NCBI GenBank assembly: GCA_025360105.1 | Contig: JANYCT010000072.1 | Location: 62,001 to 126,000 of the forward strand | From: Actinomycetes bacterium | GTDB taxonomy: Bacteria; Actinomycetota; Acidimicrobiia; Acidimicrobiales; Ilumatobacteraceae | DNA: 64,000 bases | Reading direction: 5' to 3' | Part shown: positions 1-64,000 of the stretch, piece after piece | Layout of the letters: each line of letters begins with the position of its first letter | How positions within the stretch are numbered: position 1 is the stretch's first letter | Program-made: the position numbers and the translations under genes | The notes under the pieces: model-generated | What the model was told of the DNA's origin: nothing | Databases searched by the model: none | Seen by the model: the letters and a program-made list of their open reading frames with translations, nothing else

Positions 1-258
1 CTGCTCCCCGAAGACCGCGGAGGCGACGGTACGCCATCGATCACCGACTTCCTCGTGTTCGACGTACCGCCAATTCGCGACAAGCTCGCGCGTAACTTCG
101 AAGCCGAGACACTTCCTACCGAGGATCCGCTCGTGCGGGTCCACATCGGAGCGGGAATCCTCGTCAACCACATCGCCGTGTTCGCAACGTTGGGCAATGA
201 CGGCGCTGTCGAGGCGTTCTGGAGCACAATCGACCGCTCGCGCACCACAACGGAATGA
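1..258 (+). CDS. Hypothetical protein, 3' part only (cut by left edge)
   Basis: The frame is open from the first base of the window and ends at a TGA at 256-258, so only about 85 C-terminal residues are visible. I recognise no domain. The visible part is soluble-looking, with acidic and proline-containing stretches (ITDFLVFDVPP) and a hydrophobic segment (VHIGAGILVNHIAVF). Its TGA overlaps the ATG of the next gene in an ATGA arrangement, so it is probably translationally coupled to the HNH protein downstream. An internal GTG at 55 could be mistaken for a start, but the frame continues upstream of it. Confidence 0.5.
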   Translation: MLPEDRGGDGTPSITDFLVFDVPPIRDKLARNFEAETLPTEDPLVRVHIGAGILVNHIAVFATLGNDGAVEAFWSTIDRSRTTTE

Positions 259-923
259 GCGCCTCAGCCGGGCCCCGCGAGCGCGACGAGTTCGCTGCGG
301 ACGTGAAGGCCCCGCTATTCAAGCGCCAAGGCGGGCTGTGCGCCAACCCGGATTGTCGCACGCTAACGACGGCTGCCCACAGCACCAATGATGGTTCCGT
401 CACCACTGGCGTCGCAGCTCACATCTGTGCCGCAGCTCCGGGCGGCCCTCGCTACGAAGTCTCCATGACCCGGGACGAACGACGATCTCAGAAAAATGGA
501 ATCTGGCTGTGCGCCAGTCATGCACAGCTGATCGACAGGGATGTCGACCAATTCACCCCCGAGCTGCTCCGGCGATGGAAGGACCAAGCCGAGACCGACG
601 CCCGAAGGGCCATGGGTGCCGATGCAGACGGGGCCACCGGAGTCTCGACAGGCCCGGTGCTTCAGGTCTCCCTGTCGCTTGCGGGACCGCCGCTAGAGCC
701 CTTCGACATCACCGAATTCGCCACGGCGGCTGCAGTTCGAGCCGTCCGCGGACACATTCAGGTGATCGACTTCATATTCATCGACATCGAACTGCAAACG
801 GACGATTGGAAGGCTCATGCGTTCCACCGAGACGCCTGTTCATATCGCTCGCGAAGCGGAGCGATACCCATGGAGAGCCAAGCGACTGAGCGGGGCCGTC
901 AACTTCCTGTTCGACGAAGGTAG
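255..923 (+). CDS. HNH-endonuclease-like protein
   Basis: A protein of 222 residues whose first ~120 carry an HNH-like module: a CxxPxC knuckle near residue 33 (CANPDC), the AAHI motif followed by GGPRY, then NGIWLCASHAQLIDRD and a W-K segment (RRWKDQAE). This order (AHI...GPRY...NGIWLC..H..LID) is typical of HNH proteins often found in bacterial accessory regions; nuclease activity is inferred. The C-terminal part (about 130 on) is unrecognised. From about base 817 another frame reads better than this one, so the last ~35 residues (Arg/Ser-rich) may be out of frame. The next ORF overlaps by 107 bases, which suggests a frameshift and one ~350-residue gene. Confidence 0.6.
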   Translation: MSASAGPRERDEFAADVKAPLFKRQGGLCANPDCRTLTTAAHSTNDGSVTTGVAAHICAAAPGGPRYEVSMTRDERRSQKNGIWLCASHAQLIDRDVDQFTPELLRRWKDQAETDARRAMGADADGATGVSTGPVLQVSLSLAGPPLEPFDITEFATAAAVRAVRGHIQVIDFIFIDIELQTDDWKAHAFHRDACSYRSRSGAIPMESQATERGRQLPVRRR

Positions 924-1308
924 AGCGTGGGCGCCCTACCTGCGCAACGGGGATGACTACGCTCTCGCCGTTGCCGGAATCCTGGACGCATCGCGCAACG
1001 AAAGCCGCGTCGATGAATCGACGATGGTGTTCGATGTATATCAACGCAGTGGCAAGTACGCAACCAAGCTCTATCTCGAAAGGGACGAGTTCGATGCGTG
1101 CTCTGAAGCCGTGCGAGCGATCGATGACCGAATACCCCTTGACTTGGTTGGTCCGGCAATGTGGGATTGCAGTCAACTTCCGGCGCGAATCATTGCTTCG
1201 AAAGTTGTCCCTGCACTGGCGCTCTCGGGCGGTTGGTTCGCTCAAGAGCCGGAGGCCATCCGAAGGCAGCTGCTTCAAATCGCAGCATGGTGGATCGGCC
1301 CAGCGTGA
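817..1308 (+). CDS. Hypothetical protein, possibly the shifted C-terminal half of the HNH gene
   Basis: 163 residues with no domain I recognise. The composition is protein-like (MVFDVYQRSGKYATKLYL, IRRQLLQIAAWWIG). The ORF begins inside the preceding gene, overlapping it by 107 bases, and no ribosome-binding site is evident before the ATG at 817. The frame is closed upstream by a TGA at about 763-765. Together this suggests either an overlapping gene or a single gene broken (or misread) by a frameshift between about 765 and 830. The pair sits next to two tRNA genes, a common setting for acquired DNA, but no integrase or repeat is visible. Confidence 0.45.
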   Translation: MRSTETPVHIAREAERYPWRAKRLSGAVNFLFDEGRAWAPYLRNGDDYALAVAGILDASRNESRVDESTMVFDVYQRSGKYATKLYLERDEFDACSEAVRAIDDRIPLDLVGPAMWDCSQLPARIIASKVVPALALSGGWFAQEPEAIRRQLLQIAAWWIGPA

Positions 1309-1376
1309 ACCGTACTCCGCGGCGGCTCCGTGCAGCCCCGCGTGCAGACGGAATCAGATCCAAGCGAAGAACCGAG

Positions 1377-1449
1377 CAGCCCCAACGGGATTCGAACCCG
1401 TGCCGCTACCTTGAGAGGGTAGTGTCCTAGGCCACTAGACGATGGGGCC
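1377..1449 (-). tRNA. tRNA-Glu (CTC anticodon)
   Basis: Read on the minus strand, a 73-nt cloverleaf begins GGCCCCATCG. The D-arm region contains TCTAGTGGCCTAGGACA. The anticodon stem CTACC/GGTAG encloses loop CTCTCAA, giving anticodon CTC. The T-arm is CGGGTTCGAATCCCG and the 3' acceptor strand is TGGGGCT with discriminator G. The first acceptor pair is G-U instead of G-C. No CCA is encoded. It lies downstream of gltX, whose product charges this tRNA. Confidence 0.95.
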
Positions 1450-1553
1450 GTGCAAGTAGCCTTGGCAATCTAGCGCCAGCACGACTGCGGGCCAACCGAC
1501 AGGGCAAATGCTCTCGGAAACCCAAAGAGTTCTCGACGAAAACACTGTCTGAG

Positions 1554-1625
1554 CTGGGGAGCAAGGAATCGAACCCTGAATAACAGTACCAGAAACTGCT
1601 GTGTTGCCAGTTACACCACTCCCCA
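1554..1625 (-). tRNA. tRNA-Gln (CTG anticodon)
   Basis: On the minus strand a 72-nt cloverleaf starts TGGGGAG and its acceptor closes with CTCCCCA and discriminator G, giving the weak U1-A72 pair typical of bacterial tRNA-Gln. Anticodon stem GCAGT/ACTGT encloses loop TTCTGGT with anticodon CTG. The T-loop GGTTCGATTCC is intact. It lies 104 bases upstream of tRNA-Glu on the same strand, so both may be cotranscribed with gltX and the DUF218 gene. Confidence 0.93.
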
Positions 1626-1681
1626 TCACGATTCCCCGTGAGGGCACCGCAGTGTACCGGCGAGCGCTCGCCGCCAACACC

Positions 1682-2380
1682 TCAACCCGTGAGTGCAAAG
1701 AGGTTGTCGAAACCGATGATTCGTCCGACTGCGATACCCGCAGCCTCTTTCAGTTCCTTACCAAACGCGGTGGCGCCTGTGACCGGACTCGTTCGTGTGG
1801 GCGACACGTAGGCGTTGAGCCCGAGTTCCTCCGCGACCAAACGAATACGCAACGAGTGGAACGGATCACTCACGAGCAGCACTCGATGAACTCCGCGAGC
1901 GTTGAGCAGGTCGGTGACGGCGACGAGTGACTCCCAGCTGGAGTGGCCGTGCGACTCCTGGACAATCGCATCGGCACTCACGCCGTGACGTACGAGGTAG
2001 GCCGCCGATGTACTTGCCTCGGTGAAACGATCGCCCGGCTGGTTGCCGCCCGTCACCACCACCAGGGGTGCCAGACCCCGATTCCAGAGCAGTACCACGT
2101 GATCGAGCCGGGCCTGCAACTGCGGTGAGGGCCGGCCGTCGTACTGCGCGGCACCGAGCACCACAATGGCATCCACCGGGCGCGCCTGATCGCTGTTGCC
2201 CACCGACCACACTTGGAACAGCGTGATGAAGTAGTACGCCAGCGCCACGCCAGATACGGCGAGCAGCGACACGATCAGCCGTCGGCGCCAGCGTGGTGGC
2301 CCGGCGCGAAAAACGCCCAATTGATCCGCTTCGTCAAGTTCGGTGTCGGCCGACACCACCACCGACGGATCGATGTTCAC
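1682..2380 (-). CDS. YdcF/SanA-like DUF218 membrane protein
   Basis: 232 residues from a GTG at 2380. This start was chosen because it overlaps the gltX TGA in a GTGA junction; the longer open frame would run far into gltX. A single membrane segment near residues 35-60 ([20 protein letters not shown]) is followed by a DUF218 domain with hallmark [28 protein letters not shown] and a late [14 protein letters not shown]218 proteins are linked to envelope or vancomycin-resistance phenotypes (SanA), but their reaction is not firmly known. Likely cotranscribed with gltX; tRNA-Gln follows its stop. Confidence 0.85.
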
Positions 2381-3801
2381 TCCGGCGCAGTTCGAACGTG
2401 CCCGAGCGCAGCGCGCAGACGGCGAAGCGTTTCGTCGCGGCCTAACAGCACCAACGATTCGAATAGCGGCGGACCAACCGTACGTCCGGTGACCGCCACG
2501 CGCACCGGTGCCTGGGCCTTGCCGAGCTTGAGCTGAAAACCATCGCCGATCGCCTCGAGGGTCTCCTTGAGCGAATCGTGATCCCACTCAGCAGATTCGA
2601 ATGCATCGATGACTTCGGTGAGCAGCGCGGTGGAGTTGGGGCCGGCCATGGTCTTCGCGAAGGCGGCCTCGTCGATGGGCGCGTCTGCGAGGAACAAGAA
2701 ATCGACCATCGGGGCGACTTCGTCGAGACGTGCGATGCGCGTCTGCACGAGCGGGGCGATCGCCGAGAACACCACCGGGTTGAACTGTTCGGCATTCCAG
2801 GGCACATCGGACGCGAGCACGAACGGTGCACACGTCTCGATGAACTCATCGAGGGCGAGTGCGCGTATGTATTCGCCGTTGAACGCAGCGAGCTTCTTCA
2901 GGTCGAAGAACGCTGGCGAGTGATTCACGTCTTCGAGCCGGAACTCTCCGACGATCGAAGACCACGGCACGATCTCGGTGTCTCCACCCGGTGCCCAGCC
3001 CAGTGTCATCAGATAGTTCACCAGCGCGTCGGACAGATAGCCCTCGCCGCGGTACTGCTCGACCGCAACCTTGTCGCGACGCTTCGACAGCTTCTTGCGT
3101 TGCTCGTTGACCAACACCGGCACATGGGCCCACACCGGCGGCTCGGCACCGAGCGCCTGCCAGAGCATCTGCTGCTTGGGGGTATTGGGCAGGTGCTCCT
3201 CGGCGCGTACCACGTGGCTGATCTGCATGGTGATGTCATCAACCACATTGGCGAGCAGGAACATCGGTGAACCGTTGCCGCGCAGCAGCACGAAGTCCTC
3301 GATGTTGGCGTTCTCGAACGACACCTCGCCGCGCACGAGGTCGTGCACCACGGTGGTGCCCTCGGGCACGCGGAACCGCAAGACACGTCCCGGGCCGGGC
3401 TCCAGCCCACGATCGCGCGAGTAGCCGTCGTAGCCCGGCGTGCCGCTGGCCTTGGCGCGGGCCTGGACCTCGTCGCCGGACAGGTCGCAGTAGTAAGCGA
3501 CCCCCGCCTCGAATAGTCGTTGCGCCGCCGCGACGTGCTGATCGGCGTAGGAGCTCTGAAAATATGGCCCCTCGAAGTGGTCGTCGTCGGCGTGAATGCC
3601 GATCCACGCCAAGGCATCGATGATGCCTTGCGTCCACTCCGGCTGATTGCGGGCTTCGTCGGTGTCCTCGATGCGCAACACGAACGTGCCGCCGAGACGC
3701 AAGGCAATCGCCCAGTTGTACAGCGCCGTACGCGCACCACCGACATGGAAGAAGCCTGTGGGCGAGGGGGCGAAGCGGAGGCGAAGCGGACGGTCGGACA
3801 T
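2377..3801 (-). CDS. gltX: Glutamyl-tRNA synthetase
   Basis: 474 residues, usual class-I GluRS length. It charges tRNA-Glu with glutamate in the cytoplasm. The N-terminus has [20 protein letters not shown], containing the HIGH-equivalent HVGG at about 19-22, then [11 protein letters not shown]. The KMSKS-equivalent is KKLSKR near residue 240. The C-terminal helical anticodon-binding region follows. It starts with ATG at 3801, about 100 bases from the divergent patatin gene, and ends in a 4-base overlap with the DUF218 gene. One tRNA-Glu substrate gene lies about 0.9 kb downstream on the same strand. Whether it is discriminating or non-discriminating cannot be told from sequence by eye. Confidence 0.96.
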
Positions 3802-3901
3802 GTGCCGTCAGGCTATCTCGGGCGTGCGACGGGGTTTCGGCGTGCCACGTTCACGGCCGAGATTCCTTGCGGAAGTGCTGCGGATCACCCATGCTGGTTC
3901 C

Positions 3902-4744
3902 ATGCCACGCCCCGGTCCCGTGCACATGCCGCTGCCCCGGCCCATCGGGTTCGTCCTCAGCGGCGGCGGCAGCCTGGGATCGGTGCAGGTGGGCATACTG
4001 CGTGCACTGTTCGAACGCGAGATCGCTCCCGATCTGGTCGTCGGAACATCCATCGGCGCGTTCAACGGCGCCGTGCTCGCTGCCGATCCGACGCTCGCAC
4101 TCGACAAGCTGCTCAGGTTCTGGAAGAACGCTTCGAGATCGGACGTGATGCCGTTGCGCGGCATCCGGCCGCTGCTGCACTGGCGCACCACCCGTGAGAG
4201 TCTGTACCCGAATGACGGGGCGCTAAAAGGCATCCGCTCGGTGCTGTCCGACTTCGCTTTGATCGAGGACCTTGCGCTGCCGTTCGGCGCAGTCGCTGTC
4301 AATCTGCGTACCGGTCTCCCCGAACTCTTTCGGGACGGACCGTTAGAAAGCGCATTGCTCGCCAGTAGCGCAATCCCCGCATTCTTCCCACCGGTCAGCC
4401 GAGGCGGCAACCTGTACTACGACGGAGGCTTGGCCGACAACGTCCCCATCGGGCACGCCGTGACTATGGGCGCACAGTCGCTGGTGGTGCTCGACACGAC
4501 CAACCCTGTGAGCAATCTTGATCAGCCGCGATCGATCGCCGAGATCGCGTCGTACGTAACCGAGGTGTACTCGCGCCAGACCACATTGCGACATCTCCAC
4601 GACTTCGAGCCGATGCCGATGCTGTATCCACGCAGCCCGGCCACGGGCACCATGTCGCCGCTCGATCTCGATCACACCGAGGAACTGCTTGCGTCGAGTT
4701 ACGCCGCGACTTGCTCGTATCTCGACCGCGTGCTCGTGGGCTAG
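3902..4744 (+). CDS. Patatin-like phospholipase
   Basis: 280 residues from the ATG at 3902; the frame is open further upstream but that part overlaps gltX and has no recognisable sequence. The patatin catalytic elements are all present: oxyanion loop SGGGSLGS near residue 18, nucleophile elbow GTSIGA (Ser), and the DGG catalytic Asp motif (YYDGGLADNVP). Members are cytosolic or envelope-associated serine hydrolases acting on acyl lipids through a Ser-Asp dyad; the substrate here is unknown. Its stop codon overlaps that of the convergent SnoaL gene (shared ctag). Confidence 0.9.
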   Translation: MPRPGPVHMPLPRPIGFVLSGGGSLGSVQVGILRALFEREIAPDLVVGTSIGAFNGAVLAADPTLALDKLLRFWKNASRSDVMPLRGIRPLLHWRTTRESLYPNDGALKGIRSVLSDFALIEDLALPFGAVAVNLRTGLPELFRDGPLESALLASSAIPAFFPPVSRGGNLYYDGGLADNVPIGHAVTMGAQSLVVLDTTNPVSNLDQPRSIAEIASYVTEVYSRQTTLRHLHDFEPMPMLYPRSPATGTMSPLDLDHTEELLASSYAATCSYLDRVLVG

Positions 4745-5193
4745 AACGGGTTCTGCTTGAGGTGGGTGCTCATGTCACCGACGAGTTCGATGATCATGCG
4801 CCGTTCGGCGAACTGCCACTCCCCGTCGACGAGATGAACACGGTCGTGATACGTGCCAGCTGCAACCGGTGCGAGCGCGCGCCCCGGCGCCTGATGGAGC
4901 ACCTGCACATACGAGCGAGCCGTTCCCGAGGTGGCTACGTCGTCGACATCGATAACCACGTTCGTCACCACGTGCCGGGTGCGCGGCACGCCGTCGTAGA
5001 GCTGCACATTGCTATGAAAGGTGGCGAGCACTTGCTGCGCCCCCTTGGCGGCGCGGGCGCCGACGAGGCCATAGAGACCCTCGGTGCCGAATAACGCAGC
5101 GGTGGATTCGAAGTCACCGCGATCGATGGTGTCGCTGTACGCGAACAAGAGGCGTTCAATCCCTTCGCGCGCAGAGGCGGCCCGAGTGTTCAT
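4741..5193 (-). CDS. SnoaL/NTF2-like fold protein
   Basis: 150 residues matching the SnoaL_4 pattern: an N-terminal helix region with LLFAYSDTIDRGDFESTAALF, a central HVVTNVVIDV strand, and a C-terminal GEWQFAERRMI strand. Such proteins form cone-shaped ring or steroid-type isomerase/hydratase folds, but many are of unknown function; no catalytic assignment is possible here. It starts 18 bases after the NAD-GDH stop, preceded by AAAGG, and is probably in one transcript with it. It ends in a 4-base convergent overlap with the patatin gene. Confidence 0.75.
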   Translation of the reverse strand: MNTRAASAREGIERLLFAYSDTIDRGDFESTAALFGTEGLYGLVGARAAKGAQQVLATFHSNVQLYDGVPRTRHVVTNVVIDVDDVATSGTARSYVQVLHQAPGRALAPVAAGTYHDRVHLVDGEWQFAERRMIIELVGDMSTHLKQNPF

Positions 5194-5211
5194 GATGGAT
5201 GACCTTTCACG

Positions 5212-8200
5212 TCACGACGTTGCGAGCGCCAAGTTACGCAACTGACGCAGGCCCACCGTCAGCGTGGTGATGTCGAAGGTATCGCTGCGACGTACATCGT
5301 TGAACATCGTGGTCACACGGGCCACCGATCGCTCGTTCTGCACCAGCCACGCATCGACATCGCCGCCCGACCGCAGCACATCGTTGGTGAGATCGGCAAG
5401 TCCCATCAGCAAATCGTCACGGAGCGCCGAGCGCGCCTGGGTCTCCCAACGTGTAGACCGCGGCAAGCCACCGATGCCGACCCAGAGCCACAACACGTCA
5501 AGCGCCTCGAAGAGCCGCCAGTAGACGCCGGCAACAACGCGTGGTTCGGTGTGATGCTTCGCTGCAATGTCGATCACATCAAAGGCGGTGTGCAGCAGTG
5601 ACCACACTGACGATCGTTCGGCAAGCGAATCGGGTACGCCGGCTGCGAGCCGGCTCGCCCAGGTGGAATGCGTCATCGCCGCCAACTGGCCGCGAAGAAA
5701 TTCGTCGTAACGACTCGACAAGACACGCATGCCGGTGGACAGTTCCCGCGTCGTGGCCAATAGGTCGATGGGTGGGCGGCGATGGCGCAGCAACCACAGC
5801 ACGCATCGTTCGGCCATCTGCCTTGCCTCGAGCAGTAACTCAAGTTGCACATCGAGTTTCACATCGGAGCCGAGCGACTCGATCTCCTCCCACAGGCCCG
5901 GTAACTGCGTGACCTCGCGAGTAACGACCCAAGCGCGGGCAATGTCAATGACGCCGGCACCAGTCTGCTCGGTCATGCGATGGTCGAACGAGATGCCCGA
6001 CAGGTTGACCATTTGGTTGATGAGCGCTGTCGCGACGATTTCACGTCGGAGTTGATGCCCGAGGATCTGGGTGCGGAAGTCATCGCGCATCGCATGCGGG
6101 AAGTAGCTCACGAGATCGGCCTCGAAGAACGGATCATCGGGGAGATCGCTGTTGTGCAACTCGGCCACATTCGCGTTCTTCGTATAGGCCAACAGCACCG
6201 AGAACTCTGGTGTGGTGAGACCCTGTCCGACCGCCTGCCGTTCGGCAATCTGGCGGTCGGTGGGCAAGAACTCGAGCGAGCGATTCAACCAACCTTCTGC
6301 TTCGAGCGTCTGCAGATAACGAGTGTGCACGTTGATCATCGGGAACGACTGACGACGTGCGATAGCGAGGGCGAGCGTCTGAGCGCGATTGTCGTCGAGA
6401 ACCAACTCGCCGACCTCGTCGGTCATCGCCGCGAGCAGGGTGTTTCGCTCCTCGACGGTGAGCTCGCCGTGATGCACGCAACCATTGAGGAGGATCTTGA
6501 TGTTGACCTCGTGGTCGCTGCAATCCACGCCTGCGGAGTTGTCGATTGCGTCAGTATTGATCAGGCCGCCAGCAAGCGCGAACTCGACGCGCCCGCGTTG
6601 GGTGAAACCGAGGTTGCCGCCCTCGCCGACGATACGACAGCGCAATTCGCCACCGTTCACACGAACCGCATCGTTGGCACGATCGCCGACATCGGCACTG
6701 CTTTCGGTGGCCGCCTTCACATAGGTACCGATGCCACCGTTCCACAACAGGTCGACCGGCGCGCGAAGAATCGCAGAGATGAGCTGATGTGGTGCCATCT
6801 CGGCGTCGCTCACTCCGAGACGCGCGCGGATCTGAGGAGACAGCGCAATCGACTTGTCGCTGCGCGCAAAGACTCCGCCACCATGGCTGATGAGCGTTGC
6901 GTCGTAATCGGCCCAACTACTCCGAGCCAATCCGAACAGGCGCTGACGCTCGGCGAACGACACCGGACCATCAGGGTCAGGGTCGAGGAACACATGTCGA
7001 TGATCGAACGCAGCGATGAGTTGCAGGTTCGATGAGCACAACAGGCCGTTGCCGAACACATCTCCCGACATGTCGCCGATGCCGACAACCGTGAGTGCAT
7101 CGGTATCGGCGTCACGGCCGAGCACCCGAGCGTGGCGGCGCACACTCTCCCAGGCCCCACGCGCGGTGATGCCCATCACTTTGTGGTCGTAGCCCACGCT
7201 GCCGCCGGACGCAAACGCATCGCCGAGCCAGAAGTCGTACGACGCCGAGATCTCGTTGGCGATGTCGCTGAACGATGCCGTTCCCTTGTCGGCCGCAACC
7301 ACCAAGTATGGGTCGTCGGTGTCATAGCGAATGGTGTGGGGCGGCGCCACAACCTGACCACCGACGAGGTTGTCGGTGATGTCGAGTAAACCGGCGATGA
7401 AATCGCTGTAGCACGCAACGACCTCGGCGCGCAGCGCGTCACCCTCGGCCGGCGGACGCTTGACCACGAAACCACCCTTTGCGCCAACGGGGACGATGAC
7501 AGCGTTCTTCACCATCTGTGCCTTCATCAGCCCGAGCACCTCGGTACGGAAGTCCTCGCGACGGTCACTCCAACGAATGCCACCGCGGGCGATGCGGCCG
7601 CCACGCAGATGCACGCCTTCGACTCGCGGCGAGCACACCCAGATCTCGAACATGGGCCGGGGCAGCGGGAGGTCGGCCACCTTGGCCGGTTCGAGCTTCA
7701 GCGCGATCACTGGCCGGTACCCACCACCGGTAGCGGGTCGAAAGGCATTGGTACGAAGCGTTGCATCGATGAGATCAATGAGCGTGCGACAGATCCGGTC
7801 CTCGTCGAGACTCGGTATGCCCTCGAGTTCAGCATCTAGCGCGGCGTGGGTGGTGGTCACGGCAATGGAGCGCTCATCTTCAGTTATGGCGTCGAGCATT
7901 GGATCAAATCGCTGATGAAACAGCGACACGAGCAACGCGACGACACCGGGATACTTCACCAGTGTGGCTTCGATGTACTGCTGGCTGAACGGGAACAGGG
8001 TCTGTCGCAGATACTTCGCGTAGGTGCGCACGATCTCCACGTCGCGTGCGGACAAACCGGCGCACAACACCAGCCGGTTGAACCCATCGGCCTCGACCGC
8101 ACCGGTGAGCATTTGACAGAACGTGGACTGCACCTCTTCGACGATGTCGTCTGTCAACGTGATCCGCTCGGGCAAACGCACGCCGACGTCGTACAGCGAA

Positions 8201-9939
8201 ATGGTGTCATTGTCGAGTTGCAGGGTGAACGGACGTTCGTCGACGGCGCGCAACCCAAGCTGATCAAGATACGGAAGCAGTTCGGCGAGCGTGAGCGCAC
8301 TGTTGCGCCGATACAGGCGGAACCGTCGCTCGTTGGCCGCCAAATACGGGAGCGCAACGAAGGCCGTTGCGGTCACATCCGATCCGCCGAGAAGGGCGTC
8401 GATGTGCTGCACATCGAGCACGGCCAGTTCGGCAGAGGTGAGCGAGGTGTAGTCGCGCGGTAGGCGCGATACGTATCGCTGCGTCAGTTGGAGTGCTCGT
8501 TCTTCGCCCAGCTCCGCGGCGAGTGCAGCGCGGAACTGATCGTCCCATCGTTGCGAGAACTGGTCGACGTCATCGCTGAGCCGCACAAGATCGGCATCGG
8601 AAATGGCCTCAGCACGGCGTATCTGAACCGTGATGCGGGCGAGTGCACCGGTACCCACGAAGGACTCGTACTCCACCCGCGAGGCCCGCATCTCTGCGGC
8701 AATGCGCTGCGCGATTCGTTCGGGCACGTCGGGTGTGAGCCGAATGCGTGGGAGGTAGACCGCGAGCGTCTGCCAACCATTCGCAGGCGAACGCAATTCG
8801 AGAACGCGCACCAACGACCGATCTTGGAGAGCCACGATGGCGGCGGCAACCTCGGCTAGTTCGTCGCGACCGATCTCGAACAGTTCGTCGCGGGGAAAGG
8901 TCTCGAGCACTGTGCGCAAGGCGCGGCCGGTGTGGCTGGCGGGGTCCACCGTGCTGCGCGAGAGCACCCAGGCCACCCGTTCGCGAATGAGCGGAATGGT
9001 GTTGGCCGAAACGCGATAGGCCGCGGCCGAAAACAACCCCATGAATCGCTCTTCACCGATGACCTCTCCGTTGTCGCCGAAGCGCCGCACTGCAATGCAC
9101 ACGGGGCGGGCTCGGCGGTGCACCGCCATCTCGGCGTCGGTTCTCGCGATGGAGACAACCTGATCGCCGGCGGCGAACATCGGGTCAATGGCAGCATTGT
9201 CACGCAGCAGGCCCAGTTGCGAGCCGGCGACAACATGCAGTTGTCCCTCGCTCAGGACGTATGTCGCCGCACCGAGGAACACGAAGTGCTGGCGGGTGAG
9301 CCAGTCGAGCAGCTTCGAGACCTGAACCGCCTCGGGCGCGACGGTGCGACCGGTTGGTGGCACAACCAAATCAGCGGCCACCAGCTGCGCGCGGGCGCGC
9401 ATGGCGTCGACGTCGTCAACGGCGAGATGCACGTTCGCCACCGCTGCACACACCTCGGCTTGCAGCGCGGCCGCATCTGCATCGGGGCAACGGTCGATAC
9501 TCATCTGCGTCCAGGCTTCACGCGGGGCTCCGACGGAGATTCCGATGATGGTGCCATCGGGATGGCGCGCAACATCGATCATCGGGTGCACCATGAGATG
9601 CACCGACAGTCCGCGACGCTCGAGCACGAGTCGTACGGAGTCAACCAAGAAGGGCGCGTCATCGGTGACCACGAGCACCACCGATCGCGCTGAACCGTTG
9701 TCACTTCGTACGTCCACCAATGTCTGCCCCTGCTGACGAAGCCTTCCCAATTCGAGATGCGCAAGTGCCGTTCCGGCCAGCTCGTCGACGGAAAGTCCGA
9801 CGAGTTCGTCGTCGTTGATCTCGGCGAGAAACTCGGGCACAAGTCCCGCGATCAGGTCGCGGTCTGGCTCACGCGCCAACTCACGGGCACGTTCGACGAC
9901 GCTCGCAAGGCCAACTGAGTAAGGCTCTCGGACTGCCAT
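5212..9939 (-). CDS. gdh: NAD-specific glutamate dehydrogenase, large (about 180 kDa) class
   Basis: 1575 residues from the ATG at 9939; the open frame runs about 80 codons further up but that extension is low quality. It oxidises glutamate to 2-oxoglutarate and ammonia with NAD. The long N-terminal half has ACT-like regulatory sequence (VVLVTDDAPFLVDSVRLVL). The catalytic core near residues 790-830 has ARGGIRWSDRREDFRTEVLG and the lysine motif GAKGGFVV. The Rossmann region follows (GIGDMSGDVFGNGLL). Length and motifs fit the class known from Streptomyces clavuligerus and Pseudomonas GdhB. It likely works with PutA (27.1-30.4 kb) in proline and glutamate catabolism. Confidence 0.95.
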   Translation of the reverse strand: MAVREPYSVGLASVVERARELAREPDRDLIAGLVPEFLAEINDDELVGLSVDELAGTALAHLELGRLRQQGQTLVDVRSDNGSARSVVLVVTDDAPFLVDSVRLVLERRGLSVHLMVHPMIDVARHPDGTIIGISVGAPREAWTQMSIDRCPDADAAALQAEVCAAVANVHLAVDDVDAMRARAQLVAADLVVPPTGRTVAPEAVQVSKLLDWLTRQHFVFLGAATYVLSEGQLHVVAGSQLGLLRDNAAIDPMFAAGDQVVSIARTDAEMAVHRRARPVCIAVRRFGDNGEVIGEERFMGLFSAAAYRVSANTIPLIRERVAWVLSRSTVDPASHTGRALRTVLETFPRDELFEIGRDELAEVAAAIVALQDRSLVRVLELRSPANGWQTLAVYLPRIRLTPDVPERIAQRIAAEMRASRVEYESFVGTGALARITVQIRRAEAISDADLVRLSDDVDQFSQRWDDQFRAALAAELGEERALQLTQRYVSRLPRDYTSLTSAELAVLDVQHIDALLGGSDVTATAFVALPYLAANERRFRLYRRNSALTLAELLPYLDQLGLRAVDERPFTLQLDNDTISLYDVGVRLPERITLTDDIVEEVQSTFCQMLTGAVEADGFNRLVLCAGLSARDVEIVRTYAKYLRQTLFPFSQQYIEATLVKYPGVVALLVSLFHQRFDPMLDAITEDERSIAVTTTHAALDAELEGIPSLDEDRICRTLIDLIDATLRTNAFRPATGGGYRPVIALKLEPAKVADLPLPRPMFEIWVCSPRVEGVHLRGGRIARGGIRWSDRREDFRTEVLGLMKAQMVKNAVIVPVGAKGGFVVKRPPAEGDALRAEVVACYSDFIAGLLDITDNLVGGQVVAPPHTIRYDTDDPYLVVAADKGTASFSDIANEISASYDFWLGDAFASGGSVGYDHKVMGITARGAWESVRRHARVLGRDADTDALTVVGIGDMSGDVFGNGLLCSSNLQLIAAFDHRHVFLDPDPDGPVSFAERQRLFGLARSSWADYDATLISHGGGVFARSDKSIALSPQIRARLGVSDAEMAPHQLISAILRAPVDLLWNGGIGTYVKAATESSADVGDRANDAVRVNGGELRCRIVGEGGNLGFTQRGRVEFALAGGLINTDAIDNSAGVDCSDHEVNIKILLNGCVHHGELTVEERNTLLAAMTDEVGELVLDDNRAQTLALAIARRQSFPMINVHTRYLQTLEAEGWLNRSLEFLPTDRQIAERQAVGQGLTTPEFSVLLAYTKNANVAELHNSDLPDDPFFEADLVSYFPHAMRDDFRTQILGHQLRREIVATALINQMVNLSGISFDHRMTEQTGAGVIDIARAWVVTREVTQLPGLWEEIESLGSDVKLDVQLELLLEARQMAERCVLWLLRHRRPPIDLLATTRELSTGMRVLSSRYDEFLRGQLAAMTHSTWASRLAAGVPDSLAERSSVWSLLHTAFDVIDIAAKHHTEPRVVAGVYWRLFEALDVLWLWVGIGGLPRSTRWETQARSALRDDLLMGLADLTNDVLRSGGDVDAWLVQNERSVARVTTMFNDVRRSDTFDITTLTVGLRQLRNLALATS

Positions 9940-10106
9940 GAGTTTTCGCTTTCTGTTCCGACAACGTTGGCGGAAGGTGCGGGCCGAGCAGCGGCTCCTG
10001 AGCACACAGTACAACCCATCTGCGGGCGCCTGCCCGTCTCGCATCGCTGCCGGCAGAAGCGAGCAAGCTGACGCAGTTTCTGACCGGGCGCGGTAGCGTC
10101 GCTGGC

Positions 10107-10832
10107 ATGAGTCGACGCACATTCCGACGCCAATCCGAAGCCCACCCTGGGCACCGATCCGTTGCTGGCGGCCTCGCACGAGCGGCTGTATTCGGCATGA
10201 GCGACGGTCTCATCTCGAACGTGTCGTTGGTCATTGGCTTTGCTGGCAGCGGCGTGCAGTCCGACCTCGTTCGCCTCGCAGGGTTTGCCGGTGCCATCGC
10301 GGGTGCTGTGAGCATGGGCGCGGGCGAGTGGATCTCGATTTCAGCACAGAACGAACTGATCCATCGCGAACTCCAAGTCGAGCGGCGCGAACTGGTGGTC
10401 AACGCACCTGCCGAGCAAGCGGAACTCGCAGCGATGTACGAAGGCCACGGTATGGAGCCAGCAACCGCCAAGCAGGCCGCGGCCGAGGTCATGCGCTCGC
10501 CGGAAGGGGCGTTGGGCGTGCATGCCCGCGAGGAGTTCGGTATGGACCCCGACGAGTTGCCGGTCGCGCTGCAGGCCTCACTGTTGTCGTTCGCGTGTTT
10601 CCTTGTCGGCGCATTGTTGCCGGTGCTGCCATGGATCACCGGTTCGGGGTCCGCAGCCAAGTGGGCCTCGGTCATCATCGGCGTGGTCGGCGCCGCGGTC
10701 TTGGGCGCGGCCGTCGGCAAGTTCGCCGAACGCAATAAGGCGCTCAGCGCCTTGCGTCAAGTGGCCATCCTGCTCGGTGCTGTCGCGGTCACCTACGCCG
10801 TCGGCAAACTGCTGCACGTCAGCGTCAGTTGA
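10107..10832 (+). CDS. VIT1/CCC1-family iron/manganese transporter
   Basis: 241 residues. After a hydrophilic start comes the family signature with ARAAVFGMSDGLISNVSLVI, then a second helix ending in GAGEWISISAQ. A charged cytoplasmic region follows (residues about 85-150, containing EEFGMDPDELP), then three hydrophobic segments. VIT/CCC1 proteins move Fe2+ or Mn2+ out of the cytoplasm, usually by proton antiport. Bacterial members often carry a ferritin-like domain, but this one is the short form without it. It is divergent from NAD-GDH, with a 167-base promoter region between them. Confidence 0.88.
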   Translation: MSRRTFRRQSEAHPGHRSVAGGLARAAVFGMSDGLISNVSLVIGFAGSGVQSDLVRLAGFAGAIAGAVSMGAGEWISISAQNELIHRELQVERRELVVNAPAEQAELAAMYEGHGMEPATAKQAAAEVMRSPEGALGVHAREEFGMDPDELPVALQASLLSFACFLVGALLPVLPWITGSGSAAKWASVIIGVVGAAVLGAAVGKFAERNKALSALRQVAILLGAVAVTYAVGKLLHVSVS

Positions 10833-10913
10833 TCGGGCCGAATATCTTGGCTTGAGCGAAATCACAAATCTTTGGATCGAGCATCGGGCGCGTTTACGGG
10901 CTTAGATGAAGGC

Positions 10914-11282
10914 ATGACTCAGATGAACGTGCTCGGCGGCGAACTGGAGTCGTGTTCACTCGACCCACTCACCGGGTACTACCGCACCGGCTGTTGCGAG
11001 AACCACGGCGACGATCCGGGGATGCACGTGGTGTGCGCGATACTCACCAATGAGTTCCTCGAGTACAGCCAGGCGCAGGGCAACGATCTCAGTACACCCA
11101 TGCCGCAATACGGATTTCCCGGCCTTCACGATGGCGATCAGTGGTGCCTGTGTGCGCCGCGTTGGCAAGAGGCCTTCGAGGCCGGTGTGGCCCCGAAGGT
11201 GCGCTTGGCCAGCACGCACGTGTCCGCGTTGGAGTACACATCGCTCGCCGACCTTCGCGCCCACGCGATCGACCCCGGCTGA
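10914..11282 (+). CDS. DUF2237 family protein
   Basis: 122 residues from the ATG at 10914; a TTG at 10872 in the same frame would add 14 residues that do not resemble the family. The sequence follows the DUF2237 pattern closely: NVLGGELESC, DPLTGYYRTGCC, HVVCAILTNEFLEYS, GNDLSTP, GFPGL...WCLCAPRW and the C-terminal ALEYTSLADLRAHA. Cysteines are conserved, but the biochemical role is unknown. A gene for an MpaB-like oxygenase follows after 4 bases, so the two probably form an operon. Confidence 0.85.
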   Translation: MTQMNVLGGELESCSLDPLTGYYRTGCCENHGDDPGMHVVCAILTNEFLEYSQAQGNDLSTPMPQYGFPGLHDGDQWCLCAPRWQEAFEAGVAPKVRLASTHVSALEYTSLADLRAHAIDPG

Positions 11283-11286
11283 CGAA

Positions 11287-12183
11287 ATGACGACTCCAAG
11301 CGAGACCGCCCGCGCATGGATAGCCGGGCAGATCCGGTCCCGGGTGGTCGGTACCGATGCCGACACCAAGGCGGCAGAGATCTTTACTGCCCCTGGGCCA
11401 CGTTGGTTCGACGAGGGCAGCCCGATCAAGCGAGTGCATAGCGACGCATCGATGTTCATTGGTGGCCTGCGCGCGCTGTTGCTCCAGTCGTTGCACCCAC
11501 TGGCGATGGCGGGCGTCGCACAACACTCCGACTACCGCGCCGATCCGTGGGGGCGTCTGCAACGCACAGCCGACTTCGTTGCGTCCACCACGTTCGGCCC
11601 CATCGATCGGGCCGAGCAGGCCATCGAGGTGGTTCGACGCGTGCACACACGCGTGAACGGGTTCGCGTCCGATGGGCGACCGTATTCGGCACAGGACCCG
11701 CACCTCCTGCACTGGGTGCACATCGTCGAAATCGACAGCTTCCTGGCCGCGCACCAGCGATACGGCGCCGCGCCGCTCACTCCGGGCGAAGCCGACGAGT
11801 ACGTACGCCAGTCGGCGTTGGTTGCTCGCAAGCTCGGCGTCATCGACCCGCCAACGTCGAACGCTGAGCTACGCGCCCACCTCGCTGCATTCCGACCGGA
11901 GTTGCGCAGCACGAAGGAGGCACGAGACGCTGCGCGGTTCCTTCTCATCGAGCCACCGCTTCCACGTGCCGCACGGCCGGCCTATTTCACGCTCTCGGCA
12001 GCGGCGGCGGCGCTGCTCCCCGTCTGGACGCGGTGGCCGTTACGGGTGCCACTGCTGCCGCTCAGCGAACGCTTCGTGATTGGTCCCACCGGCGCGGCCG
12101 TCACGAACCTGATTCGCTGGTCCATGGGCACTGATCTGCCCACCGACTCGTCGGCGTTAGCATCGGACCATGCTGCACGGTAG
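11287..12183 (+). CDS. Oxygenase MpaB-like (DUF2236) protein
   Basis: 298 residues from the ATG at 11287. It matches the DUF2236 / MpaB' family common in actinobacteria: RVHSDASMFIGGLRALLLQ, LHPLAMAGVAQHSDYRADPW, RTADFVASTTFG and LLHWVHIVEIDSFL. Fungal MpaB cleaves a prenyl chain oxidatively using a haem-type centre, but most bacterial members are uncharacterised; latex-clearing protein Lcp is a distant relative. A hydrophobic stretch near residues 225-250 may be membrane-associated. Its last 14 bases overlap the start of the next gene. Confidence 0.82.
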   Translation: MTTPSETARAWIAGQIRSRVVGTDADTKAAEIFTAPGPRWFDEGSPIKRVHSDASMFIGGLRALLLQSLHPLAMAGVAQHSDYRADPWGRLQRTADFVASTTFGPIDRAEQAIEVVRRVHTRVNGFASDGRPYSAQDPHLLHWVHIVEIDSFLAAHQRYGAAPLTPGEADEYVRQSALVARKLGVIDPPTSNAELRAHLAAFRPELRSTKEARDAARFLLIEPPLPRAARPAYFTLSAAAAALLPVWTRWPLRVPLLPLSERFVIGPTGAAVTNLIRWSMGTDLPTDSSALASDHAAR

Positions 12184-13831
12184 GGATCTGCTCGGCGAGG
12201 GCCGCATCGCGGCCGCCGGTATCGTGCCCCGCCAGAGCGCATTCTGCAGGGCAAACGAAGTCGCCAGCGAGGTTGCATTCAAGCGGCGCGCAAAAGCCCA
12301 ACGACGCATCTCGTATCATGCCCACATCGGCCTGAACGATTGGCCCGCCACCGAAAACGCGCTCCAACACGTGCACGCTTCGTTGGCCGATCACGGCTTC
12401 ACGCTCGAGCGTTACGGCCTGTGTCTCTCGCGGGCCATGGGTATGCCACCGAACGCACGCGAGGGTTTCCCCAAAGAGACCGGACCAATGGTCACCGACA
12501 TCGAATGGGTCCGCCTCGGTGAGGCCGCACCGGTTCAACCGCACATGGGCGACAACATGATCGGCGCACCGAACGGCTTCGCCAATACCCTCGCAGCGCT
12601 CACGGCTGGTGCCACCACTATCGGCAACCTCAGCCAGTACTTCACCTACGAATGGCCCGGCTTCAGCGACGTGCAACTCACCGAGGCAACCTTGAGAGCA
12701 CTCGGGGCGATGTCCGCCTTGCGCGATCGCGGCGCACTCATGCACTCGAATCTCGACGACGGCGTTGCGATGCAGCTCCCCCACTACGGCGCCTACGTCG
12801 GATGGGGTGCGCTCGAGCTGTACGTGGCCGAGACCCTCTGTGGTGCACGCCTCACTCATGCCTTCGGTGGTCTGGTCCATCAGCCCCTGCATCGCGCCGT
12901 GTTGGCGCTATCGCTCGACAACATCCGCGGCGGCGATTCGGTCGGATCCATGGTCTACGGCAACACCGTCGACATGATTCGCGACAACATCGAGCACAAT
13001 CGCGCAGTGCTCGCCACGTCGGCCCTTGTCGACATCGCCACGCAACTTCATCGACCCACGGGCCACGCCATCGCACTCACGCCGCTCACCGAGGCCGAGC
13101 GCATTCCCAGCGCAGAAGAAATCGTCGAGGTGCACCTCCTCGGCCGCGAGATTGAACGTGAGGCGCGACGCTCCGGCGATCTGTTCAACTGGGATCGCCT
13201 CGACGCACTCGCCGCCGACGTCGCCACCTACGCAATCGAGTATCGCGACCGGGCGTTGCGCCTGTTCGCAGACGATGGCATCGACCTGCGTGATCCCGCC
13301 GCGCTCTTGCTCGCGCTGCGCCGCGTCGGTCCGGCGAAGTTGTTCGATCGGGTCAACCTCGCCGCCCCCGCACAGGTGGCCGAACTCGAAACATGGAAGA
13401 GCGGATTGATGTCGGGCTTCGTCGAGCGTGTCTCGCGTTCACTCCCCCGTCTCGACGGACGCCGCGTGGTGCTCGCCGTGCTCGAAGTGCACGATGTCGT
13501 GCGCGATGCCCTTGCTCGCGCACTGCCCCGCTCCGGTTGCGAGGTCATCATCCTTCCCGCCGATTCAACGCCCGAGAGCATCGCCCGCGCTGCCTCCGAC
13601 GAGGACGCCGACGCCGTCATCATGGGTGTGTACAACGGCGCAGCGCTCACCATCGCCCAGCGCCTCCGCACCGCGCTCGCCCTCGAGCAGTGGGACGGCA
13701 TCGTGGTGTTCGGTGGCCTGTTGAACGAAGACGAGGGTGGCGAACTCCCGGTCGATGCGACCGAACGGATCGAGGCGCTCGGCATCAAAACCGTCGTGGA
13801 GATCGAAGAACTCGGCGCACTGCTCGTCTGA
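12170..13831 (+). CDS. Glutamate-mutase-like TIM barrel fused to a B12-binding domain
   Basis: 553 residues. The first ~400 resemble the catalytic barrel of cobalamin-dependent carbon-skeleton mutases of the methylaspartate mutase E type (QPHMGDNMIGAPNGFANTLA, GNLSQYFTYEWPGFSD). The last ~125 residues form a Rossmann-like B12-binding domain with VIMGVYNGAALT and VVFGGLLNED. The cofactor motif DxHxxG is degenerate: here it reads EVHDVV, so the His survives but Asp is Glu and Gly is Val. In glutamate mutase the two parts are separate subunits. The reaction is not assigned. The ATG overlaps the upstream gene by 14 bases. Confidence 0.65.
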   Translation: MLHGRDLLGEGRIAAAGIVPRQSAFCRANEVASEVAFKRRAKAQRRISYHAHIGLNDWPATENALQHVHASLADHGFTLERYGLCLSRAMGMPPNAREGFPKETGPMVTDIEWVRLGEAAPVQPHMGDNMIGAPNGFANTLAALTAGATTIGNLSQYFTYEWPGFSDVQLTEATLRALGAMSALRDRGALMHSNLDDGVAMQLPHYGAYVGWGALELYVAETLCGARLTHAFGGLVHQPLHRAVLALSLDNIRGGDSVGSMVYGNTVDMIRDNIEHNRAVLATSALVDIATQLHRPTGHAIALTPLTEAERIPSAEEIVEVHLLGREIEREARRSGDLFNWDRLDALAADVATYAIEYRDRALRLFADDGIDLRDPAALLLALRRVGPAKLFDRVNLAAPAQVAELETWKSGLMSGFVERVSRSLPRLDGRRVVLAVLEVHDVVRDALARALPRSGCEVIILPADSTPESIARAASDEDADAVIMGVYNGAALTIAQRLRTALALEQWDGIVVFGGLLNEDEGGELPVDATERIEALGIKTVVEIEELGALLV

Positions 13832-14022
13832 CCGATGCCGGCGCGGCACACCAGTTGTGTTTCTAGATCGGTCTACATTCGCTGACAGTCGCGTCAACGA
13901 ATGATGACGCATCTCGTATCGGTGTCACTGCGGCTGGGACTCCACAAGAGGATCAGAGGAAGGCCGAGAAGACGAGCAGCTCGGCTTGACCTACGCTGTC
14001 ATCACGCCGCCGAGGAGGATCG

Positions 14023-14346
14023 ATGCCCGACGCCACTGAACTCAATGATGATGTCGAACGCGACCTCGACTACGTCTCCGATGAGGAACTGACGCAGCTC
14101 GCGCTCGCATGCGACCCTGATGTCACCGTCGACGCTGACGCCGTGTCGATTTGGGAAGTGCTCGGTGACGAGAGCGACCACCAGAGCGACACACTGCTTC
14201 CCGGCTGGTACATGCCGCCGCCCGTCGGTCGCCGCTTCGAGCGTCGCCGATGGAGGCGCGTCGTGGTGATCGTGGTCATTGTCGCCTTCATCGTCGTGAA
14301 CGCGTACGGCCTGTGCAGTACCTACGGCTCCATCACCATTGCGTGA
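14023..14346 (+). CDS. Small single-pass membrane protein, unknown
   Basis: 107 residues with a strong ribosome-binding site (GAGGAGG, 6 bases before the ATG). The first 60 residues are highly acidic and probably cytoplasmic. Then comes a basic patch (RRFERRRWRRV), one hydrophobic helix of about 18 residues (VVIVVIVAFIVVNAYGLC) and a short tail. The positive-inside rule puts the N-terminus in the cytoplasm. No family is recognised. The 190 bases before it show no other gene. Confidence 0.6.
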   Translation: MPDATELNDDVERDLDYVSDEELTQLALACDPDVTVDADAVSIWEVLGDESDHQSDTLLPGWYMPPPVGRRFERRRWRRVVVIVVIVAFIVVNAYGLCSTYGSITIA

Positions 14347-14359
14347 TCCGCATCCCGAC

Positions 14360-14378
14360 CTTGGCAAACTTTGCCAAG
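14360..14378. promoter_or_regulatory. Perfect palindrome, likely ParD operator
   Basis: CTTGGCAAACTTTGCCAAG is a 9-bp perfect inverted repeat around one central base. It lies 18 bases upstream of the parD ATG. Ribbon-helix-helix antitoxins bind such palindromes to repress their own operon, so this is the expected autoregulatory site. The match to a function is inferred from position and symmetry. Confidence 0.75.
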
Positions 14379-14396
14379 AGGTGATATCGTCAGTTC

Positions 14397-14630
14397 ATGA
14401 CGACGATGAACGTGTCACTGCCCTCGGAGCTGAAGGCGTTCGTCGATAATCAGACCGAGCAAGGCGGGTATGGCTCCACAAGCGAGTTCGTGCGAGACCT
14501 CATTCGTCGCGAACAGGACCGGCAACGCCTGCGAATGCTGCTGCTCGACGGCGCATCCTCGCCGGCCGGACCCATCGCAGATGCGGGCTATTTCTCGGCG
14601 TTGCGAGCCGGGCTCAACTCGACGGACTGA
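14397..14630 (+). CDS. parD: ParD-family antitoxin (type II)
   Basis: 77 residues. The N-terminal ribbon-helix-helix is clear: MNVSLPSELKAFVDNQ, then GYGSTSEFVRDLIRREQ, the CopG/ParD signature that dimerises and binds DNA. The tail (about 50-77) would wrap the toxin. A candidate ribosome-binding site (GAGGTGA) lies rather far, about 12 bases, before the ATG at 14397; a second ATG at 14406 is possible. The parE gene starts 2 bases after its stop, the typical antitoxin-first order. Confidence 0.9.
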   Translation: MTTMNVSLPSELKAFVDNQTEQGGYGSTSEFVRDLIRREQDRQRLRMLLLDGASSPAGPIADAGYFSALRAGLNSTD

Positions 14631-14632
14631 GC

Positions 14633-14959
14633 ATGGTGCCGAAGCGCCACGCACAGCTGCGCTCGAGCGCTGCGGCGGACGTCGACGAAGCCATCGCCTC
14701 TCTGCGCGACGCTGCCGGTGATGCCATTGCGCTGAACTTCATCGCAGCGCTGGAGCATGGGATCAACCAGGTCACGCGTTCACCACACGTGGGCTCGCTG
14801 CGATTCGCGTTCGAACTCGGCATTCCCGAACTCCGGGCCTGGAGCCTGAGCCGGTTCCCATACGTGATTTTCTATCTGCCGCTGAACGACCACATCGACA
14901 TCTGGAGGGTGTTGCACACCGGTCGCGATATCCCAGGCACGTTCTCCCGGGACCACTGA
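14633..14959 (+). CDS. parE: ParE/RelE-superfamily toxin
   Basis: 108 residues of ParE type: an N-terminal segment AAADVDEAIASLRD, a central GSLRFAFELGIPELRAWSL, and the conserved C-terminal strands PYVIFYLPLNDHIDIWRVLHTGRDI. ParE toxins inhibit DNA gyrase; RelE relatives cut mRNA, and the sequence cannot separate the two with certainty, though pairing with a ParD-like partner favours gyrase. It is cotranscribed with parD under the same palindrome. No integrase or island boundary is visible nearby. Confidence 0.88.
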   Translation: MVPKRHAQLRSSAAADVDEAIASLRDAAGDAIALNFIAALEHGINQVTRSPHVGSLRFAFELGIPELRAWSLSRFPYVIFYLPLNDHIDIWRVLHTGRDIPGTFSRDH

Positions 14960-14992
14960 GCCCCCGTCGGCACGAAGGCTCCGACTTCATGC

Positions 14993-15502
14993 TCAGCGTT
15001 TGCGGAGCATGGTGATGGATGTACCGACGGTGCCGACGGCGACAAAGCCGAGTTCCGCGTACAGGCGCATCGCACCGGCATTGTCCGCGTCGACGCTCAG
15101 GCTCAGGGTGTGATGACGCTCCAGCATGTCCCCAAGAAGTCGACGCCCGATGCCCCGGCCACGGTGAGCCGCGACCACCGCCATGCCGATCTCGGGAATG
15201 GCCGCCGAGACAAAGCCGTATCCCGGATCGTTGGCGCTGAGACACCGACAGAAAGCCGCTCCGATCCGCTCACCATCCGCACCAACGGCGATCTGCGCAT
15301 CATCGCAGGCTCGCTTGTCGAAGTCGTCGAGGTAATGCGCGATGTCAGGCTCTTTCAGAATCGCGCGGGGCGGAGGTTCGGCGCCGTCACGCACATGGAT
15401 CGACTGGTAGAGCATCTCCCACAAGAACGGCGCATCGTCGGATGTCCACGGTCGAGTGCTGAACGAGAAACCCTGCGTCACGAGCGCTGCTGATGTGATC
15501 AC
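14993..15502 (-). CDS. GNAT-family N-acetyltransferase
   Basis: About 169 residues when started at the GTG at 15502; GTG 15481 is an equal alternative and neither has a clear ribosome-binding site. The frame extends further but without domain-like sequence. The core begins FSFSTRPWTSDDAPFLWEM. The acetyl-CoA binding motif A is AVVAAHRGRGIGRRLLGDML (Q/RxxGxG/A type), followed by LSVDADNAGAMRLYAELGFVAVG. The substrate is unknown. It is convergent with parE. Confidence 0.82.
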   Translation of the reverse strand: MITSAALVTQGFSFSTRPWTSDDAPFLWEMLYQSIHVRDGAEPPPRAILKEPDIAHYLDDFDKRACDDAQIAVGADGERIGAAFCRCLSANDPGYGFVSAAIPEIGMAVVAAHRGRGIGRRLLGDMLERHHTLSLSVDADNAGAMRLYAELGFVAVGTVGTSITMLRKR

Positions 15503-15626
15503 GTTCGGAGATCTGCATGCATTTCGATCGCTTGTGGTGCCGCGCTCTGATCCGCTCACCGCATGAGAGCTTGCCTCCGTCGTCACGAGCCGGAAAGGTA
15601 CCACCCTGATCGGGGTCGCCCGGAAC

Positions 15627-15911
15627 TTGACAGGAACCGGCGTCAACGTGACGTCTTGCTGCGGCAAAAGGGCCATCGACCTCGGCGAAACATTCGCCAA
15701 TCTGAAGCCAGCAGGCGCGCTCATCGTTCATTCGGCTGAACCACCTGCACATGGTGCTTCGTACGTCGTGGATCTCAATTCTGAAGATGTGCTCGCTGAG
15801 CTCGGACCGGAGCCAATCCTGCTTGTCATCGGCGCCAGGAGAGTCGACCTGTCCACCGACAGCGGGATTGCCCTGCCGGTCGCAACCGATTACTTCATCG
15901 TCGAGCCGTAA
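15627..15911 (+). CDS. Hypothetical small protein (uncertain)
   Basis: 94 residues from a TTG at 15627, or shorter from a downstream GTG. The frame is closed just upstream by a TGA. The translation has a protein-like composition with a C-terminal strand-like core (PILLVIGARRVDLS, LPVATDYFIVEP). No family is recognised and no ribosome-binding site is obvious. It fills the otherwise empty 440-base gap between two acetyltransferase genes. A longer minus-strand frame covers the same bases but is rich in Arg, His, Asp and Cys like a shadow frame. Confidence 0.4.
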   Translation: MTGTGVNVTSCCGKRAIDLGETFANLKPAGALIVHSAEPPAHGASYVVDLNSEDVLAELGPEPILLVIGARRVDLSTDSGIALPVATDYFIVEP

Positions 15912-15940
15912 GTACGTCGCTACTCGGTCGATCGTTCTCG

Positions 15941-16540
15941 TCATGCCTTGCGACGCGATTTCCAGTCCGCCCGAGTGATCTCGTACTCCACGTCGCCCGC
16001 CTCGTCCCCAGGAATCCGAATCGGCCACGTGGTCTCGAAGGTGCGCACGAGACGCATCCCGCACTTCTCCATCACACGGCGCGAAGCCACGTTTACGACC
16101 ATGGTCTCGGCGTAGACGCGCTCTACGTCGAACTCGGTGAAGCCCTTGTCGATCAGAGCCCGTGAACCTTCGGTGGCGAGGCCGCGTCCCCAGGCGGTTT
16201 GCCGCAGCCTGTAGCCGAGCTCGGGCTCACGCAATCCAACGCCATCACTCGGGCGAAAGTGGAACCAGCCGACAAAGTCCCCAGCGTCTTTCGCCCCAGC
16301 GTTCTTCTCCACTGCAGCCCAAAACCCGTAGCCGTCGAACCGGTCGTAGTAGCCCAACCACCAGTTCAGGTGTTCGGCGACTTCCTGAGGATCGACCGGA
16401 GCGCCATTGTCGATGAAACGCTTGACAGCTGGGTCAGCATCCAGATCCAACACCACCTGCAGGTCGTCGAGTGTGAACCTCCGCAGCACGAGCCTCGACG
16501 TTTCCAGAAAGACTTCCACGCACGCATTCTGGCCACGCAT
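15941..16540 (-). CDS. RimJ/RimL-type GNAT acetyltransferase
   Basis: 199 residues from the ATG at 16540. The sequence follows the Acetyltransf_3 pattern: LETSRLVLRRFTLDDLQVV, VGWFHFRPSDG, ELGYRLRQTAWGRGLATEG (CoA loop) and the C-terminal VERVYAETMVVNVASRRVME plus KCGMRLV. Relatives acetylate protein N-termini or small molecules including antibiotics; this substrate is unknown. It shares its strand with the MIP channel gene but is separated from it by about 50 bases, so it may or may not be cotranscribed. Confidence 0.87.
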   Translation of the reverse strand: MRGQNACVEVFLETSRLVLRRFTLDDLQVVLDLDADPAVKRFIDNGAPVDPQEVAEHLNWWLGYYDRFDGYGFWAAVEKNAGAKDAGDFVGWFHFRPSDGVGLREPELGYRLRQTAWGRGLATEGSRALIDKGFTEFDVERVYAETMVVNVASRRVMEKCGMRLVRTFETTWPIRIPGDEAGDVEYEITRADWKSRRKA

Positions 16541-16588
16541 CACGAGAATTGAGCGGATGAGCGCACGCGTCTCCGCAGCCCATCGTGA

Positions 16589-17275
16589 TCACCACGTCGG
16601 ACTCGGCGACGGCGGCGTCGGGTAGAGGATGGCGATGAGGGCGAGGGCGATCACGGTGCCGATGAGTTGCATGACGATGAACATCGGAACTGACGACGGT
16701 TTGATCCCGGCGAAGCTGTCCGACAGGGTGCGGGCGATGGTCACTGCAGGGTTGGCGAAGCTGGTCGAGGATGTGAACCAGTACGCCCCGGTGATCCATA
16801 ACCCGACTGCGTAGGGGACGGCTTCGGATCTGCCGCTGCGGATGCAGCCGTGGATGACGAGCAGCAAGCCGATGGTGGCGACGACCTCGGACAGCCACAA
16901 CGCACCGGATGAGCGTGCGTGAGTGGAGAACTCGAACGCCGGGAGTTGGAACATGACGTTCGCCAGGATTGCCCCGGCGCATCCGCCGAGAATCTGGGCC
17001 ACGACATGAACGATGCTCTCGGGAGTACCGATCGTGCCATGGGCGCGGGCGATGATCGTGACGGCCGGGTTGAAGTGGGCACCGGACACGGTGCCGAAGA
17101 TCAGGATCAGCCCGACCAATGCTGCGCCGGTCGCGATGGCGTTCTCCAACAGCTGTAGGCCGACGTCGTTCGGAGAGAGTCGTTGGGCCATGATCCCCGA
17201 CCCGATGATGGCCACGATCAGCAGTCCGGTGCCGAGCGCTTCGGCGACCGCGCGCCGCACACGAGTGACTGGCAT
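16589..17275 (-). CDS. MIP/aquaporin-family channel, probably in an arsenic locus
   Basis: 228 residues from the ATG at 17275; an in-frame ATG at 17302 would add nine residues and overlap the upstream gene. Both pore half-helices are present as HFNPAVT (about residue 65) and FANPAVT (about 180), with six hydrophobic segments. Members conduct water, glycerol or, in ars operons (AqpS), trivalent arsenite. The position directly behind an ArsI/CadI-like gene and arsR favours metalloid export or leak. It starts 4 bases after the truncated arsI stop. No arsenate reductase gene is visible next to it. Confidence 0.85.
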   Translation of the reverse strand: MPVTRVRRAVAEALGTGLLIVAIIGSGIMAQRLSPNDVGLQLLENAIATGAALVGLILIFGTVSGAHFNPAVTIIARAHGTIGTPESIVHVVAQILGGCAGAILANVMFQLPAFEFSTHARSSGALWLSEVVATIGLLLVIHGCIRSGRSEAVPYAVGLWITGAYWFTSSTSFANPAVTIARTLSDSFAGIKPSSVPMFIVMQLIGTVIALALIAILYPTPPSPSPTW

Positions 17276-17279
17276 TTGC

Positions 17280-17576
17280 TCACGCACGGCAGCAGGGGTC
17301 ATCGGTGTCGTGGATCTCTTGGTCGAACCCGAGTTCGTTGGTGCGGGCAATGACGGCGGCGACCTCGTCGGCGGAGTCGACTTCGACGCCGATGTGGTTG
17401 AGGGTACCGGGTTCGCCGGCGTTAGCAAAGAGCACGAGCTTGAGTGGCGGGTCGGCGATGGCGACGTTGGCGTAGTCCTCGCGCACCTTGGCCGGAGCGG
17501 TTCGGAACAGCCTGGTGAAGAAACCGATTGAGGCGTCGAGGTCTTCGACGTTGAGGGCGAGCTGGAGATGAAACAT
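17280..17576 (-). CDS. ArsI/CadI-type glyoxalase-fold protein, C-terminally truncated
   Basis: 98 residues from the ATG at 17576, preceded by a good GAGGAG site. It begins MFHLQLALNVEDLDASI and has GTLNHIGVEV with the metal-ligand His61. It ends at DDPCCRA. ArsI (C-As lyase) and CadI relatives are longer, continuing after the CC pair with a segment that supplies the third metal ligand, a Glu near residue 115. That segment is absent here; the stop falls directly against the MIP gene. The Cys pair (95-96) survives. The gene is probably a non-functional remnant, or a metal-binding fragment. Two arsR-type operators lie upstream. Confidence 0.8.
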   Translation of the reverse strand: MFHLQLALNVEDLDASIGFFTRLFRTAPAKVREDYANVAIADPPLKLVLFANAGEPGTLNHIGVEVDSADEVAAVIARTNELGFDQEIHDTDDPCCRA

Positions 17577-17592
17577 CGGTTGCTCCTCGTTA

Positions 17593-17610
17593 CATTGACG
17601 AATGTCAATG
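17593..17610. promoter_or_regulatory. ArsR-type operator, copy 1
   Basis: CATTGACGAATGTCAATG is an inverted repeat (7-bp arms CATTGAC/GTCAATG, 4-base spacer) in the divergent arsR-arsI promoter region, 17 bases upstream of the arsI ATG. Its symmetry and position fit binding of an ArsR/SmtB dimer. Confidence 0.8.
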
Positions 17611-17628
17611 CGATGAGCGTACAAACCA

Positions 17629-17646
17629 CATTGATGATTGTCAATG
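17629..17646. promoter_or_regulatory. ArsR-type operator, copy 2
   Basis: CATTGATGATTGTCAATG matches copy 1 at 16 of 18 positions and keeps the same symmetry, 36 bases downstream. It lies about 33 bases before the arsR ATG, so one regulator could silence both divergent genes. Confidence 0.8.
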
Positions 17647-17679
17647 GACTTGTTCGACGTTTGTCGATACAGTCGGAGC

Positions 17680-18018
17680 ATGTCTAAGCGTGTCGCCGTG
17701 CTCGATCCGATCGCCTGCTGCACCCCCGTGCGGGCCGAGATGTTGGACGAGAAGACTGCCGAGACTCTGGCTCGATCGTTCGGAGCGCTGTCTGATCCAA
17801 TCCGACTTCGATTGTTGAGCTTTGTCGCCTCGGCGAACGCTGACGAGGTCTGCGCCTGCGACCTGATCGAGCCTTCAGGTCGATCGCAGCCGACCGTCAG
17901 TCACCACATGAAGATCCTCGTGGACGCTGGACTCGTCACCCGCGAAAAGCGCGGGCTGTGGGTTTGGTACCGACTCGTACCCCAACGACTCGACGCATTG
18001 CGCGCCGTCCTCCGGTAG
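17680..18018 (+). CDS. arsR: ArsR/SmtB-family metal(loid)-responsive repressor
   Basis: 112 residues from the ATG at 17680; the frame opens earlier but the upstream part covers operator 2. Winged-helix core: FGALSDPIRLRLLSFV, then the metal-site helix with CACDLIE, then the recognition helix QPTVSHHMKILVDAGLV and wing REKRGLWVWYRL. Candidate thiol ligands are the CxC in CACDL and an N-terminal Cys pair (IACCTP). It should release DNA on binding arsenite or a similar metal, derepressing the divergent arsI-MIP pair and itself. Confidence 0.92.
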   Translation: MSKRVAVLDPIACCTPVRAEMLDEKTAETLARSFGALSDPIRLRLLSFVASANADEVCACDLIEPSGRSQPTVSHHMKILVDAGLVTREKRGLWVWYRLVPQRLDALRAVLR

Positions 18019-18153
18019 CTCCGATCTGCCCGCTTACCCGTCGGTTCGATCTCGGACGAGCAGGCGCCACTGAGCAAGCTTCCGAGAACCGGAGGCGATT
18101 TCACCGAGCGTCGAACACGACAACACCAAACAACACGAGGTGGACTGGAACAC

Positions 18154-19314
18154 TCAGCTGAGCAGGTGCTTGGCGATCACCATGCGCTGAATCTGGTTGG
18201 TGCCTTCGTAGATCTGGGTGATCTTCGCGTCGCGCATCATTCGCTCGACGGGGAACTCGCTGGTGTATCCGTAGCCGCCGAGAAACTGCACTGCGTCGGT
18301 GGTGACCTGCATCGCCACGTCGCTGGCGAAGCACTTCGCCATCGCGCCGGCCACCGACAACTCGCCCTGCGGATCGCCTTCGTCGGCGATTGCGCAGGCG
18401 TGGTGCACCATGTGCCGTGCCGCCTCGATACGCATCGCGCAGTCGGCCACCATCCACTGCAGACCCTGGTTGTCGGCGAGCGGCCGGCCGAACGTGCGCC
18501 GCTCCTTCAGATAGCCGATCGCGAAATCGAGCGCTCCCTGGGCAATGCCTACGGCCTGCGCGCCAATCGTGGGACGGCTTCGATCGAGCGTGTGCATCGC
18601 GACACCGAAGCCTTTGCCAACCTCGCCGATGCGATGCGAGTCGGGCACGCGCACATCATCGAATCGGATCACACCAGTGGGCGAACCCTTGATGCCGAGC
18701 TTGTGTTCGAGTTTGTCGACCTGCACGCCCCACTCGGCCTTCACAAGAAAGGCCGTGATGCCGCTGTGACGATCGGGCGACGTACGCGCGAACACCGTGT
18801 AGAGATCGCTGATGCCCGCGTTGGTGATCCAGCACTTCGTGCCGTTGAGAATCCAACTGTCGCCGTCGGCCACGGCACGGGTGGTCATCGATGCAACGTC
18901 GCTGCCGGCATCGGGCTCGCTGAGCGCGTAGCTTGCCTGACTCTCACCGCTGCACATGCGCGGAAGGTAAGTACTGCGCAGTTCCTCGCTGGCGAAGTTG
19001 AGCACGGGCAACATCGAGAGCTTGTTGATGAGGAACATCAGGCTCGTCGACGCACACGCCGCGGCAAGTTCTTCGGCCACGATGGCCTGCTCCACGAGCG
19101 AGGCGCCACCGCCGCCGTACTCCAACGGGAACGACAGCCCAGTGAGCTCCATCGACTTGAGTGACTCCCACGCATCCCAGTTGTAGGTGGCGGTGCGGTC
19201 GGTCTCGGCCGCCTGCGGGGCGATCTTGTCACGACAGAACTTGCGGATGACGGTGCGGAACTCGCGCTGCGCGTCGGTGAGCGTCATCGACTGGGTCTCA
19301 TGCAGAACGGTCAC
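18154..19314 (-). CDS. Acyl-CoA dehydrogenase
   Basis: 386 residues, standard length. The GTG at 19314 is chosen because GGAGG lies 7 bases before it. It contains the FAD/substrate motif ASYALSEPDAGSD, the WITNAG stretch, and the C-terminal GGYGYTSEFPVERMMRD and QIYEGTNQIQR, in which the Glu is the catalytic base of short-chain/butyryl-type enzymes. It oxidises acyl-CoA to 2-enoyl-CoA with transfer to ETF. The chain length of the substrate is not known. It is the last gene of a minus-strand run downstream of cimA and a hypothetical gene. Confidence 0.93.
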   Translation of the reverse strand: MTVLHETQSMTLTDAQREFRTVIRKFCRDKIAPQAAETDRTATYNWDAWESLKSMELTGLSFPLEYGGGGASLVEQAIVAEELAAACASTSLMFLINKLSMLPVLNFASEELRSTYLPRMCSGESQASYALSEPDAGSDVASMTTRAVADGDSWILNGTKCWITNAGISDLYTVFARTSPDRHSGITAFLVKAEWGVQVDKLEHKLGIKGSPTGVIRFDDVRVPDSHRIGEVGKGFGVAMHTLDRSRPTIGAQAVGIAQGALDFAIGYLKERRTFGRPLADNQGLQWMVADCAMRIEAARHMVHHACAIADEGDPQGELSVAGAMAKCFASDVAMQVTTDAVQFLGGYGYTSEFPVERMMRDAKITQIYEGTNQIQRMVIAKHLLS

Positions 19315-19330
19315 GATGTGCCTCCGAGGG

Positions 19331-19855
19331 TCAGGCGCCGGTGAGTTCGCGCCAACGGGCAGGGTATGCCGCGCGCGCCTGATCCGGCGTGAGCCGCAGG
19401 GTGGCCTCTGGCACCAGATCGGCGATGTGACGACCCTCGGTGTAGTGCTGCGCTGTGTGGGCCACACCCTCGAACAACTCGCGCCGACGCTCCACCAGAT
19501 CGGCCGGCGCGGCGGCATCGAGCCAACCCCAGATCGTGAACGCAATCGTGAGATCGTGCATCACCGGCGCCCGGCCGTACAGCGATGCGCGGCGCAACGC
19601 GATGTTGATACAACCCGTGACTGCGTCGTTGGATGACTCGTCGACGGGCACCTGCAGACGGGGCCGAACCCGCTCGGCAAGCAACAGCACATAGCCCTGA
19701 TCGGGGCCTTGGTAGCCCAACTGGGCGCCGCTGGGCTGACGTCCATCGATCTCGCTCGGACGATCGGGCGACCACGCATCGGGTACGTGCTCTGGCGACT
19801 CGTACGTGCGAACGGATTCAACCGTGGGAACTGGAGCGAACTTGGGTGCAGCCAT
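19331..19855 (-). CDS. Conserved-looking hypothetical protein
   Basis: 174 residues from the ATG at 19855, 11 bases after the cimA stop and 16 bases before the acyl-CoA dehydrogenase start. I do not recognise the family. The N-terminal half is loop-rich (PEHVPDAWSPDRPSE, YQGPDQGYVLLLAERV); the C-terminal half is helical (HDLTIAFTIWGWLDAAAPADL, ELFEGVAHTAQHYTEGRHIA). It has no signal peptide or membrane segment. Tight spacing places it in one operon with cimA, but a role in the isoleucine pathway is only a guess. Confidence 0.7.
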   Translation of the reverse strand: MAAPKFAPVPTVESVRTYESPEHVPDAWSPDRPSEIDGRQPSGAQLGYQGPDQGYVLLLAERVRPRLQVPVDESSNDAVTGCINIALRRASLYGRAPVMHDLTIAFTIWGWLDAAAPADLVERRRELFEGVAHTAQHYTEGRHIADLVPEATLRLTPDQARAAYPARWRELTGA

Positions 19856-19866
19856 GGGTCTTAGTT

Positions 19867-21477
19867 CTACCCCGCCGAGTGCAACAAGCCAAAGATCAGC
19901 GACTCTTCGAGGGCACGCCACGATGCTTCGATGATGTTGCCGCTCACGCCGATGGTGGTCCACGAGCGCGTGCCGTTGGTGGCATCGATGAGCACGCGGG
20001 TGACGGCGCCCGTAGCAGTGGCACCATCCAGGATGCGCACCTTGTAGTCGGTGAGGTGCACCTTGGCGAGTTCGGGATACCGCGTGGCCAACGCAGCGCG
20101 CAAGGCCGTATCGATCGCGTTCACCGGACCGTTGCCCTCGGCTGTGTGCACGAAACGCTGTTCGCCCACCCATGCCTTGACGGTGGCTTCGGTGGTGAAA
20201 TCGCCATTGGGCAGTTCGTCGGTGATCACGCGCATGCTCTCGACCCGGAAGAAGTCCTGCTCCCACCCGGCCGCTTTGCGCATCAGCAGTTCGAGTGACG
20301 CATCGGCTGCCTCGAAGTGATAGCCCTCGTGCTCGAGCCGCTTCAGGTCGTCGATGACCTGGTTGATGGCTGGGCCGTCCATCGGCAGGCCGAGCTCGGC
20401 AGCCTTCATCGTGATGGTTGCCTTGCCAGCCATCTCGCTGACCACGAAGCGCGTGCCGTTGCCCACCAACTCGGGATCGACGTGCTCGTAGGCGTCCTTG
20501 GCACGGGCGATGGCCGACACGTGCAGACCGGCCTTGTGCGCGAACGCCGACGACCCCACATACGGTGCCTGCGGATTGAGCGGTCGGTTGAGCACCTCGG
20601 CGATGTGATTGCTCACCGACGTGAGCCGTTCGAGGCGACCCTCGGGCAAACACTGCATCCCCAATTTCACCTGCAGGTTGGGGATCACCGTGGTGAGGTT
20701 GCAGTTGCCGGTTCGCTCGCCAAGACCATTCAGCGTGCCCTGCACGTGTCGCGCCCCCGCTAACACTGCGGCCATGCTGTTCGCCACTGCGCATCCGGTG
20801 TCGTCGTGGCAATGGATGCCGACGATCACATCGTTGCCCACATGGCGATGCACGTCGGTGACAATGGACTGCACCTCGTGCGGCAGCGAGCCACCGTTGG
20901 TGTCGCACAGCACCACGTGGCTGGCACCTTTGATGATGGCTGCTTCGAGCGCACGCAGCGCGAACTCGGGATTGCGCTTGTACCCATCGAAGAAGTGCTC
21001 CATGTCGACCAGCACACGCTTGCCGTGGGCGGCCAGGTACTCCACCGAATCGGAGATCATCGCCGCACCCTCGTCGAGCGTTGTCTGCAGCGCATTGAGT
21101 ACGTGATAATCCCAACTCTTGGCAACGATGCACACCGCCGAAGTGCCGGCGTCGATGAGGTTGCGCAACGTGGCGTCGTCGTCGACCTTGCCCTTCGGGC
21201 GACGAGTGGAACCAAAGGCCACCATCGTCGAGGTCGACAGGTTGAGCTCGGTCGCGGCACGGGCGAAGAACTCGATGTCTTTGGGGTTCGCGCCCGGCCA
21301 GCCACCCTCGATGAACTGCACGCCCAGGAAGTCGAGCTGCTCGGCGATGCGCAACTTGTCTTCCACGCTGGCCGACACACCCTCGACCTGCAAGCCATCG
21401 CGCAAGGTGGTGTCGAAGACCTCGACCGGATCGCCGTTGGTGGGAGTAAGGCTCGGGAGACTGCTGGTGTTCGTCAT
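19867..21477 (-). CDS. cimA: Citramalate synthase (isoleucine route)
   Basis: 536 residues. It condenses pyruvate and acetyl-CoA to citramalate, giving 2-oxobutyrate for isoleucine without threonine. The HMGL-like barrel has EVFDTTLRDGLQVEGVS near residue 18, the metal-site motif IHCHDDTGCAVANS, and GTLNGLGERTGNCNL. The C-terminal ~120 residues form a LeuA-dimer regulatory domain. Length and the LRDGLQ.EG motif fit the CimA (TIGR00977) group, not 2-isopropylmalate synthase, which is encoded separately at 47.8 kb. GAGGA precedes the ATG. The Ile-codon leader and terminator upstream fit isoleucine control. Confidence 0.92.
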   Translation of the reverse strand: MTNTSSLPSLTPTNGDPVEVFDTTLRDGLQVEGVSASVEDKLRIAEQLDFLGVQFIEGGWPGANPKDIEFFARAATELNLSTSTMVAFGSTRRPKGKVDDDATLRNLIDAGTSAVCIVAKSWDYHVLNALQTTLDEGAAMISDSVEYLAAHGKRVLVDMEHFFDGYKRNPEFALRALEAAIIKGASHVVLCDTNGGSLPHEVQSIVTDVHRHVGNDVIVGIHCHDDTGCAVANSMAAVLAGARHVQGTLNGLGERTGNCNLTTVIPNLQVKLGMQCLPEGRLERLTSVSNHIAEVLNRPLNPQAPYVGSSAFAHKAGLHVSAIARAKDAYEHVDPELVGNGTRFVVSEMAGKATITMKAAELGLPMDGPAINQVIDDLKRLEHEGYHFEAADASLELLMRKAAGWEQDFFRVESMRVITDELPNGDFTTEATVKAWVGEQRFVHTAEGNGPVNAIDTALRAALATRYPELAKVHLTDYKVRILDGATATGAVTRVLIDATNGTRSWTTIGVSGNIIEASWRALEESLIFGLLHSAG

Positions 21478-21522
21478 CGGGGTTCCTCGAAGTTGGAGAG
21501 AAGAGTGTCAGGAGAAATGAAA

Positions 21523-21545
21523 GAGCCGCCCGAAAGGGGCGGCTC
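21523..21545 (-). terminator. Attenuator terminator upstream of cimA
   Basis: On the minus strand a perfect 9-bp stem GAGCCGCCC/GGGCGGCTC closes a 5-base loop and is followed by TTTCATTT. It sits 45 bases before the cimA ATG, between the leader peptide and the gene, so it must be read through for expression. Confidence 0.85.
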
Positions 21546-21547
21546 AG

Positions 21548-21574
21548 AGCGCACGTCGTGGGGTGACGTGCGCT
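21548..21574 (-). promoter_or_regulatory. Stop-codon-adjacent hairpin of the cimA leader
   Basis: A perfect 10-bp stem (AGCGCACGTC/GACGTGCGCT) with a 7-base loop. Its 5' arm begins inside the leader stop codon, so a ribosome on the Ile codons would cover it. It lies 2 bases before the terminator. It is the probable pause or anti-antiterminator hairpin; the exact alternative pairing is not resolved by eye. Confidence 0.75.
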
Positions 21575-21626
21575 AACGAATAATGATGATCCGGCCGGAG
21601 GCGTTGGGCGTGTTGAAGATCGTCAC
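21573..21626 (-). CDS. Isoleucine leader peptide of cimA
   Basis: A 17-residue ORF, MTIFNTPNASGRIIIIR, starting at GTG 21626. It holds five Ile codons, four of them consecutive (ATC ATC ATT ATT) just before Arg and the TAG stop. This is the layout of a transcription-attenuation leader that senses charged tRNA-Ile. Downstream follow a stop-adjacent hairpin, a terminator, and cimA, the first dedicated enzyme of this isoleucine route. The GTG lies exactly 7 bases after a -10-like hexamer, so the mRNA is probably leaderless. An in-frame ATG at 21635 is an alternative start but overlaps the -10 element. Confidence 0.88.
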   Translation of the reverse strand: MTIFNTPNASGRIIIIR

Positions 21627-21633
21627 AGCGCAC

Positions 21634-21662
21634 ATTGTGCCGTGAGAAGTGCGTCCCGTCAA
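21634..21662 (-). promoter_or_regulatory. Promoter of the cimA leader
   Basis: On the minus strand TTGACG (21662-21657), a 17-base spacer, and CACAAT (21639-21634). Predicted start of transcription falls at or beside the leader GTG (21626). Confidence 0.7.
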
Positions 21663-21766
21663 CCTGTGAACTGTGGGCAACTTGTGAGGTAACGGTGGAT
21701 GAACAAGAAACTTCTGGGGATTACCCACTTTCTCGGTGGATAACCCTGTGACTTGAAAAATACCTC

Positions 21767-21795
21767 TTGACCTGCTGTTTTACACGGCGCATGAT
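21767..21795 (+). promoter_or_regulatory. Promoter-like site for the candidate ncRNA
   Basis: TTGACC and CATGAT are separated by exactly 17 bases, with a predicted start near 21802, just before the first hairpin of the structured segment. It is a moderate sequence match only. Confidence 0.5.
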
Positions 21796-21801
21796 CTCTC
21801 C

Positions 21802-22285
21802 ACACCGGTTCGCACGACGAACTGGCCCACCGGGGAAAACGAACGGCGCAAGCCGCAAGGCCGAACCCGATTGGGGTCAGATCGAAACGACGAATCGGGG
21901 GATGACCACAGCTCGGGCGGTCGGTGGCAACACCGGTCGTCAAGGAAAACCAAGGTTGTCGGCAGCAATGCCGGTGGCCGAGGGGATCTGCAGGACGAAG
22001 GCGGCAACGCCGGAAGCCTCGAGTCGCTGAAGGTGAACGCGCCGAACCGGGCAACCGGAGCGGTGTCGACACTGGAAGCCTTTGGGGGCGTCGAGCCGGG
22101 CAACCGGGGAGACAAGCCCGAAAAGCGGCTCACCCGCCGGAGGAGACTCCGACGGGTGAGATGTTGAACGAGCGAAGGGTAACACCGGGTGTTCGATCAG
22201 CGGTGGATCATCCCACGAGAGCCGCCCCAGGTGGCGCGCCGACCCCACCGTCGGCAGCGCAGCCTGGGGCGCTCGACTTTTTCAG
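21802..22285 (+). ncRNA. Candidate large structured noncoding RNA (unassigned)
   Basis: About 480 bases without a credible protein on either strand, lying between the cimA promoter and the ilvE 3' end. On the plus strand it carries hairpins capped by GNRA loops: CGGC-GCAA-GCCG (21844), CGGTG-GCAA-CACCG (21922), CGGCA-GCAA-TGCCG (21960), GGCG-GCAA-CGCC (22000), CCGG-GCAA-CCGG (22047 and 22096). There is also an 8-bp hairpin at 21805-21825 and a 13-bp hairpin with a GAGA loop at 22129-22160. A promoter-like site precedes it and a strong terminator ends it. On the minus strand the loops become TTGC, so the plus strand is the functional one. No RNase P, tmRNA, SRP or 6S hallmark was seen. End points are inferred. 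Confidence 0.6.
22216..22282 (+). terminator. Intrinsic terminator of the candidate ncRNA
   Basis: An outer stem GCCCCAGG/CCTGGGGC (22224-22231 with 22263-22270) encloses inner stems GCGC/GCGC and CCGAC/GTCGG, flanked by CGAG/CTCG and followed by five T at 22278-22282. On the minus strand no T-run follows, so it serves the plus strand. Confidence 0.8.
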
Positions 22286-22319
22286 CCCGGTTTCGTCTGT
22301 TGCGTCGAGTTGTTGGAGC

Positions 22320-23237
22320 TCAGACAGCGAGTTCGCACCAGTGCTTGTACTTGTCGACCCTGCCCTTGACGGCGTCGAGGTAAATCGACGCAATCGCTTG
22401 GGTCTTGGGCCCGGGGCACGGCACGGCGCGATCGTCGACGGAGTTGACGCTGCTGATCTCGGCAGCGGTACCGCACACGAAGATCTCCTCGGCGATGTAC
22501 AGATCGCTGCGTGCGAGGTTGTCGACGCGCACGTCGTAGCCGAGGTCGCGGGCGATGGTCATCACGCTGTTCTGCGTAATGCCCTCGAGCGCACCGGCGG
22601 AGATGGGCGGGGTGATCATGATGTCGTTGCGTACGGCGAAGATGTTCTCGCCAGTGCACTCGGCAACCAGACCGTTCGGGGCGAGCATGATGGCCTCGTC
22701 ATAACCGGCCTTGAGCGCTTCGACCTTGGCGAGTGACGAGTTCACGTAGTTGCCCACGGTCTTGGCCGCCGGCGGCATGGTGTTGTGGTCGTGGCGGGTC
22801 CATGAGCTGATCTTCATGCGCACGCCCTTACTCACCGCGTCGTCGCCCAAGTAGGCGCCCCACGGCCAGCAGGCAATGGCCACGTCAGTGCGGCACGGGA
22901 GAGTGTTGAGGCCCATCTCGCCATAGCCGTAGTACGCAATCGGACGCACGTAGCAGCCGGGCAGGCCCGTGCTGGCAACGGTGTCCTTGGTGGCCTGGAT
23001 GAGTTCGTCGACGGTGAAGGGAATCTCCATGCCAAGGATGTGCGCACTGTTGAACAAGCGCTTGATGTGCTCGGTGAGGCGGAACACCGCAGGGCCATCG
23101 TCGGTGGGGTAGGCGCGAATGCCCTCGAACACGCCGGTGCCGTAGTGCAATGTGTGGGTGAGCACATGGATCTGGGCCTTGTCCCAGTCGACGAGTTCGC
23201 CGTTCATCCAGATTTTCGGAGTGCTTTGGATCGGCAT
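22320..23237 (-). CDS. ilvE: Branched-chain amino-acid aminotransferase
   Basis: 305 residues, class-IV PLP enzyme of the short IlvE type. It makes Leu, Ile and Val from their 2-oxo acids with glutamate. Motifs: HYGTGVFEGIRAY near residue 31, the catalytic lysine in PPAAKTVGNYVNSSLAK (about 159), GYDEAIMLAPNGLVAEC, and GENIFAVRN. AAGGGG precedes the ATG at 23237. It lies downstream of leuB on the same strand, with about 100 bases between that include a short tandem repeat, so it may have its own promoter. Confidence 0.95.
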   Translation of the reverse strand: MPIQSTPKIWMNGELVDWDKAQIHVLTHTLHYGTGVFEGIRAYPTDDGPAVFRLTEHIKRLFNSAHILGMEIPFTVDELIQATKDTVASTGLPGCYVRPIAYYGYGEMGLNTLPCRTDVAIACWPWGAYLGDDAVSKGVRMKISSWTRHDHNTMPPAAKTVGNYVNSSLAKVEALKAGYDEAIMLAPNGLVAECTGENIFAVRNDIMITPPISAGALEGITQNSVMTIARDLGYDVRVDNLARSDLYIAEEIFVCGTAAEISSVNSVDDRAVPCPGPKTQAIASIYLDAVKGRVDKYKHWCELAV

Positions 23238-23265
23238 TCGGTTCCCCTTGTTCGGTTCAGATGTT

Positions 23266-23299
23266 CAGGTCAGTGCGTCAGGTCAGTGCGTCAGGTCAG
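23266..23299. repeat. 13-bp tandem repeat before ilvE
   Basis: The unit CAGGTCAGTGCGT occurs twice in tandem plus eight bases of a third copy, in the 5' region of ilvE. It may be a regulator site or simple slippage. Confidence 0.7.
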
Positions 23300-23338
23300 A
23301 CCGTGACGTCAATTCGTTTCGAGTTCGCTCAAACTAGA

Positions 23339-24331
23339 TCAGCGCGCGAGCTTTGCGGCGATGGAATCGGCGATCTGGCTGGTGCTACCGCTAACAGGGT
23401 CAGCGCACGCAGCGCGCACGCGATCGGCTGCGGCGGACTCGCCTAGAAAGTCGAGCATCAACGCAGCGCTCAGAATCGCGGCCGTCGGGTTGGCCCTACC
23501 GGTGCCAACGATGTCGGGAGCAGAACCATGCACCGGCTCGAACATCGAAGGGCCGGTGCGGGCCGGGTTGAGGTTCGCCGACGATGCAAGCCCGATGCCA
23601 CCGCTGACCGCACCGCCGAGGTCGGTGAGGATGTCGCCGAACAAGTTGTCGGTGACGATGACGTCGTAGCGCTGCGGGTCCTGCACGAAGTAGATGCACG
23701 CTGCGTCGACATGGTTGTACGCCGTGCCCACATTGGGATACTCGGCTGCAACGATGTCGAAGGCGCGCTGCCACAGATCGCCAGCGAAGGTGAGCACGTT
23801 GGTCTTGTGTACAAGCGTCACGTGTTTACGGGCGCGTGACGATGCGAGCTCGAACGCATAACGGATACATCGCTCGACACCCATGCGCGTATTCACGCTG
23901 CCCTGCGTGGCTACTTCGTTGAGCGTGCCTTTGCGCAAGACACCGCCCTCGCCGACATATGGGCCCTCGGTGTTTTCGCGAATGACCACGAAGTCGTGCG
24001 CCTCGGTGTGGCCGGGGGCCGTGCCGATGAACGGACGCTGGTTGATGTACAGATCGAGCTCGAAACGCATCTTCAACAACAGACCGCGTTCGATGAGTCC
24101 GGGCGGCACATCAGGGGTACCGACAGCACCGAGCAGGATGGCGTCGAAACCACGGAGCTGGTTGAGCGTGGCGTCGGACAGGATCTCGCCGTCGCGCAGG
24201 TAGCGCGCCCCCCCGAGATCGAAGTCGGTGGTGGTGATGTCAACGCCGACCGCACGGATGACTTTGAGGGCCTCGACGGTGACCTCTGGGCCGATGCCGT
24301 CGCCGCCGATTACTGCAATTCGATGGGTCAT
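23339..24331 (-). CDS. leuB: 3-Isopropylmalate dehydrogenase
   Basis: 330 residues from the ATG at 24331; the frame stays open for about 940 more bases but that part shadows greA and the hydrolase. It oxidatively decarboxylates 3-isopropylmalate in leucine synthesis. Motifs: [50 protein letters not shown] and the metal-site region [18 protein letters not shown], then [11 protein letters not shown]. Length fits the short actinobacterial type. It is divergent from greA, with 84 bases between. Confidence 0.95.
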
Positions 24332-24367
24332 AAGGCACGCATCGTACGAGATCACCCACCCGGCTCC

Positions 24368-24395
24368 CCACTTTTCGGCCTCACCACTTTTCGGC
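24368..24395. repeat. Paired 12-bp direct repeat between leuB and greA
   Basis: CCACTTTTCGGC occurs at 24368-24379 and 24384-24395, a 16-base period, inside the 84-base divergent promoter region. Same-face spacing near 1.5 turns could suit a regulator; no protein is assigned. Confidence 0.55.
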
Positions 24396-24415
24396 TGGAC
24401 AGATAACCTTGGCGG

Positions 24416-24889
24416 ATGGCAATCCACCAGTTCTCCCGCACCGCATACGCCCGTATGCAGGCTGAGTTCGACGACCTCAGCACGCGCGGCCGGTTCGCGG
24501 TCGCCGAGAAGATCGAGCGCGCCCGCGAGATGGGCGACCTCAAAGAGAACGGCGACTATCACGCCGCCAAAGACGAACAGGGCCACATGGAAGGCCGTAT
24601 CCGCCAGCTCGAGTACTTGCTCGAAAACGGTGAGGTCATCGACAGCGGGCCCGCGGGCGAGGTACGCGTCGGCCAGAAGATCACCATCCTCTACGACGGC
24701 GACTCCGACGATATGGCCGAGACCTACATCATCGGCCACGTCGAAGAGCGCATCGATGGGCTCGACATCGTCAGCCCGGGCTCGCCACTCGGCAGTGCAC
24801 TGCTCGGTTCCACCGTTGGTTCCTGGGTGCACTACGCCGCGCCGAACGGCGACCTCAAGGTGAAGATCCTCGCGTCGGGGCCTGCCTAA
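24416..24889 (+). CDS. greA: Transcription elongation factor GreA
   Basis: 157 residues. GreA rescues backtracked RNA polymerase by stimulating transcript cleavage through its secondary channel. The N-terminal coiled coil carries the tip motif [21 protein letters not shown] with the conserved acidic pair Asp/Glu, followed by [12 protein letters not shown]. The C-terminal FKBP-like domain ends [17 protein letters not shown]. Its TAA is followed immediately by the GTG of the hydrolase gene, so these are cotranscribed. Confidence 0.95.
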
Positions 24890-25765
24890 GTGGCGCTGCG
24901 CGACGGCGGCGGAGTCCACGAGCCACAGCTCCCACCGGGGCGTGAGATCGAACTCGAGGGGCGCGGCACCACGTTCGTGCGCGAACTGCCCGGCCCATCG
25001 CCGAGCGCGCCCACCATCATCTTGTTGCACGGCTGGACCGCCAGCGCCGATCTGAACTGGTTCACCAGCTACTACCCCTTGGCCGAGCACTTCCGTGTGG
25101 TGGCACTCGATCACCGCGGGCACGGCGGCGGTATTCGTAGCCGCAAGGTGTTCAAGCTCAGCGACTGCGCCGACGACGCCGCGGCCCTGGCCGACGTGCT
25201 GGGTATCGAACGGTTCATCCCCGTGGGTTACAGCATGGGCGGGCCCATCGCGCAGCTGATGTGGAAGCAGCATCGCGAGCGGGTGCTCGGTCTCGTGCTG
25301 TGCGCGACGGCTGGATCATTTGCGTCGAGCCGCGAAGAGAAGCTGTCGTTTGCCGGCCTGTCTGGCCTCGCCGCGTTGTCGCGCCTGGCTCCTTCGCAGG
25401 CACGGCAGTGGCTCACGGAGCAGATCTATCTACAACGCAAGTCCGGCGAGTGGGAGCCATGGGCGGTTGCACAAGCGTCACGTCACGAATGGCGGATGGT
25501 GCTCGAAGCCGGTCGAGCGATCGGCAACTTTTCGTCGCGGCCGTGGCTCAAAGATGTCGACGTGCCCACTTCGGTGCTCATCACCATGCGCGATCGCGTC
25601 GTTCCGGTGCGTCGGCAGGTGCGCCTGTTCGAGTCCATCACCGGCGCAGAAGCCTTCCGCGTCGACGGCGACCACGATGCGTGCATTGCGAACGCAGATC
25701 GATTCGTGCCCACGCTGATCCGCGCGGTGCATTCGGTGTGCGAACGCGCCGAGCTGATGTCGTGA
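24890..25765 (+). CDS. Alpha/beta-fold hydrolase
   Basis: 291 residues from a GTG directly abutting the greA stop. The fold is shown by [10 protein letters not shown] (oxyanion), LDHRGHG, the nucleophile elbow VGYSMGG, an acid-bearing strand [11 protein letters not shown], and the catalytic His in VDGDHDACI. The relatives are a mixed group of esterases and lipases, and the substrate is unknown. The stop overlaps the next GTG (GTGA), linking it to the ABC1 kinase gene. Confidence 0.88.
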
Positions 25766-27189
25766 GGGCTCCCAAGCAACCAGACAGTCAGCACGCCATC
25801 ACCAAGCGCGGGCGAACGGGCCGCAACACCCAGCTCGCCGGTCTTGCCGTTCGAGTGGGCGCCACGTACGCAGCGACCAGCGCCCGCAAGATATTTGCCA
25901 ACACCGAACGCCGCGTTGAGTTGGATCACGCTCGCGAGCTGAAGACCGCCGACCAGATCGCTGATCGGCTCGGTCAGATGAAGGGCGCGATGATGAAGCT
26001 CGGCCAGATGGCGAGCTATCTCGATGAAGGCCTGCCCGAGCCCCTACGCCTTGCGCTCTCGCAACTGCAGTCGAACGCGCCGCCGATGAGCGCCGAATTG
26101 GCGATGCAGGCAATCGAGCGCGAGTTGGGCGCGCCGATCAGCGAGCTATTCGTCACCTTCGATCCCGAGCCGATCGCCGCGGCCTCTATCGGTCAGGTGC
26201 ATCGCGCGATCATCGTCGACTCCACCACGGGGCTCGAGCGCGCGGTTGCCGTGAAGGTGCAGTACCCCGGCGTCGACGCCGCTATCGCCGCCGACCTGCG
26301 CAACACAGAGCTACTCGGCACGATCCTGAAGCAGGGCTTCGGTGGTCTGGATCCAACCGAGATGGTCGAGGAGATCAAGACCCGGCTCGTTGAAGAACTG
26401 GACTACGAACTCGAGGCGCGTAACCAACGTGCCTTTTACGCCTACTACCGCGATCACCCGTACTTTCATGTTCCCGAAGTCATCGATCACCTCAGCAGCG
26501 CGCGTGTACTCACCACCGAACTGGTGGTCGGCTCCACCTGGCAGGAGCTGCTGACCTGGGATCAGCACGAGCGAGATCTCGCCGCCGAGTGCATCTTTCG
26601 CTTCGTGTTCCGCAGCCTGTATCGGTTCCAGGCGTTCAACGGCGATCCCCACCCGGGTAACTACCTGTTCCACGGCAACGGCCGCGTCACCTTTCTCGAC
26701 TTCGGACTCGTGAAGCACTTCACCACCGCCGAACTGAACACCTTCGAATCAATGGTGCAAGCAGCGGCGATCCACCACGATGACGCCGAGTTCCGCCGCA
26801 TCATCGAAGACGCTGGGATGCTGCAACGCGACGCACCCATCGACACCGAGGCAGCGGGTCAGTACTTCTCGCACTTCTACCAAGCCGTGCGTGAGGACCG
26901 CGTCATGACGTGGACACCCGAATACAGCTCGCGCATCGTGCGCCATACCTTCGATCGCAGCAGCCCCATCTCGCAGTACGCCACCGTGCCGAAAGCGTTC
27001 GTGTTCATCCAACGCATCAACCTCGGCCTGTACGCGATACTTGGCGAGCTCAACGCCGCGGGTAACTATCGGCGCATGTCCGAAGAACTCTGGCCGATGG
27101 TGAACGCTGGACCGTCGACACCGATGGGTCAGGCAGAGGCCGACTGGCTGAGTGGTCGCGAGAACACCGATTCGGTGATCCGCCCATAG
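25762..27189 (+). CDS. ABC1/UbiB-family atypical kinase
   Basis: 475 residues from a GTG in a 4-base overlap with the hydrolase. Family motifs are complete: MMKLGQMASYLDEGLPE (KxGQ), AAASIGQVHRA (replaces the P-loop), VAVKVQYPGVD (catalytic Lys), ELDYELEARNQ, FNGDPHPGNYLFHGNG and LDFGLVK. In quinone-using bacteria and mitochondria these proteins assist quinone synthesis or lipid handling with ATPase activity. Actinobacteria make menaquinone, so its role here is not clear. The last 61 bases overlap putA convergently. Confidence 0.92.
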   Translation: MRAPKQPDSQHAITKRGRTGRNTQLAGLAVRVGATYAATSARKIFANTERRVELDHARELKTADQIADRLGQMKGAMMKLGQMASYLDEGLPEPLRLALSQLQSNAPPMSAELAMQAIERELGAPISELFVTFDPEPIAAASIGQVHRAIIVDSTTGLERAVAVKVQYPGVDAAIAADLRNTELLGTILKQGFGGLDPTEMVEEIKTRLVEELDYELEARNQRAFYAYYRDHPYFHVPEVIDHLSSARVLTTELVVGSTWQELLTWDQHERDLAAECIFRFVFRSLYRFQAFNGDPHPGNYLFHGNGRVTFLDFGLVKHFTTAELNTFESMVQAAAIHHDDAEFRRIIEDAGMLQRDAPIDTEAAGQYFSHFYQAVREDRVMTWTPEYSSRIVRHTFDRSSPISQYATVPKAFVFIQRINLGLYAILGELNAAGNYRRMSEELWPMVNAGPSTPMGQAEADWLSGRENTDSVIRP

Positions 27190-30100
27190 CGGTGGGTGGT
27201 CTCGCTGATCGCCTGCTCCTTCAGCCAGTGCGCCAGTTCGATGCGACCATGGGCCGAGATCGGTGTTTCGTCGAGTCCGATGCCCTGTTCGACGAGCCAC
27301 AGTCGAGTGCCATGGCTCACCTCTACCATCGAGCGCAGACGTTCAGCCCCGCTGGTGACGAGCTGACGGCGAAGAAACTCGTCTGACTCATTTGTTGCAT
27401 CGGAAACAATGAGCGATACCCCGCAGCGGATGGAGGCTGCACGCGCGATGTCGATCGACTGCGGCGGAGTCTTCGCATCGACGCGTAGCACCACCGGCCC
27501 CATCGGCCGATAACGAAGCACGTTGTGCTCGCTGCGGAGCGCGCTCGGATCGTGATCCAACGAGAACCAACGCTCCCACCACGTGGCGAACGACGTGTTG
27601 GCCGCAGCCATGTTCCCCGCTGCTGATGCGTTGAGCGCGCAGAGCGACAACACGTAGTCGGGGCCACCAGCTTTGGCGCCACAGCCGATGGAGGAACGCT
27701 TCCAGCCGCCAAAGGGTTGGCGTTGCACGACCGCACCGGTGATGTGGCGGTTCACGTAGGCGTTGCCCACCTCGACCCGATCGAGCCAGGTGCGCACCTC
27801 AGCGGGATCGAGCGAGTGGATGCCTCCGGTGAGTCCGTAGGGCGTCGCGTTCTGGAGTTCAATCGCGTGGTCCAAGTCGTCGGCGCGCATCACGCCGAGC
27901 ACTGGACCGAAGCATTCGGTCATGTGGAACCACGCCCCTGGGCGAACACCTACCTTGACCCCGGGCGACCACAGCCGAGTTGCGTCCCCTCCCATCGGCC
28001 GCGGCTGCACCAGCCACTCCTCGCCGGAATCGAGCGCTGTGAGCGCACGGGCCAGCGGACCGCTGGGGGCGTTGATGAGCGGGCCCATCCATGTGGCGGG
28101 CTCGTTCGGCCAGCCGATACGCAGGCTCCGCACGGCGTCACTGAGCCGTTGGTGGAACACCGGGTCGTCGTACACCGACGCCTCGACGATCGCCAGGCTC
28201 GCCGCCGAACACTTCTGGCCGGCGTGGCCGAACGCCGACCGCACGAGGTCACGTAGCGCAGCGTCGATGTCGGCCGCAGCAGTGATGATGAGCGCGTTCT
28301 TGCCGCTGGTCTCGGCGAGGAGACGCAGTTCCGGCTTCCAACTCACGAACAACTTTGCTGTGTCGTAGGAACCCGTAAGCACAACCGTGTCGATCACGGG
28401 ATGTGTCACAAGGTGTTGGCCCACATGGTTGTCGTCGCAGGCCACGAACTGCAACAGGTCGCGAGGCACGCCCGCTTCCCACATCTGCAACGCAAGCGCC
28501 CACGCGGTGCGGCGCGCCTGCGGTGCCGGCTTCAAGACGACGGCGTTGCCAGCGGCCAACGCTGCACACACGCCGCCGGCCGCGATCGCGTACGGGAAGT
28601 TCCACGGGGCAACGACCAGCACGACGCCGCGCGACTCGACGGAAACTCCGTCGGCACGGAGTTCGCCGATGAACTGCGTGCCGACAGCTCCGTAATAGCG
28701 CGCGAAGTCGATGGCCTCGCTGACCTCGGGGTCGCTTTCGCGGATCGTTTTGCCTGCTTCGTCGGCCATCACAGCAAGCGATTCGAAACGATGGTGCTCC
28801 ATGGTCGCGGCAACGTTCGCGAGCAGTTCGCTGCGTTCCGACAGCGCCGCCTCGGCCCACCGGCGCGATGCGTCCGCGGCTCGCACCATCACTGCATCCA
28901 CATCGTCGCTGGACTCGGTGAGCGGGACGACAGCTAGGACGACGTCGCTCATCGAGAGCACACGATCTCGAACAGCCAACACCGTGAAATCGCTGTCGGG
29001 CGCGTTAGCGAAACCAAGCCCGGCATCAACGGCGCGTTGCGTCCCTCGATGGCTCGCAGTGTTGACACTTGCCCGGGTCGCCACGCTTACGCGAAAGCGC
29101 CGCTGCTGCTCGTCGAACTCAGGCGTGCCTGGTTGCAGGGTGAAGAGCGCACGCAGGAAGTTCTCGGGCGAGGTGTTCTCATCGAGCCGGCGCGAGAGGT
29201 ACGCAATGCTCGAATCGACGTCATTGGGTGCCACCACGGGCGCGTACAGCAGCAGTCCATGGGCGGCAGAGTTCACCGCACGTGCCTGAGCGGGGGCCAT
29301 ACCCTCGAGCATCTCCAGTTCGATCCGGCCCGGGTCGGCGAGACCATCACGCAGCACCAGCGCCCATGCGATATCGAACAGGTTGTGGCTGGCCAAACCC
29401 ACCCGAACAGCTGCGGCCCACTCTGGCCGCAGAGCCGACTCGAGCAGCGCCTTGTAGCTGGCGTCGACGTCGGCCTTGCTGTGGTAGGGCGCCTGCTGCC
29501 AGCCGTGCACCTCAGCGTCGACGTGTTCCATGGCCAGGTTCGCGCCCTTCACCAGACGCACCTTGATCCGACCGCCGGCACGGCGCTGGCGAGCCGCTGC
29601 CCACTCGCCGAGGTGCGCCAACGCGGCATGCGAATCGGGCAGGTATGCCTGCAAAACGATGCCCGCATCGAGCGCACCGAACTCGGCCTCGTCGAGCACC
29701 CGGGTGAACGCGTCAACAGTGAGCGCGAGATCCTTGAACTCCTCCATGTCGAGGTTCACGAACGCCATCGGTGTCTTGCCCATCGCATCGCGGTAGAGCA
29801 GACGCAGGCAATCGCTGACCCGTTCCACGCTGTCGGTAAATGCGAGCGGGTCGAGGTTCGCACACAGTGCGGAGATCTTCACCGAGACGTAGTTCACGTC
29901 GGGTCGCGCAAGTCGCGCCCGTACTGACGCGAGTCGGGCAGCCGCTTCGGCATCGGACAAGATGGCCTCGCCGAGCACGTTCACGTTCAACCGCACATGC
30001 TCGGACGCGCGCATCTTCACGTGTTCGGCGAATGCGGGATCCATCGACGACAACACCACGCCACGCGTCTCGTTGCGGATGCGTCGGGACACCAGCGGCA

Positions 30101-30446
30101 TCAACAGTCGCGGCGCGTACACGGCGAGGGATGCACCTACGCGCAGCATGACGGCGTCGAGCGCTCCCAGCGAAGACGGCACACCCACCGAACGCACGAC
30201 ATCGCGGAAGCGACGCGCCGCGCGCTTTTGATCGTGGATTCGCAATACCTCGTCGGTAAGTAACTGCACCAACTCACGACCTCGTTCGTCGTTGATCAAC
30301 CGCCCGAGGCGCTGCAACTGCCGTTGCTCGGCACGGGTGGAGATGCGGTGTGACTCGGCCAGCAGGCGTTCGGCGAGAGCAACTGCACGATCAACGAGAA
30401 CGGCTTCATCCTGAGCGGCGGATTCGAGAGTGGACGCGGTCTCCAT
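27129..30446 (-). CDS. putA: Bifunctional proline dehydrogenase / P5C dehydrogenase
   Basis: 1105 residues from the ATG at 30446. It oxidises proline to glutamate: FAD-dependent PRODH barrel about 120-430 (YVSVKISALCANLDP, VRLVKGANL, YLSRRLDENTSPENF), then NAD-dependent aldehyde dehydrogenase about 500-980 (VLVVAPWNFPYAIAAGGV, LAETSGKNALI, catalytic Cys in GHAGQKCSAAS). There is no N-terminal DNA-binding domain, so it cannot repress itself as E. coli PutA does. About 100 extra residues follow the ALDH domain. The divergent PAS-AraC gene is a natural regulator candidate. Product glutamate can feed the NAD-GDH. Confidence 0.95.
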   Translation of the reverse strand: METASTLESAAQDEAVLVDRAVALAERLLAESHRISTRAEQRQLQRLGRLINDERGRELVQLLTDEVLRIHDQKRAARRFRDVVRSVGVPSSLGALDAVMLRVGASLAVYAPRLLMPLVSRRIRNETRGVVLSSMDPAFAEHVKMRASEHVRLNVNVLGEAILSDAEAAARLASVRARLARPDVNYVSVKISALCANLDPLAFTDSVERVSDCLRLLYRDAMGKTPMAFVNLDMEEFKDLALTVDAFTRVLDEAEFGALDAGIVLQAYLPDSHAALAHLGEWAAARQRRAGGRIKVRLVKGANLAMEHVDAEVHGWQQAPYHSKADVDASYKALLESALRPEWAAAVRVGLASHNLFDIAWALVLRDGLADPGRIELEMLEGMAPAQARAVNSAAHGLLLYAPVVAPNDVDSSIAYLSRRLDENTSPENFLRALFTLQPGTPEFDEQQRRFRVSVATRASVNTASHRGTQRAVDAGLGFANAPDSDFTVLAVRDRVLSMSDVVLAVVPLTESSDDVDAVMVRAADASRRWAEAALSERSELLANVAATMEHHRFESLAVMADEAGKTIRESDPEVSEAIDFARYYGAVGTQFIGELRADGVSVESRGVVLVVAPWNFPYAIAAGGVCAALAAGNAVVLKPAPQARRTAWALALQMWEAGVPRDLLQFVACDDNHVGQHLVTHPVIDTVVLTGSYDTAKLFVSWKPELRLLAETSGKNALIITAAADIDAALRDLVRSAFGHAGQKCSAASLAIVEASVYDDPVFHQRLSDAVRSLRIGWPNEPATWMGPLINAPSGPLARALTALDSGEEWLVQPRPMGGDATRLWSPGVKVGVRPGAWFHMTECFGPVLGVMRADDLDHAIELQNATPYGLTGGIHSLDPAEVRTWLDRVEVGNAYVNRHITGAVVQRQPFGGWKRSSIGCGAKAGGPDYVLSLCALNASAAGNMAAANTSFATWWERWFSLDHDPSALRSEHNVLRYRPMGPVVLRVDAKTPPQSIDIARAASIRCGVSLIVSDATNESDEFLRRQLVTSGAERLRSMVEVSHGTRLWLVEQGIGLDETPISAHGRIELAHWLKEQAISETTHRYGRITESVFSRPLSQSASA

Positions 30447-30530
30447 CCCATCAGTGAACACCCACCGTCTTGCACGGTTTCGACGGTTGGTGTGCATCGT
30501 TCGTACCAGTCTCGGCCAGAATCAGTTGCA

Positions 30531-31250
30531 ATGACCGAGCCAACCGGTGCCGTCACGGCAGCACTCGCCGAACTGCTGACCGACGTGCCTCATGTGATGT
30601 TTTGTGTCAAGGCGCTGGACGGCCGTTACATCGCAGTGAACCAGGCGTTCGCCGATCGCGCCGGTCGGGCAACGGTGGCCGACGTGGTGGGGCATACCGC
30701 AGCGGAATTGTTCCCCACCGAACTGGCCGAGTCCTACGAACGTCAGGACGCGAAGGTGCTCTCCACCGGCCAGCCGCTCCGCAACGAGCTCGAACTGATC
30801 CTGCGCCCCGACGGATCGATGGGCTGGTACGTCACGAGCAAGACGGTATTGGGCCCGCCCACGGCGCCGACCGGCATTGCGAGTGTGTCGGTGGACCTGC
30901 GCGCGCCTGCCGACGCGGGCGGAGCGAACGCGAAGGTCGCTGCGGCAGTCACGTTCGCCCGCGCCCACTGCACCGAGCCCATGCCTGTGGCCGACCTCGC
31001 CGCGGCCGCGGGTCTGAGCGTGACCCAATTGGAACGTGCCATCAAGCGCGCCCTGGGTCTTTCCGCCAAACAACTCATCCTGCGGCTGCGCCTGGAGGAG
31101 GCGATTCTGCGTTTACGAACCACCGATGCACCCGTTGCACAGATCGCCAGCGAGTGCGGCTACTACGACCAGAGCGCCTTCACGCGGCAGTTCCGGCGGG
31201 TGGTCGGAATGGGGCCGGGCGCGTACCGCAGCACCCACAACGTCAGATAG
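30531..31250 (+). CDS. PAS-AraC transcriptional regulator
   Basis: 239 residues from the ATG at 30531. The N-terminal PAS-like sensor spans about 15-125 (VPHVMFCVKALDGRYIAVNQAF, DVVGHTAAELFP). The C-terminal AraC double helix-turn-helix spans about 150-239 (VADLAAAAGLSVTQLERAIK, IASECGYYDQSAFTRQFRRV). It lies 84 bases from and divergent to putA, so regulation of putA is inferred; the PAS ligand is unknown. An FKBP lipoprotein gene follows after 10 bases. Confidence 0.88.
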   Translation: MTEPTGAVTAALAELLTDVPHVMFCVKALDGRYIAVNQAFADRAGRATVADVVGHTAAELFPTELAESYERQDAKVLSTGQPLRNELELILRPDGSMGWYVTSKTVLGPPTAPTGIASVSVDLRAPADAGGANAKVAAAVTFARAHCTEPMPVADLAAAAGLSVTQLERAIKRALGLSAKQLILRLRLEEAILRLRTTDAPVAQIASECGYYDQSAFTRQFRRVVGMGPGAYRSTHNVR

Positions 31251-31260
31251 CGTCGCCGCA

Positions 31261-32151
31261 ATGCGCCGACTTCTCCCCGCCACTCTCGTTTGCCTTGCCC
31301 TGCTCGCCGGGTGCGGCAGCGCCAGCAAGTCCTCGTCCGGGTCCACTGCATCGTCGGATCCAAACGCTTCCGGCGGACCCGCAAAGCCTGCGGTAAAGAT
31401 TCCCGCCAAGCTACCCACCAAGCTCGTGATCACCGACCTCACCACGGGCACCGGCGATGCGGCCAAGGCCGGCGACGAGGTCGTGGTCAACTACGTCGGT
31501 GTGCGTTCGGCCGACGGCAAGGAATTCGACAACAGCTACGACAAGGGCTCGCCGTTCACCGTCACCCTCGGCGCCGGTGGTGTGATCAAAGGCTGGGATG
31601 AAGGCTTGATCGGCATCAAGGCCGGCGGCCGTCGCCAACTCGACATCCCTGCTGAGCTCGCGTACGGCAACAACCCCCAGGGCAACGTCATCAAAGCCGG
31701 CGACGCGCTCACCTTCGTGATCGATGCCCTGTCGGTCACGCCCGCGGTCACCGTGCCCACCGCCAACCCAGCCGACGAACCAAAGGTCAGCATCCCCACC
31801 AGTGTTGGCGCCACCAAGGTGGTCACAACCGACCTCATCGCCGGAACCGGCAAGGAGGCCGCTGCCGGAACAGACGCCTACGTGCAGATCAGCGCGTATC
31901 GCGGCGATACCGCAGCACTGCTGCAGACCACGTGGACCGATGGCAAGGCCGCGAAGATCCCGATGACCTCACAGACCATTCCTGGTCTGGTCGAGGGCAT
32001 CACCGGCATGAAGGTGGGCGGTCGCCGTCTCATCGTCGTGCCGTCAGACAAGGGCTTTGGCAGCGCGGGCAACACCAAGAACTCGCTGCCAGCAGTGACC
32101 GATCTCGTGTTGCTCGTCGACCTCGTCGCGGTCGGCGGAACAGCCAAGTAA
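31261..32151 (+). CDS. Lipoprotein with two FKBP-type peptidyl-prolyl isomerase domains
   Basis: 296 residues with a lipoprotein signal peptide (LLPATLVCLALLAGC; lipobox LAGC, Cys19). A Ser-rich linker leads to FKBP domain 1, about 60-160 (EVVVNYVGVRSADGKEFDNS, GGVIKGWDEGLIG, GGRRQLDIPAELAYG). Domain 2, about 175-296, is divergent: it keeps GGRRLIVVPSDKGFG but lacks the usual V.YVG stretch, so it may not be catalytic. It should act in protein folding outside the membrane. Confidence 0.9.
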   Translation: MRRLLPATLVCLALLAGCGSASKSSSGSTASSDPNASGGPAKPAVKIPAKLPTKLVITDLTTGTGDAAKAGDEVVVNYVGVRSADGKEFDNSYDKGSPFTVTLGAGGVIKGWDEGLIGIKAGGRRQLDIPAELAYGNNPQGNVIKAGDALTFVIDALSVTPAVTVPTANPADEPKVSIPTSVGATKVVTTDLIAGTGKEAAAGTDAYVQISAYRGDTAALLQTTWTDGKAAKIPMTSQTIPGLVEGITGMKVGGRRLIVVPSDKGFGSAGNTKNSLPAVTDLVLLVDLVAVGGTAK

Positions 32152-32171
32152 GCCCTCACAGGACTACCTGT

Positions 32172-32711
32172 TCAGCACGGACGCCGATGGCACCCCCGCG
32201 GTGTCACCGGCGGCTCCAACCAGGTGAGCGGATCGCCGAACCACATCGCTTCCAGGGCATCGACAAGGTCGCCGGAACCGCGGTCGGCCTGGGTGATGAC
32301 GGACTCCGAGTCGTCCTCGAATCGAATCAGGCTGGCAACACCCACGTCGTCGACCACGGCCACTGCACGAACACGGCGACGGAGCGGATGACGGCTTGCA
32401 CGATGGGCCATTGAGCCATCATCGCCCATCGGTGCGGCCCAACCGGCCGTCACCACAGCGGCCGCATCGAACGAGCGCGCCACCACCCCGGCGGAGCCGT
32501 TGATGAGTTCATAGACGTCGCGCGACTCATCGATGAAACTGCAGCGCGCGACCTGCCCGTGGTCGCGATGATCAACGTGTTGATCGAGCGCCAGACCCAA
32601 CGGATCGTTGACCACGATGCCGTACAGTCGGGCCGCAGCGAAGTGGAAACCAAGCGACATGTCAAGGCGTCGCTCGAGCCAGGTGGCGATATTCAAAGTG
32701 GACTGATGCAC
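32172..32711 (-). CDS. Hypothetical protein downstream of the IclR regulator
   Basis: 179 residues from a GTG at 32711, chosen because the iclR stop lies just 23 bases upstream; the longer open frame would run into iclR. I recognise no family. It starts LNIATWLERRLDMSLGFHF and contains VVARSFDAAAVVTAGWAAPM and RRVRAVAVVDDVGVASLIRF. No signal peptide or membrane helix is seen. It is convergent with the FKBP gene, 20 bases from its stop. Confidence 0.55.
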   Translation of the reverse strand: MHQSTLNIATWLERRLDMSLGFHFAAARLYGIVVNDPLGLALDQHVDHRDHGQVARCSFIDESRDVYELINGSAGVVARSFDAAAVVTAGWAAPMGDDGSMAHRASRHPLRRRVRAVAVVDDVGVASLIRFEDDSESVITQADRGSGDLVDALEAMWFGDPLTWLEPPVTPRGCHRRPC

Positions 32712-32734
32712 AACGCACTGGGTGCGCGTGATCC

Positions 32735-33409
32735 TCAGCCGAGGAAATCGCCGAGGACCTGGGAGACGGCCGTGGCTGCCTCCACAACCGCACGCCCAAA
32801 TCGCCGACCCGGCTGACGGCTGAGGCGTTCGACCGGACCGCTGATGCTCACGGCAGCAACCACAGACCCATCGCGACCCAGCACCGGGGCGGACACCGAC
32901 GCAACGCCCGGCTCGCGTTCCTCGACGCTCTCGACCCAATCCACCCGTGCAGGCGTTGTGGCGGAGATCGGCCCGATCAGGACTCGGCCGGCCGAACCGA
33001 TGCCCAGCGGTAAGCGAGCGCCCTCTGGCACGATCCACCGCAACCCGTGCGGCGATTGCAGCGACACCACACATCGGCGTTCATCGCCCTCGCGCACGAA
33101 CAACTGCACACTCTCTGCGGTGGCGTTGCGCAGCGTCACCAACGCCGGTCGTGCCATCTCGCCGAGCGGATACGAATCCGCTGCGGCGCGGCCCATCGCA
33201 ATCAACTCGAAACCCAGGCAGAATCGCCCCACCGCATCGCGCCGCACGAGACCGTGCTCCTCGAGTGCCACCGCCAGGCGATGCGCCGTGGCTCGCGGCA
33301 GCGCCGTAGCCGTCTGCAGTTCGACAAGGCTCAACGGCCCATGCGTGCGCAGGGCACGCAACACACCGACCGCCTTGTCGAGGACACCAACTCCAGATAT
33401 GCTTTCCAT
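32735..33409 (-). CDS. IclR-family regulator of leuCD (NdgR/LtbR type)
   Basis: 224 residues. Winged helix at the N-terminus: [51 protein letters not shown]; IclR effector domain from about 75 ([29 protein letters not shown]). Known actinobacterial orthologues NdgR (Streptomyces) and LtbR (Corynebacterium) lie divergent to leuCD and control leucine genes. The same arrangement here, 38 bases apart over an inverted repeat, supports that role by inference. Confidence 0.88.
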
Positions 33410-33424
33410 TCAACGAGAAGGCTA

Positions 33425-33439
33425 TCTCAGAAGGTGAGA
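33425..33439. promoter_or_regulatory. Inverted repeat in the iclR-leuC intergenic region
   Basis: TCTCAGAAGGTGAGA is a perfect 5-bp inverted repeat around five bases. It occupies almost half of the 38-base gap and ends 8 bases before the leuC ATG, so the bound IclR protein would block both genes. The same AAGGTGAG stretch may act as the leuC ribosome-binding site. Confidence 0.7.
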
Positions 33440-33447
33440 CGAGAGCA

Positions 33448-34875
33448 ATGACCCCGACGAGTCCCCAATCGACGCTCCCCGAGAAGGTGTGGGACCGCCA
33501 CGTGGTGCACAGCGCGTCCGGCGAGCCAGACCTGTTGTACATCGATCTCCATCTGGTGCACGAGGTCACGAGCCCGCAGGCTTTCGACGGTTTGCGCCTC
33601 AGCGGCCGCGGTATCCGCCGGCCCGATCTCACCATTGCGACCGAGGACCACAACGTTCCAACGGCGAACATCGATCAGCCGATCGAGGATCCCATTTCCG
33701 CGCGCCAGGTGCAGGTGCTCCGTGACAACACCGCCGAGTTCGGCATCACCAACTTCCCGATGGGCGATCCGCTGCAGGGCATCGTGCACGTGATTGCCCC
33801 CGAGCAGGGCCGCACCCTGCCGGGCATGACCGTGGTGTGCGGCGACAGCCACACCGCCACGCACGGCGCGTTCGGTGCGCTGGCCTTCGGCATCGGCACC
33901 AGCGAGGTCGAGCACGTGCTCGCCACCCAGACTCTTCCCCAGACGCGACCAAAGTGGATGGCCGTGAACGTGGAGGGCACGTTGCCCCCGGACGTCACCG
34001 CCAAGGACGTGATCCTTGCGATCATCGGCGAGATCGGTACTGGCGGCGGCATCGGCCATGTCATCGAATACCGCGGCTCGGCCATCCGTGCGCTCAGCAT
34101 GGAAGGTCGCATGACGGTGTGCAACATGAGCATCGAAGCGGGCGCGAAGGCCGGCCTCATTGCTCCCGACGACGTCACGTTCGAGTACCTGAAGGGTCGC
34201 GCCAACGCACCCACCGGCGAGCAATGGGACGCAGCCGTGGCCGACTGGCGCACGCTGCAATCCGATGCCGACGCGATATGGGACAAGGAAGTCTTCATCG
34301 ACGCAACGACGTTGACGCCACAGATCACTTGGGGCACGAACCCGGGCCAGGTCATCAGCATCGACGACACCGTGCCGTCGCCCGACAGCTACGACGACCC
34401 CACCACCCGTGAGACGGTCGTTCGGGCGCTCGAGTACATGGGCCTCAACGCTGGCACGCCGATTCGCGATGTCACCGTCGACACCGTGTTCATCGGAAGT
34501 TGCACGAACAGCCGCATCGAAGACCTGCGCGCTGCAGCCGCAGTGATGCGCGGCCACACTGTCACGGTCAAGCGGGTAATGGTTGTTCCGGGCAGCCACG
34601 CGGTGAAGGCGCAGGCCGAAGCCGAGGGTCTGCCCGCGATCTTCACTGCAGCCGGAGCGGATTGGCGCGAGCCGGGCTGCAGCATGTGCCTGGCGATGAA
34701 CCCCGACAAGCTCACCGTGGGCGAGCGCTCGGCCAGCACGAGCAACCGCAACTTCGAGGGCCGTCAGGGCCGCGGCGGGCGAACCCATCTGGTGTCGCCC
34801 GAAATCGCCGCCGCCACCGCCATTCTCGGCCACTTCGCCAGTCCGGCCGATCTCGAGAAAGCAGTCACGCAATGA
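33448..34875 (+). CDS. leuC: 3-Isopropylmalate dehydratase large subunit
   Basis: 475 residues, aconitase superfamily, the [4Fe-4S] subunit that isomerises 2- to 3-isopropylmalate with LeuD. Motifs: [44 protein letters not shown], the first cluster Cys in FIGSCTNSR and the paired Cys in [12 protein letters not shown], and [15 protein letters not shown]. It heads a leuCD operon; the stop overlaps leuD (ATGA). Control is probably by the divergent IclR protein, not by attenuation, since no leader ORF fits the short gap. Confidence 0.96.
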
Positions 34876-35456
34876 AGGCAGTACGCGTCATCACCGGACG
34901 CGGTGTGCCGCTCAAGCGCAGCGATGTCGACACCGACCAGATCATTCCGGCCGATTGGCTCAAGCGCGTCGAGCGCACCGGCTTCGAAAAGGGTCTGTTC
35001 AGCACGTGGCGCGACGATCGCAACTTCGTGCTCAACGACGAGAAGTACGCCGGCGCGAGCATTCTCGTGGCGGGCCCGAGCTTCGGCGTCGGTTCCTCGC
35101 GCGAGCACGCGGTGTGGGCCATTCAGCAGTACGGCTTCGATGCAGTCATTGCGCCCAGCTTCAGCGACATCTTCCGCAACAACTGCACCAAGAACGGCCT
35201 TGCTCCGGTGGTCCTCTCGGCCGATGCCGTCACCCGTATCTGGAATGCGATCGACGCTGACTCCACCGTGGAGATCATCGTCGATATGGAGCGCCTGCTC
35301 GTGGAGATCCCCGCGATTGGTTTCGTCGAGAGCTTCGAAATGGAGGCTCAGAACCAGTACCGGTTCCTCAACGGGCTCGACGACGTGGGTATCACGATGA
35401 CGCACACCGACGAGATCGACTCGTACGAGATGAACCGCCCCGCCTGGTTGAACTAG
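34872..35456 (+). CDS. leuD: 3-Isopropylmalate dehydratase small subunit
   Basis: 194 residues, the swivel-domain partner of LeuC. Motifs: [39 protein letters not shown] and [19 protein letters not shown]-type sequence (here [14 protein letters not shown]). It starts in a 4-base overlap with leuC, so subunit production is coupled. The stop lies 23 bases from the convergent helicase stop; no obvious terminator stem was seen in that gap. Confidence 0.96.
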
Positions 35457-35479
35457 GGCGAGTCGCGCTCTTGGACCCG

Positions 35480-36766
35480 CTACTGGACGAGGTAGTCGAA
35501 CTCGTGCAGGTTGCGCAGCTTTGGGTTGTTCGAGAACACCTCGTACGGCTTCGTGAACGGTAGGCGTAGCGCGCGCTGCAACACGGTGCACTGCACGTGC
35601 TGGTTGTACTCGGCAAGGGTGACCGCCCAGCCGTCCTTGCCGGCGCGGGCGGTGCGGCCGCTGCGGTGCAGATAGGCCTTGCCATCGGCGGCGGGTTCGT
35701 AGTGGATGACTGCGCCGATGTCGTCGATGTCGATACCGCGTGCCGCGACATCGGTGGCCACGAGGATGGAGATCTCACCGGTGGTGAAGCGCTTCAAGGC
35801 TTTCTCGCGCGCCGGCTGAGGGAGGTCGCCATGGATGGCCATCGCGCGCACGCCGAGTTCCTGCAGCGCGAGCGTGGCGCGGTCGCAGGTGCGCTTGGTG
35901 GCGCAGAACACGATGACTCGCTCGAACGAACTTGCGATTGCGGCGACGACTTTGTCCTTGTCCATGCGGTGCACGGCCAGAAACAGGTGATGCATCGTGC
36001 CGACCGTGTCGGTCGGTGCGTCGATGGAGACCTCGACGGGGTCCTTGAGGTAGCGGCGTACCAGGTGGCCGACATCGCCGTCGAGCGTGGCCGAGAACAA
36101 CATCGTCTGGTGCTCGCCGGTGATCTTGCGCAAGATCCATTCCACCTGAGGGGTGAAACCGTCGTCGGCCATGCGGTCGGCCTCGTCAAGCACGAGTACC
36201 TCGATCTGATCGAGATCGAGTTCGTTGTTCTTCAACAAGTCGATGAGGCGCAGCGGTGTGGCAACGACGACCTCGACACCCTCGTTGAGTACGTCGATCT
36301 GCTTATGACGCGATGACCCGCCGTACACGGCGAGCACGCCGAAGCCGCAGGCCTTGGCAACCGGCTCGAGCACCTCGGCCACCTGCAGGGCGAGCTCGCG
36401 GGTGGGCACCAAGATGAGACCCCGAGGCTTGTTCGGCTGGGCGTCGGCGGAGAGCCTGGCCAACAAAGGAATACCAAAGGCAAGCGTCTTTCCCGACCCG
36501 GTGCGGGCACGGCCACACACATCGACACCGGTGAGTGCCACCGGAATCGCCTCGGTCTGGATCGCAAAGGGCTGCGAAAACCCCGCCGCAGCGAGGCCGG
36601 CATCAATATCGGGCGGCACACCGAGCGCCGCGAAACCGGTGGGCGCATAGATGGGGGCGAGAGGGCTGTGGGAGTCGTTGTGCTCGGAGTTGTGGTCGTC
36701 TGCGGCCTTGTGAGAACGAGTCCGCCGACCGCGAGCAGCACCGAGATGGGCTGGCGAATCAGGCAT
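35480..36766 (-). CDS. DEAD-box RNA helicase
   Basis: 428 residues from the ATG at 36766. RecA-like domain 1 carries the Q motif (GFSQPFAIQTEAIPVAL), Walker A ARTGSGKT, PTRELALQ, VLVLDEADRMAD (the D-E-A-D box) and SAT. Domain 2 carries VIVFCATKRT, ATDVAARGIDI and HRSGRTARAGK. The N-terminal ~35 residues are basic and low complexity. Typical roles are ribosome assembly or cold response; the specific orthologue cannot be named from sequence alone. It is divergent from the PLP lyase gene, 76 bases away. Confidence 0.93.
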   Translation of the reverse strand: MPDSPAHLGAARGRRTRSHKAADDHNSEHNDSHSPLAPIYAPTGFAALGVPPDIDAGLAAAGFSQPFAIQTEAIPVALTGVDVCGRARTGSGKTLAFGIPLLARLSADAQPNKPRGLILVPTRELALQVAEVLEPVAKACGFGVLAVYGGSSRHKQIDVLNEGVEVVVATPLRLIDLLKNNELDLDQIEVLVLDEADRMADDGFTPQVEWILRKITGEHQTMLFSATLDGDVGHLVRRYLKDPVEVSIDAPTDTVGTMHHLFLAVHRMDKDKVVAAIASSFERVIVFCATKRTCDRATLALQELGVRAMAIHGDLPQPAREKALKRFTTGEISILVATDVAARGIDIDDIGAVIHYEPAADGKAYLHRSGRTARAGKDGWAVTLAEYNQHVQCTVLQRALRLPFTKPYEVFSNNPKLRNLHEFDYLVQ

Positions 36767-36842
36767 GTTGCCTTCAGGGTATCGACCCGGACCGCGGGAA
36801 TAGCGCTTTCTCAGGGCTGCTCCGGGCACCTATTCTGAGGGA

Positions 36843-38027
36843 GTGAACACCGACAGCCCTGCTGAGGGCGAGCAACGACCGGCCACCACCGCGATCACCG
36901 CGGGGCGTTCGGCGAACGGTACGTCGCTCGCGTCGCCGCTGTGGGCATCGAGCACGTGGGTGTCGCAGAGCTTGGTCGACGCACGAAAGCGGGCCACGGG
37001 CCGTCGCTCGGCTGAGTTCTACAGTCGCTATGCCAACCCTACGGTGCGCGCTTTCGAAGAAGCCATCGCCGCGCTCGAAGGCGCCGACGACGCGCTCGCG
37101 TATGCAAGCGGCATGGGCGCGCTGACCACCACGATCCTCGCATTGTGCGGATCGGGTAGCCACATCGTCGCGCAGCACCAGCTCTACGCCGGAACGCTCG
37201 CCTTCCTGCAAGGCCCGTGCCGACGTTTCGGTATCGACGTCACCTTTGTCGACGGCCGTGAGCCCGGCGCCTTCGCCGCTGCGGTGCAGCCCGGGCGCAC
37301 GATGTTGATCCTGGCCGAGACACCCTCGAACCCGCTGCTCGAACTCGTCGACCTCGACGAACTCGGCGCAATCCGCGGGCCGTTCAAGGTGGTCGACTCC
37401 ACCTTCGCCACGCCGCTCGGCCAACAGCCGCTGCGCCACGGCATCGATCTGGTGATGCATTCGGCCACCAAGGGCATCGATGGCCACAACGACGCCACGC
37501 TCGGTGTGATTGCCGGCGAGCGCGATCTGCTCGACGAGATTTGGAGCTACGGCGTCTTGCATGGCGCGACGGCCTCACCGGCCGATGCGCTCAACGCACT
37601 GCGCGGCATCCGCACGCTTGCCGTGCGCGTCTCCCATCAATCAGCCTCCGCGCTGCAACTCGCCAAGGAACTGTCGGCCAGCCCGCATGTCGCGGCGGTG
37701 CACTACCCGGGCCTGCCCACGCATCCGCAATACGACCTCGCCCAACGACAGATGCGCCACAACGGCACGGTGCTCGCGTTCGAGGCATCGGGCGGCCAGG
37801 CACATGCGGCCACGGTGCTCGACCAACTCCGCCTGGCCCGTGTGGCCACATCGTTGGGTGGTCCCGAGACGCTCGTGTGTCATCCGGCAACCACCACCCA
37901 CGCCAGCCTGACACCCGAGGAGCACATCGAGGCCGGCATCGTGCCCGGCCTCTTACGCGTCTCCATTGGTCTCGAGGACCCCATCGATCTCATCGCCGAT
38001 TTCACCCGCGCTCTCTCGCCGCAATGA
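36843..38027 (+). CDS. Cys/Met-metabolism PLP enzyme (cystathionine gamma-lyase/synthase-like)
   Basis: 394 residues from a GTG. Fold-type I PLP enzyme: RYANPTVRAFEEAIAALEG, DDALAYASGMGALTTTILAL, AETPSNPLLELVDL, PLP lysine in HSATKGIDGHNDATLG, and C-terminal RVATSLGGPETLVCHPA plus PGLLRVSIGLED. These signatures are shared by cystathionine gamma-synthase, gamma- and beta-lyases and methionine gamma-lyase, so the exact reaction is open. The frame of the next gene begins 28 bases after the stop. Confidence 0.85.
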   Translation: MNTDSPAEGEQRPATTAITAGRSANGTSLASPLWASSTWVSQSLVDARKRATGRRSAEFYSRYANPTVRAFEEAIAALEGADDALAYASGMGALTTTILALCGSGSHIVAQHQLYAGTLAFLQGPCRRFGIDVTFVDGREPGAFAAAVQPGRTMLILAETPSNPLLELVDLDELGAIRGPFKVVDSTFATPLGQQPLRHGIDLVMHSATKGIDGHNDATLGVIAGERDLLDEIWSYGVLHGATASPADALNALRGIRTLAVRVSHQSASALQLAKELSASPHVAAVHYPGLPTHPQYDLAQRQMRHNGTVLAFEASGGQAHAATVLDQLRLARVATSLGGPETLVCHPATTTHASLTPEEHIEAGIVPGLLRVSIGLEDPIDLIADFTRALSPQ

Positions 38028-38055
38028 GCGTGAGGCACGCGCCGATCGGGTTGTC

Positions 38056-38796
38056 GTGACATACCTGGGGGTCGTGTGCGTCCACGGACTCGGTGGCACG
38101 CCGCACAGCGTGATGCCACTCACCACCGCCTTACATGCTGCTGGCTACGCCACGGTGGCACCGCACCTGCCCGGTCATGGCACACAACCCGGCGACCTCG
38201 CGGAGTGCACATGGGACGACTGGATGCGTGCCGTCGTCGTCACGGTCGATGAGTTGGCGCGTCGATGCAGCGACGGCGTCGTCGTCGTCGGCCAGTCGAT
38301 GGGCGCAACGCTCGGACTACTGGCCTCGCTGGAATGCAGCAACATCCGCGGCGTCGCGGCCATCAATCCACTCGTGCTCCCTCCCGATCCCGACGCCACC
38401 GAGCACATCGAGTACCTCCTCGGTCGAGGTCTATCAATGCAACCCGCCGGCAAGCCCGATCTACGCGATCCGGCAGCACACGACACCGCCTATGCGGAGA
38501 TGCCGTTGCGCTCACTCCTGGAACTCGGCCGCGGCGCCGCGTCCGCCAACGCGGCCCTCACTGCGATCGATGTTCCCGTGCTGGCGGTATCGAGCGATCA
38601 CGACAGCGTGGTCGATCCCGCAAACGCCGACACGCTTGCAGCAACGATGACATCGGCCGGGCACGGACCCGTGACTCGCCTTCGTTTGCCCAACAGCGGC
38701 CATGTCGCTGCACTCGACCTGGATCGCGAGCTGCTCTGTCGCAAACTGCTGACTTGGTTAGCCAATCTGACCGACGCGTCAGCCCCCGCTGGCTGA
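38056..38796 (+). CDS. Carboxylesterase / monoacylglycerol-lipase-like hydrolase
   Basis: 246 residues from a GTG at 38056; the frame runs further into the upstream gene but the hydrolase core begins at once (VVCVHGLGGTP). It has GYATVAPHLPGHG, the nucleophile elbow VVVGQSMGATLG, acid residue region VSSDHDSVVDP, and the final His in LPNSGHVAALD. Size and motifs fit Est30-type short-chain esterases or monoglyceride lipases. The substrate is unknown. Confidence 0.82.
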   Translation: MTYLGVVCVHGLGGTPHSVMPLTTALHAAGYATVAPHLPGHGTQPGDLAECTWDDWMRAVVVTVDELARRCSDGVVVVGQSMGATLGLLASLECSNIRGVAAINPLVLPPDPDATEHIEYLLGRGLSMQPAGKPDLRDPAAHDTAYAEMPLRSLLELGRGAASANAALTAIDVPVLAVSSDHDSVVDPANADTLAATMTSAGHGPVTRLRLPNSGHVAALDLDRELLCRKLLTWLANLTDASAPAG

Positions 38797-38919
38797 TGAA
38801 TCAGTGAGTAGCGGCGCTGCTCGCGGGTCGTTATCGTCGGCCTTCCTGTGCCCGGAACCGTCCGGCCGCAACTCATTTCAGCGTCGAAATGCTGGCCGAG
38901 AAACTCAGGAGGCGCTCAC

Positions 38920-39054
38920 ATGAATTCATTCGATGGAACCGCAAATGCTGGCCGCAAGGGCATTGCCTACGATTGGCAGGGCCTGCTTGCCGCCGATGGC
39001 GTCGCCGCCCTCGAAGCCCAACTCGCCGAACTGGTGCTGGAGTCCGCTGAATGA
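38920..39054 (+). CDS. 44-residue ORF coupled to homospermidine synthase
   Basis: A short ORF with a strong AGGAGG site 7 bases before its ATG, better than the start of the large gene behind it. It encodes a helical acidic peptide (start MNSFDGTANAGRKG, end VAALEAQLAELVLESAE). Its TGA overlaps the hss ATG (ATGA), so the synthase is probably translated by termination-reinitiation. It may be a real small protein, or an upstream ORF that sets synthase expression, as is common for polyamine genes. No family is recognised. Confidence 0.6.
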   Translation: MNSFDGTANAGRKGIAYDWQGLLAADGVAALEAQLAELVLESAE

Positions 39055-40511
39055 CAGCCCGCCCCCAGCGGGTGCTGGTGCTCGGTTGTGGTTCGGTCGC
39101 CCAGTGCACCGTTCCGCTGCTGGTGCGTGATCTCGGGTTTCCACCAGATCGGATCACGATCGTCGATGTCCTCGACAATCGCGCACGAGTCGCCGCCGTA
39201 CTCGCAATGGGGGTTCGCTACGAACAAGACCGGGTGACGCCCGACAACCTCGATGCATTCCTGAGCGAGCGTGTCGGCAGCGGCGATCTACTGCTCGACC
39301 TTGCCTGGAACATCGACAACCCCGCCATCTTGCACTGGTGCCGCGATCACAACGTTCGCTACCTGAACACCTCGGTGGAGGTGTGGGATCCGTATCACGA
39401 TCTGCAGACCACTCACCCGATCGAGCGCACGTTGTATGCGCGGCACATGCAACTGCGCCGGATGAAGGCACGCTGGGGCGACAACAACGGTGCGACCGCA
39501 GTGGTGGAGCACGGCGCAAACCCCGGGCTGGTGAGCCACTTTGTGAAGCAGGCACTCGGCGAGATCAGCACACGCCTGTTGTCCGATGGCATCGCCGGCG
39601 AGCGCACGCCGGCATTGGAAGCAGCACTGGCTGACGGGCACTACAACCTTCTCGCCCACCTCACCGGCACCAGGGTGGTGCATATCAGCGAACGCGACAC
39701 GCAGATCACCAACGTGCCCAAGCAGGTCGACGAGTTTGTCAACACATGGTCGGTCGACGGCTTCTATGAAGAAGGTGTTGCTCCCGCCGAGATGGGTTGG
39801 GGCACGCACGAACTGCGGCTGCCACGCAATGCCTACACGCATATCGGCGAAGGCCCGCGCAATCAGATCTGCATGGCACAGCCTGGCATGGACACCTGGG
39901 TGCGTTCGTGGGTTCCGTCCGGCCCGATCCATGGCATGGTCATTCGCCATGGTGAGGCGCTCACGATGAGCGATCACCTCACCGTGTGGGACGACTATGG
40001 CAACCCGCTCTACCGCCCAACAGTGCACTACGCCTATTGCCCATCGGAATCCGCAATCGCCAGCGTGCACGAACTGCGTCAGAACGACTGGACAATGCAG
40101 CGCCGTCAACGAATCCTCAACGACGAGATCACCAGCGGTCGTGACGAACTCGGAGTGCTGCTACTCGGCCACGACTACACCGGTTGGTGGACCGGCTCAC
40201 TGCTGTCCATCGACGAAGCCCGTGCGATCCTGCCCGGCCAGAGCGCCACCACCTTGCAAGTGGGCGGCAGCGTCATCGCTGCGGTGAGTTGGATGATCGA
40301 GAACCCGCTCGCCGGTCTGCGCGTGCCCGATGAGTTGCCGTCGCAGGATGTGCTCGCCGTCGCCCGCAAGTATCTGGGCACGCTGCATTCCGGGCCCACC
40401 GACTGGACGCCGTTGCGCGATCGCAACGACTTGTTCCCCGTGTTCGGTGACGAGAGCGACGGGTTGAACTTGGCCGACCCCTGGCAGTTCGACAACTTCC
40501 TGATCCGCTGA
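39051..40511 (+). CDS. hss: Homospermidine synthase
   Basis: 486 residues, in line with bacterial Hss. It makes sym-homospermidine from putrescine (and spermidine) through NAD-bound oxidation and reduction. The N-terminal Rossmann segment has VLVLGCGSVAQCTVPLLVRD near residue 8 and ITIVDVLDNR. Conserved Hss features follow: LDLAWNIDNPAILHWC, YLNTSVEVWDPY, VVEHGANPGLVSHF, GMVIRHGEALTMSD and LLGHDYTGWWTGSLLS. It belongs to the saccharopine dehydrogenase superfamily; a saccharopine enzyme is less likely given these motifs. A small ORF is coupled upstream. Confidence 0.88.
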   Translation: MTARPQRVLVLGCGSVAQCTVPLLVRDLGFPPDRITIVDVLDNRARVAAVLAMGVRYEQDRVTPDNLDAFLSERVGSGDLLLDLAWNIDNPAILHWCRDHNVRYLNTSVEVWDPYHDLQTTHPIERTLYARHMQLRRMKARWGDNNGATAVVEHGANPGLVSHFVKQALGEISTRLLSDGIAGERTPALEAALADGHYNLLAHLTGTRVVHISERDTQITNVPKQVDEFVNTWSVDGFYEEGVAPAEMGWGTHELRLPRNAYTHIGEGPRNQICMAQPGMDTWVRSWVPSGPIHGMVIRHGEALTMSDHLTVWDDYGNPLYRPTVHYAYCPSESAIASVHELRQNDWTMQRRQRILNDEITSGRDELGVLLLGHDYTGWWTGSLLSIDEARAILPGQSATTLQVGGSVIAAVSWMIENPLAGLRVPDELPSQDVLAVARKYLGTLHSGPTDWTPLRDRNDLFPVFGDESDGLNLADPWQFDNFLIR

Positions 40512-40561
40512 GGCGCGGCGCACGATTCGCCGCCAAACGACAACGACGTGCGGCAGCGCCT

Positions 40562-41584
40562 TCACGTGTCGGGAAAACCCTTCACGGCATCGACGGTGGC
40601 CGCTACGAGCTCGGTTGTTGCCACGTACGGCATGTAGAACGCAACGCGGTCGGACACGCCATCGAAGCGGCGCACGAGCTGTGCAGCGACTTCCGATGGG
40701 GTGCCACACACCGCGATGGTCTGCAGGATGTCGTCGTCGATGAGACCGATCATGTCGACCCATCGACCCTGCTTGGACAGCGCGTTGAGTTCGAGGTGCA
40801 GGTCACCCCAACCGTGTGCGTCGAGCACGGGCCGATAGCTCGGGGTGCTGCCATAGAACGACAGCAAGCCTTTGGCGCCACCGACTGCAGCCGCGTACTC
40901 GGCCTCGTCGCGACCCACGCACACAATGGCCTGCGAGATGATCGTGAGTTCGTCTCGTGACCGGCCGCCCGCGGCGAGGCCTGCGGCCACATTCGCCACG
41001 GTGTGCTCGGTGAAGAACCGTTCCGTGCTGAACGGCATGACCAAGAGACCATCGGCCACCTCGGCCGCCATGCGCGTCATCATCGGACCAAGCGCGCCGA
41101 GCAACACCGGCGGGGCGCCGTGGGGATTCGGACCGGGGTTGAACATCGGCGTCATCAGCGTGTGTCGGTAGAAGTCACCTTCGAACCGCAGCCGCTCGCC
41201 GGTTGTCCATGCCGCGAAAATGGCGCGCACCGCTTGCACGAGTTCGCGCATGCGCGCCACAGGCGGGTAGAAGGGCACCCCGAAGCGCTTCTCGATCTGC
41301 GGCTTGATCTGCGACCCCAGACCGAGCATGAACCGGCCACCGCTCAGCAACTGCAGGTCGTTGGCGAGATAGGCCATCTGCATCGGGTTGCGTGGCAGCG
41401 CGATGGCAACGTTGGTGTACAGGTCGACGCGGCTGTTCGGCGCAGCCAACGTGAGCGGCACGAAGCCATCGTGCGGACCCTCGAAGCTAAAGACACCATC
41501 GACACCGGCGTCGGCCAACTCAGCGGCTTCGGTCGCGGCGCCTGCGAACGAACGGAGTTGGGTGTCGATCTTGAATTGCGCCAT
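40562..41584 (-). CDS. F420-dependent LLM-class oxidoreductase
   Basis: 340 residues, luciferase-like monooxygenase fold. Motifs: FAGAATEAAELADAGVDGVF, ALPRNPMQMAYLANDLQLLS, GGRFMLGLGSQIKPQIEKRF, and PVLLGALGPMMTRMAAEVAD. This matches the actinobacterial F420 LLM group (TIGR03617-like) rather than FMN luciferases, so coenzyme F420 is the expected cofactor. The substrate is unknown. It is divergent from the efflux operon, 86 bases apart. Confidence 0.88.
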   Translation of the reverse strand: MAQFKIDTQLRSFAGAATEAAELADAGVDGVFSFEGPHDGFVPLTLAAPNSRVDLYTNVAIALPRNPMQMAYLANDLQLLSGGRFMLGLGSQIKPQIEKRFGVPFYPPVARMRELVQAVRAIFAAWTTGERLRFEGDFYRHTLMTPMFNPGPNPHGAPPVLLGALGPMMTRMAAEVADGLLVMPFSTERFFTEHTVANVAAGLAAGGRSRDELTIISQAIVCVGRDEAEYAAAVGGAKGLLSFYGSTPSYRPVLDAHGWGDLHLELNALSKQGRWVDMIGLIDDDILQTIAVCGTPSEVAAQLVRRFDGVSDRVAFYMPYVATTELVAATVDAVKGFPDT

Positions 41585-41670
41585 TCCGAGACCGTACTCT
41601 GCGCCCGATTCTTACCCTTCTCTTAACGGCTTCACAGCCATCTCCAAGGTTGCAATCGCACACTTCAGCC

Positions 41671-42459
41671 ATGTCATTGCGCAACACTCTCTCCCGTCGC
41701 CTCTCGATTACTGCGATCGGTGTCGCCGCATCGATCGCACTTGCTGCCTGTGGTGGCAGTAGCTCGGCCAGCAGCAAGGTGGCCACGCTCAGCAACAGCA
41801 ACTCGAGCGGGGCGACGTCCACCACAGTCAAGGTCAATACCCAAGAAGCGTTGCTCGCTTACGCGAGCTGCATGCGCGACAACGGCGTCAACATGGCCGA
41901 TCCCACCTTCGACGCCAATGGCAACCCCACTGGCGGCGGATTCGGAGGCGGCGGTGGAGCGAACTCCGGCATCGACCGGCAATCGACCACGTTCAAGACG
42001 GCGCAGAAGGCATGTGCCAGTCATCTCCAAGGCGTCACCTTCGGTGGCCGACGGGGTGGACAATTCGACCGCACCGCGATCCAAGACGGCTTGAACAAAT
42101 ACACCGCCTGTCTGCGCGACAAGGGCCTCACCGTCGACGACATCACCCTCGGCCAGCGACCGGCCGGAGCCGGCGGCGGCGGCAATGATGGCCCGCCCAC
42201 CAGCGGACAGGTCGGCGGCGGCCAAGCTGGCGGCGCAACCGATGGCAGCGTGCCCGCTGGCGGCTTCGGTGGTCCTCGCGGTGCAGGTCAGGGTGGTGGC
42301 GCAAATGGCCCCGGCGGCGCTGGCTTTGATCCGACCACACGCATGATCGAACGACTGAAGCTCGACAAGACCGACCCGAAGGTGATCAGCGCGCTCGCCG
42401 CCTGCAAGTCGATCCTGTCCAGCGCCTTCACGCCGACCATCACCACGCAGGCCGGCTGA
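41671..42459 (+). CDS. Secreted lipoprotein leading an ABC efflux operon
   Basis: 262 residues from the ATG at 41671. The signal peptide ends in a lipobox (SIALAACGG; Cys about 27). Two cysteine-bearing motifs follow: LLAYASCMRDNGVNMADP with KACASHLQGVTF, and YTACLRDKGLTVDD; such CMRDNG proteins are common in actinobacterial export operons. The middle is rich in Gly and Gln. The last codon region overlaps the next gene by one base (TGATG). A role as an extracytoplasmic accessory of the transporter is inferred. Confidence 0.75.
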   Translation: MSLRNTLSRRLSITAIGVAASIALAACGGSSSASSKVATLSNSNSSGATSTTVKVNTQEALLAYASCMRDNGVNMADPTFDANGNPTGGGFGGGGGANSGIDRQSTTFKTAQKACASHLQGVTFGGRRGGQFDRTAIQDGLNKYTACLRDKGLTVDDITLGQRPAGAGGGGNDGPPTSGQVGGGQAGGATDGSVPAGGFGGPRGAGQGGGANGPGGAGFDPTTRMIERLKLDKTDPKVISALAACKSILSSAFTPTITTQAG

Positions 42460-44021
42460 TGGGCCGGGGCCCCCGAGTCGCCCTCGTCTGCGTCGCCGTG
42501 TTGGCCGTGGCCGGGGGTGTGACCGTCGCGCTCACGCATCGTTCGTCGACCACTGCGTCGAGTGGAAACAAAAGCGTGAAGCTGTCAACCGTCGCAGTGG
42601 TGCAGAAGGATCTCGTCACGTACACCCAGACCACGGCAACGCTGGGTTTCACCACATCGACCACTATCTCATCGCCGGTCACGGGCACCGTCACGAGTAT
42701 TTCCAAGAGCGGCGACACCGTCGACGCCGGCAGCATCGTGGCCACTATCGACGGCAAACCTGTCGTTGCCTTCATCGGTGACGTGCCCGGATACCGCGAC
42801 CTTTCCACTTCGTCCACCGCGGGCAACGACGTCCGCCAACTCGAGACGAATCTGGTGGCCCTCGGCTTCGATCCCAACGGAAAGATCCACATCGACGACG
42901 TCTACGACGCATCGACCGCAGCGGCCGTCACGCTGTGGGAGGACTCGCTCGGTCTCACCGGCGACGGCAAGGTGCCTCAGAGCCAGATCGTGTACATACC
43001 GGGCCAGGTGCTGGTCGACACCGTGTCGGCAACGGTTGGTGGCGCCGCTCAACTGGGTTCCGCGTTGCTCACCGGCAGGTTGGCCGAACGCAAGTTTCTG
43101 GTGGCGGCAACGGTGGTGCTAGCGGGCGCGACCCGTGGTGGTGTCGTCGATCGGTTTCTCGCCGCCACGACGCCGGTGACCACCGGCAAGGTGTTGTTCT
43201 GGCAAGCCGGCTATCCAGTGGTGGCCATCGAGGGCGACGCCAACGCCAACCCGGCGTTGCAACGTGACCTGAAGGTGGGTTCCGTCGGTGCCGATGTGAA
43301 GACCCTCGAACAGATGCTTCGGGCGGGTGGCTTCGACCCGACGAACGCGATGACCATCGACGATCACTTCGATGCGGCAACCAGCGCGGCCGTCACCGCA
43401 TGGTGGCAATCGCTCGGCGTCACCGTGGACACGACCAAGGCGATTGTGGTTCCGTCCGGTAGCTACGTCGTGGTGCCATCCGGGCTCTTCGCCGGTGCGC
43501 CAGTCGTGGCCGATGGCGCGACCATCGGCGGCGACGCGGTCGTGCTGTCACTCACCACCGCCGCACGCGAGGTCACCACAACTGCCCCCATTGGCGACGC
43601 AACGTTCGCGCTCGGCGCAACCATCGACGTGGAGTTCCCCGACTCCACCATCGAGCCTGGCACCGTCGTCGCCGTCGGCAATGTCGCCACCAACACCTCG
43701 AACACCCCCGGTGCCACGCCGAGTGTGCCCATCACGATTCACGTCGACAAGATCCCCGATGCTGTGAACTCATTTGTGCAGATTCCGGTGACGCTGCGCG
43801 TGGTTGCGTCGTCGGCACCCAAGGCCTTTGTCGTTCCGGTGAGCGCACTCGTGGCACTTGCCGAGGGTGGTTACGCGATCGAGATCGTCACCGGCAAAGC
43901 CACCGACGGCACCGATGCCACCAAACTCATCCCCGTCACACCAGGACTGTTTGCCGATGGATTCGTCGCTGTCACCGGCGATCAGGTGCAGGCTGGGCAG
44001 AACGTGGTCGTTCCATCGTGA
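42459..44021 (+). CDS. Efflux periplasmic-adaptor-like protein with two peptidoglycan-binding repeats
   Basis: 520 residues with an N-terminal membrane anchor (VALVCVAVLAVAGGVTVAL). The adaptor lipoyl-like part (SSPVTGTVTSISKSGDTVDAG) is followed by two PG_binding_1-type repeats, one near 120-160 (DVRQLETNLVALGFDPNGK) and one near 275-320 (DVKTLEQMLRAGGFDPTNA), and a C-terminal beta-barrel region (VPVSALVALAEGGYAIEIV). It likely links the MacB-type transporter to the cell wall. The stop overlaps the ATPase GTG (GTGA). Confidence 0.82.
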   Translation: MGRGPRVALVCVAVLAVAGGVTVALTHRSSTTASSGNKSVKLSTVAVVQKDLVTYTQTTATLGFTTSTTISSPVTGTVTSISKSGDTVDAGSIVATIDGKPVVAFIGDVPGYRDLSTSSTAGNDVRQLETNLVALGFDPNGKIHIDDVYDASTAAAVTLWEDSLGLTGDGKVPQSQIVYIPGQVLVDTVSATVGGAAQLGSALLTGRLAERKFLVAATVVLAGATRGGVVDRFLAATTPVTTGKVLFWQAGYPVVAIEGDANANPALQRDLKVGSVGADVKTLEQMLRAGGFDPTNAMTIDDHFDAATSAAVTAWWQSLGVTVDTTKAIVVPSGSYVVVPSGLFAGAPVVADGATIGGDAVVLSLTTAAREVTTTAPIGDATFALGATIDVEFPDSTIEPGTVVAVGNVATNTSNTPGATPSVPITIHVDKIPDAVNSFVQIPVTLRVVASSAPKAFVVPVSALVALAEGGYAIEIVTGKATDGTDATKLIPVTPGLFADGFVAVTGDQVQAGQNVVVPS

Positions 44022-44770
44022 GCGAGTCCGGCGAATCATGGCGCGAAGCTCCAGCGGCGGAGCAGCCAGCGCTCGAGTTGGTCGATGTCGTCAAGGAATA
44101 TCCGGGCGAGCCACCGATCCGCGCGCTCGACGGTGTGTCGTTGCAGATCGAAGCCGGCGAACTCGCCGCCATCGTCGGACCCTCGGGTTCGGGGAAGTCG
44201 ACGCTGCTGCACATCATCGGCACACTCGACCGACCAACAAGCGGCGTTCTGCGGCTGGCGGGTGTGGAGGCGTCGGCGATGAGCGACAAGCAGCTCTCAG
44301 CCGTTCGTTCGCAATTGATCGGTTTCGTGTTCCAACAATTCTTCCTGCTGGAAGGTATGACGGCGCTCGAAAACGTAGCCAACGGCCTGCTCTACAAAGG
44401 CATCGTGCCGAGCGAACGCCGGCGAGCCGCAGCCGAAGCACTCGAACGCGTGGGGCTCGGCAATCGCCTGGAGCACACTCCCAACAAGCTGTCAGGTGGT
44501 GAGCGGCAACGCGTTGCAATCGCCCGCGCCATCGTGAACCGGCCATCAATCGTGTTGGCCGACGAGCCCACCGGCAACCTCGACTCGAAGTCGGGCGCCT
44601 CAGTGATGGAACTCATCCGCGAACTGCACCTCGAAGGCAGAACCATCTTGATCATCACCCACGATCGCGAACTCGCCGCGTCGCTGCCGCGACGAATCTC
44701 GATGCGTGACGGGGCGGTCGAGTCCGACGAGACCGACAGCCATCCGACATCTCAGTTGGCGGCGCGATGA
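44018..44770 (+). CDS. ABC transporter ATPase (MacB/LolD type)
   Basis: 250 residues from a GTG. All ATPase motifs are present: Walker A GPSGSGKS near 50, Q-loop VFQQFFLLEGMTALENV, signature LSGGERQRVAIARA, Walker B IVLADEPTGNLDS, and the H-loop ITHDREL. The LDS extension and the FQQF.L pattern place it in the LolD/MacB group that pairs with FtsX-like permeases. It overlaps its neighbours on both sides by 4 bases, so the whole set is one operon. Confidence 0.93.
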   Translation: MSESGESWREAPAAEQPALELVDVVKEYPGEPPIRALDGVSLQIEAGELAAIVGPSGSGKSTLLHIIGTLDRPTSGVLRLAGVEASAMSDKQLSAVRSQLIGFVFQQFFLLEGMTALENVANGLLYKGIVPSERRRAAAEALERVGLGNRLEHTPNKLSGGERQRVAIARAIVNRPSIVLADEPTGNLDSKSGASVMELIRELHLEGRTILIITHDRELAASLPRRISMRDGAVESDETDSHPTSQLAAR

Positions 44771-45990
44771 CAGCCACACACATACACGCCGCACCGCTGC
44801 CCAACTCGCGACTACGCGTCGGAGACGTGCTGCGCGTGGGGGCGAGCGGACTTCGCACTCGCCGTCTTCGCACTGGATTGTCGACGCTCGGCGTCGCCAT
44901 CGGTATCGCCGCGATGGTTGGCGTTCTCGGGCTGTCCGCTTCCTCGCGTGAGGATCTGCAGACCAAGATCCGTGCACTCGGCACCAACCTGCTCGAAGTC
45001 CAGGCCGGTACTGGCTTTGGTCGCGGTTCGGGCACACTGCCCAACACGGCGGTTGCCATGGTGAGCCGCATCGGACCGGTCACCTCGGTGAGTTCGATCG
45101 CCACCGTCACAGGTGCCGTGCGCCGCAACGACATGATCTCTGCGGGTATCACGAGCGGCATCTCGGTCTTCGCCGCAGATCCCGGTCTGCTCGACACGCT
45201 GCACGCAACGCTCGCGGGCGGTAAGTGGCTCGATGCAGCAACGAGTACCTATCCAGCAGTAGTGCTCGGTTCGATCACGGCGCAAAAGCTCGGGATTGTC
45301 AACGTGGCCGATCAGATCCGAGTGCGCATGGGTGATCAGTGGTTCGCCGTGATCGGCATCCTCGACCCCGTTGCGGCCGCCCCGGGTCTCGACCGCGGCG
45401 CCATCGTGGGTATCGCTGCGGCGTCCACGTACCTCGCAGCAGGGGCCGCCGTCGTGCCCGAAACCATCTACGTGCGTACCACCGAGGCCGACGTGAACTC
45501 GGTGCGCAACGTGTTGTCGAATACCGTGAACCCGGCGACTCCGGAAGAGGTTCAGGTCTCGCGCCCATCCGATGCGCTTGCCGCACAGGACGCGGCGAGT
45601 TCCGCGTTCACTTCTCTGTTTCTCGGGCTCGGTGCTGTTGCGCTCTTGGTCGGCGGCATCGGTATCGCCAACGTGATGGTCATCGCCGTCATCGAGCGTC
45701 GCAGCGAGATCGGCCTGCGCCGCGCGCTCGGCGCGACCCGCGCTCACATCCGTCGGCAGTTCCTCACCGAAGCCGTGCTACTGGCAGGTGCCGGAGGTGT
45801 CGTGGGCGTGGGGTTGGGTGCCGGTGTGACCGCCATCTACGCGTCGATCAAGCACTGGCAGATCGTGATCCCGCCCATCGCGATCATCGGCGGCATCGTT
45901 GCAGCCATCGTCATCGGCGGTATCGCCGGGCTCTACCCTGCCTCACGCGCCGCACGACTGCCACCCACCGAAGCACTGAGGTCGAACTGA
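44767..45990 (+). CDS. MacB/FtsX-type ABC permease
   Basis: 407 residues. The N-terminal helix (LSTLGVAIGIAAMVGVLGLS) is followed by a large extracytoplasmic MacB periplasmic core domain and then three C-terminal helices, with the conserved GGIGIANVMVIAVIERRSEIGLRRALGATR-type junction (residues about 295-325). Such permeases do mechanotransmission in efflux of drugs, peptides or lipids instead of moving them through a pore. It is coupled to the ATPase by ATGA and followed by a second adaptor. Confidence 0.92.
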   Translation: MTATHIHAAPLPNSRLRVGDVLRVGASGLRTRRLRTGLSTLGVAIGIAAMVGVLGLSASSREDLQTKIRALGTNLLEVQAGTGFGRGSGTLPNTAVAMVSRIGPVTSVSSIATVTGAVRRNDMISAGITSGISVFAADPGLLDTLHATLAGGKWLDAATSTYPAVVLGSITAQKLGIVNVADQIRVRMGDQWFAVIGILDPVAAAPGLDRGAIVGIAAASTYLAAGAAVVPETIYVRTTEADVNSVRNVLSNTVNPATPEEVQVSRPSDALAAQDAASSAFTSLFLGLGAVALLVGGIGIANVMVIAVIERRSEIGLRRALGATRAHIRRQFLTEAVLLAGAGGVVGVGLGAGVTAIYASIKHWQIVIPPIAIIGGIVAAIVIGGIAGLYPASRAARLPPTEALRSN

Positions 45991-45992
45991 TC

Positions 45993-47552
45993 ATGGCGAC
46001 CACACGAACTCTCATGAGCAGGTCCCGAGTCGTCGCACTGCTGGTCGTCGTTGTCGTGATCGGTGGCGGAGCCTTCGCGCTCAACCACCGCTCGACCACA
46101 AAAGAGTCGATGGTCGCTTTACCGGTTCTCAAGGCAGCAACGGTGGAATCGGGAAATCTCACCACGAACGAGCGCATTGACGGCTCGCTCGTGTTGTCGT
46201 CGTCGATCCAGGTGCTGCACCGCATCGAGGGTCAAACCAGTAGCGCGACCACCGGTTCCCCCACGGGAGCGAGCACCAGCACCGGCGCCGCAACCGGCAA
46301 TAGCCGCGGTGCAACCACGGCAACGGTTGCTCCGGCCGGGCTCGTGGCAACCGGAGTGAACTTCCAGCCCAACGCGGGGACGCCCGTTCGGGCGAATGAC
46401 TGCGGCGCTCCGACGAGCACGGTGCACGGTCCGACGCCCACCAGCAATCCAACGAGCAGCAGCACAACGCCGGCAACCGTTGCACCACCGAGCACAACGC
46501 CCGCAACGACCACCACTGTCGTACCCGTCACGACATCCACCACTGTCGGCGGATCGGGAGTGACCACCAGCGTGCCTTCCCCGACTACGACGTCGACACC
46601 GTGCGCACCAGCCACGAGCACCACCACGCCGGCACTGACCGGTGGAGCGGGAGGTGGAGCGGGAGGTGGAGCGGGTCCGGCCACGGGCGGCGCTACCACC
46701 GGCGCGGCCACCGGTGCGGCCTCGTCGAGCTCACGGGTGACACAAACCGTGACATCGGTGATCTCGGCCGGAATGATGGTCAACCTCGGCGACCTTCTTT
46801 ACACCGTGGATAACCATTCGGTGGTGGCGCTCAGCGGGGCTCTGCCGGCATGGCGCAGCCTGTCGACCACATCCATCGACGGGCCTGACATCCAGCAGTT
46901 GGAGTCAAGTCTGGTCGCGCTCGGCTACGACCCCACTGGCTCGGTGACGGTCGACGATCATTTCGATGCCGCGACCAAGGCAATGGTGCAGGCCTGGCAG
47001 ACCGGACTCCGCGATACCGCGACCGGGACAGTGGCACTGGGCTCGGTGGTCTTCGTACCAACGACAACAACGGTGCTGAGCGTGACCGCGAAAGTGGGCG
47101 ACAAAGTGAGCGACGGATCGAAGATCCTCACACTCGCTGCCGACACACAACAGGTCGTGATCGATGTGCCCAACGGCGACGAAGCGCACGTTGTGCCAGG
47201 CCTCGCGGTGAGCGTCGGCAACACCCAGGGCACGGTCACTCTGCTGCGCTCCACGGTACGCAGCGGTGCCGTCGTCGTGCAGGCAACGATCTCGCCGACC
47301 ACACCAATTCAGGGGGCGTCCAACGGTGCCACCGTGTCGGTGACGATCACATTCAACGACTTGCAAGGTGTGCTCACCGCGCCAACACAGGCACTGGTCT
47401 CGCGCCTTGATGGCAGCTACGCCGTGCAGGTGCAGGCCACCGACGGAACGATCACTTGGCACACCGTGGAGTTGCTCGGCGTGAGCGGGTCGAAGGTGGG
47501 TATCCGCGGCGACGGGATCTCGGCGGGTACGACCGTGCTCGTGCCTGCGTGA
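45993..47552 (+). CDS. Second adaptor-like protein with Thr/Ser/Pro/Gly-rich insert
   Basis: 519 residues from the ATG at 45993. There is an N-terminal anchor (VVALLVVVVVIGGGAFAL) and a lipoyl-like beginning (GSLVLSSSIQVLHRIEGQ), then an insert of about 150 residues rich in Thr, Ser, Pro, Ala and Gly (about 85-250). This includes GGAGGGAGGGAG from a short GC-rich DNA repeat near 46640-46680. After it come MVNLGDLLYTVDN, one peptidoglycan-binding repeat (DIQQLESSLVALGYDPTGS) and the C-terminal barrel (LTAPTQALVSRLDGSYAVQV). It is related to the first adaptor by architecture. Confidence 0.8.
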   Translation: MATTRTLMSRSRVVALLVVVVVIGGGAFALNHRSTTKESMVALPVLKAATVESGNLTTNERIDGSLVLSSSIQVLHRIEGQTSSATTGSPTGASTSTGAATGNSRGATTATVAPAGLVATGVNFQPNAGTPVRANDCGAPTSTVHGPTPTSNPTSSSTTPATVAPPSTTPATTTTVVPVTTSTTVGGSGVTTSVPSPTTTSTPCAPATSTTTPALTGGAGGGAGGGAGPATGGATTGAATGAASSSSRVTQTVTSVISAGMMVNLGDLLYTVDNHSVVALSGALPAWRSLSTTSIDGPDIQQLESSLVALGYDPTGSVTVDDHFDAATKAMVQAWQTGLRDTATGTVALGSVVFVPTTTTVLSVTAKVGDKVSDGSKILTLAADTQQVVIDVPNGDEAHVVPGLAVSVGNTQGTVTLLRSTVRSGAVVVQATISPTTPIQGASNGATVSVTITFNDLQGVLTAPTQALVSRLDGSYAVQVQATDGTITWHTVELLGVSGSKVGIRGDGISAGTTVLVPA

Positions 47553-47572
47553 GACCCAGCCGACAACGTGAG

Positions 47573-47600
47573 TTGCAAGAACCCCACCAGCTGCTAAGGT
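47573..47600 (+). promoter_or_regulatory. Promoter of the leuA leader
   Basis: TTGCAA (47573-47578), 16 bases, then TAAGGT (47595-47600), a TAnnnT-type -10. The leader GTG at 47608 follows after exactly 7 bases, as in the cimA leader. Confidence 0.65.
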
Positions 47601-47607
47601 TCGCCTC

Positions 47608-47640
47608 GTGACGCAACTGATCGGCCTCCTTCTTACGTAA
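47608..47640 (+). CDS. leuL: Leucine leader peptide of leuA
   Basis: A 10-residue ORF, MTQLIGLLLT, beginning at GTG and ending in TAA. Four of ten residues are Leu, three in a row (CTC CTT CTT) just before the end. Directly after the stop comes a hairpin and then a strong terminator, and then leuA, the committed enzyme of leucine synthesis. This is a transcription-attenuation leader read by leucyl-tRNA level. The start sits where transcription is predicted to begin, so the leader mRNA is probably leaderless. Confidence 0.9.
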   Translation: MTQLIGLLLT

Positions 47641-47666
47641 GGCGAACGCCCCATATTGCGTTCGCC
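47641..47666 (+). promoter_or_regulatory. Stop-adjacent hairpin of the leuA leader
   Basis: A perfect 9-bp stem GGCGAACGC/GCGTTCGCC with an 8-base loop begins on the base after the leader TAA. A terminating ribosome would cover its 5' arm. It corresponds in place to the hairpin of the cimA leader. Confidence 0.8.
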
Positions 47667-47668
47667 CG

Positions 47669-47705
47669 CCCCCTTGCGCACCAGCGCAGGGGGTTCTTGC
47701 TTTTT
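47669..47705 (+). terminator. Attenuator terminator upstream of leuA
   Basis: Stem CCCCC-T-TGCGC pairs with GCGCA-GGGGG (one bulged T) around loop ACCA, followed by TTCTTGCTTTTT. It ends 88 bases before the leuA ATG and must be read through for leuA expression. Confidence 0.88.
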
Positions 47706-47792
47706 CAGCCCGACATCCGGGCAGCCGTTCACCCGTCATCCAGCACACGAATACCGAAGACACGAACACAGCACACGATCCAGGAGCAGTCC

Positions 47793-49508
47793 ATGCCGCC
47801 GCAGAACGTCACACCCAAGAAGATGCCCTTCGAGAAGTACCAGCCGTGGCTCCCGCTCGTGCTCGAGGACCGCACGTGGCCGAACACGCGCGTTACCAAG
47901 GCGCCACTGTGGTGCAGCGTCGATCTGCGCGATGGGAATCAGGCCCTCATCGACCCCATGGATCCCGAGCGCAAGAGGCGCATGTTCGACGCGTTGGTGA
48001 AGATGGGATTCAAAGAGATCGAGGTCGGCTTCCCCGCCGCGAGCCAGCCCGACTTCGACTTCGTGCGCCAGTTGATCGAAGAAGACCTCATCCCCGACGA
48101 CGTCACCATTCAGGTACTGGTGCAGTGCCGCCAAGAGCTACTCGAGCGCACCTACGAGAGCCTGCAGGGTGTGCACAAGGCCATCGTGCATTTCTACAAC
48201 AGCACCAATCCCCTGCAGCGCGAGGTGGTGTTCAACCTCGACAAGGCCGGCATCATCGACATCGCGGTGAACGCTGCGAAGATGGCGCGCAAGCTCGAGC
48301 AGACCATGGGCGACAGTCAGATTCGCTACGAGTACTCACCCGAGAGCTTCACGCTCACCGAACCGCAGTACGCGCTCGACATCTGCCATGCGGTGATGGA
48401 GGTCATCGAGCCCACCCCCGAGCGTCCGATCATCTTCAACCTGCCCGCAACGGTCGAGTGCTACACGGCCAACGTGTACGGCGACGTGATCGAGTGGTTC
48501 GGTCGCCACGTGCGCCACCGCGAGAGTGTGGTCATCAGTCTTCATCCGCACAACGACCGCGGTACGGGTGTAGCCGCCGCGGAGTTTGGTGTGATGGCCG
48601 GGGCAGATCGCGTCGAAGGCACGCTGTTCGGGAATGGCGAACGCACGGGCAACGTCGATGTCGTCAACCTCGCGATGAACTTGTTCGCGATGGGCGTGGA
48701 TCCCGAGTTGGACATCAGCGACATCGACGCGCTGCGGCGCGTGGCCGAGTACTGCAACCGCCTGCCCGTGCACCCCCGCCACGCCTACGTGGGCGACCTC
48801 GTGTACACCTCGTTCTCGGGCAGCCATCAGGACGCGATCAAGAAGGGCTTCGACGTGCTCTACGCGAAGGCCGCCGCGAAGGGCAACAAGCCCGACGACT
48901 ACGAGATCTGGGGCGTGCCCTACCTGCCCATCGATCCCAAGCACGTCGGCCGCAGCTATGAAGCAGTGATTCGGGTGAACAGCCAGAGCGGCAAGGGTGG
49001 CGTGGCCTACATGATGAAGACCGAGCACGGCTTCGACCTACCACGTCGGTTGCAGGTGGAGTTCTCCAAGACCATCCAGCACATCACCGAGGATTCGGGC
49101 ACCGAAATCAGCCCCGGCATCATGTGGGACACGTTCCAGAGCGAATATCTTGCGGAGGATTCAGCGATCCAGCTCGAGAGCCATGAACTGCGGTCATCGA
49201 GCGAGGGCAAGCGATCCGAGGTCACTGCCCAACTCATCGTCGACGGCGAGCACGTCACTGTAGGTGGTGTCGGCAATGGCCCGATCGATGCCTTCGTACG
49301 CGCCCTCCGGGACGGTCTCGGTGCGACCATCGATGTGGTCGACTATGCCGAGCATGCAATGGGTTCGGGGTCCGAGGCCACCGCCGTTGCCTACGTAGAG
49401 ACCAAGGATGAGTCCGGACAGGTGCGGTGGGGCATCGGTACGGACCCGAACATTCTGACGGCATCATTTCACGCCGTGGTGTCCGCGGTGCTTCGCCAAC
49501 GCGCCTAG
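47793..49508 (+). CDS. leuA: 2-Isopropylmalate synthase
   Basis: 571 residues, the long LeuA2-type of actinobacteria and fungi. It condenses 2-oxoisovalerate with acetyl-CoA, the first committed step to leucine. Motifs: LWCSVDLRDGNQALIDPMD near residue 40, HFYNSTNPLQREVVF, the metal site SLHPHNDRGTGVAAAEFG, GTLFGNGERTGNVDV, and a C-terminal LeuA-dimer regulatory domain (about 440-571) for leucine feedback. AGGAG lies before the ATG at 47793. Expression is under the leader and terminator just upstream. Confidence 0.96.
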   Translation: MPPQNVTPKKMPFEKYQPWLPLVLEDRTWPNTRVTKAPLWCSVDLRDGNQALIDPMDPERKRRMFDALVKMGFKEIEVGFPAASQPDFDFVRQLIEEDLIPDDVTIQVLVQCRQELLERTYESLQGVHKAIVHFYNSTNPLQREVVFNLDKAGIIDIAVNAAKMARKLEQTMGDSQIRYEYSPESFTLTEPQYALDICHAVMEVIEPTPERPIIFNLPATVECYTANVYGDVIEWFGRHVRHRESVVISLHPHNDRGTGVAAAEFGVMAGADRVEGTLFGNGERTGNVDVVNLAMNLFAMGVDPELDISDIDALRRVAEYCNRLPVHPRHAYVGDLVYTSFSGSHQDAIKKGFDVLYAKAAAKGNKPDDYEIWGVPYLPIDPKHVGRSYEAVIRVNSQSGKGGVAYMMKTEHGFDLPRRLQVEFSKTIQHITEDSGTEISPGIMWDTFQSEYLAEDSAIQLESHELRSSSEGKRSEVTAQLIVDGEHVTVGGVGNGPIDAFVRALRDGLGATIDVVDYAEHAMGSGSEATAVAYVETKDESGQVRWGIGTDPNILTASFHAVVSAVLRQRA

Positions 49509-49517
49509 GCTCGACGC

Positions 49518-49856
49518 ATGGTGCGACTGTTCAAACGGCTTGCGGTCCTCGCCACGATCGGCGCACTCGCCGTCGTCGTAGGCGTGATGCTCAAACGTCG
49601 CCGCGACGAATCAATGCCCGGCAACGGTTCGCCGCAGTCGCATCCATTCACGCCTGCAGCCACCACAGAGCATGCTCCCGACTGGGTAGCGCCGGTCGAT
49701 GGCGCATGCCCCGCTGGTTACCCGATCAAGGCCAACGAGAACAGCCACATCTATCACGTGCCCGGTGGACGCTTTTACGATCGCACCGTTGCCGAGCGCT
49801 GCTACGCCACTGCCGATGGCGCTGAGCGCGACGGCTACCGTCCATCCAAGACATGA
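49518..49856 (+). CDS. Membrane-anchored protein with a small GYRxSK-type (sunset-like) domain
   Basis: 112 residues. The N-terminal anchor (LAVLATIGALAVVVGVMLK) is followed by a disordered linker and a compact C-terminal motif: CPAGYPIKANENSHIYHVPG, GRFYDRTVAERCYATADGAE and GYRPSK. This short domain is found in many actinobacterial proteins, sometimes next to nucleases, and I recall it as the sunset domain; its role is not established. The gene starts 9 bases after the leuA stop. Confidence 0.65.
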   Translation: MVRLFKRLAVLATIGALAVVVGVMLKRRRDESMPGNGSPQSHPFTPAATTEHAPDWVAPVDGACPAGYPIKANENSHIYHVPGGRFYDRTVAERCYATADGAERDGYRPSKT

Positions 49857-49890
49857 ACCGCATCACAGGTCTGCAGCAAGATCTCACGAA

Positions 49891-49920
49891 CGAATATCTC
49901 ACGATCGAATATCTCACGAG
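49891..49920. repeat. 15-bp tandem duplication before the ferredoxin gene
   Basis: CGAATATCTCACGAT and CGAATATCTCACGAG are adjacent, and ATCTCACGAA at 49881 looks like a third partial copy. The last copy runs into the ribosome-binding site (ACGAGGAG). Confidence 0.8.
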
Positions 49921-49929
49921 GAGCAACTC

Positions 49930-50121
49930 ATGAAGGTCAGCGTTGATTACGACGTCTGCGCATCCACCGGCGCCTGCATGCAGGTCTGCCCCGAAGTGTT
50001 CGAGGTGCGCAGCGACGGCTACCTCTACGTACTGCAGGAGGAGCCGGGCGAAGAACTGCGCTCGAAGGTCGAGCAGGCCGCCGACCTGTGCCCAACGGCG
50101 GCCATCACCGTCGAGGGCTGA
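49930..50121 (+). CDS. Small ferredoxin ([3Fe-4S] type)
   Basis: 63 residues from the ATG at 49930 with GAGGAG 7 bases upstream. The cluster pattern is Cys-x5-Cys-x3-CysPro ([12 protein letters not shown]) and a distant CysPro (LCPTAAI). Four cysteines with the second replaced position fit the 3Fe-4S ferredoxins that feed cytochrome P450s and other monooxygenases in actinobacteria. No P450 gene is visible nearby. pyrF follows. Confidence 0.9.
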
Positions 50122-50141
50122 GCGCCGCCGGTCGACACCCG

Positions 50142-50960
50142 ATGGGCTTTCACGACAAGCTGAACCACGCGTGGCGGTCCACCGGATCGATGCTGTGCGT
50201 CGGGTTGGATCCCGATCCCGAGCGCATGCCTGCGCCCGTGCGCGGCCGGCCCGACGCGATCGAGCGATTCTGCATCGCCATCGTCGATGCCACCGCTGCG
50301 ACCGCGTGCGCGTTCAAACCACAGGTCGCATATTTCGCATCGCAGGGCGCCGAGGCGCAGCTCGAACAGGTCTGCGCCTACATTCGTGACGCCCACCCCG
50401 ATCATGTGCTGATTCTCGATGCCAAACGGGGCGACATCGGTTCAACTGCCGAACACTACGCCCGCGAGGCGTTTGTGCGCTACGGAGCCGATGCAGTGAC
50501 CGTGAACCCGTATCTCGGTACCGACTCGGTGGAGCCGTTCCTGCGTCACGAGGGCAAGGGCACCATCATTCTCTGTCGCACCAGCAATCCTGGGGGTGAT
50601 GACTTCCAGTCACTGCTCGTCGACGGCCAACCGCTCTACACCCACGTGGCGCGCAAGGTGGCAGACGAATGGAGCCACCTCGGCGAATGTGGGCTGGTGG
50701 TCGGTGCCACCTACCCCCACGAGGTTGGCATCGTTCGTGACATCGTCGGCGATCTCGCGCTCTTGGTGCCAGGCGTTGGCGCGCAGGGCGGCGAGGTGCG
50801 GGCGACGGTTCGTCTCGGCAGTACGAACGCGGGCACCGGACTGATCATCAACTCGTCGCGCGCCATCCTCTACGCGTCGAGCGGCGAAGATTTCGCCGAA
50901 GCGGCGGCTGGCGTTGCTGCCGCGACACGCGACGAGATCCGATCTGTCGCTGTCGGCTAA
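50142..50960 (+). CDS. pyrF: Orotidine 5'-phosphate decarboxylase (type 2)
   Basis: 272 residues. It converts OMP to UMP, the last step of pyrimidine synthesis. The type-2 signature is clear: [14 protein letters not shown] near residue 17, [16 protein letters not shown], catalytic [18 protein letters not shown] near 100, and [16 protein letters not shown] with phosphate-gripping residues at the end. The type-2 length (270-290) is typical of actinobacteria. It stands apart from the other pyr genes in this window. Confidence 0.95.
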
Positions 50961-50988
50961 CTCGTGGTACGGCAGACACGAAGCTCGG

Positions 50989-51366
50989 CTATTCACTCCG
51001 AGCCGGGCGCATGTGCAGGAACTCATCGACTCTGAGGAGCTTCGGGGGTCGTTTGGCGCCCGCAGGAAGTTGCTCGAATGCTTGGGCAGCGTTGATCACT
51101 ACAGGCTCCACGAGATCGACCGTTTCTTCATCGATCTCCAGCGTCGCTGTGCCGGAGGCGAGGACGTTCTGCACCCAATCCGATCGTGACCCGTACACCA
51201 AGGTGAAGATGAACCCGTCGTCGACCGGCTGAGCTTCGAGCGGGGTGCGGTACGTACGGCCTGATGATCGACCGACATGCTGGATCACCTGCCACTTGGG
51301 ATTGTGGACGGCTCGCGGGTTGAAAACCCGCTTGTTGACGTGTCCCCACCACAATGGCATTGGCAT
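50989..51366 (-). CDS. DUF385 / deazaflavin (F420)-dependent nitroreductase-family protein
   Basis: 125 residues of the Ddn-like split beta-barrel: NPRAVHNPKWQVIQHVGRSS, SGRTYRTPLEAQPVDDGFIF, LVYGSRSDWVQNVLASGTAT, and VEPVVINAAQAF. These small proteins bind F420 and reduce quinones or nitro compounds. It is convergent with pyrF, with 28 bases between the stops. Together with the LLM enzyme at 41 kb it implies that the organism makes F420. Confidence 0.85.
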   Translation of the reverse strand: MPMPLWWGHVNKRVFNPRAVHNPKWQVIQHVGRSSGRTYRTPLEAQPVDDGFIFTLVYGSRSDWVQNVLASGTATLEIDEETVDLVEPVVINAAQAFEQLPAGAKRPPKLLRVDEFLHMRPARSE

Positions 51367-51458
51367 CGCTTGCCTCCGAATCGGTGGGCATCATCGTAGT
51401 GGACGCGGATCAGGGGCGAGACCAGCACCGCATTTCGGTCAGTGCATTGCTGGCATAC

Positions 51459-53018
51459 CTATCCGTGCAGCACGTCGACGCTGATGATGCCTGGTGATGA
51501 GCGCAACGCATCGACCACCTCGGCCGAGACGACATCGGTGGGAGCAATGAGCATCACCGCGGTACCCGGCGTGATGGCACGGCCGACATCCATGTCGGCG
51601 ATGTTCACGCCGGCGTCGCCCAGGAGCGTGCCGACGCGACCGATGACGCCGGGGCGATCGTCGTTTTTGACCATCATCATGTAGTCGGTGGGTGGCACAT
51701 CGAAGCTGTGGTCGTCGATGAGCACGATGCGCTGCTCGCTGCGGCGACCTGTGAGAGTACCCGACATGCTGTGCCCGCCACCGCGCAACGTGATGAGGTT
51801 CACGTAGTCGGCAGACGTGGTGCAGGTGACATCACGAACATCGACGCCGCGATCCTTGGCCAGCTGCGGCGCATTCACATAGGTAACCGGTTCATCACTG
51901 ATGGCGCCGAAGAAACCCTTCAACGCGGCCAGGGTGAGAATGCGAGTGTCGTAGCCTGCGATCTCGCCCTCGGCGCACACCTCCAGCGAGCTCGGCGACC
52001 GACCCGCGAGCGAGGCAAAGAGTCGACCGAGGCGTTCGGCCAACGGCAGGAACGGACGGAGCGTCTCGTTCGCCTCTGCCGCGTTCACGTTCACAGCGAA
52101 TGGTACGAACTCACCGGCAAGCGCCAATTGCACCATGTCGGCAATCGTGTCGCCCGCCTTGTCCTGAGCTTCACGCGTGCTGGCCCCGAGGTGCGGCGTG
52201 ACCACGACCGAATCGAGCGCAAACAGCGGCGACTCGACGAGTGGCTCGCTGGTGAACACATCGAGGGCGGCGCCGGCGATGACCCCATCGCGAATGGCTT
52301 CTGCGAGCGCCACCTCGTCGACGATGCCGCCGCGGGCCACGTTGATGACGCGTAATGACGGCTTCGCCTTCAGCAAGAGATCGCGGCCGATGATGCCGGT
52401 GGTTTCTTTGGTCTTGGGGAGATGGATCGTGATGAAGTCGGCCTCGGTGACGAGCTGATCGAGCGCGAGCAGTTCGACGCCCAACTGTCGCGCCCGATCG
52501 GCCGAGACAAATGGATCAAAGGCCACGAGGCGCATGCCGAAGGCCTTGGCGCGGTCGGCGACGAGTTTGCCGATGCGCCCAAGACCGACGATGCCCAGCG
52601 TCTTGTCGGCCAGTTCGACGCCCTCCCACCTGGTACGTTCCCAGCGCCCGGCCTTCAGCGCAGCGTGCGCCTGGGGCACGTTGCGAGCCTGCGCGAGCAG
52701 CAGCGCCATGGTGTGTTCGGCAGCGGAGATGATGTTCGACTGTGGGGCGTTCACCACCATCACGCCTCGGCGTGTGGCGGCGTCGACATCGATGTTGTCG
52801 AGACCGATACCGGCCCGTCCGACGACGACCAACTCGGTGGCCAGTTCGAGTACCTCGGCCGTGACCTGGGTGGCGGATCGCACGATCAAGGCATGCGCGC
52901 CGACGATGTTCGCGTTGAGTTGAGAGAGGTCAAGCTGAACATCGACGGTGTGCCCGGCAGCGCGGAGACGATCGAGTCCCCCTTCGGCAATTTCTTCGGT
53001 CACGAGAATGCGGGCCAT
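51459..53018 (-). CDS. serA: D-3-phosphoglycerate dehydrogenase
   Basis: 519 residues, the long actinobacterial form. It starts serine synthesis by oxidising 3-phosphoglycerate with NAD. N-terminal substrate domain, then the Rossmann domain (LGIVGLGRIGKLVADRAKAF near 140), catalytic Arg in INVARGGIVDEVALAEAI, Glu in the VFTSEP area and His in VTPHLGASTREAQDKAGDTI. An intervening (ASB) domain spans about 320-450 and an ACT domain the last ~75 residues (MMMVKNDDRPGVIGRVGTLL), the feedback site for serine. Confidence 0.96.
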   Translation of the reverse strand: MARILVTEEIAEGGLDRLRAAGHTVDVQLDLSQLNANIVGAHALIVRSATQVTAEVLELATELVVVGRAGIGLDNIDVDAATRRGVMVVNAPQSNIISAAEHTMALLLAQARNVPQAHAALKAGRWERTRWEGVELADKTLGIVGLGRIGKLVADRAKAFGMRLVAFDPFVSADRARQLGVELLALDQLVTEADFITIHLPKTKETTGIIGRDLLLKAKPSLRVINVARGGIVDEVALAEAIRDGVIAGAALDVFTSEPLVESPLFALDSVVVTPHLGASTREAQDKAGDTIADMVQLALAGEFVPFAVNVNAAEANETLRPFLPLAERLGRLFASLAGRSPSSLEVCAEGEIAGYDTRILTLAALKGFFGAISDEPVTYVNAPQLAKDRGVDVRDVTCTTSADYVNLITLRGGGHSMSGTLTGRRSEQRIVLIDDHSFDVPPTDYMMMVKNDDRPGVIGRVGTLLGDAGVNIADMDVGRAITPGTAVMLIAPTDVVSAEVVDALRSSPGIISVDVLHG

Positions 53019-53160
53019 GGCACATGTTTATCTGCCTCGGTCGGCAACACCGCTTGGATTGAACGAATTGTCAGCCAACAAACCGGTCTCGATCATGACT
53101 CGGCGGGAGCCTGCGTCACCCGTTAGCGTGAGCGGCCGTCAGCCATGCGAGGAGATCACC

Positions 53161-53568
53161 ATGCCAAACCCATTTCTGTCCGATGAATGGATGGTCGACG
53201 TCAGGGTCATTCGCGCCAAGTACGAAGGCCAGACCGGCAAGGTCGCCCAATCGATCCGAGTGAACCAGGTCATCACCGATGCCCCCTTTGGTGACGGCAC
53301 AGTGCGCGCCTACGTCGACACATCTTCCGGCGACGTTGTCATGGAACTCGGCGAACTCGACGCCGCAGATGTCACCGTCACCACCGACTACGCCACGGCG
53401 CGCGCGATGTTCGTCGAAGGTGACCAGGCGGCAGCCATGCAGGCGTTCATGAGCGGCAAGATCAAGGTGCAGGGCGACATGATGAAGATGATGGCACTGC
53501 AGACTGCGATGCCCACTGACGAGGCGACCAAGGCCATCGCCGAGGAGATCAAGGGCATCACCTCCTAG
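53161..53568 (+). CDS. SCP2 sterol-binding-domain protein
   Basis: 135 residues with a strong GAGGAG site before the ATG at 53161. It looks like a stand-alone SCP2 fold: KVAQSIRVNQVITDAPFGDG, DVVMELGELDAADVTVTTDY, TARAMFVEGD, and AAMQAFMSGKIKVQGDMMKMM, which is the most conserved SCP2 stretch. It would carry acyl lipids or sterol-like molecules. Its stop overlaps the convergent MFS stop by 4 bases. Confidence 0.88.
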   Translation: MPNPFLSDEWMVDVRVIRAKYEGQTGKVAQSIRVNQVITDAPFGDGTVRAYVDTSSGDVVMELGELDAADVTVTTDYATARAMFVEGDQAAAMQAFMSGKIKVQGDMMKMMALQTAMPTDEATKAIAEEIKGITS

Positions 53569-55100
53569 TTCGTCACCTTGCGCGGCGTCGACTTCACGAA
53601 CGTCGCCGCCACTGCGGCAGCGACTGCCACGCCCGCTGCCACAAGGAACGCGGCACGATACGACGACTCCAGACCCGCCGGTTCGCGCGCGGCCTGCACC
53701 GCAGTCATCACCACCGAGCCGAGCACCGCTCCCATTTGCGACGCAAGTTGCTGCATTGCACCGGCCACACCGAGGTTGGCATCGTCGACCGCGTTTGCGA
53801 CCAACGAGGTCAGCGCGGGACTGCTCACGCCGATACCGGCGCCCGACAAGCTGAGCGCGAGCACCACGATCCAGATCGATGACGTGTTGGTGACCCCGGC
53901 GAACACGAGCATCGACATGGCGACGCACAGCGCACCGAACACGCCCGTGGTGCGTTCGCCAACGCGTAAGGTGACATAGCCCGCAAGCGGGGCGATGATC
54001 GCGAACGTGAGCGGCCGGGAGATGATCACATTGCCGATCTCTGTCTTGCCGAGATGTAACACGTTCTCGAGCAAACGCGGCGCGAACAGGAACCCACCCA
54101 TGTAGGCGAAGTTGGCCAGGCTTTGGCTCAGCACCGGAAGGGCCACGTTGCGCGTACGCAACCAGTGCAGTGGGAGCAGCGGTGCCTCGGCTCGATGTTC
54201 AAACCAGATGAACAGGCGCAGGTTCAACGCGCTAATAGCGAAGCATGCAATGGTGGCCGCGCTGTACCAGCCCCAGTGCCCGCCCTGCGAAATACCTGCA
54301 AGGAGCGCTGCTGCGCCGAGCCCGAGGGTCACCGAGCCAGCGACGTCGAACTTGACCCGATCGGCGCGCTCGGTATCGGGCAGCAGCCACATCGCGACGA
54401 TGACGCCGATGAAACACAGCGGCGCCTGCACCACGAAGATCGCCCGCCAGCCCACCGACTCCACCAGCGCTGCGCCGGCCACGACGCCGATCACCGGCGC
54501 GCCGGCGTTGACGAAGCTCCAATAGCTGAGCGGCTTCACCCGCTCCTCCGGCGCGAACAGACGATTGATATAGGCCATCGTCGATGGGCCTGTCGCTGCG
54601 CCTGCAGAGGCGCTCAGCGTTCGGAACACGATCATCGACAACGCACTCCAGGACAGCGCTGTGAGGATCGCGAAGATGCCTGCACCGAGCAATCCTCCGA
54701 CGAACACGCGCTTGTGTCCCCAGAGATCGCCCGCCTTGCCATAGGCGGGTCCGACCACCCCGAACGCAAGCATCGGGCCGGTGATGCACCAACTCATCGT
54801 TGCCTCGGTGGTGTTGAACTCCTTGGCGATGTCCTTCAGTGACACCACCAAGATCGTGATCGTGAACGCAACCGTGAAGAGCCCCGACAGGACAACGATG
54901 AGCAGTGCCCAACGCCGGTCGATCCCAACGGACTTCGCAATGCGACGACGCAGCACGATCGGCCACGCGACGACGGCGATCTCTTCGAGACCCGCACCAT
55001 CGACTTCGAGCGTGTCGCGACCGACGCCATTGTGCAATGTGCGCTCCGCCGGTTTGCGTGCTGCGAGCTTGCGTGCAGCGGGCTCGTCCCCGTCGTTCAC
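53565..55100 (-). CDS. MFS drug/proton antiporter (DHA2-like)
   Basis: 511 residues from a GTG at 55100, chosen for its GTGA overlap with the SDR stop. About 65 hydrophilic residues precede the first helix, so a later start is also possible. Many hydrophobic segments (about 14) follow, with MFS motif A (GPAYGKAGDLWGHKRVFVGG) and motif C-like GAGIGVSSPALTSLVANAV. These are features of the DHA2/EmrB group of drug exporters. The substrate is unknown. It is coupled to the SDR gene. Confidence 0.88.
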   Translation of the reverse strand: MNDGDEPAARKLAARKPAERTLHNGVGRDTLEVDGAGLEEIAVVAWPIVLRRRIAKSVGIDRRWALLIVVLSGLFTVAFTITILVVSLKDIAKEFNTTEATMSWCITGPMLAFGVVGPAYGKAGDLWGHKRVFVGGLLGAGIFAILTALSWSALSMIVFRTLSASAGAATGPSTMAYINRLFAPEERVKPLSYWSFVNAGAPVIGVVAGAALVESVGWRAIFVVQAPLCFIGVIVAMWLLPDTERADRVKFDVAGSVTLGLGAAALLAGISQGGHWGWYSAATIACFAISALNLRLFIWFEHRAEAPLLPLHWLRTRNVALPVLSQSLANFAYMGGFLFAPRLLENVLHLGKTEIGNVIISRPLTFAIIAPLAGYVTLRVGERTTGVFGALCVAMSMLVFAGVTNTSSIWIVVLALSLSGAGIGVSSPALTSLVANAVDDANLGVAGAMQQLASQMGAVLGSVVMTAVQAAREPAGLESSYRAAFLVAAGVAVAAAVAATFVKSTPRKVTN

Positions 55101-55969
55101 CCCGCGAGTGGAGCCAATGCCACCGCCAGACCGGCCACGGTCCACCGGTCGTCCTGCTCGACCTTGTCGCCCATCGCCCAGGTGTTCACCCGTGTGACAT
55201 TGCCGCCCTGCACGAAGAAGGTCTCACCGGTGAAGGGGCACTCAGCGGTAGCGAGATATGCGACCAACGGCGAGATGTTCGCTGGATCCCACATGTCGAA
55301 TGCACCCTCTTTGGGGGCCATGATGTCGGGAAGTCCGGGGGTGGCCAGCGTGAGGCGAGTGCGCGCGCCGGGCGCAATGCAATTGCTCTTCACGTTGTAA
55401 CGCACAAGCTCTTTCGCAACGATCTGGCTGAATGTGGCGATGCCCGACTTCGCGGCGCCATAGTTTGCCTGGCCCGGATTACTGAACAGACCCGAAGTCG
55501 ACGATGTGTGCACCACGTTGCGCGGCTTTTCAACGCCGGCTTTGTGCTGCTCGCGCCAGTAGGCAGCGGCCCAGCGGGTGGGCGCGAAGTGGCCCTTGAG
55601 GTGCACGGCGATGACCGCGTCCCATTCCTCCTCGGTCATGTTCACCAGCACCCGGTCACGCAGGATGCCCGCATTGTTGATGAGGATGTCGAGATCGCCA
55701 AACGCTTCGATGGCGCTGTTGACGAGCCGCTGTGAACCTTGCCAGTCGGCCACATTGTCGCCGTTGACGATCGCTTCGCCCCCCATCGCACGAATCTCGG
55801 CGGCGACCTCCTCGGCGGGAGTCACGTCGGTTCCGGTGCCATCGTTGGCGCCGCCAAGATCGTTGACCACAATTCGAGCACCCTCGGATGCGAAGAGCAG
55901 AGCGTGTTCGCGGCCGATCCCGCGGCCGGCTCCGGTGATGATGGCTACGCGTCCGTCAAGTGATCCCAT
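55097..55969 (-). CDS. Short-chain dehydrogenase/reductase
   Basis: 290 residues. Classical SDR: NAD(P)-binding TGAGRGIGREHALLFASEGA near 11, LDILINNAGILRD, catalytic Ser in HTSSTSGLF and YGAAKSGIATFSQ (Tyr-x3-Lys). It has the longer form with NDLGG...GTD as in peroxisomal multifunctional (MFE-2/HSD17B4-type) hydroxyacyl-CoA dehydrogenases, so a 3-hydroxyacyl-CoA or steroid-like substrate is plausible. Its neighbour SCP2 is a domain fused to that enzyme in animals, which fits this idea, but only by analogy. Confidence 0.88.
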   Translation of the reverse strand: MGSLDGRVAIITGAGRGIGREHALLFASEGARIVVNDLGGANDGTGTDVTPAEEVAAEIRAMGGEAIVNGDNVADWQGSQRLVNSAIEAFGDLDILINNAGILRDRVLVNMTEEEWDAVIAVHLKGHFAPTRWAAAYWREQHKAGVEKPRNVVHTSSTSGLFSNPGQANYGAAKSGIATFSQIVAKELVRYNVKSNCIAPGARTRLTLATPGLPDIMAPKEGAFDMWDPANISPLVAYLATAECPFTGETFFVQGGNVTRVNTWAMGDKVEQDDRWTVAGLAVALAPLAG

Positions 55970-56039
55970 AGACCGAGACGCTAATGACTCGGCGACGCAA
56001 AGGGCGAAACGGAACCAACGCGGTGATCTGCCCGATCGC

Positions 56040-58055
56040 CTAGAAGTAGTACAGGTCGATGGGTGTACCGCGCGGGATCTGCTGGCCGACGGCCACGGCG
56101 TTGGGCCCCACCTGAACGGCGTAGAGAACGCCCGCAGTGTTGCCCGTGACGGTGCCCACGGTGAGCCCAGCACCGGCGATCGCTGCCTGCGCCGACGCGA
56201 AGTCAAGACCGCTGAGCGAGGGTACCGCCACCAGATCGGGCCCCTTGGAGATCGCGATGGTCACCGACGAACCACGGTCTACCTTGGTGCCGGCGGGCAA
56301 CGACTGATCAGCCACCTGTCCGACAGGAATGGCAGCGCTAAAGATGTCGTCGGCGCGCACGACGGTGAGCTGCACTGCTGCGAGCGCCGCCGTCGCCCCC
56401 GCCACGTCCAAACCCGACAGCGCGGGCACTATTCGCGGCGAAGGCCCCTTCGACACCGTCACGGACACGGTAGTCCCCGGCGTCACTTCGGTGCCGGCAG
56501 TGAGGCTCGGCTGGTCGGGCACCTTCCACGTCAGCACAATTCCCGCAGCCGCGACCTCGTCATACTCCTGGCCCGCCACGGAGATGGCCAACTTCAGGCC
56601 GGTGAGCGTGGCAGTTGCCGCATCGAGGGTCATACCGTTGAGGTCGACCAGCTTCGGCAGGGGTGGACCATCGCTGACAACGAGCGTGAAGGGCTTGCCC
56701 TCACCGAGCTTGGTTCCCGCCGGCGGGTCGGTGCGGATGATGTTGCCCATCACCGGTTGGATCTCGCTCCGCTCGGTGCGCACGACAACCGTCCACCCGT
56801 TGTCGGCAATCTGATTCTCCGCAACGCCTTTCGCCACACCAACGAGGTCGGGGATGACATGCGACGTGGTAGCAAACATCCGATAGGCCACCAACCCGCC
56901 GGCAACGAGGGCGAGCACCAGCACGAGCGAAGCGAGTATCCACGAGCGGCCACGACGACGTGGCTCTCCGGCCTGGTCGTATACCGGGACCGCAATCGGT
57001 GTGTGTGCCATAACCGCATCTGCCGTACCGGGTACAGCAAGCACGGGTGCGGCGAGGGCACCCGCCAGAACTGGGGTCTCGACGGCCTCGTCCTCGCCGG
57101 GTACGTCTGATACTGGTCGTAGGGTCGGGCCGGTGGGATCGCTCGGTCGGCGCATCCCACCCGTGGTGTCGGAAAAAAGACTGCTGCCGGCGATGGGGAT
57201 GAGTGCGGGTCGGGGCAGCCGTTCAGCGGCTTGCATGAGCGCCCGACCGAATTCAGACGCAGTGAACCGGTCTGCGGGCAACGGCCGACCGGCTCGTTCG
57301 AGCACCGAGGCCAACGGACCGAAGTCGGCAGAAACGGGCATCAACTTGTCGATACGCGCATTGAGCGTTGCGACCGCGGAGTCCGACGCAAATGGAATCT
57401 GCCCGGTGACGGCTTCGATCAGCACCAGACACAGCGAGTAGATGTCCGATGGTGCACCCGGCGGTGACGCAACACCCTGCGCCTGCTCTGGTGACGCGTA
57501 ACGCGCGGCATCGATGCCGACCGCGGTTGGGTCAGCCCATGTTTGTTCGGCGACGATGCGCGAGAGTCCGACGTCGACCAGGCGCAGATGACGGTCGTCG
57601 CCAAAGACCAGCGTTGCGGGCTTGAGGTCGCAGTGCACGATGCCGCGCCGATGGATGTAGTCAAGGCCGCGGCACGCGTCGAGTCCCACCACGAGCGCCT
57701 GCGATGGCGACAACAACCGGCCGCGATCGAGGATGTCGCGCAAGCTGCCACCCGAGAGGTATTCGAGCACGAGATATGGCCGCGCGACCCCTTCAAAATG
57801 ATCGATACCCCAGTCGTACACGGCGTTCACGTTGGGGTGCGTCAACGATGACGCCACCTGTGCCTCGGCCCGGAAACGGCGTTCGGCCATTGGCGTCGCG
57901 GCCCAATCACTGCTGAGGATCTTCACCGCCACAGGGCGTTGGAGTTGTTCATCGATCGCGTCCATGACCACACCATCGCCGCCTGCGCCCCGACGCTGAT
58001 GCAGCCGGTACCGGCCGGCCAGGAACAAGTCTGAGAGCGCATCGTTCGTCGCCAT
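56040..58055 (-). CDS. PASTA-type Ser/Thr protein kinase with altered catalytic motifs
   Basis: 671 residues from the ATG at 58055 (a TTG 6 bases upstream is possible). The kinase domain (about 1-280) has the Gly loop GAGGDGVVM, Lys in VAVKIL and the activation-end YASPEQAQG. However, HRD is HCD (IVHCDLKPAT), the metal-binding Asn of DLKPxN is Thr, and DFG is DVG (LVDVGLSR). One membrane helix is near 375-398, followed by four PASTA repeats outside. PASTA kinases sense muropeptides or lipid II. Loss of the Asn suggests weak or absent phosphotransfer. Confidence 0.88.
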   Translation of the reverse strand: MATNDALSDLFLAGRYRLHQRRGAGGDGVVMDAIDEQLQRPVAVKILSSDWAATPMAERRFRAEAQVASSLTHPNVNAVYDWGIDHFEGVARPYLVLEYLSGGSLRDILDRGRLLSPSQALVVGLDACRGLDYIHRRGIVHCDLKPATLVFGDDRHLRLVDVGLSRIVAEQTWADPTAVGIDAARYASPEQAQGVASPPGAPSDIYSLCLVLIEAVTGQIPFASDSAVATLNARIDKLMPVSADFGPLASVLERAGRPLPADRFTASEFGRALMQAAERLPRPALIPIAGSSLFSDTTGGMRRPSDPTGPTLRPVSDVPGEDEAVETPVLAGALAAPVLAVPGTADAVMAHTPIAVPVYDQAGEPRRRGRSWILASLVLVLALVAGGLVAYRMFATTSHVIPDLVGVAKGVAENQIADNGWTVVVRTERSEIQPVMGNIIRTDPPAGTKLGEGKPFTLVVSDGPPLPKLVDLNGMTLDAATATLTGLKLAISVAGQEYDEVAAAGIVLTWKVPDQPSLTAGTEVTPGTTVSVTVSKGPSPRIVPALSGLDVAGATAALAAVQLTVVRADDIFSAAIPVGQVADQSLPAGTKVDRGSSVTIAISKGPDLVAVPSLSGLDFASAQAAIAGAGLTVGTVTGNTAGVLYAVQVGPNAVAVGQQIPRGTPIDLYYF

Positions 58056-58186
58056 GGGCAACTGAACCTACCGTGTCGTGGCCGCGAGCGGGCCGCGGCC
58101 TGCTCCGCAGGGCGAACGGCTAGGAGATCGCAAACGATCTTGCAGTCGACGGTGGGAATTGAGCCACTGCCGAGGACAATGGTGGG

Positions 58187-60759
<2,573 letters not shown>

Positions 60760-60773
60760 CTACCGACGGGGTG

Positions 60774-61829
60774 TCACGCACCAAACGCAAAGCGGGTGGC
60801 AGCAGCCTGATCACGAACACGGCGCGACAACTCACTGTTGATGCGCAGGACTCGCTCGGCCACCACGCTGCTGTGCATCCCCAATCCGCACTGAGGAGTG
60901 ATGAGGCTCTGCTGGCGCAACAGCGACGGATCGCAACCGCGTTGCACGAGCTGACACCACAACGCACACAGCTGCTTCCAAGGGCGCTCAGCCGACATTG
61001 GCACCGGGCCATCGGTGGGCACTGCACCCCAGGCGATCCAGCCCCCGCTGTCGAGAAAGCGCTGCAAGTACCCGGCACTGTCGGCCAAAGATGCATGCAC
61101 CGGGAGCGACAACAGCGTGGGGCCGGCAGCGATGAGCGATGACCAGTCGGCTTCGGAGCAGCAGTGCACGCCCGCAACGGCCACGGGTTCGATGACGGCC
61201 AACGCGCCCGACAGCAGGTCGACCGCAACATCGGGAGCCAACGCGAAACCGGGCTCCATGACCGCGTCGAATTCGGGTTCATCGAGCACGACGATCTGCT
61301 CGCAACCTGGCATCGCGGCTGACACCGCGTCGAGCAGGTGCTGCACGTGAGAACGAACCGCACGCACGGCTACGTCGAACGCAGTGCTTGCCGGCACGCC
61401 GGCCCGCTGCAACGCCAGACCCAGCGTGATCGGACCAACGAACTGCCACTTGACCGGGCCAGTAACACCGCTGACTTCGGCGAGGAACCCGCGGACACTT
61501 GCAAATGCATCATGTTCAAGATCAGTGCGAACAGCCGACAACGGATCGATGCTCGCAACATCGACGGCGATCGAGCCGTACTGCCCGACGGTGACGCCGC
61601 TGAGTCCGACCAGTGCTTGCGCAATCATGCTCTCGGCGGGCGACCGCTTGGGCAACGTGGGAATCGTAACGATGTCGGTGGCTGTGCGACTGAGCACGAG
61701 TGCGTCGGCGATTGACCGGTGCGGGAGGCTGCCAACAGCCATTGACATGCCACCCTGGATACGCGTGGAAACGCGAGCCGGCGGAGTAGGGCGCTGCACT
61801 GCTGAATCTACTGCTGAATCTGATGACAT
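60774..61829 (-). CDS. MetE-like cobalamin-independent methyltransferase-domain protein
   Basis: 351 residues. It has the C-terminal MetE barrel only: VKWQFVGPITLGLALQRAGV, IVVLDEPEFDAVM, the Zn ligands in AGVHCCSEADWSSL and LITPQCGLGMHSSVV. This matches the Rv3015c-type family beside ligA in actinobacteria, annotated as B12-independent methionine synthase but without the N-terminal domain of true MetE. The methyl acceptor and donor are not proven. It starts 24 bases after... upstream of ligA on the same strand, likely one operon. Confidence 0.85.
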   Translation of the reverse strand: MSSDSAVDSAVQRPTPPARVSTRIQGGMSMAVGSLPHRSIADALVLSRTATDIVTIPTLPKRSPAESMIAQALVGLSGVTVGQYGSIAVDVASIDPLSAVRTDLEHDAFASVRGFLAEVSGVTGPVKWQFVGPITLGLALQRAGVPASTAFDVAVRAVRSHVQHLLDAVSAAMPGCEQIVVLDEPEFDAVMEPGFALAPDVAVDLLSGALAVIEPVAVAGVHCCSEADWSSLIAAGPTLLSLPVHASLADSAGYLQRFLDSGGWIAWGAVPTDGPVPMSAERPWKQLCALWCQLVQRGCDPSLLRQQSLITPQCGLGMHSSVVAERVLRINSELSRRVRDQAAATRFAFGA

Positions 61830-62034
61830 CGCTCTCCTCTCGGCTTGCTATGCGGAACGTGGTCGTTGTTGGCTGGAGTGAGCGTCTTGGGCCAGCAAGG
61901 ACTTCGGGAGTTATCGTGTCATACACGCACGGCAAAAGTCCGTACCGAGATTTTCCTGAAATCCAATGTTCATCAACGATGACGAGTCGCGCTATGTGTC
62001 TGCACATTCAACGATATGGACGGCCCCGCCGACG

Positions 62035-62928
62035 ATGTGGTACCGCCACGTGACGCGCCGCTCCGATCCCGCACTGTGGATGGTGCGCATCGTCTGGATG
62101 TTGCAGCCACTCGCGTTCGTCACTTTGCTCGACGAAGCAACCCAGCATCTGTCAGACGCGGGTCGCGTGATCGTGGCAGGCACCTCATGGATGGTGTGGG
62201 CCACGGTCTTGCTGGCCGCCTTCGTACCCAGCACGGTCAGTATCACGGTCGGCAGACTGGTGGCGCCGATACTGCCGGTGATCGCGGTGCTGTGCGGCGG
62301 CGTGGGTGTGGCCGGATGGCGTCTGGCACTTGCGCTCGGCGCGTCGTTACTCGCCACAGTCGTGTGGTTCAGCGGCGAGGTCGGCGCCGCCCTGGCACAG
62401 GGCTCGGCCTATGGCTCAGAGCAGCGCTTTCCCTTGAAGCCGCCAGTTCCGCTGTTGGCGCCGATGGCCGTTTCATGGATATTTCTGTGCTCGGCGTCCC
62501 TTGCTGGTCTCACGCTGCTCGCCAATCGATTCTGGATCGCCGGTGCGCTGTTGGTCATCGTTGCGAAGGCGGCCGTGCTGCTGGTCGGACCGCGTTTTCA
62601 TCAATTGTCGCGGCGCTGGTTTGTGGTGGTACCGGCCGGCGTCGTGGTGCACGACCCGATCATGCTCACCGAGAACGCGTTGTTCCGTTCGTCGCAACTC
62701 GCCACGCTGCACCTCGCACCTGCAGATACTGAGGCGGCCGATCTCACCGGAGGTACCAGCGGTGTGCCCATCGAGATCGTGCTTCACACGATGGACACCG
62801 TCGTCAAGACCGGAACCCGAGCCGACCCAGCCGGAACTGCACTGCACGTGCTCAGCGTTCTCGTGAGTCCCACGCGGCCTGGCAAAGCGCTAGGCGCGGC
62901 CGCAGCCCGCCGCCTACCGGTCGGCTGA
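62035..62928 (+). CDS. Integral membrane protein, unknown function
   Basis: 297 residues from the ATG at 62035; an upstream ATG at 61966 in the same frame is possible. Five or so hydrophobic helices lie in the first ~200 residues (VIVAGTSWMVWATVLLAAFV, LVAPILPVIAVLCGGVGVAGW, FWIAGALLVIVAKAAVLLVG), then a soluble C-terminal domain (WFVVVPAGVVVHDPIMLTEN, LATLHLAPADTEAADL). No family is recognised. It sits between ligA/MetE-like and mnmA, in opposite orientation to both, with 205 bases of divergent intergenic DNA upstream. Confidence 0.65.
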   Translation: MWYRHVTRRSDPALWMVRIVWMLQPLAFVTLLDEATQHLSDAGRVIVAGTSWMVWATVLLAAFVPSTVSITVGRLVAPILPVIAVLCGGVGVAGWRLALALGASLLATVVWFSGEVGAALAQGSAYGSEQRFPLKPPVPLLAPMAVSWIFLCSASLAGLTLLANRFWIAGALLVIVAKAAVLLVGPRFHQLSRRWFVVVPAGVVVHDPIMLTENALFRSSQLATLHLAPADTEAADLTGGTSGVPIEIVLHTMDTVVKTGTRADPAGTALHVLSVLVSPTRPGKALGAAAARRLPVG

Positions 62929-63064
62929 CTCTTTGCGCCCGATGTTCTGAGCGCCCAAAGTGCCGAGCTGGGCGCGCTTCGCGCCACCCGTTGGCGCAAC
63001 CGGCGCCCACTCACGAGGTGGTCCCACGCCGAAGTCGGCAACCGGCTGGTTTACCGGAGCGCGC

Positions 63065-64000
63065 CTACGCGCAGATGCCGCCTCCGAGCACGAAGCGATC
63101 GGAAGGGTCGTAGAACACCATGCTCTGCCCGGGAGCGATACGGCGCTGCGGTTCGAGCCACGACACGTTCGCCGTGGTGCCATCAGCATCGACTGACACA
63201 GACGCACGCTGAGGCATACCGTGTGCGCTGCACTGCACCAGGACCTCGCCGAACGACGCGCCGTGAGCCGCCGAGCGCACCCACGACATGTTGCGCACCG
63301 TCTGTTCCGATGTTCGCAGATGGGACTCGTCGCCGATGGTGACCACGGCGTGCTCGACATCGATGTCAACGACGAACTGCTTGGGTCCACCACCCGCAAG
63401 CCCGAGCCCACGACGCTGTCCGAGCGTGACCATTTCGACGGCGGGCACCTCGCCTACTTCGACGCCCTCGGTATCGACCATTGTCGCCCGCCGAAACGGG
63501 ATGCGTGTGCCCAGGAACGTGCTGCGACCGCCGGTGCTGGTAATGAAACACACATCTTGACTGTCGGGTTTGGTGGCAGTGCGTAGTCCGAGTCGGGCGG
63601 CGTGGGTGCGAACCTGGGGCTTGGTCATGCCGCCGACCGGAAACATGGTGCGAGACAATTCGGCCTGATCGATCATGTGCACCACGTAGCTCTGGTCCTT
63701 GTTGCGATCTGCGCCTCGTTCGAGTTCAAAATCACCATCGGTATCAGCCGTGACCCTCGCGTGATGCCCAGTGGCGACGGCATCAAAGCCGAGCAACGCG
63801 GCTCGCTCGCTGAGCCGAGCAAACTTCACGTGCCGATTGCACTCGATACAGGGATTGGGTGTGATGCCCTGGGTGTGAGCGAGCACGTACGGGTTCACGA
63901 CGTGCTCGTTGAAGTCCTCGGTGAAGTTGAACACGAGATGATCGATTCCGAGTTGCTGGGCGACGCGACGCGCATCATCGACATCGGAGACACTGCAACA
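63065..64000 (-). CDS. mnmA: tRNA 2-thiouridylase MnmA (N-terminus beyond the window)
   Basis: At least 311 residues, cut by the right edge; the PP-loop ATP site at the N-terminus is outside. It thiolates U34 of Lys, Glu and Gln tRNAs. Visible motifs: CCSVSDVDDARRVAQQLGI, GITPNPCIECNRHVKF (nucleophile-loop Cys), AVATGHHARV, RNKDQSYVVHMID, SQDVCFI (persulfide Cys) and the C-terminal barrel (LVQCSAHGMPQRASVSVDA). The 136 bases after its stop contain GC-rich repeats of GCGCC but no clear terminator T-run. Confidence 0.95.
   Translation of the reverse strand, partial: CCSVSDVDDARRVAQQLGIDHLVFNFTEDFNEHVVNPYVLAHTQGITPNPCIECNRHVKFARLSERAALLGFDAVATGHHARVTADTDGDFELERGADRNKDQSYVVHMIDQAELSRTMFPVGGMTKPQVRTHAARLGLRTATKPDSQDVCFITSTGGRSTFLGTRIPFRRATMVDTEGVEVGEVPAVEMVTLGQRRGLGLAGGGPKQFVVDIDVEHAVVTIGDESHLRTSEQTVRNMSWVRSAAHGASFGEVLVQCSAHGMPQRASVSVDADGTTANVSWLEPQRRIAPGQSMVFYDPSDRFVLGGGICA

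Follow-up and report, generated by a model that had tools for sequence, protein, structure and literature searches.

To our knowledge, the large bacterial RNAs whose function is unknown number only a handful, and few of them can be linked to a cell process. The OLE, ROOL, and GOLLD families are represented in Rfam. 6S RNA has the shape of one long hairpin with a central bubble, and, on DNA, the DnaA-box clusters of oriC or datA consist of repeated TTRTCCACA-like sites at helical spacing, TTRTCCACA being the textbook DnaA box. We compare these systems with a locus in a stretch of 64,000 nucleotides from a genome of the family Ilumatobacteraceae (order Acidimicrobiales; contig JANYCT010000072.1, positions 62,001 to 126,000), which we refer to as the window.

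The RNA predicted at this locus is, like OLE, ROOL, and GOLLD as portrayed in PMC12286853, hundreds of nucleotides long, with an elaborate predicted fold and a poorly understood function, but it has no match to their models and carries a DnaA-like promoter array. The same paper links GOLLD and ROOL to phages or tRNA islands, whereas the RNA here matched nothing in viral, phage, or plasmid sets: viral contigs contained 0 matches to two patterns derived from it, and there was no BLASTN match to it in the phage and plasmid collections. The smtA motif or "Soda Lake RNA," as presented in PMC11109978, is likewise a large, lineage-restricted, structured RNA of unknown function, but it is reported there only from Thioalkalivibrio, a different lineage, and it is by description rather than alignment that we set it apart. 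Ms1 and 6S, according to PMC9130861, resemble our RNA in being single structured RNA genes in Actinobacteria, but the HAD hydrolase and oxidoreductase given there as neighbors of Ms1 are absent here, where the neighbors are cimA, ilvE, and others.

Within the window, a plus-strand unit lies between a cimA-like gene, which is divergent to it and encodes HMGL-like and LeuA dimer domains, and an ilvE-like gene, which is convergent and encodes a class IV aminotransferase. In this unit, a row of boxes is followed by a TTGACC-17-CATGAT promoter, about 480 strongly structured bases, and a long terminator hairpin ending in a run of five T (Table 1). The original prediction had proposed a new class of large structured RNA with a regular array of GCAA-capped hairpins, and the individual elements that it named, namely the promoter, a nested terminator, and a GAGA-capped 13-bp hairpin, are all in place. 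All six of its GCAA tetraloops were also recovered, on stems of 4 to 11 pairs, the first loop starting at 21848 and the others where the table gives them. By chance, the same stretch would hold a mean of 0.24 GNRA hairpins, and 0/200 dinucleotide shuffles reached six. The minus strand of this stretch has no GNRA hairpins, and the fold of the locus is far more stable relative to shuffles on the plus strand (z = -6.69) than on the minus strand (z = -2.64).

Table 1. Features of the RNA locus and its surroundings in the window
Feature	Position	Strand	Remark
Two tRNA genes	1377-1449 and 1554-1625	-	From the Rfam search of the window
DnaA-box-like phased array, plus-strand reading TGTGGAYAA	21672-21743	+	Boxes at 21672, 21683 (weak), 21694, 21715 (weak), 21735; those at 21672, 21694, and 21735 reach 8-9 of 9 against the widened consensus TTRTSCACM, the weak ones placed by position and eye
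AAAAATACC, immediately upstream of the promoter -35		+	Part of the promoter entry 21767-21795
Sigma-70-type promoter, TTGACC-17-CATGAT	21767-21795	+	Relatives keep the promoter
Predicted RNA, ~480 nt	21803-22282	+	The -10 gives the inferred start and the T run the end
5' domain, with helix P1 (21805-21812 paired to 21891-21899) as its closing stem	21805-21899	+	
GCAA-capped arm within the 5' domain	21844-21855	+	
Long-range helix P2, 5' strand	21900-21909	+	Predicted
Variable arm region, five GCAA-capped hairpins	21910-22128	+	Loops at 21927, 21965, 22004, 22051, 22100
Core hairpin H1, 13 pairs	22129-22160	+	GAGA cap in this member
Core helix H2 enclosing small hairpin H3, GGGUAACACC (22177-22186)	22163-22201	+	
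P2, 3' strand	22203-22213	+	Overlaps the GGTGGAT element (here 22202-22208), exact in 41/45 RNA cores
Long terminator hairpin and T run	22220-22282	+	Terminator-like hairpin, then five T, at 22256-22282

The neighboring cimA gene has upstream features of its own. A small leader open reading frame (window 21573-21635, minus strand) ends in four isoleucines (MCAVTIFNTPNASGRIIIIR) and is followed by an inverted repeat and terminator (21523-21590), an arrangement that resembles attenuation of cimA by a leader peptide. By eye, 9/11 relatives that do not have the RNA retain the ATGATGAT part of this leader.

Comparison among relatives placed the conserved part of the RNA in its 3' domain, which comprises H1, H2/H3, and the terminator stem. 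In an alignment of 12 sequences made from sequence only, with no structure used, both-sided changes were found in 15/41 predicted pairs. We built one covariance model of this 3' core from 12 sequences (R1) and a second from 45 (R2); the 45 core loci are among the matches listed, plus L015 and L022, and are not every match. When the model is used to align the 45 sequences, 95.6% of cells are paired, compared with 31-40% in slid controls, and 33/41 core pairs change on both sides with pairing kept, compared with 16.9 in shuffles (181 both-sided change cells against 42), although this alignment was fitted to its own model, so the counts lean toward that model. The 3' domain is thus a conserved core held by compensating changes, and the expectation that stems would be preserved in this way held for both sets of sequences. 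Its smallest hairpin, H3, mostly has a UAAC loop, and G058 instead has a longer stem with UACG. The GGTGGAT element of the core also occurs within promoter boxes (21694 and 21735), and its partner strand in P2 varies more.

Stability points the same way beyond this one member. For 42 of the 45 loci, a transcript could be predicted, the other three (G004b, G106 [contig starts], and G020) having no promoter by pattern; two loci, G069 and G401, have two candidate promoters, of which the farther was used when viewing the repeated module of G137 described below, and the nearer from the comparison of promoter conservation onward. The predicted RNAs are 326 to 774 nt long in relatives, and the fold z score was below -2 in 42/42 homologous transcripts (mean, -6.06; 25 shuffles each), while the minus strand of the 5' part averaged -0.6. 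Open frames do exist in this stretch, but close homologues differ by single-base indels, which rules out a coding gene and agrees with the absence of a protein-like frame noted at the outset; substitutions between G000 and G007 fall 26/20/23 over the three codon positions. We conclude that the locus is very likely a real structured-RNA gene.

The regular array of GCAA hairpins, by contrast, did not survive as the defining feature of this RNA, since the conserved part is the 3' domain and 6/42 transcripts have no 5' GNRA hairpin. The spacing of 38 to 49 bases is true of the member in the window, but arm number and spacing vary across the family. GNRA hairpins are nonetheless strongly enriched in the 5' part of the 42 transcripts (154 versus 10.9 expected, with 2 on the minus strand), as are UNCG hairpins (31 versus 2.3 expected); individual members carry from 0 to 13 GNRA arms, and some use UNCG caps. 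Inside P1, G001 and G006 are missing 73 bases that are present in G008, a near relative of both, and in G137 a long module appears twice (by eye). The GCAA arms are therefore the variable part of the RNA, partly replaced by UNCG caps, and we read them as stable, exchangeable extenders. Repeated hairpins of variable number, together with the doubled module of G137, could also suit a sponge of the RsmZ kind, in which the loops would titrate an RNA-binding protein. We consider this improbable, since arms that are interchangeable in cap type, switching between GNRA and UNCG or having no 5' GNRA hairpin at all, speak against a sponge for one loop sequence, and it is the 3' domain, not the arms, that is most conserved.

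Two alignments over the full length, one of 5 and one of 10 members, were built independently of each other. Both show P1 closing a 5' domain, then arms, H1, H2/H3, the terminator stem, and the long-range helix P2, with few both-sided changes (9/138 and 20/114 pairs). For P2, 3' strands taken from other members paired no worse than the own strand in a fraction of 0.33, compared with 0.51-0.55 for four control segments, and the own strand was in the best tenth in 10/42 members (controls, 0 to 4). P2 beat shuffles (10 of 200 or fewer) in only 13/42 single members, and in G001, G006, and G008 the best pairing partner is located elsewhere. On average, then, the comparisons support P2 as a long-range helix closing a multibranched domain.

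A search with Rfam 15 gave no match at gathering score in the RNA, whether across the window or in 21600-22500 at E values up to 10, and only tRNAs outside the RNA reach that score. The RNA of 29 relatives likewise gave no gathering-score match (10 searched at E up to 5 and 19 at E up to 1), so the proposal of a new class, rather than a known family, stands against this database. The RNA could still belong to a known family and have diverged beyond the reach of the models, and weak sub-threshold matches do touch its terminator region or core, namely F6 (E = 1.3), Ms_IGR-8 (0.29), BjrC68 (0.31), and SrbA (0.4). However, these all fall far short of the gathering scores and point to a different family from one member to the next, and RNase P RNA (RF00010) has no match in the RNA and one match elsewhere in each of 7/7 genomes; we regard a missed family as very unlikely. 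Neither tmRNA nor SRP RNA has an Rfam match at the locus, in keeping with the original observation that hallmarks of these three RNAs were not found. Mimicry of the 16S rRNA 3' end was also discarded: the local alignment was reached in 14/300 shuffles for G000 and 2/300 for G006, a weak signal from the only two members tested, and 16S itself was found in just 3/6 genomes. No clear likeness to rRNA promoters was seen for the promoter of the RNA, and literature searches, as far as the texts were available, returned nothing on this RNA.

A different possibility is that Acidimicrobiales use this RNA in the place of 6S or Ms1, so that it would adjust transcription by binding RNA polymerase. The 6S model (RF00013) has no match in the RNA and is silent in 7/7 genomes, which counts in favor of this reading, but it also fails in other Actinobacteria (control, Corynebacterium glutamicum), so this silence says little. 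Ms1 is widespread in other Actinobacteria, and the text of PMC9130861 contains no mention of "Acidimicrobi-"; against the idea, the neighbors differ from those of Ms1, as noted above. The predicted fold, moreover, is multibranched and not a single long hairpin with a central bubble. We therefore judge a 6S or Ms1 counterpart unlikely, and prefer to see the RNA as a new family of large structured noncoding RNAs, a kind that is itself known, and as one with an unusual promoter.

In a BLASTN comparison, matches at an E value of 0.01 occurred in 21/61 relatives, the strong ones beside cimA and ilvE within the genus, while the weakest were short and, by context, not homologues. With R1, the RNA was found in 69/150 genomes of the family (41/76 among the better genomes), 68 of these 69 at E values of 1.4e-13 or better and the remaining one, G005, at 0.0017. 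Each of these 69 genomes has one locus, except G004, which has it on two contigs. The RNA loci on these contigs (C283 and C200) of a single assembly differ from each other, which may reflect a strain mixture. In the class, R1 matched 23/296 genomes at an E value of 0.1. R2 matched 49/347 genomes of the order at an E value of 0.01, 33 of them at E < 1e-10 and in seven families, and 24/395 genomes of the class at 0.001, all 24 in Acidimicrobiales. Of its matches in 9/296 genomes of the phylum, eight belong to the family, and the ninth (G845, outside the class; E = 1e-5) was judged false, having neither box array nor core. Weaker matches appeared at E values of 1e-5 to 0.01 in the order and, in G237, G263, and G391 from other families of the class, at 0.02-0.1, and no match outside the order in the class and phylum searches was strong or survived inspection. 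As far as seen, then, this is a free-standing, normally single-copy RNA gene restricted to the order Acidimicrobiales. The R1 search of 150 genomes did not find the RNA in many members of the family, including genera whose genomes measure 1.5 to 2.2 Mb, and such bacteria can therefore do without it; the assembly of G002, from the same genus, has neither the RNA nor cimA.

The neighborhood bears on how the RNA might act. cimA lies upstream in 35/39 loci of the family, contig ends cutting 3 of the other 4, but in 0/6 loci of other families, where neighbors (named by eye) differ and yet box array, promoter, and RNA are still together. Given that promoter and RNA stay together while their neighbors change, the RNA most likely acts in trans. 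An attenuator of cimA or a leader of ilvE is ruled out by orientation and by the absence of cimA in other families. Separately, in G022, G018, and G029 (L010, L011, and L012), the RNA is followed, ahead of any ilvE, by a frame that by eye resembles an agmatinase/ureohydrolase.

The promoter is the other feature that travels with the RNA. Boxes and a TTGAC promoter, both outside the model, lie upstream of 14/15 order-level loci inspected by eye, G604 beginning at a contig end. Measured from the -35, the boxes most often start at -32, -52, -73, -84, and -96, one or two helical turns apart and in the same direction. Sites agreeing with TTRTCCACA at 8 or more of 9 positions number 75 in 5,250 bp upstream of the promoters and 15 in the other 122,410 bp of the loci, a 117-fold enrichment, and the densest such cluster is upstream of the RNA promoter in 34/42 loci. 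Among 30 draws of a shuffled consensus, one reached 70-fold, but with the densest cluster there in only 5/42 loci, and the next reached 6.7. A widened consensus, chosen after seeing the arrays, gave 143 and 127 sites and the densest cluster there in 39/42 loci; within the window, just three array boxes reach 8 of 9, even by this consensus widened after the fact. A second three-box DnaA-like cluster lies at window position 33503, by the widened consensus. Exact TTGTCCACA sites occur at the dnaA gene in 6/6 genomes, and loose boxes of the same form are found downstream of dnaA in several genomes.

These promoters carry a cluster of DnaA-box-like sites at fixed helical phase, as would be expected of a DnaA-controlled promoter, and we think that DnaA-type control of the RNA promoter is the probable reading of these motifs. 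The papers covered by our literature searches described no promoter architecture of this type. The array shares repeated TTRTCCACA-like sites and helical spacing with oriC and datA, but it sits at a fixed distance upstream of the RNA promoter, and the 1.4 to 2.1 Mb that separate it from dnaA in four one-contig genomes rule out a dnaA-linked oriC. A wider regulon was also rejected: the exact 16-base box element, with up to 2 mismatches allowed, was found in G000 at the RNA locus only and had no shared second target in four genomes, by a pattern that misses true sites (the promoter of G069 itself was unmatched).

The array might instead be the functional element, a DnaA-titrating site like datA, with the RNA secondary. 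Eleven family genomes without the RNA have a cimA flank that can be read, and three of them keep DnaA-like boxes between cimA and ilvE (G032, L140; G013, L142; and G009, L143), so a separate role of the DNA array is possible, but by eye the other 8/11 have lost the array as well. Since the RNA pairs covary across the order and the boxes keep a fixed distance to the promoter, we give a primarily datA-like site little credence.

Our overall reading, which we hold with moderate confidence, is a free-standing, trans-acting structured RNA gene with a conserved promoter and terminator, perhaps coupled to DnaA and perhaps architectural. A DnaA oligomer, or a protein with the same taste in sites, would load on the phased row beside the -35 and would raise or lower transcription. 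It seems reasonably likely, judging from the boxes, that a DnaA oligomer sets transcription in this way, so that RNA output would follow replication or growth. The RNA would fold during synthesis, P2 closing once the 3' domain appears, and the terminator would release a compact RNA. The conserved 3' domain with P2 would then bind a protein or a second copy of the RNA, while the interchangeable arms would serve as stable extenders, as in OLE, ROOL, and GOLLD. We put this architectural role, with the 3' domain and P2 as the binding part and the arms as extenders, at slightly under an even chance. The full combination, in which a DnaA oligomer on a phased promoter array would govern the synthesis of a large architectural RNA of a new class and so couple it to chromosome replication in Acidimicrobiales, is a tentative proposal that we consider possible but rather doubtful as a whole.

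The RNA has many relatives and a core defined by its sequence, one domain is naturally deleted in some members, and the promoter is defined and comes with a candidate regulator; its structure and its proposed link to replication are therefore directly testable. If the proposal is true, Acidimicrobiales would possess a structured RNA that is coupled to chromosome replication.
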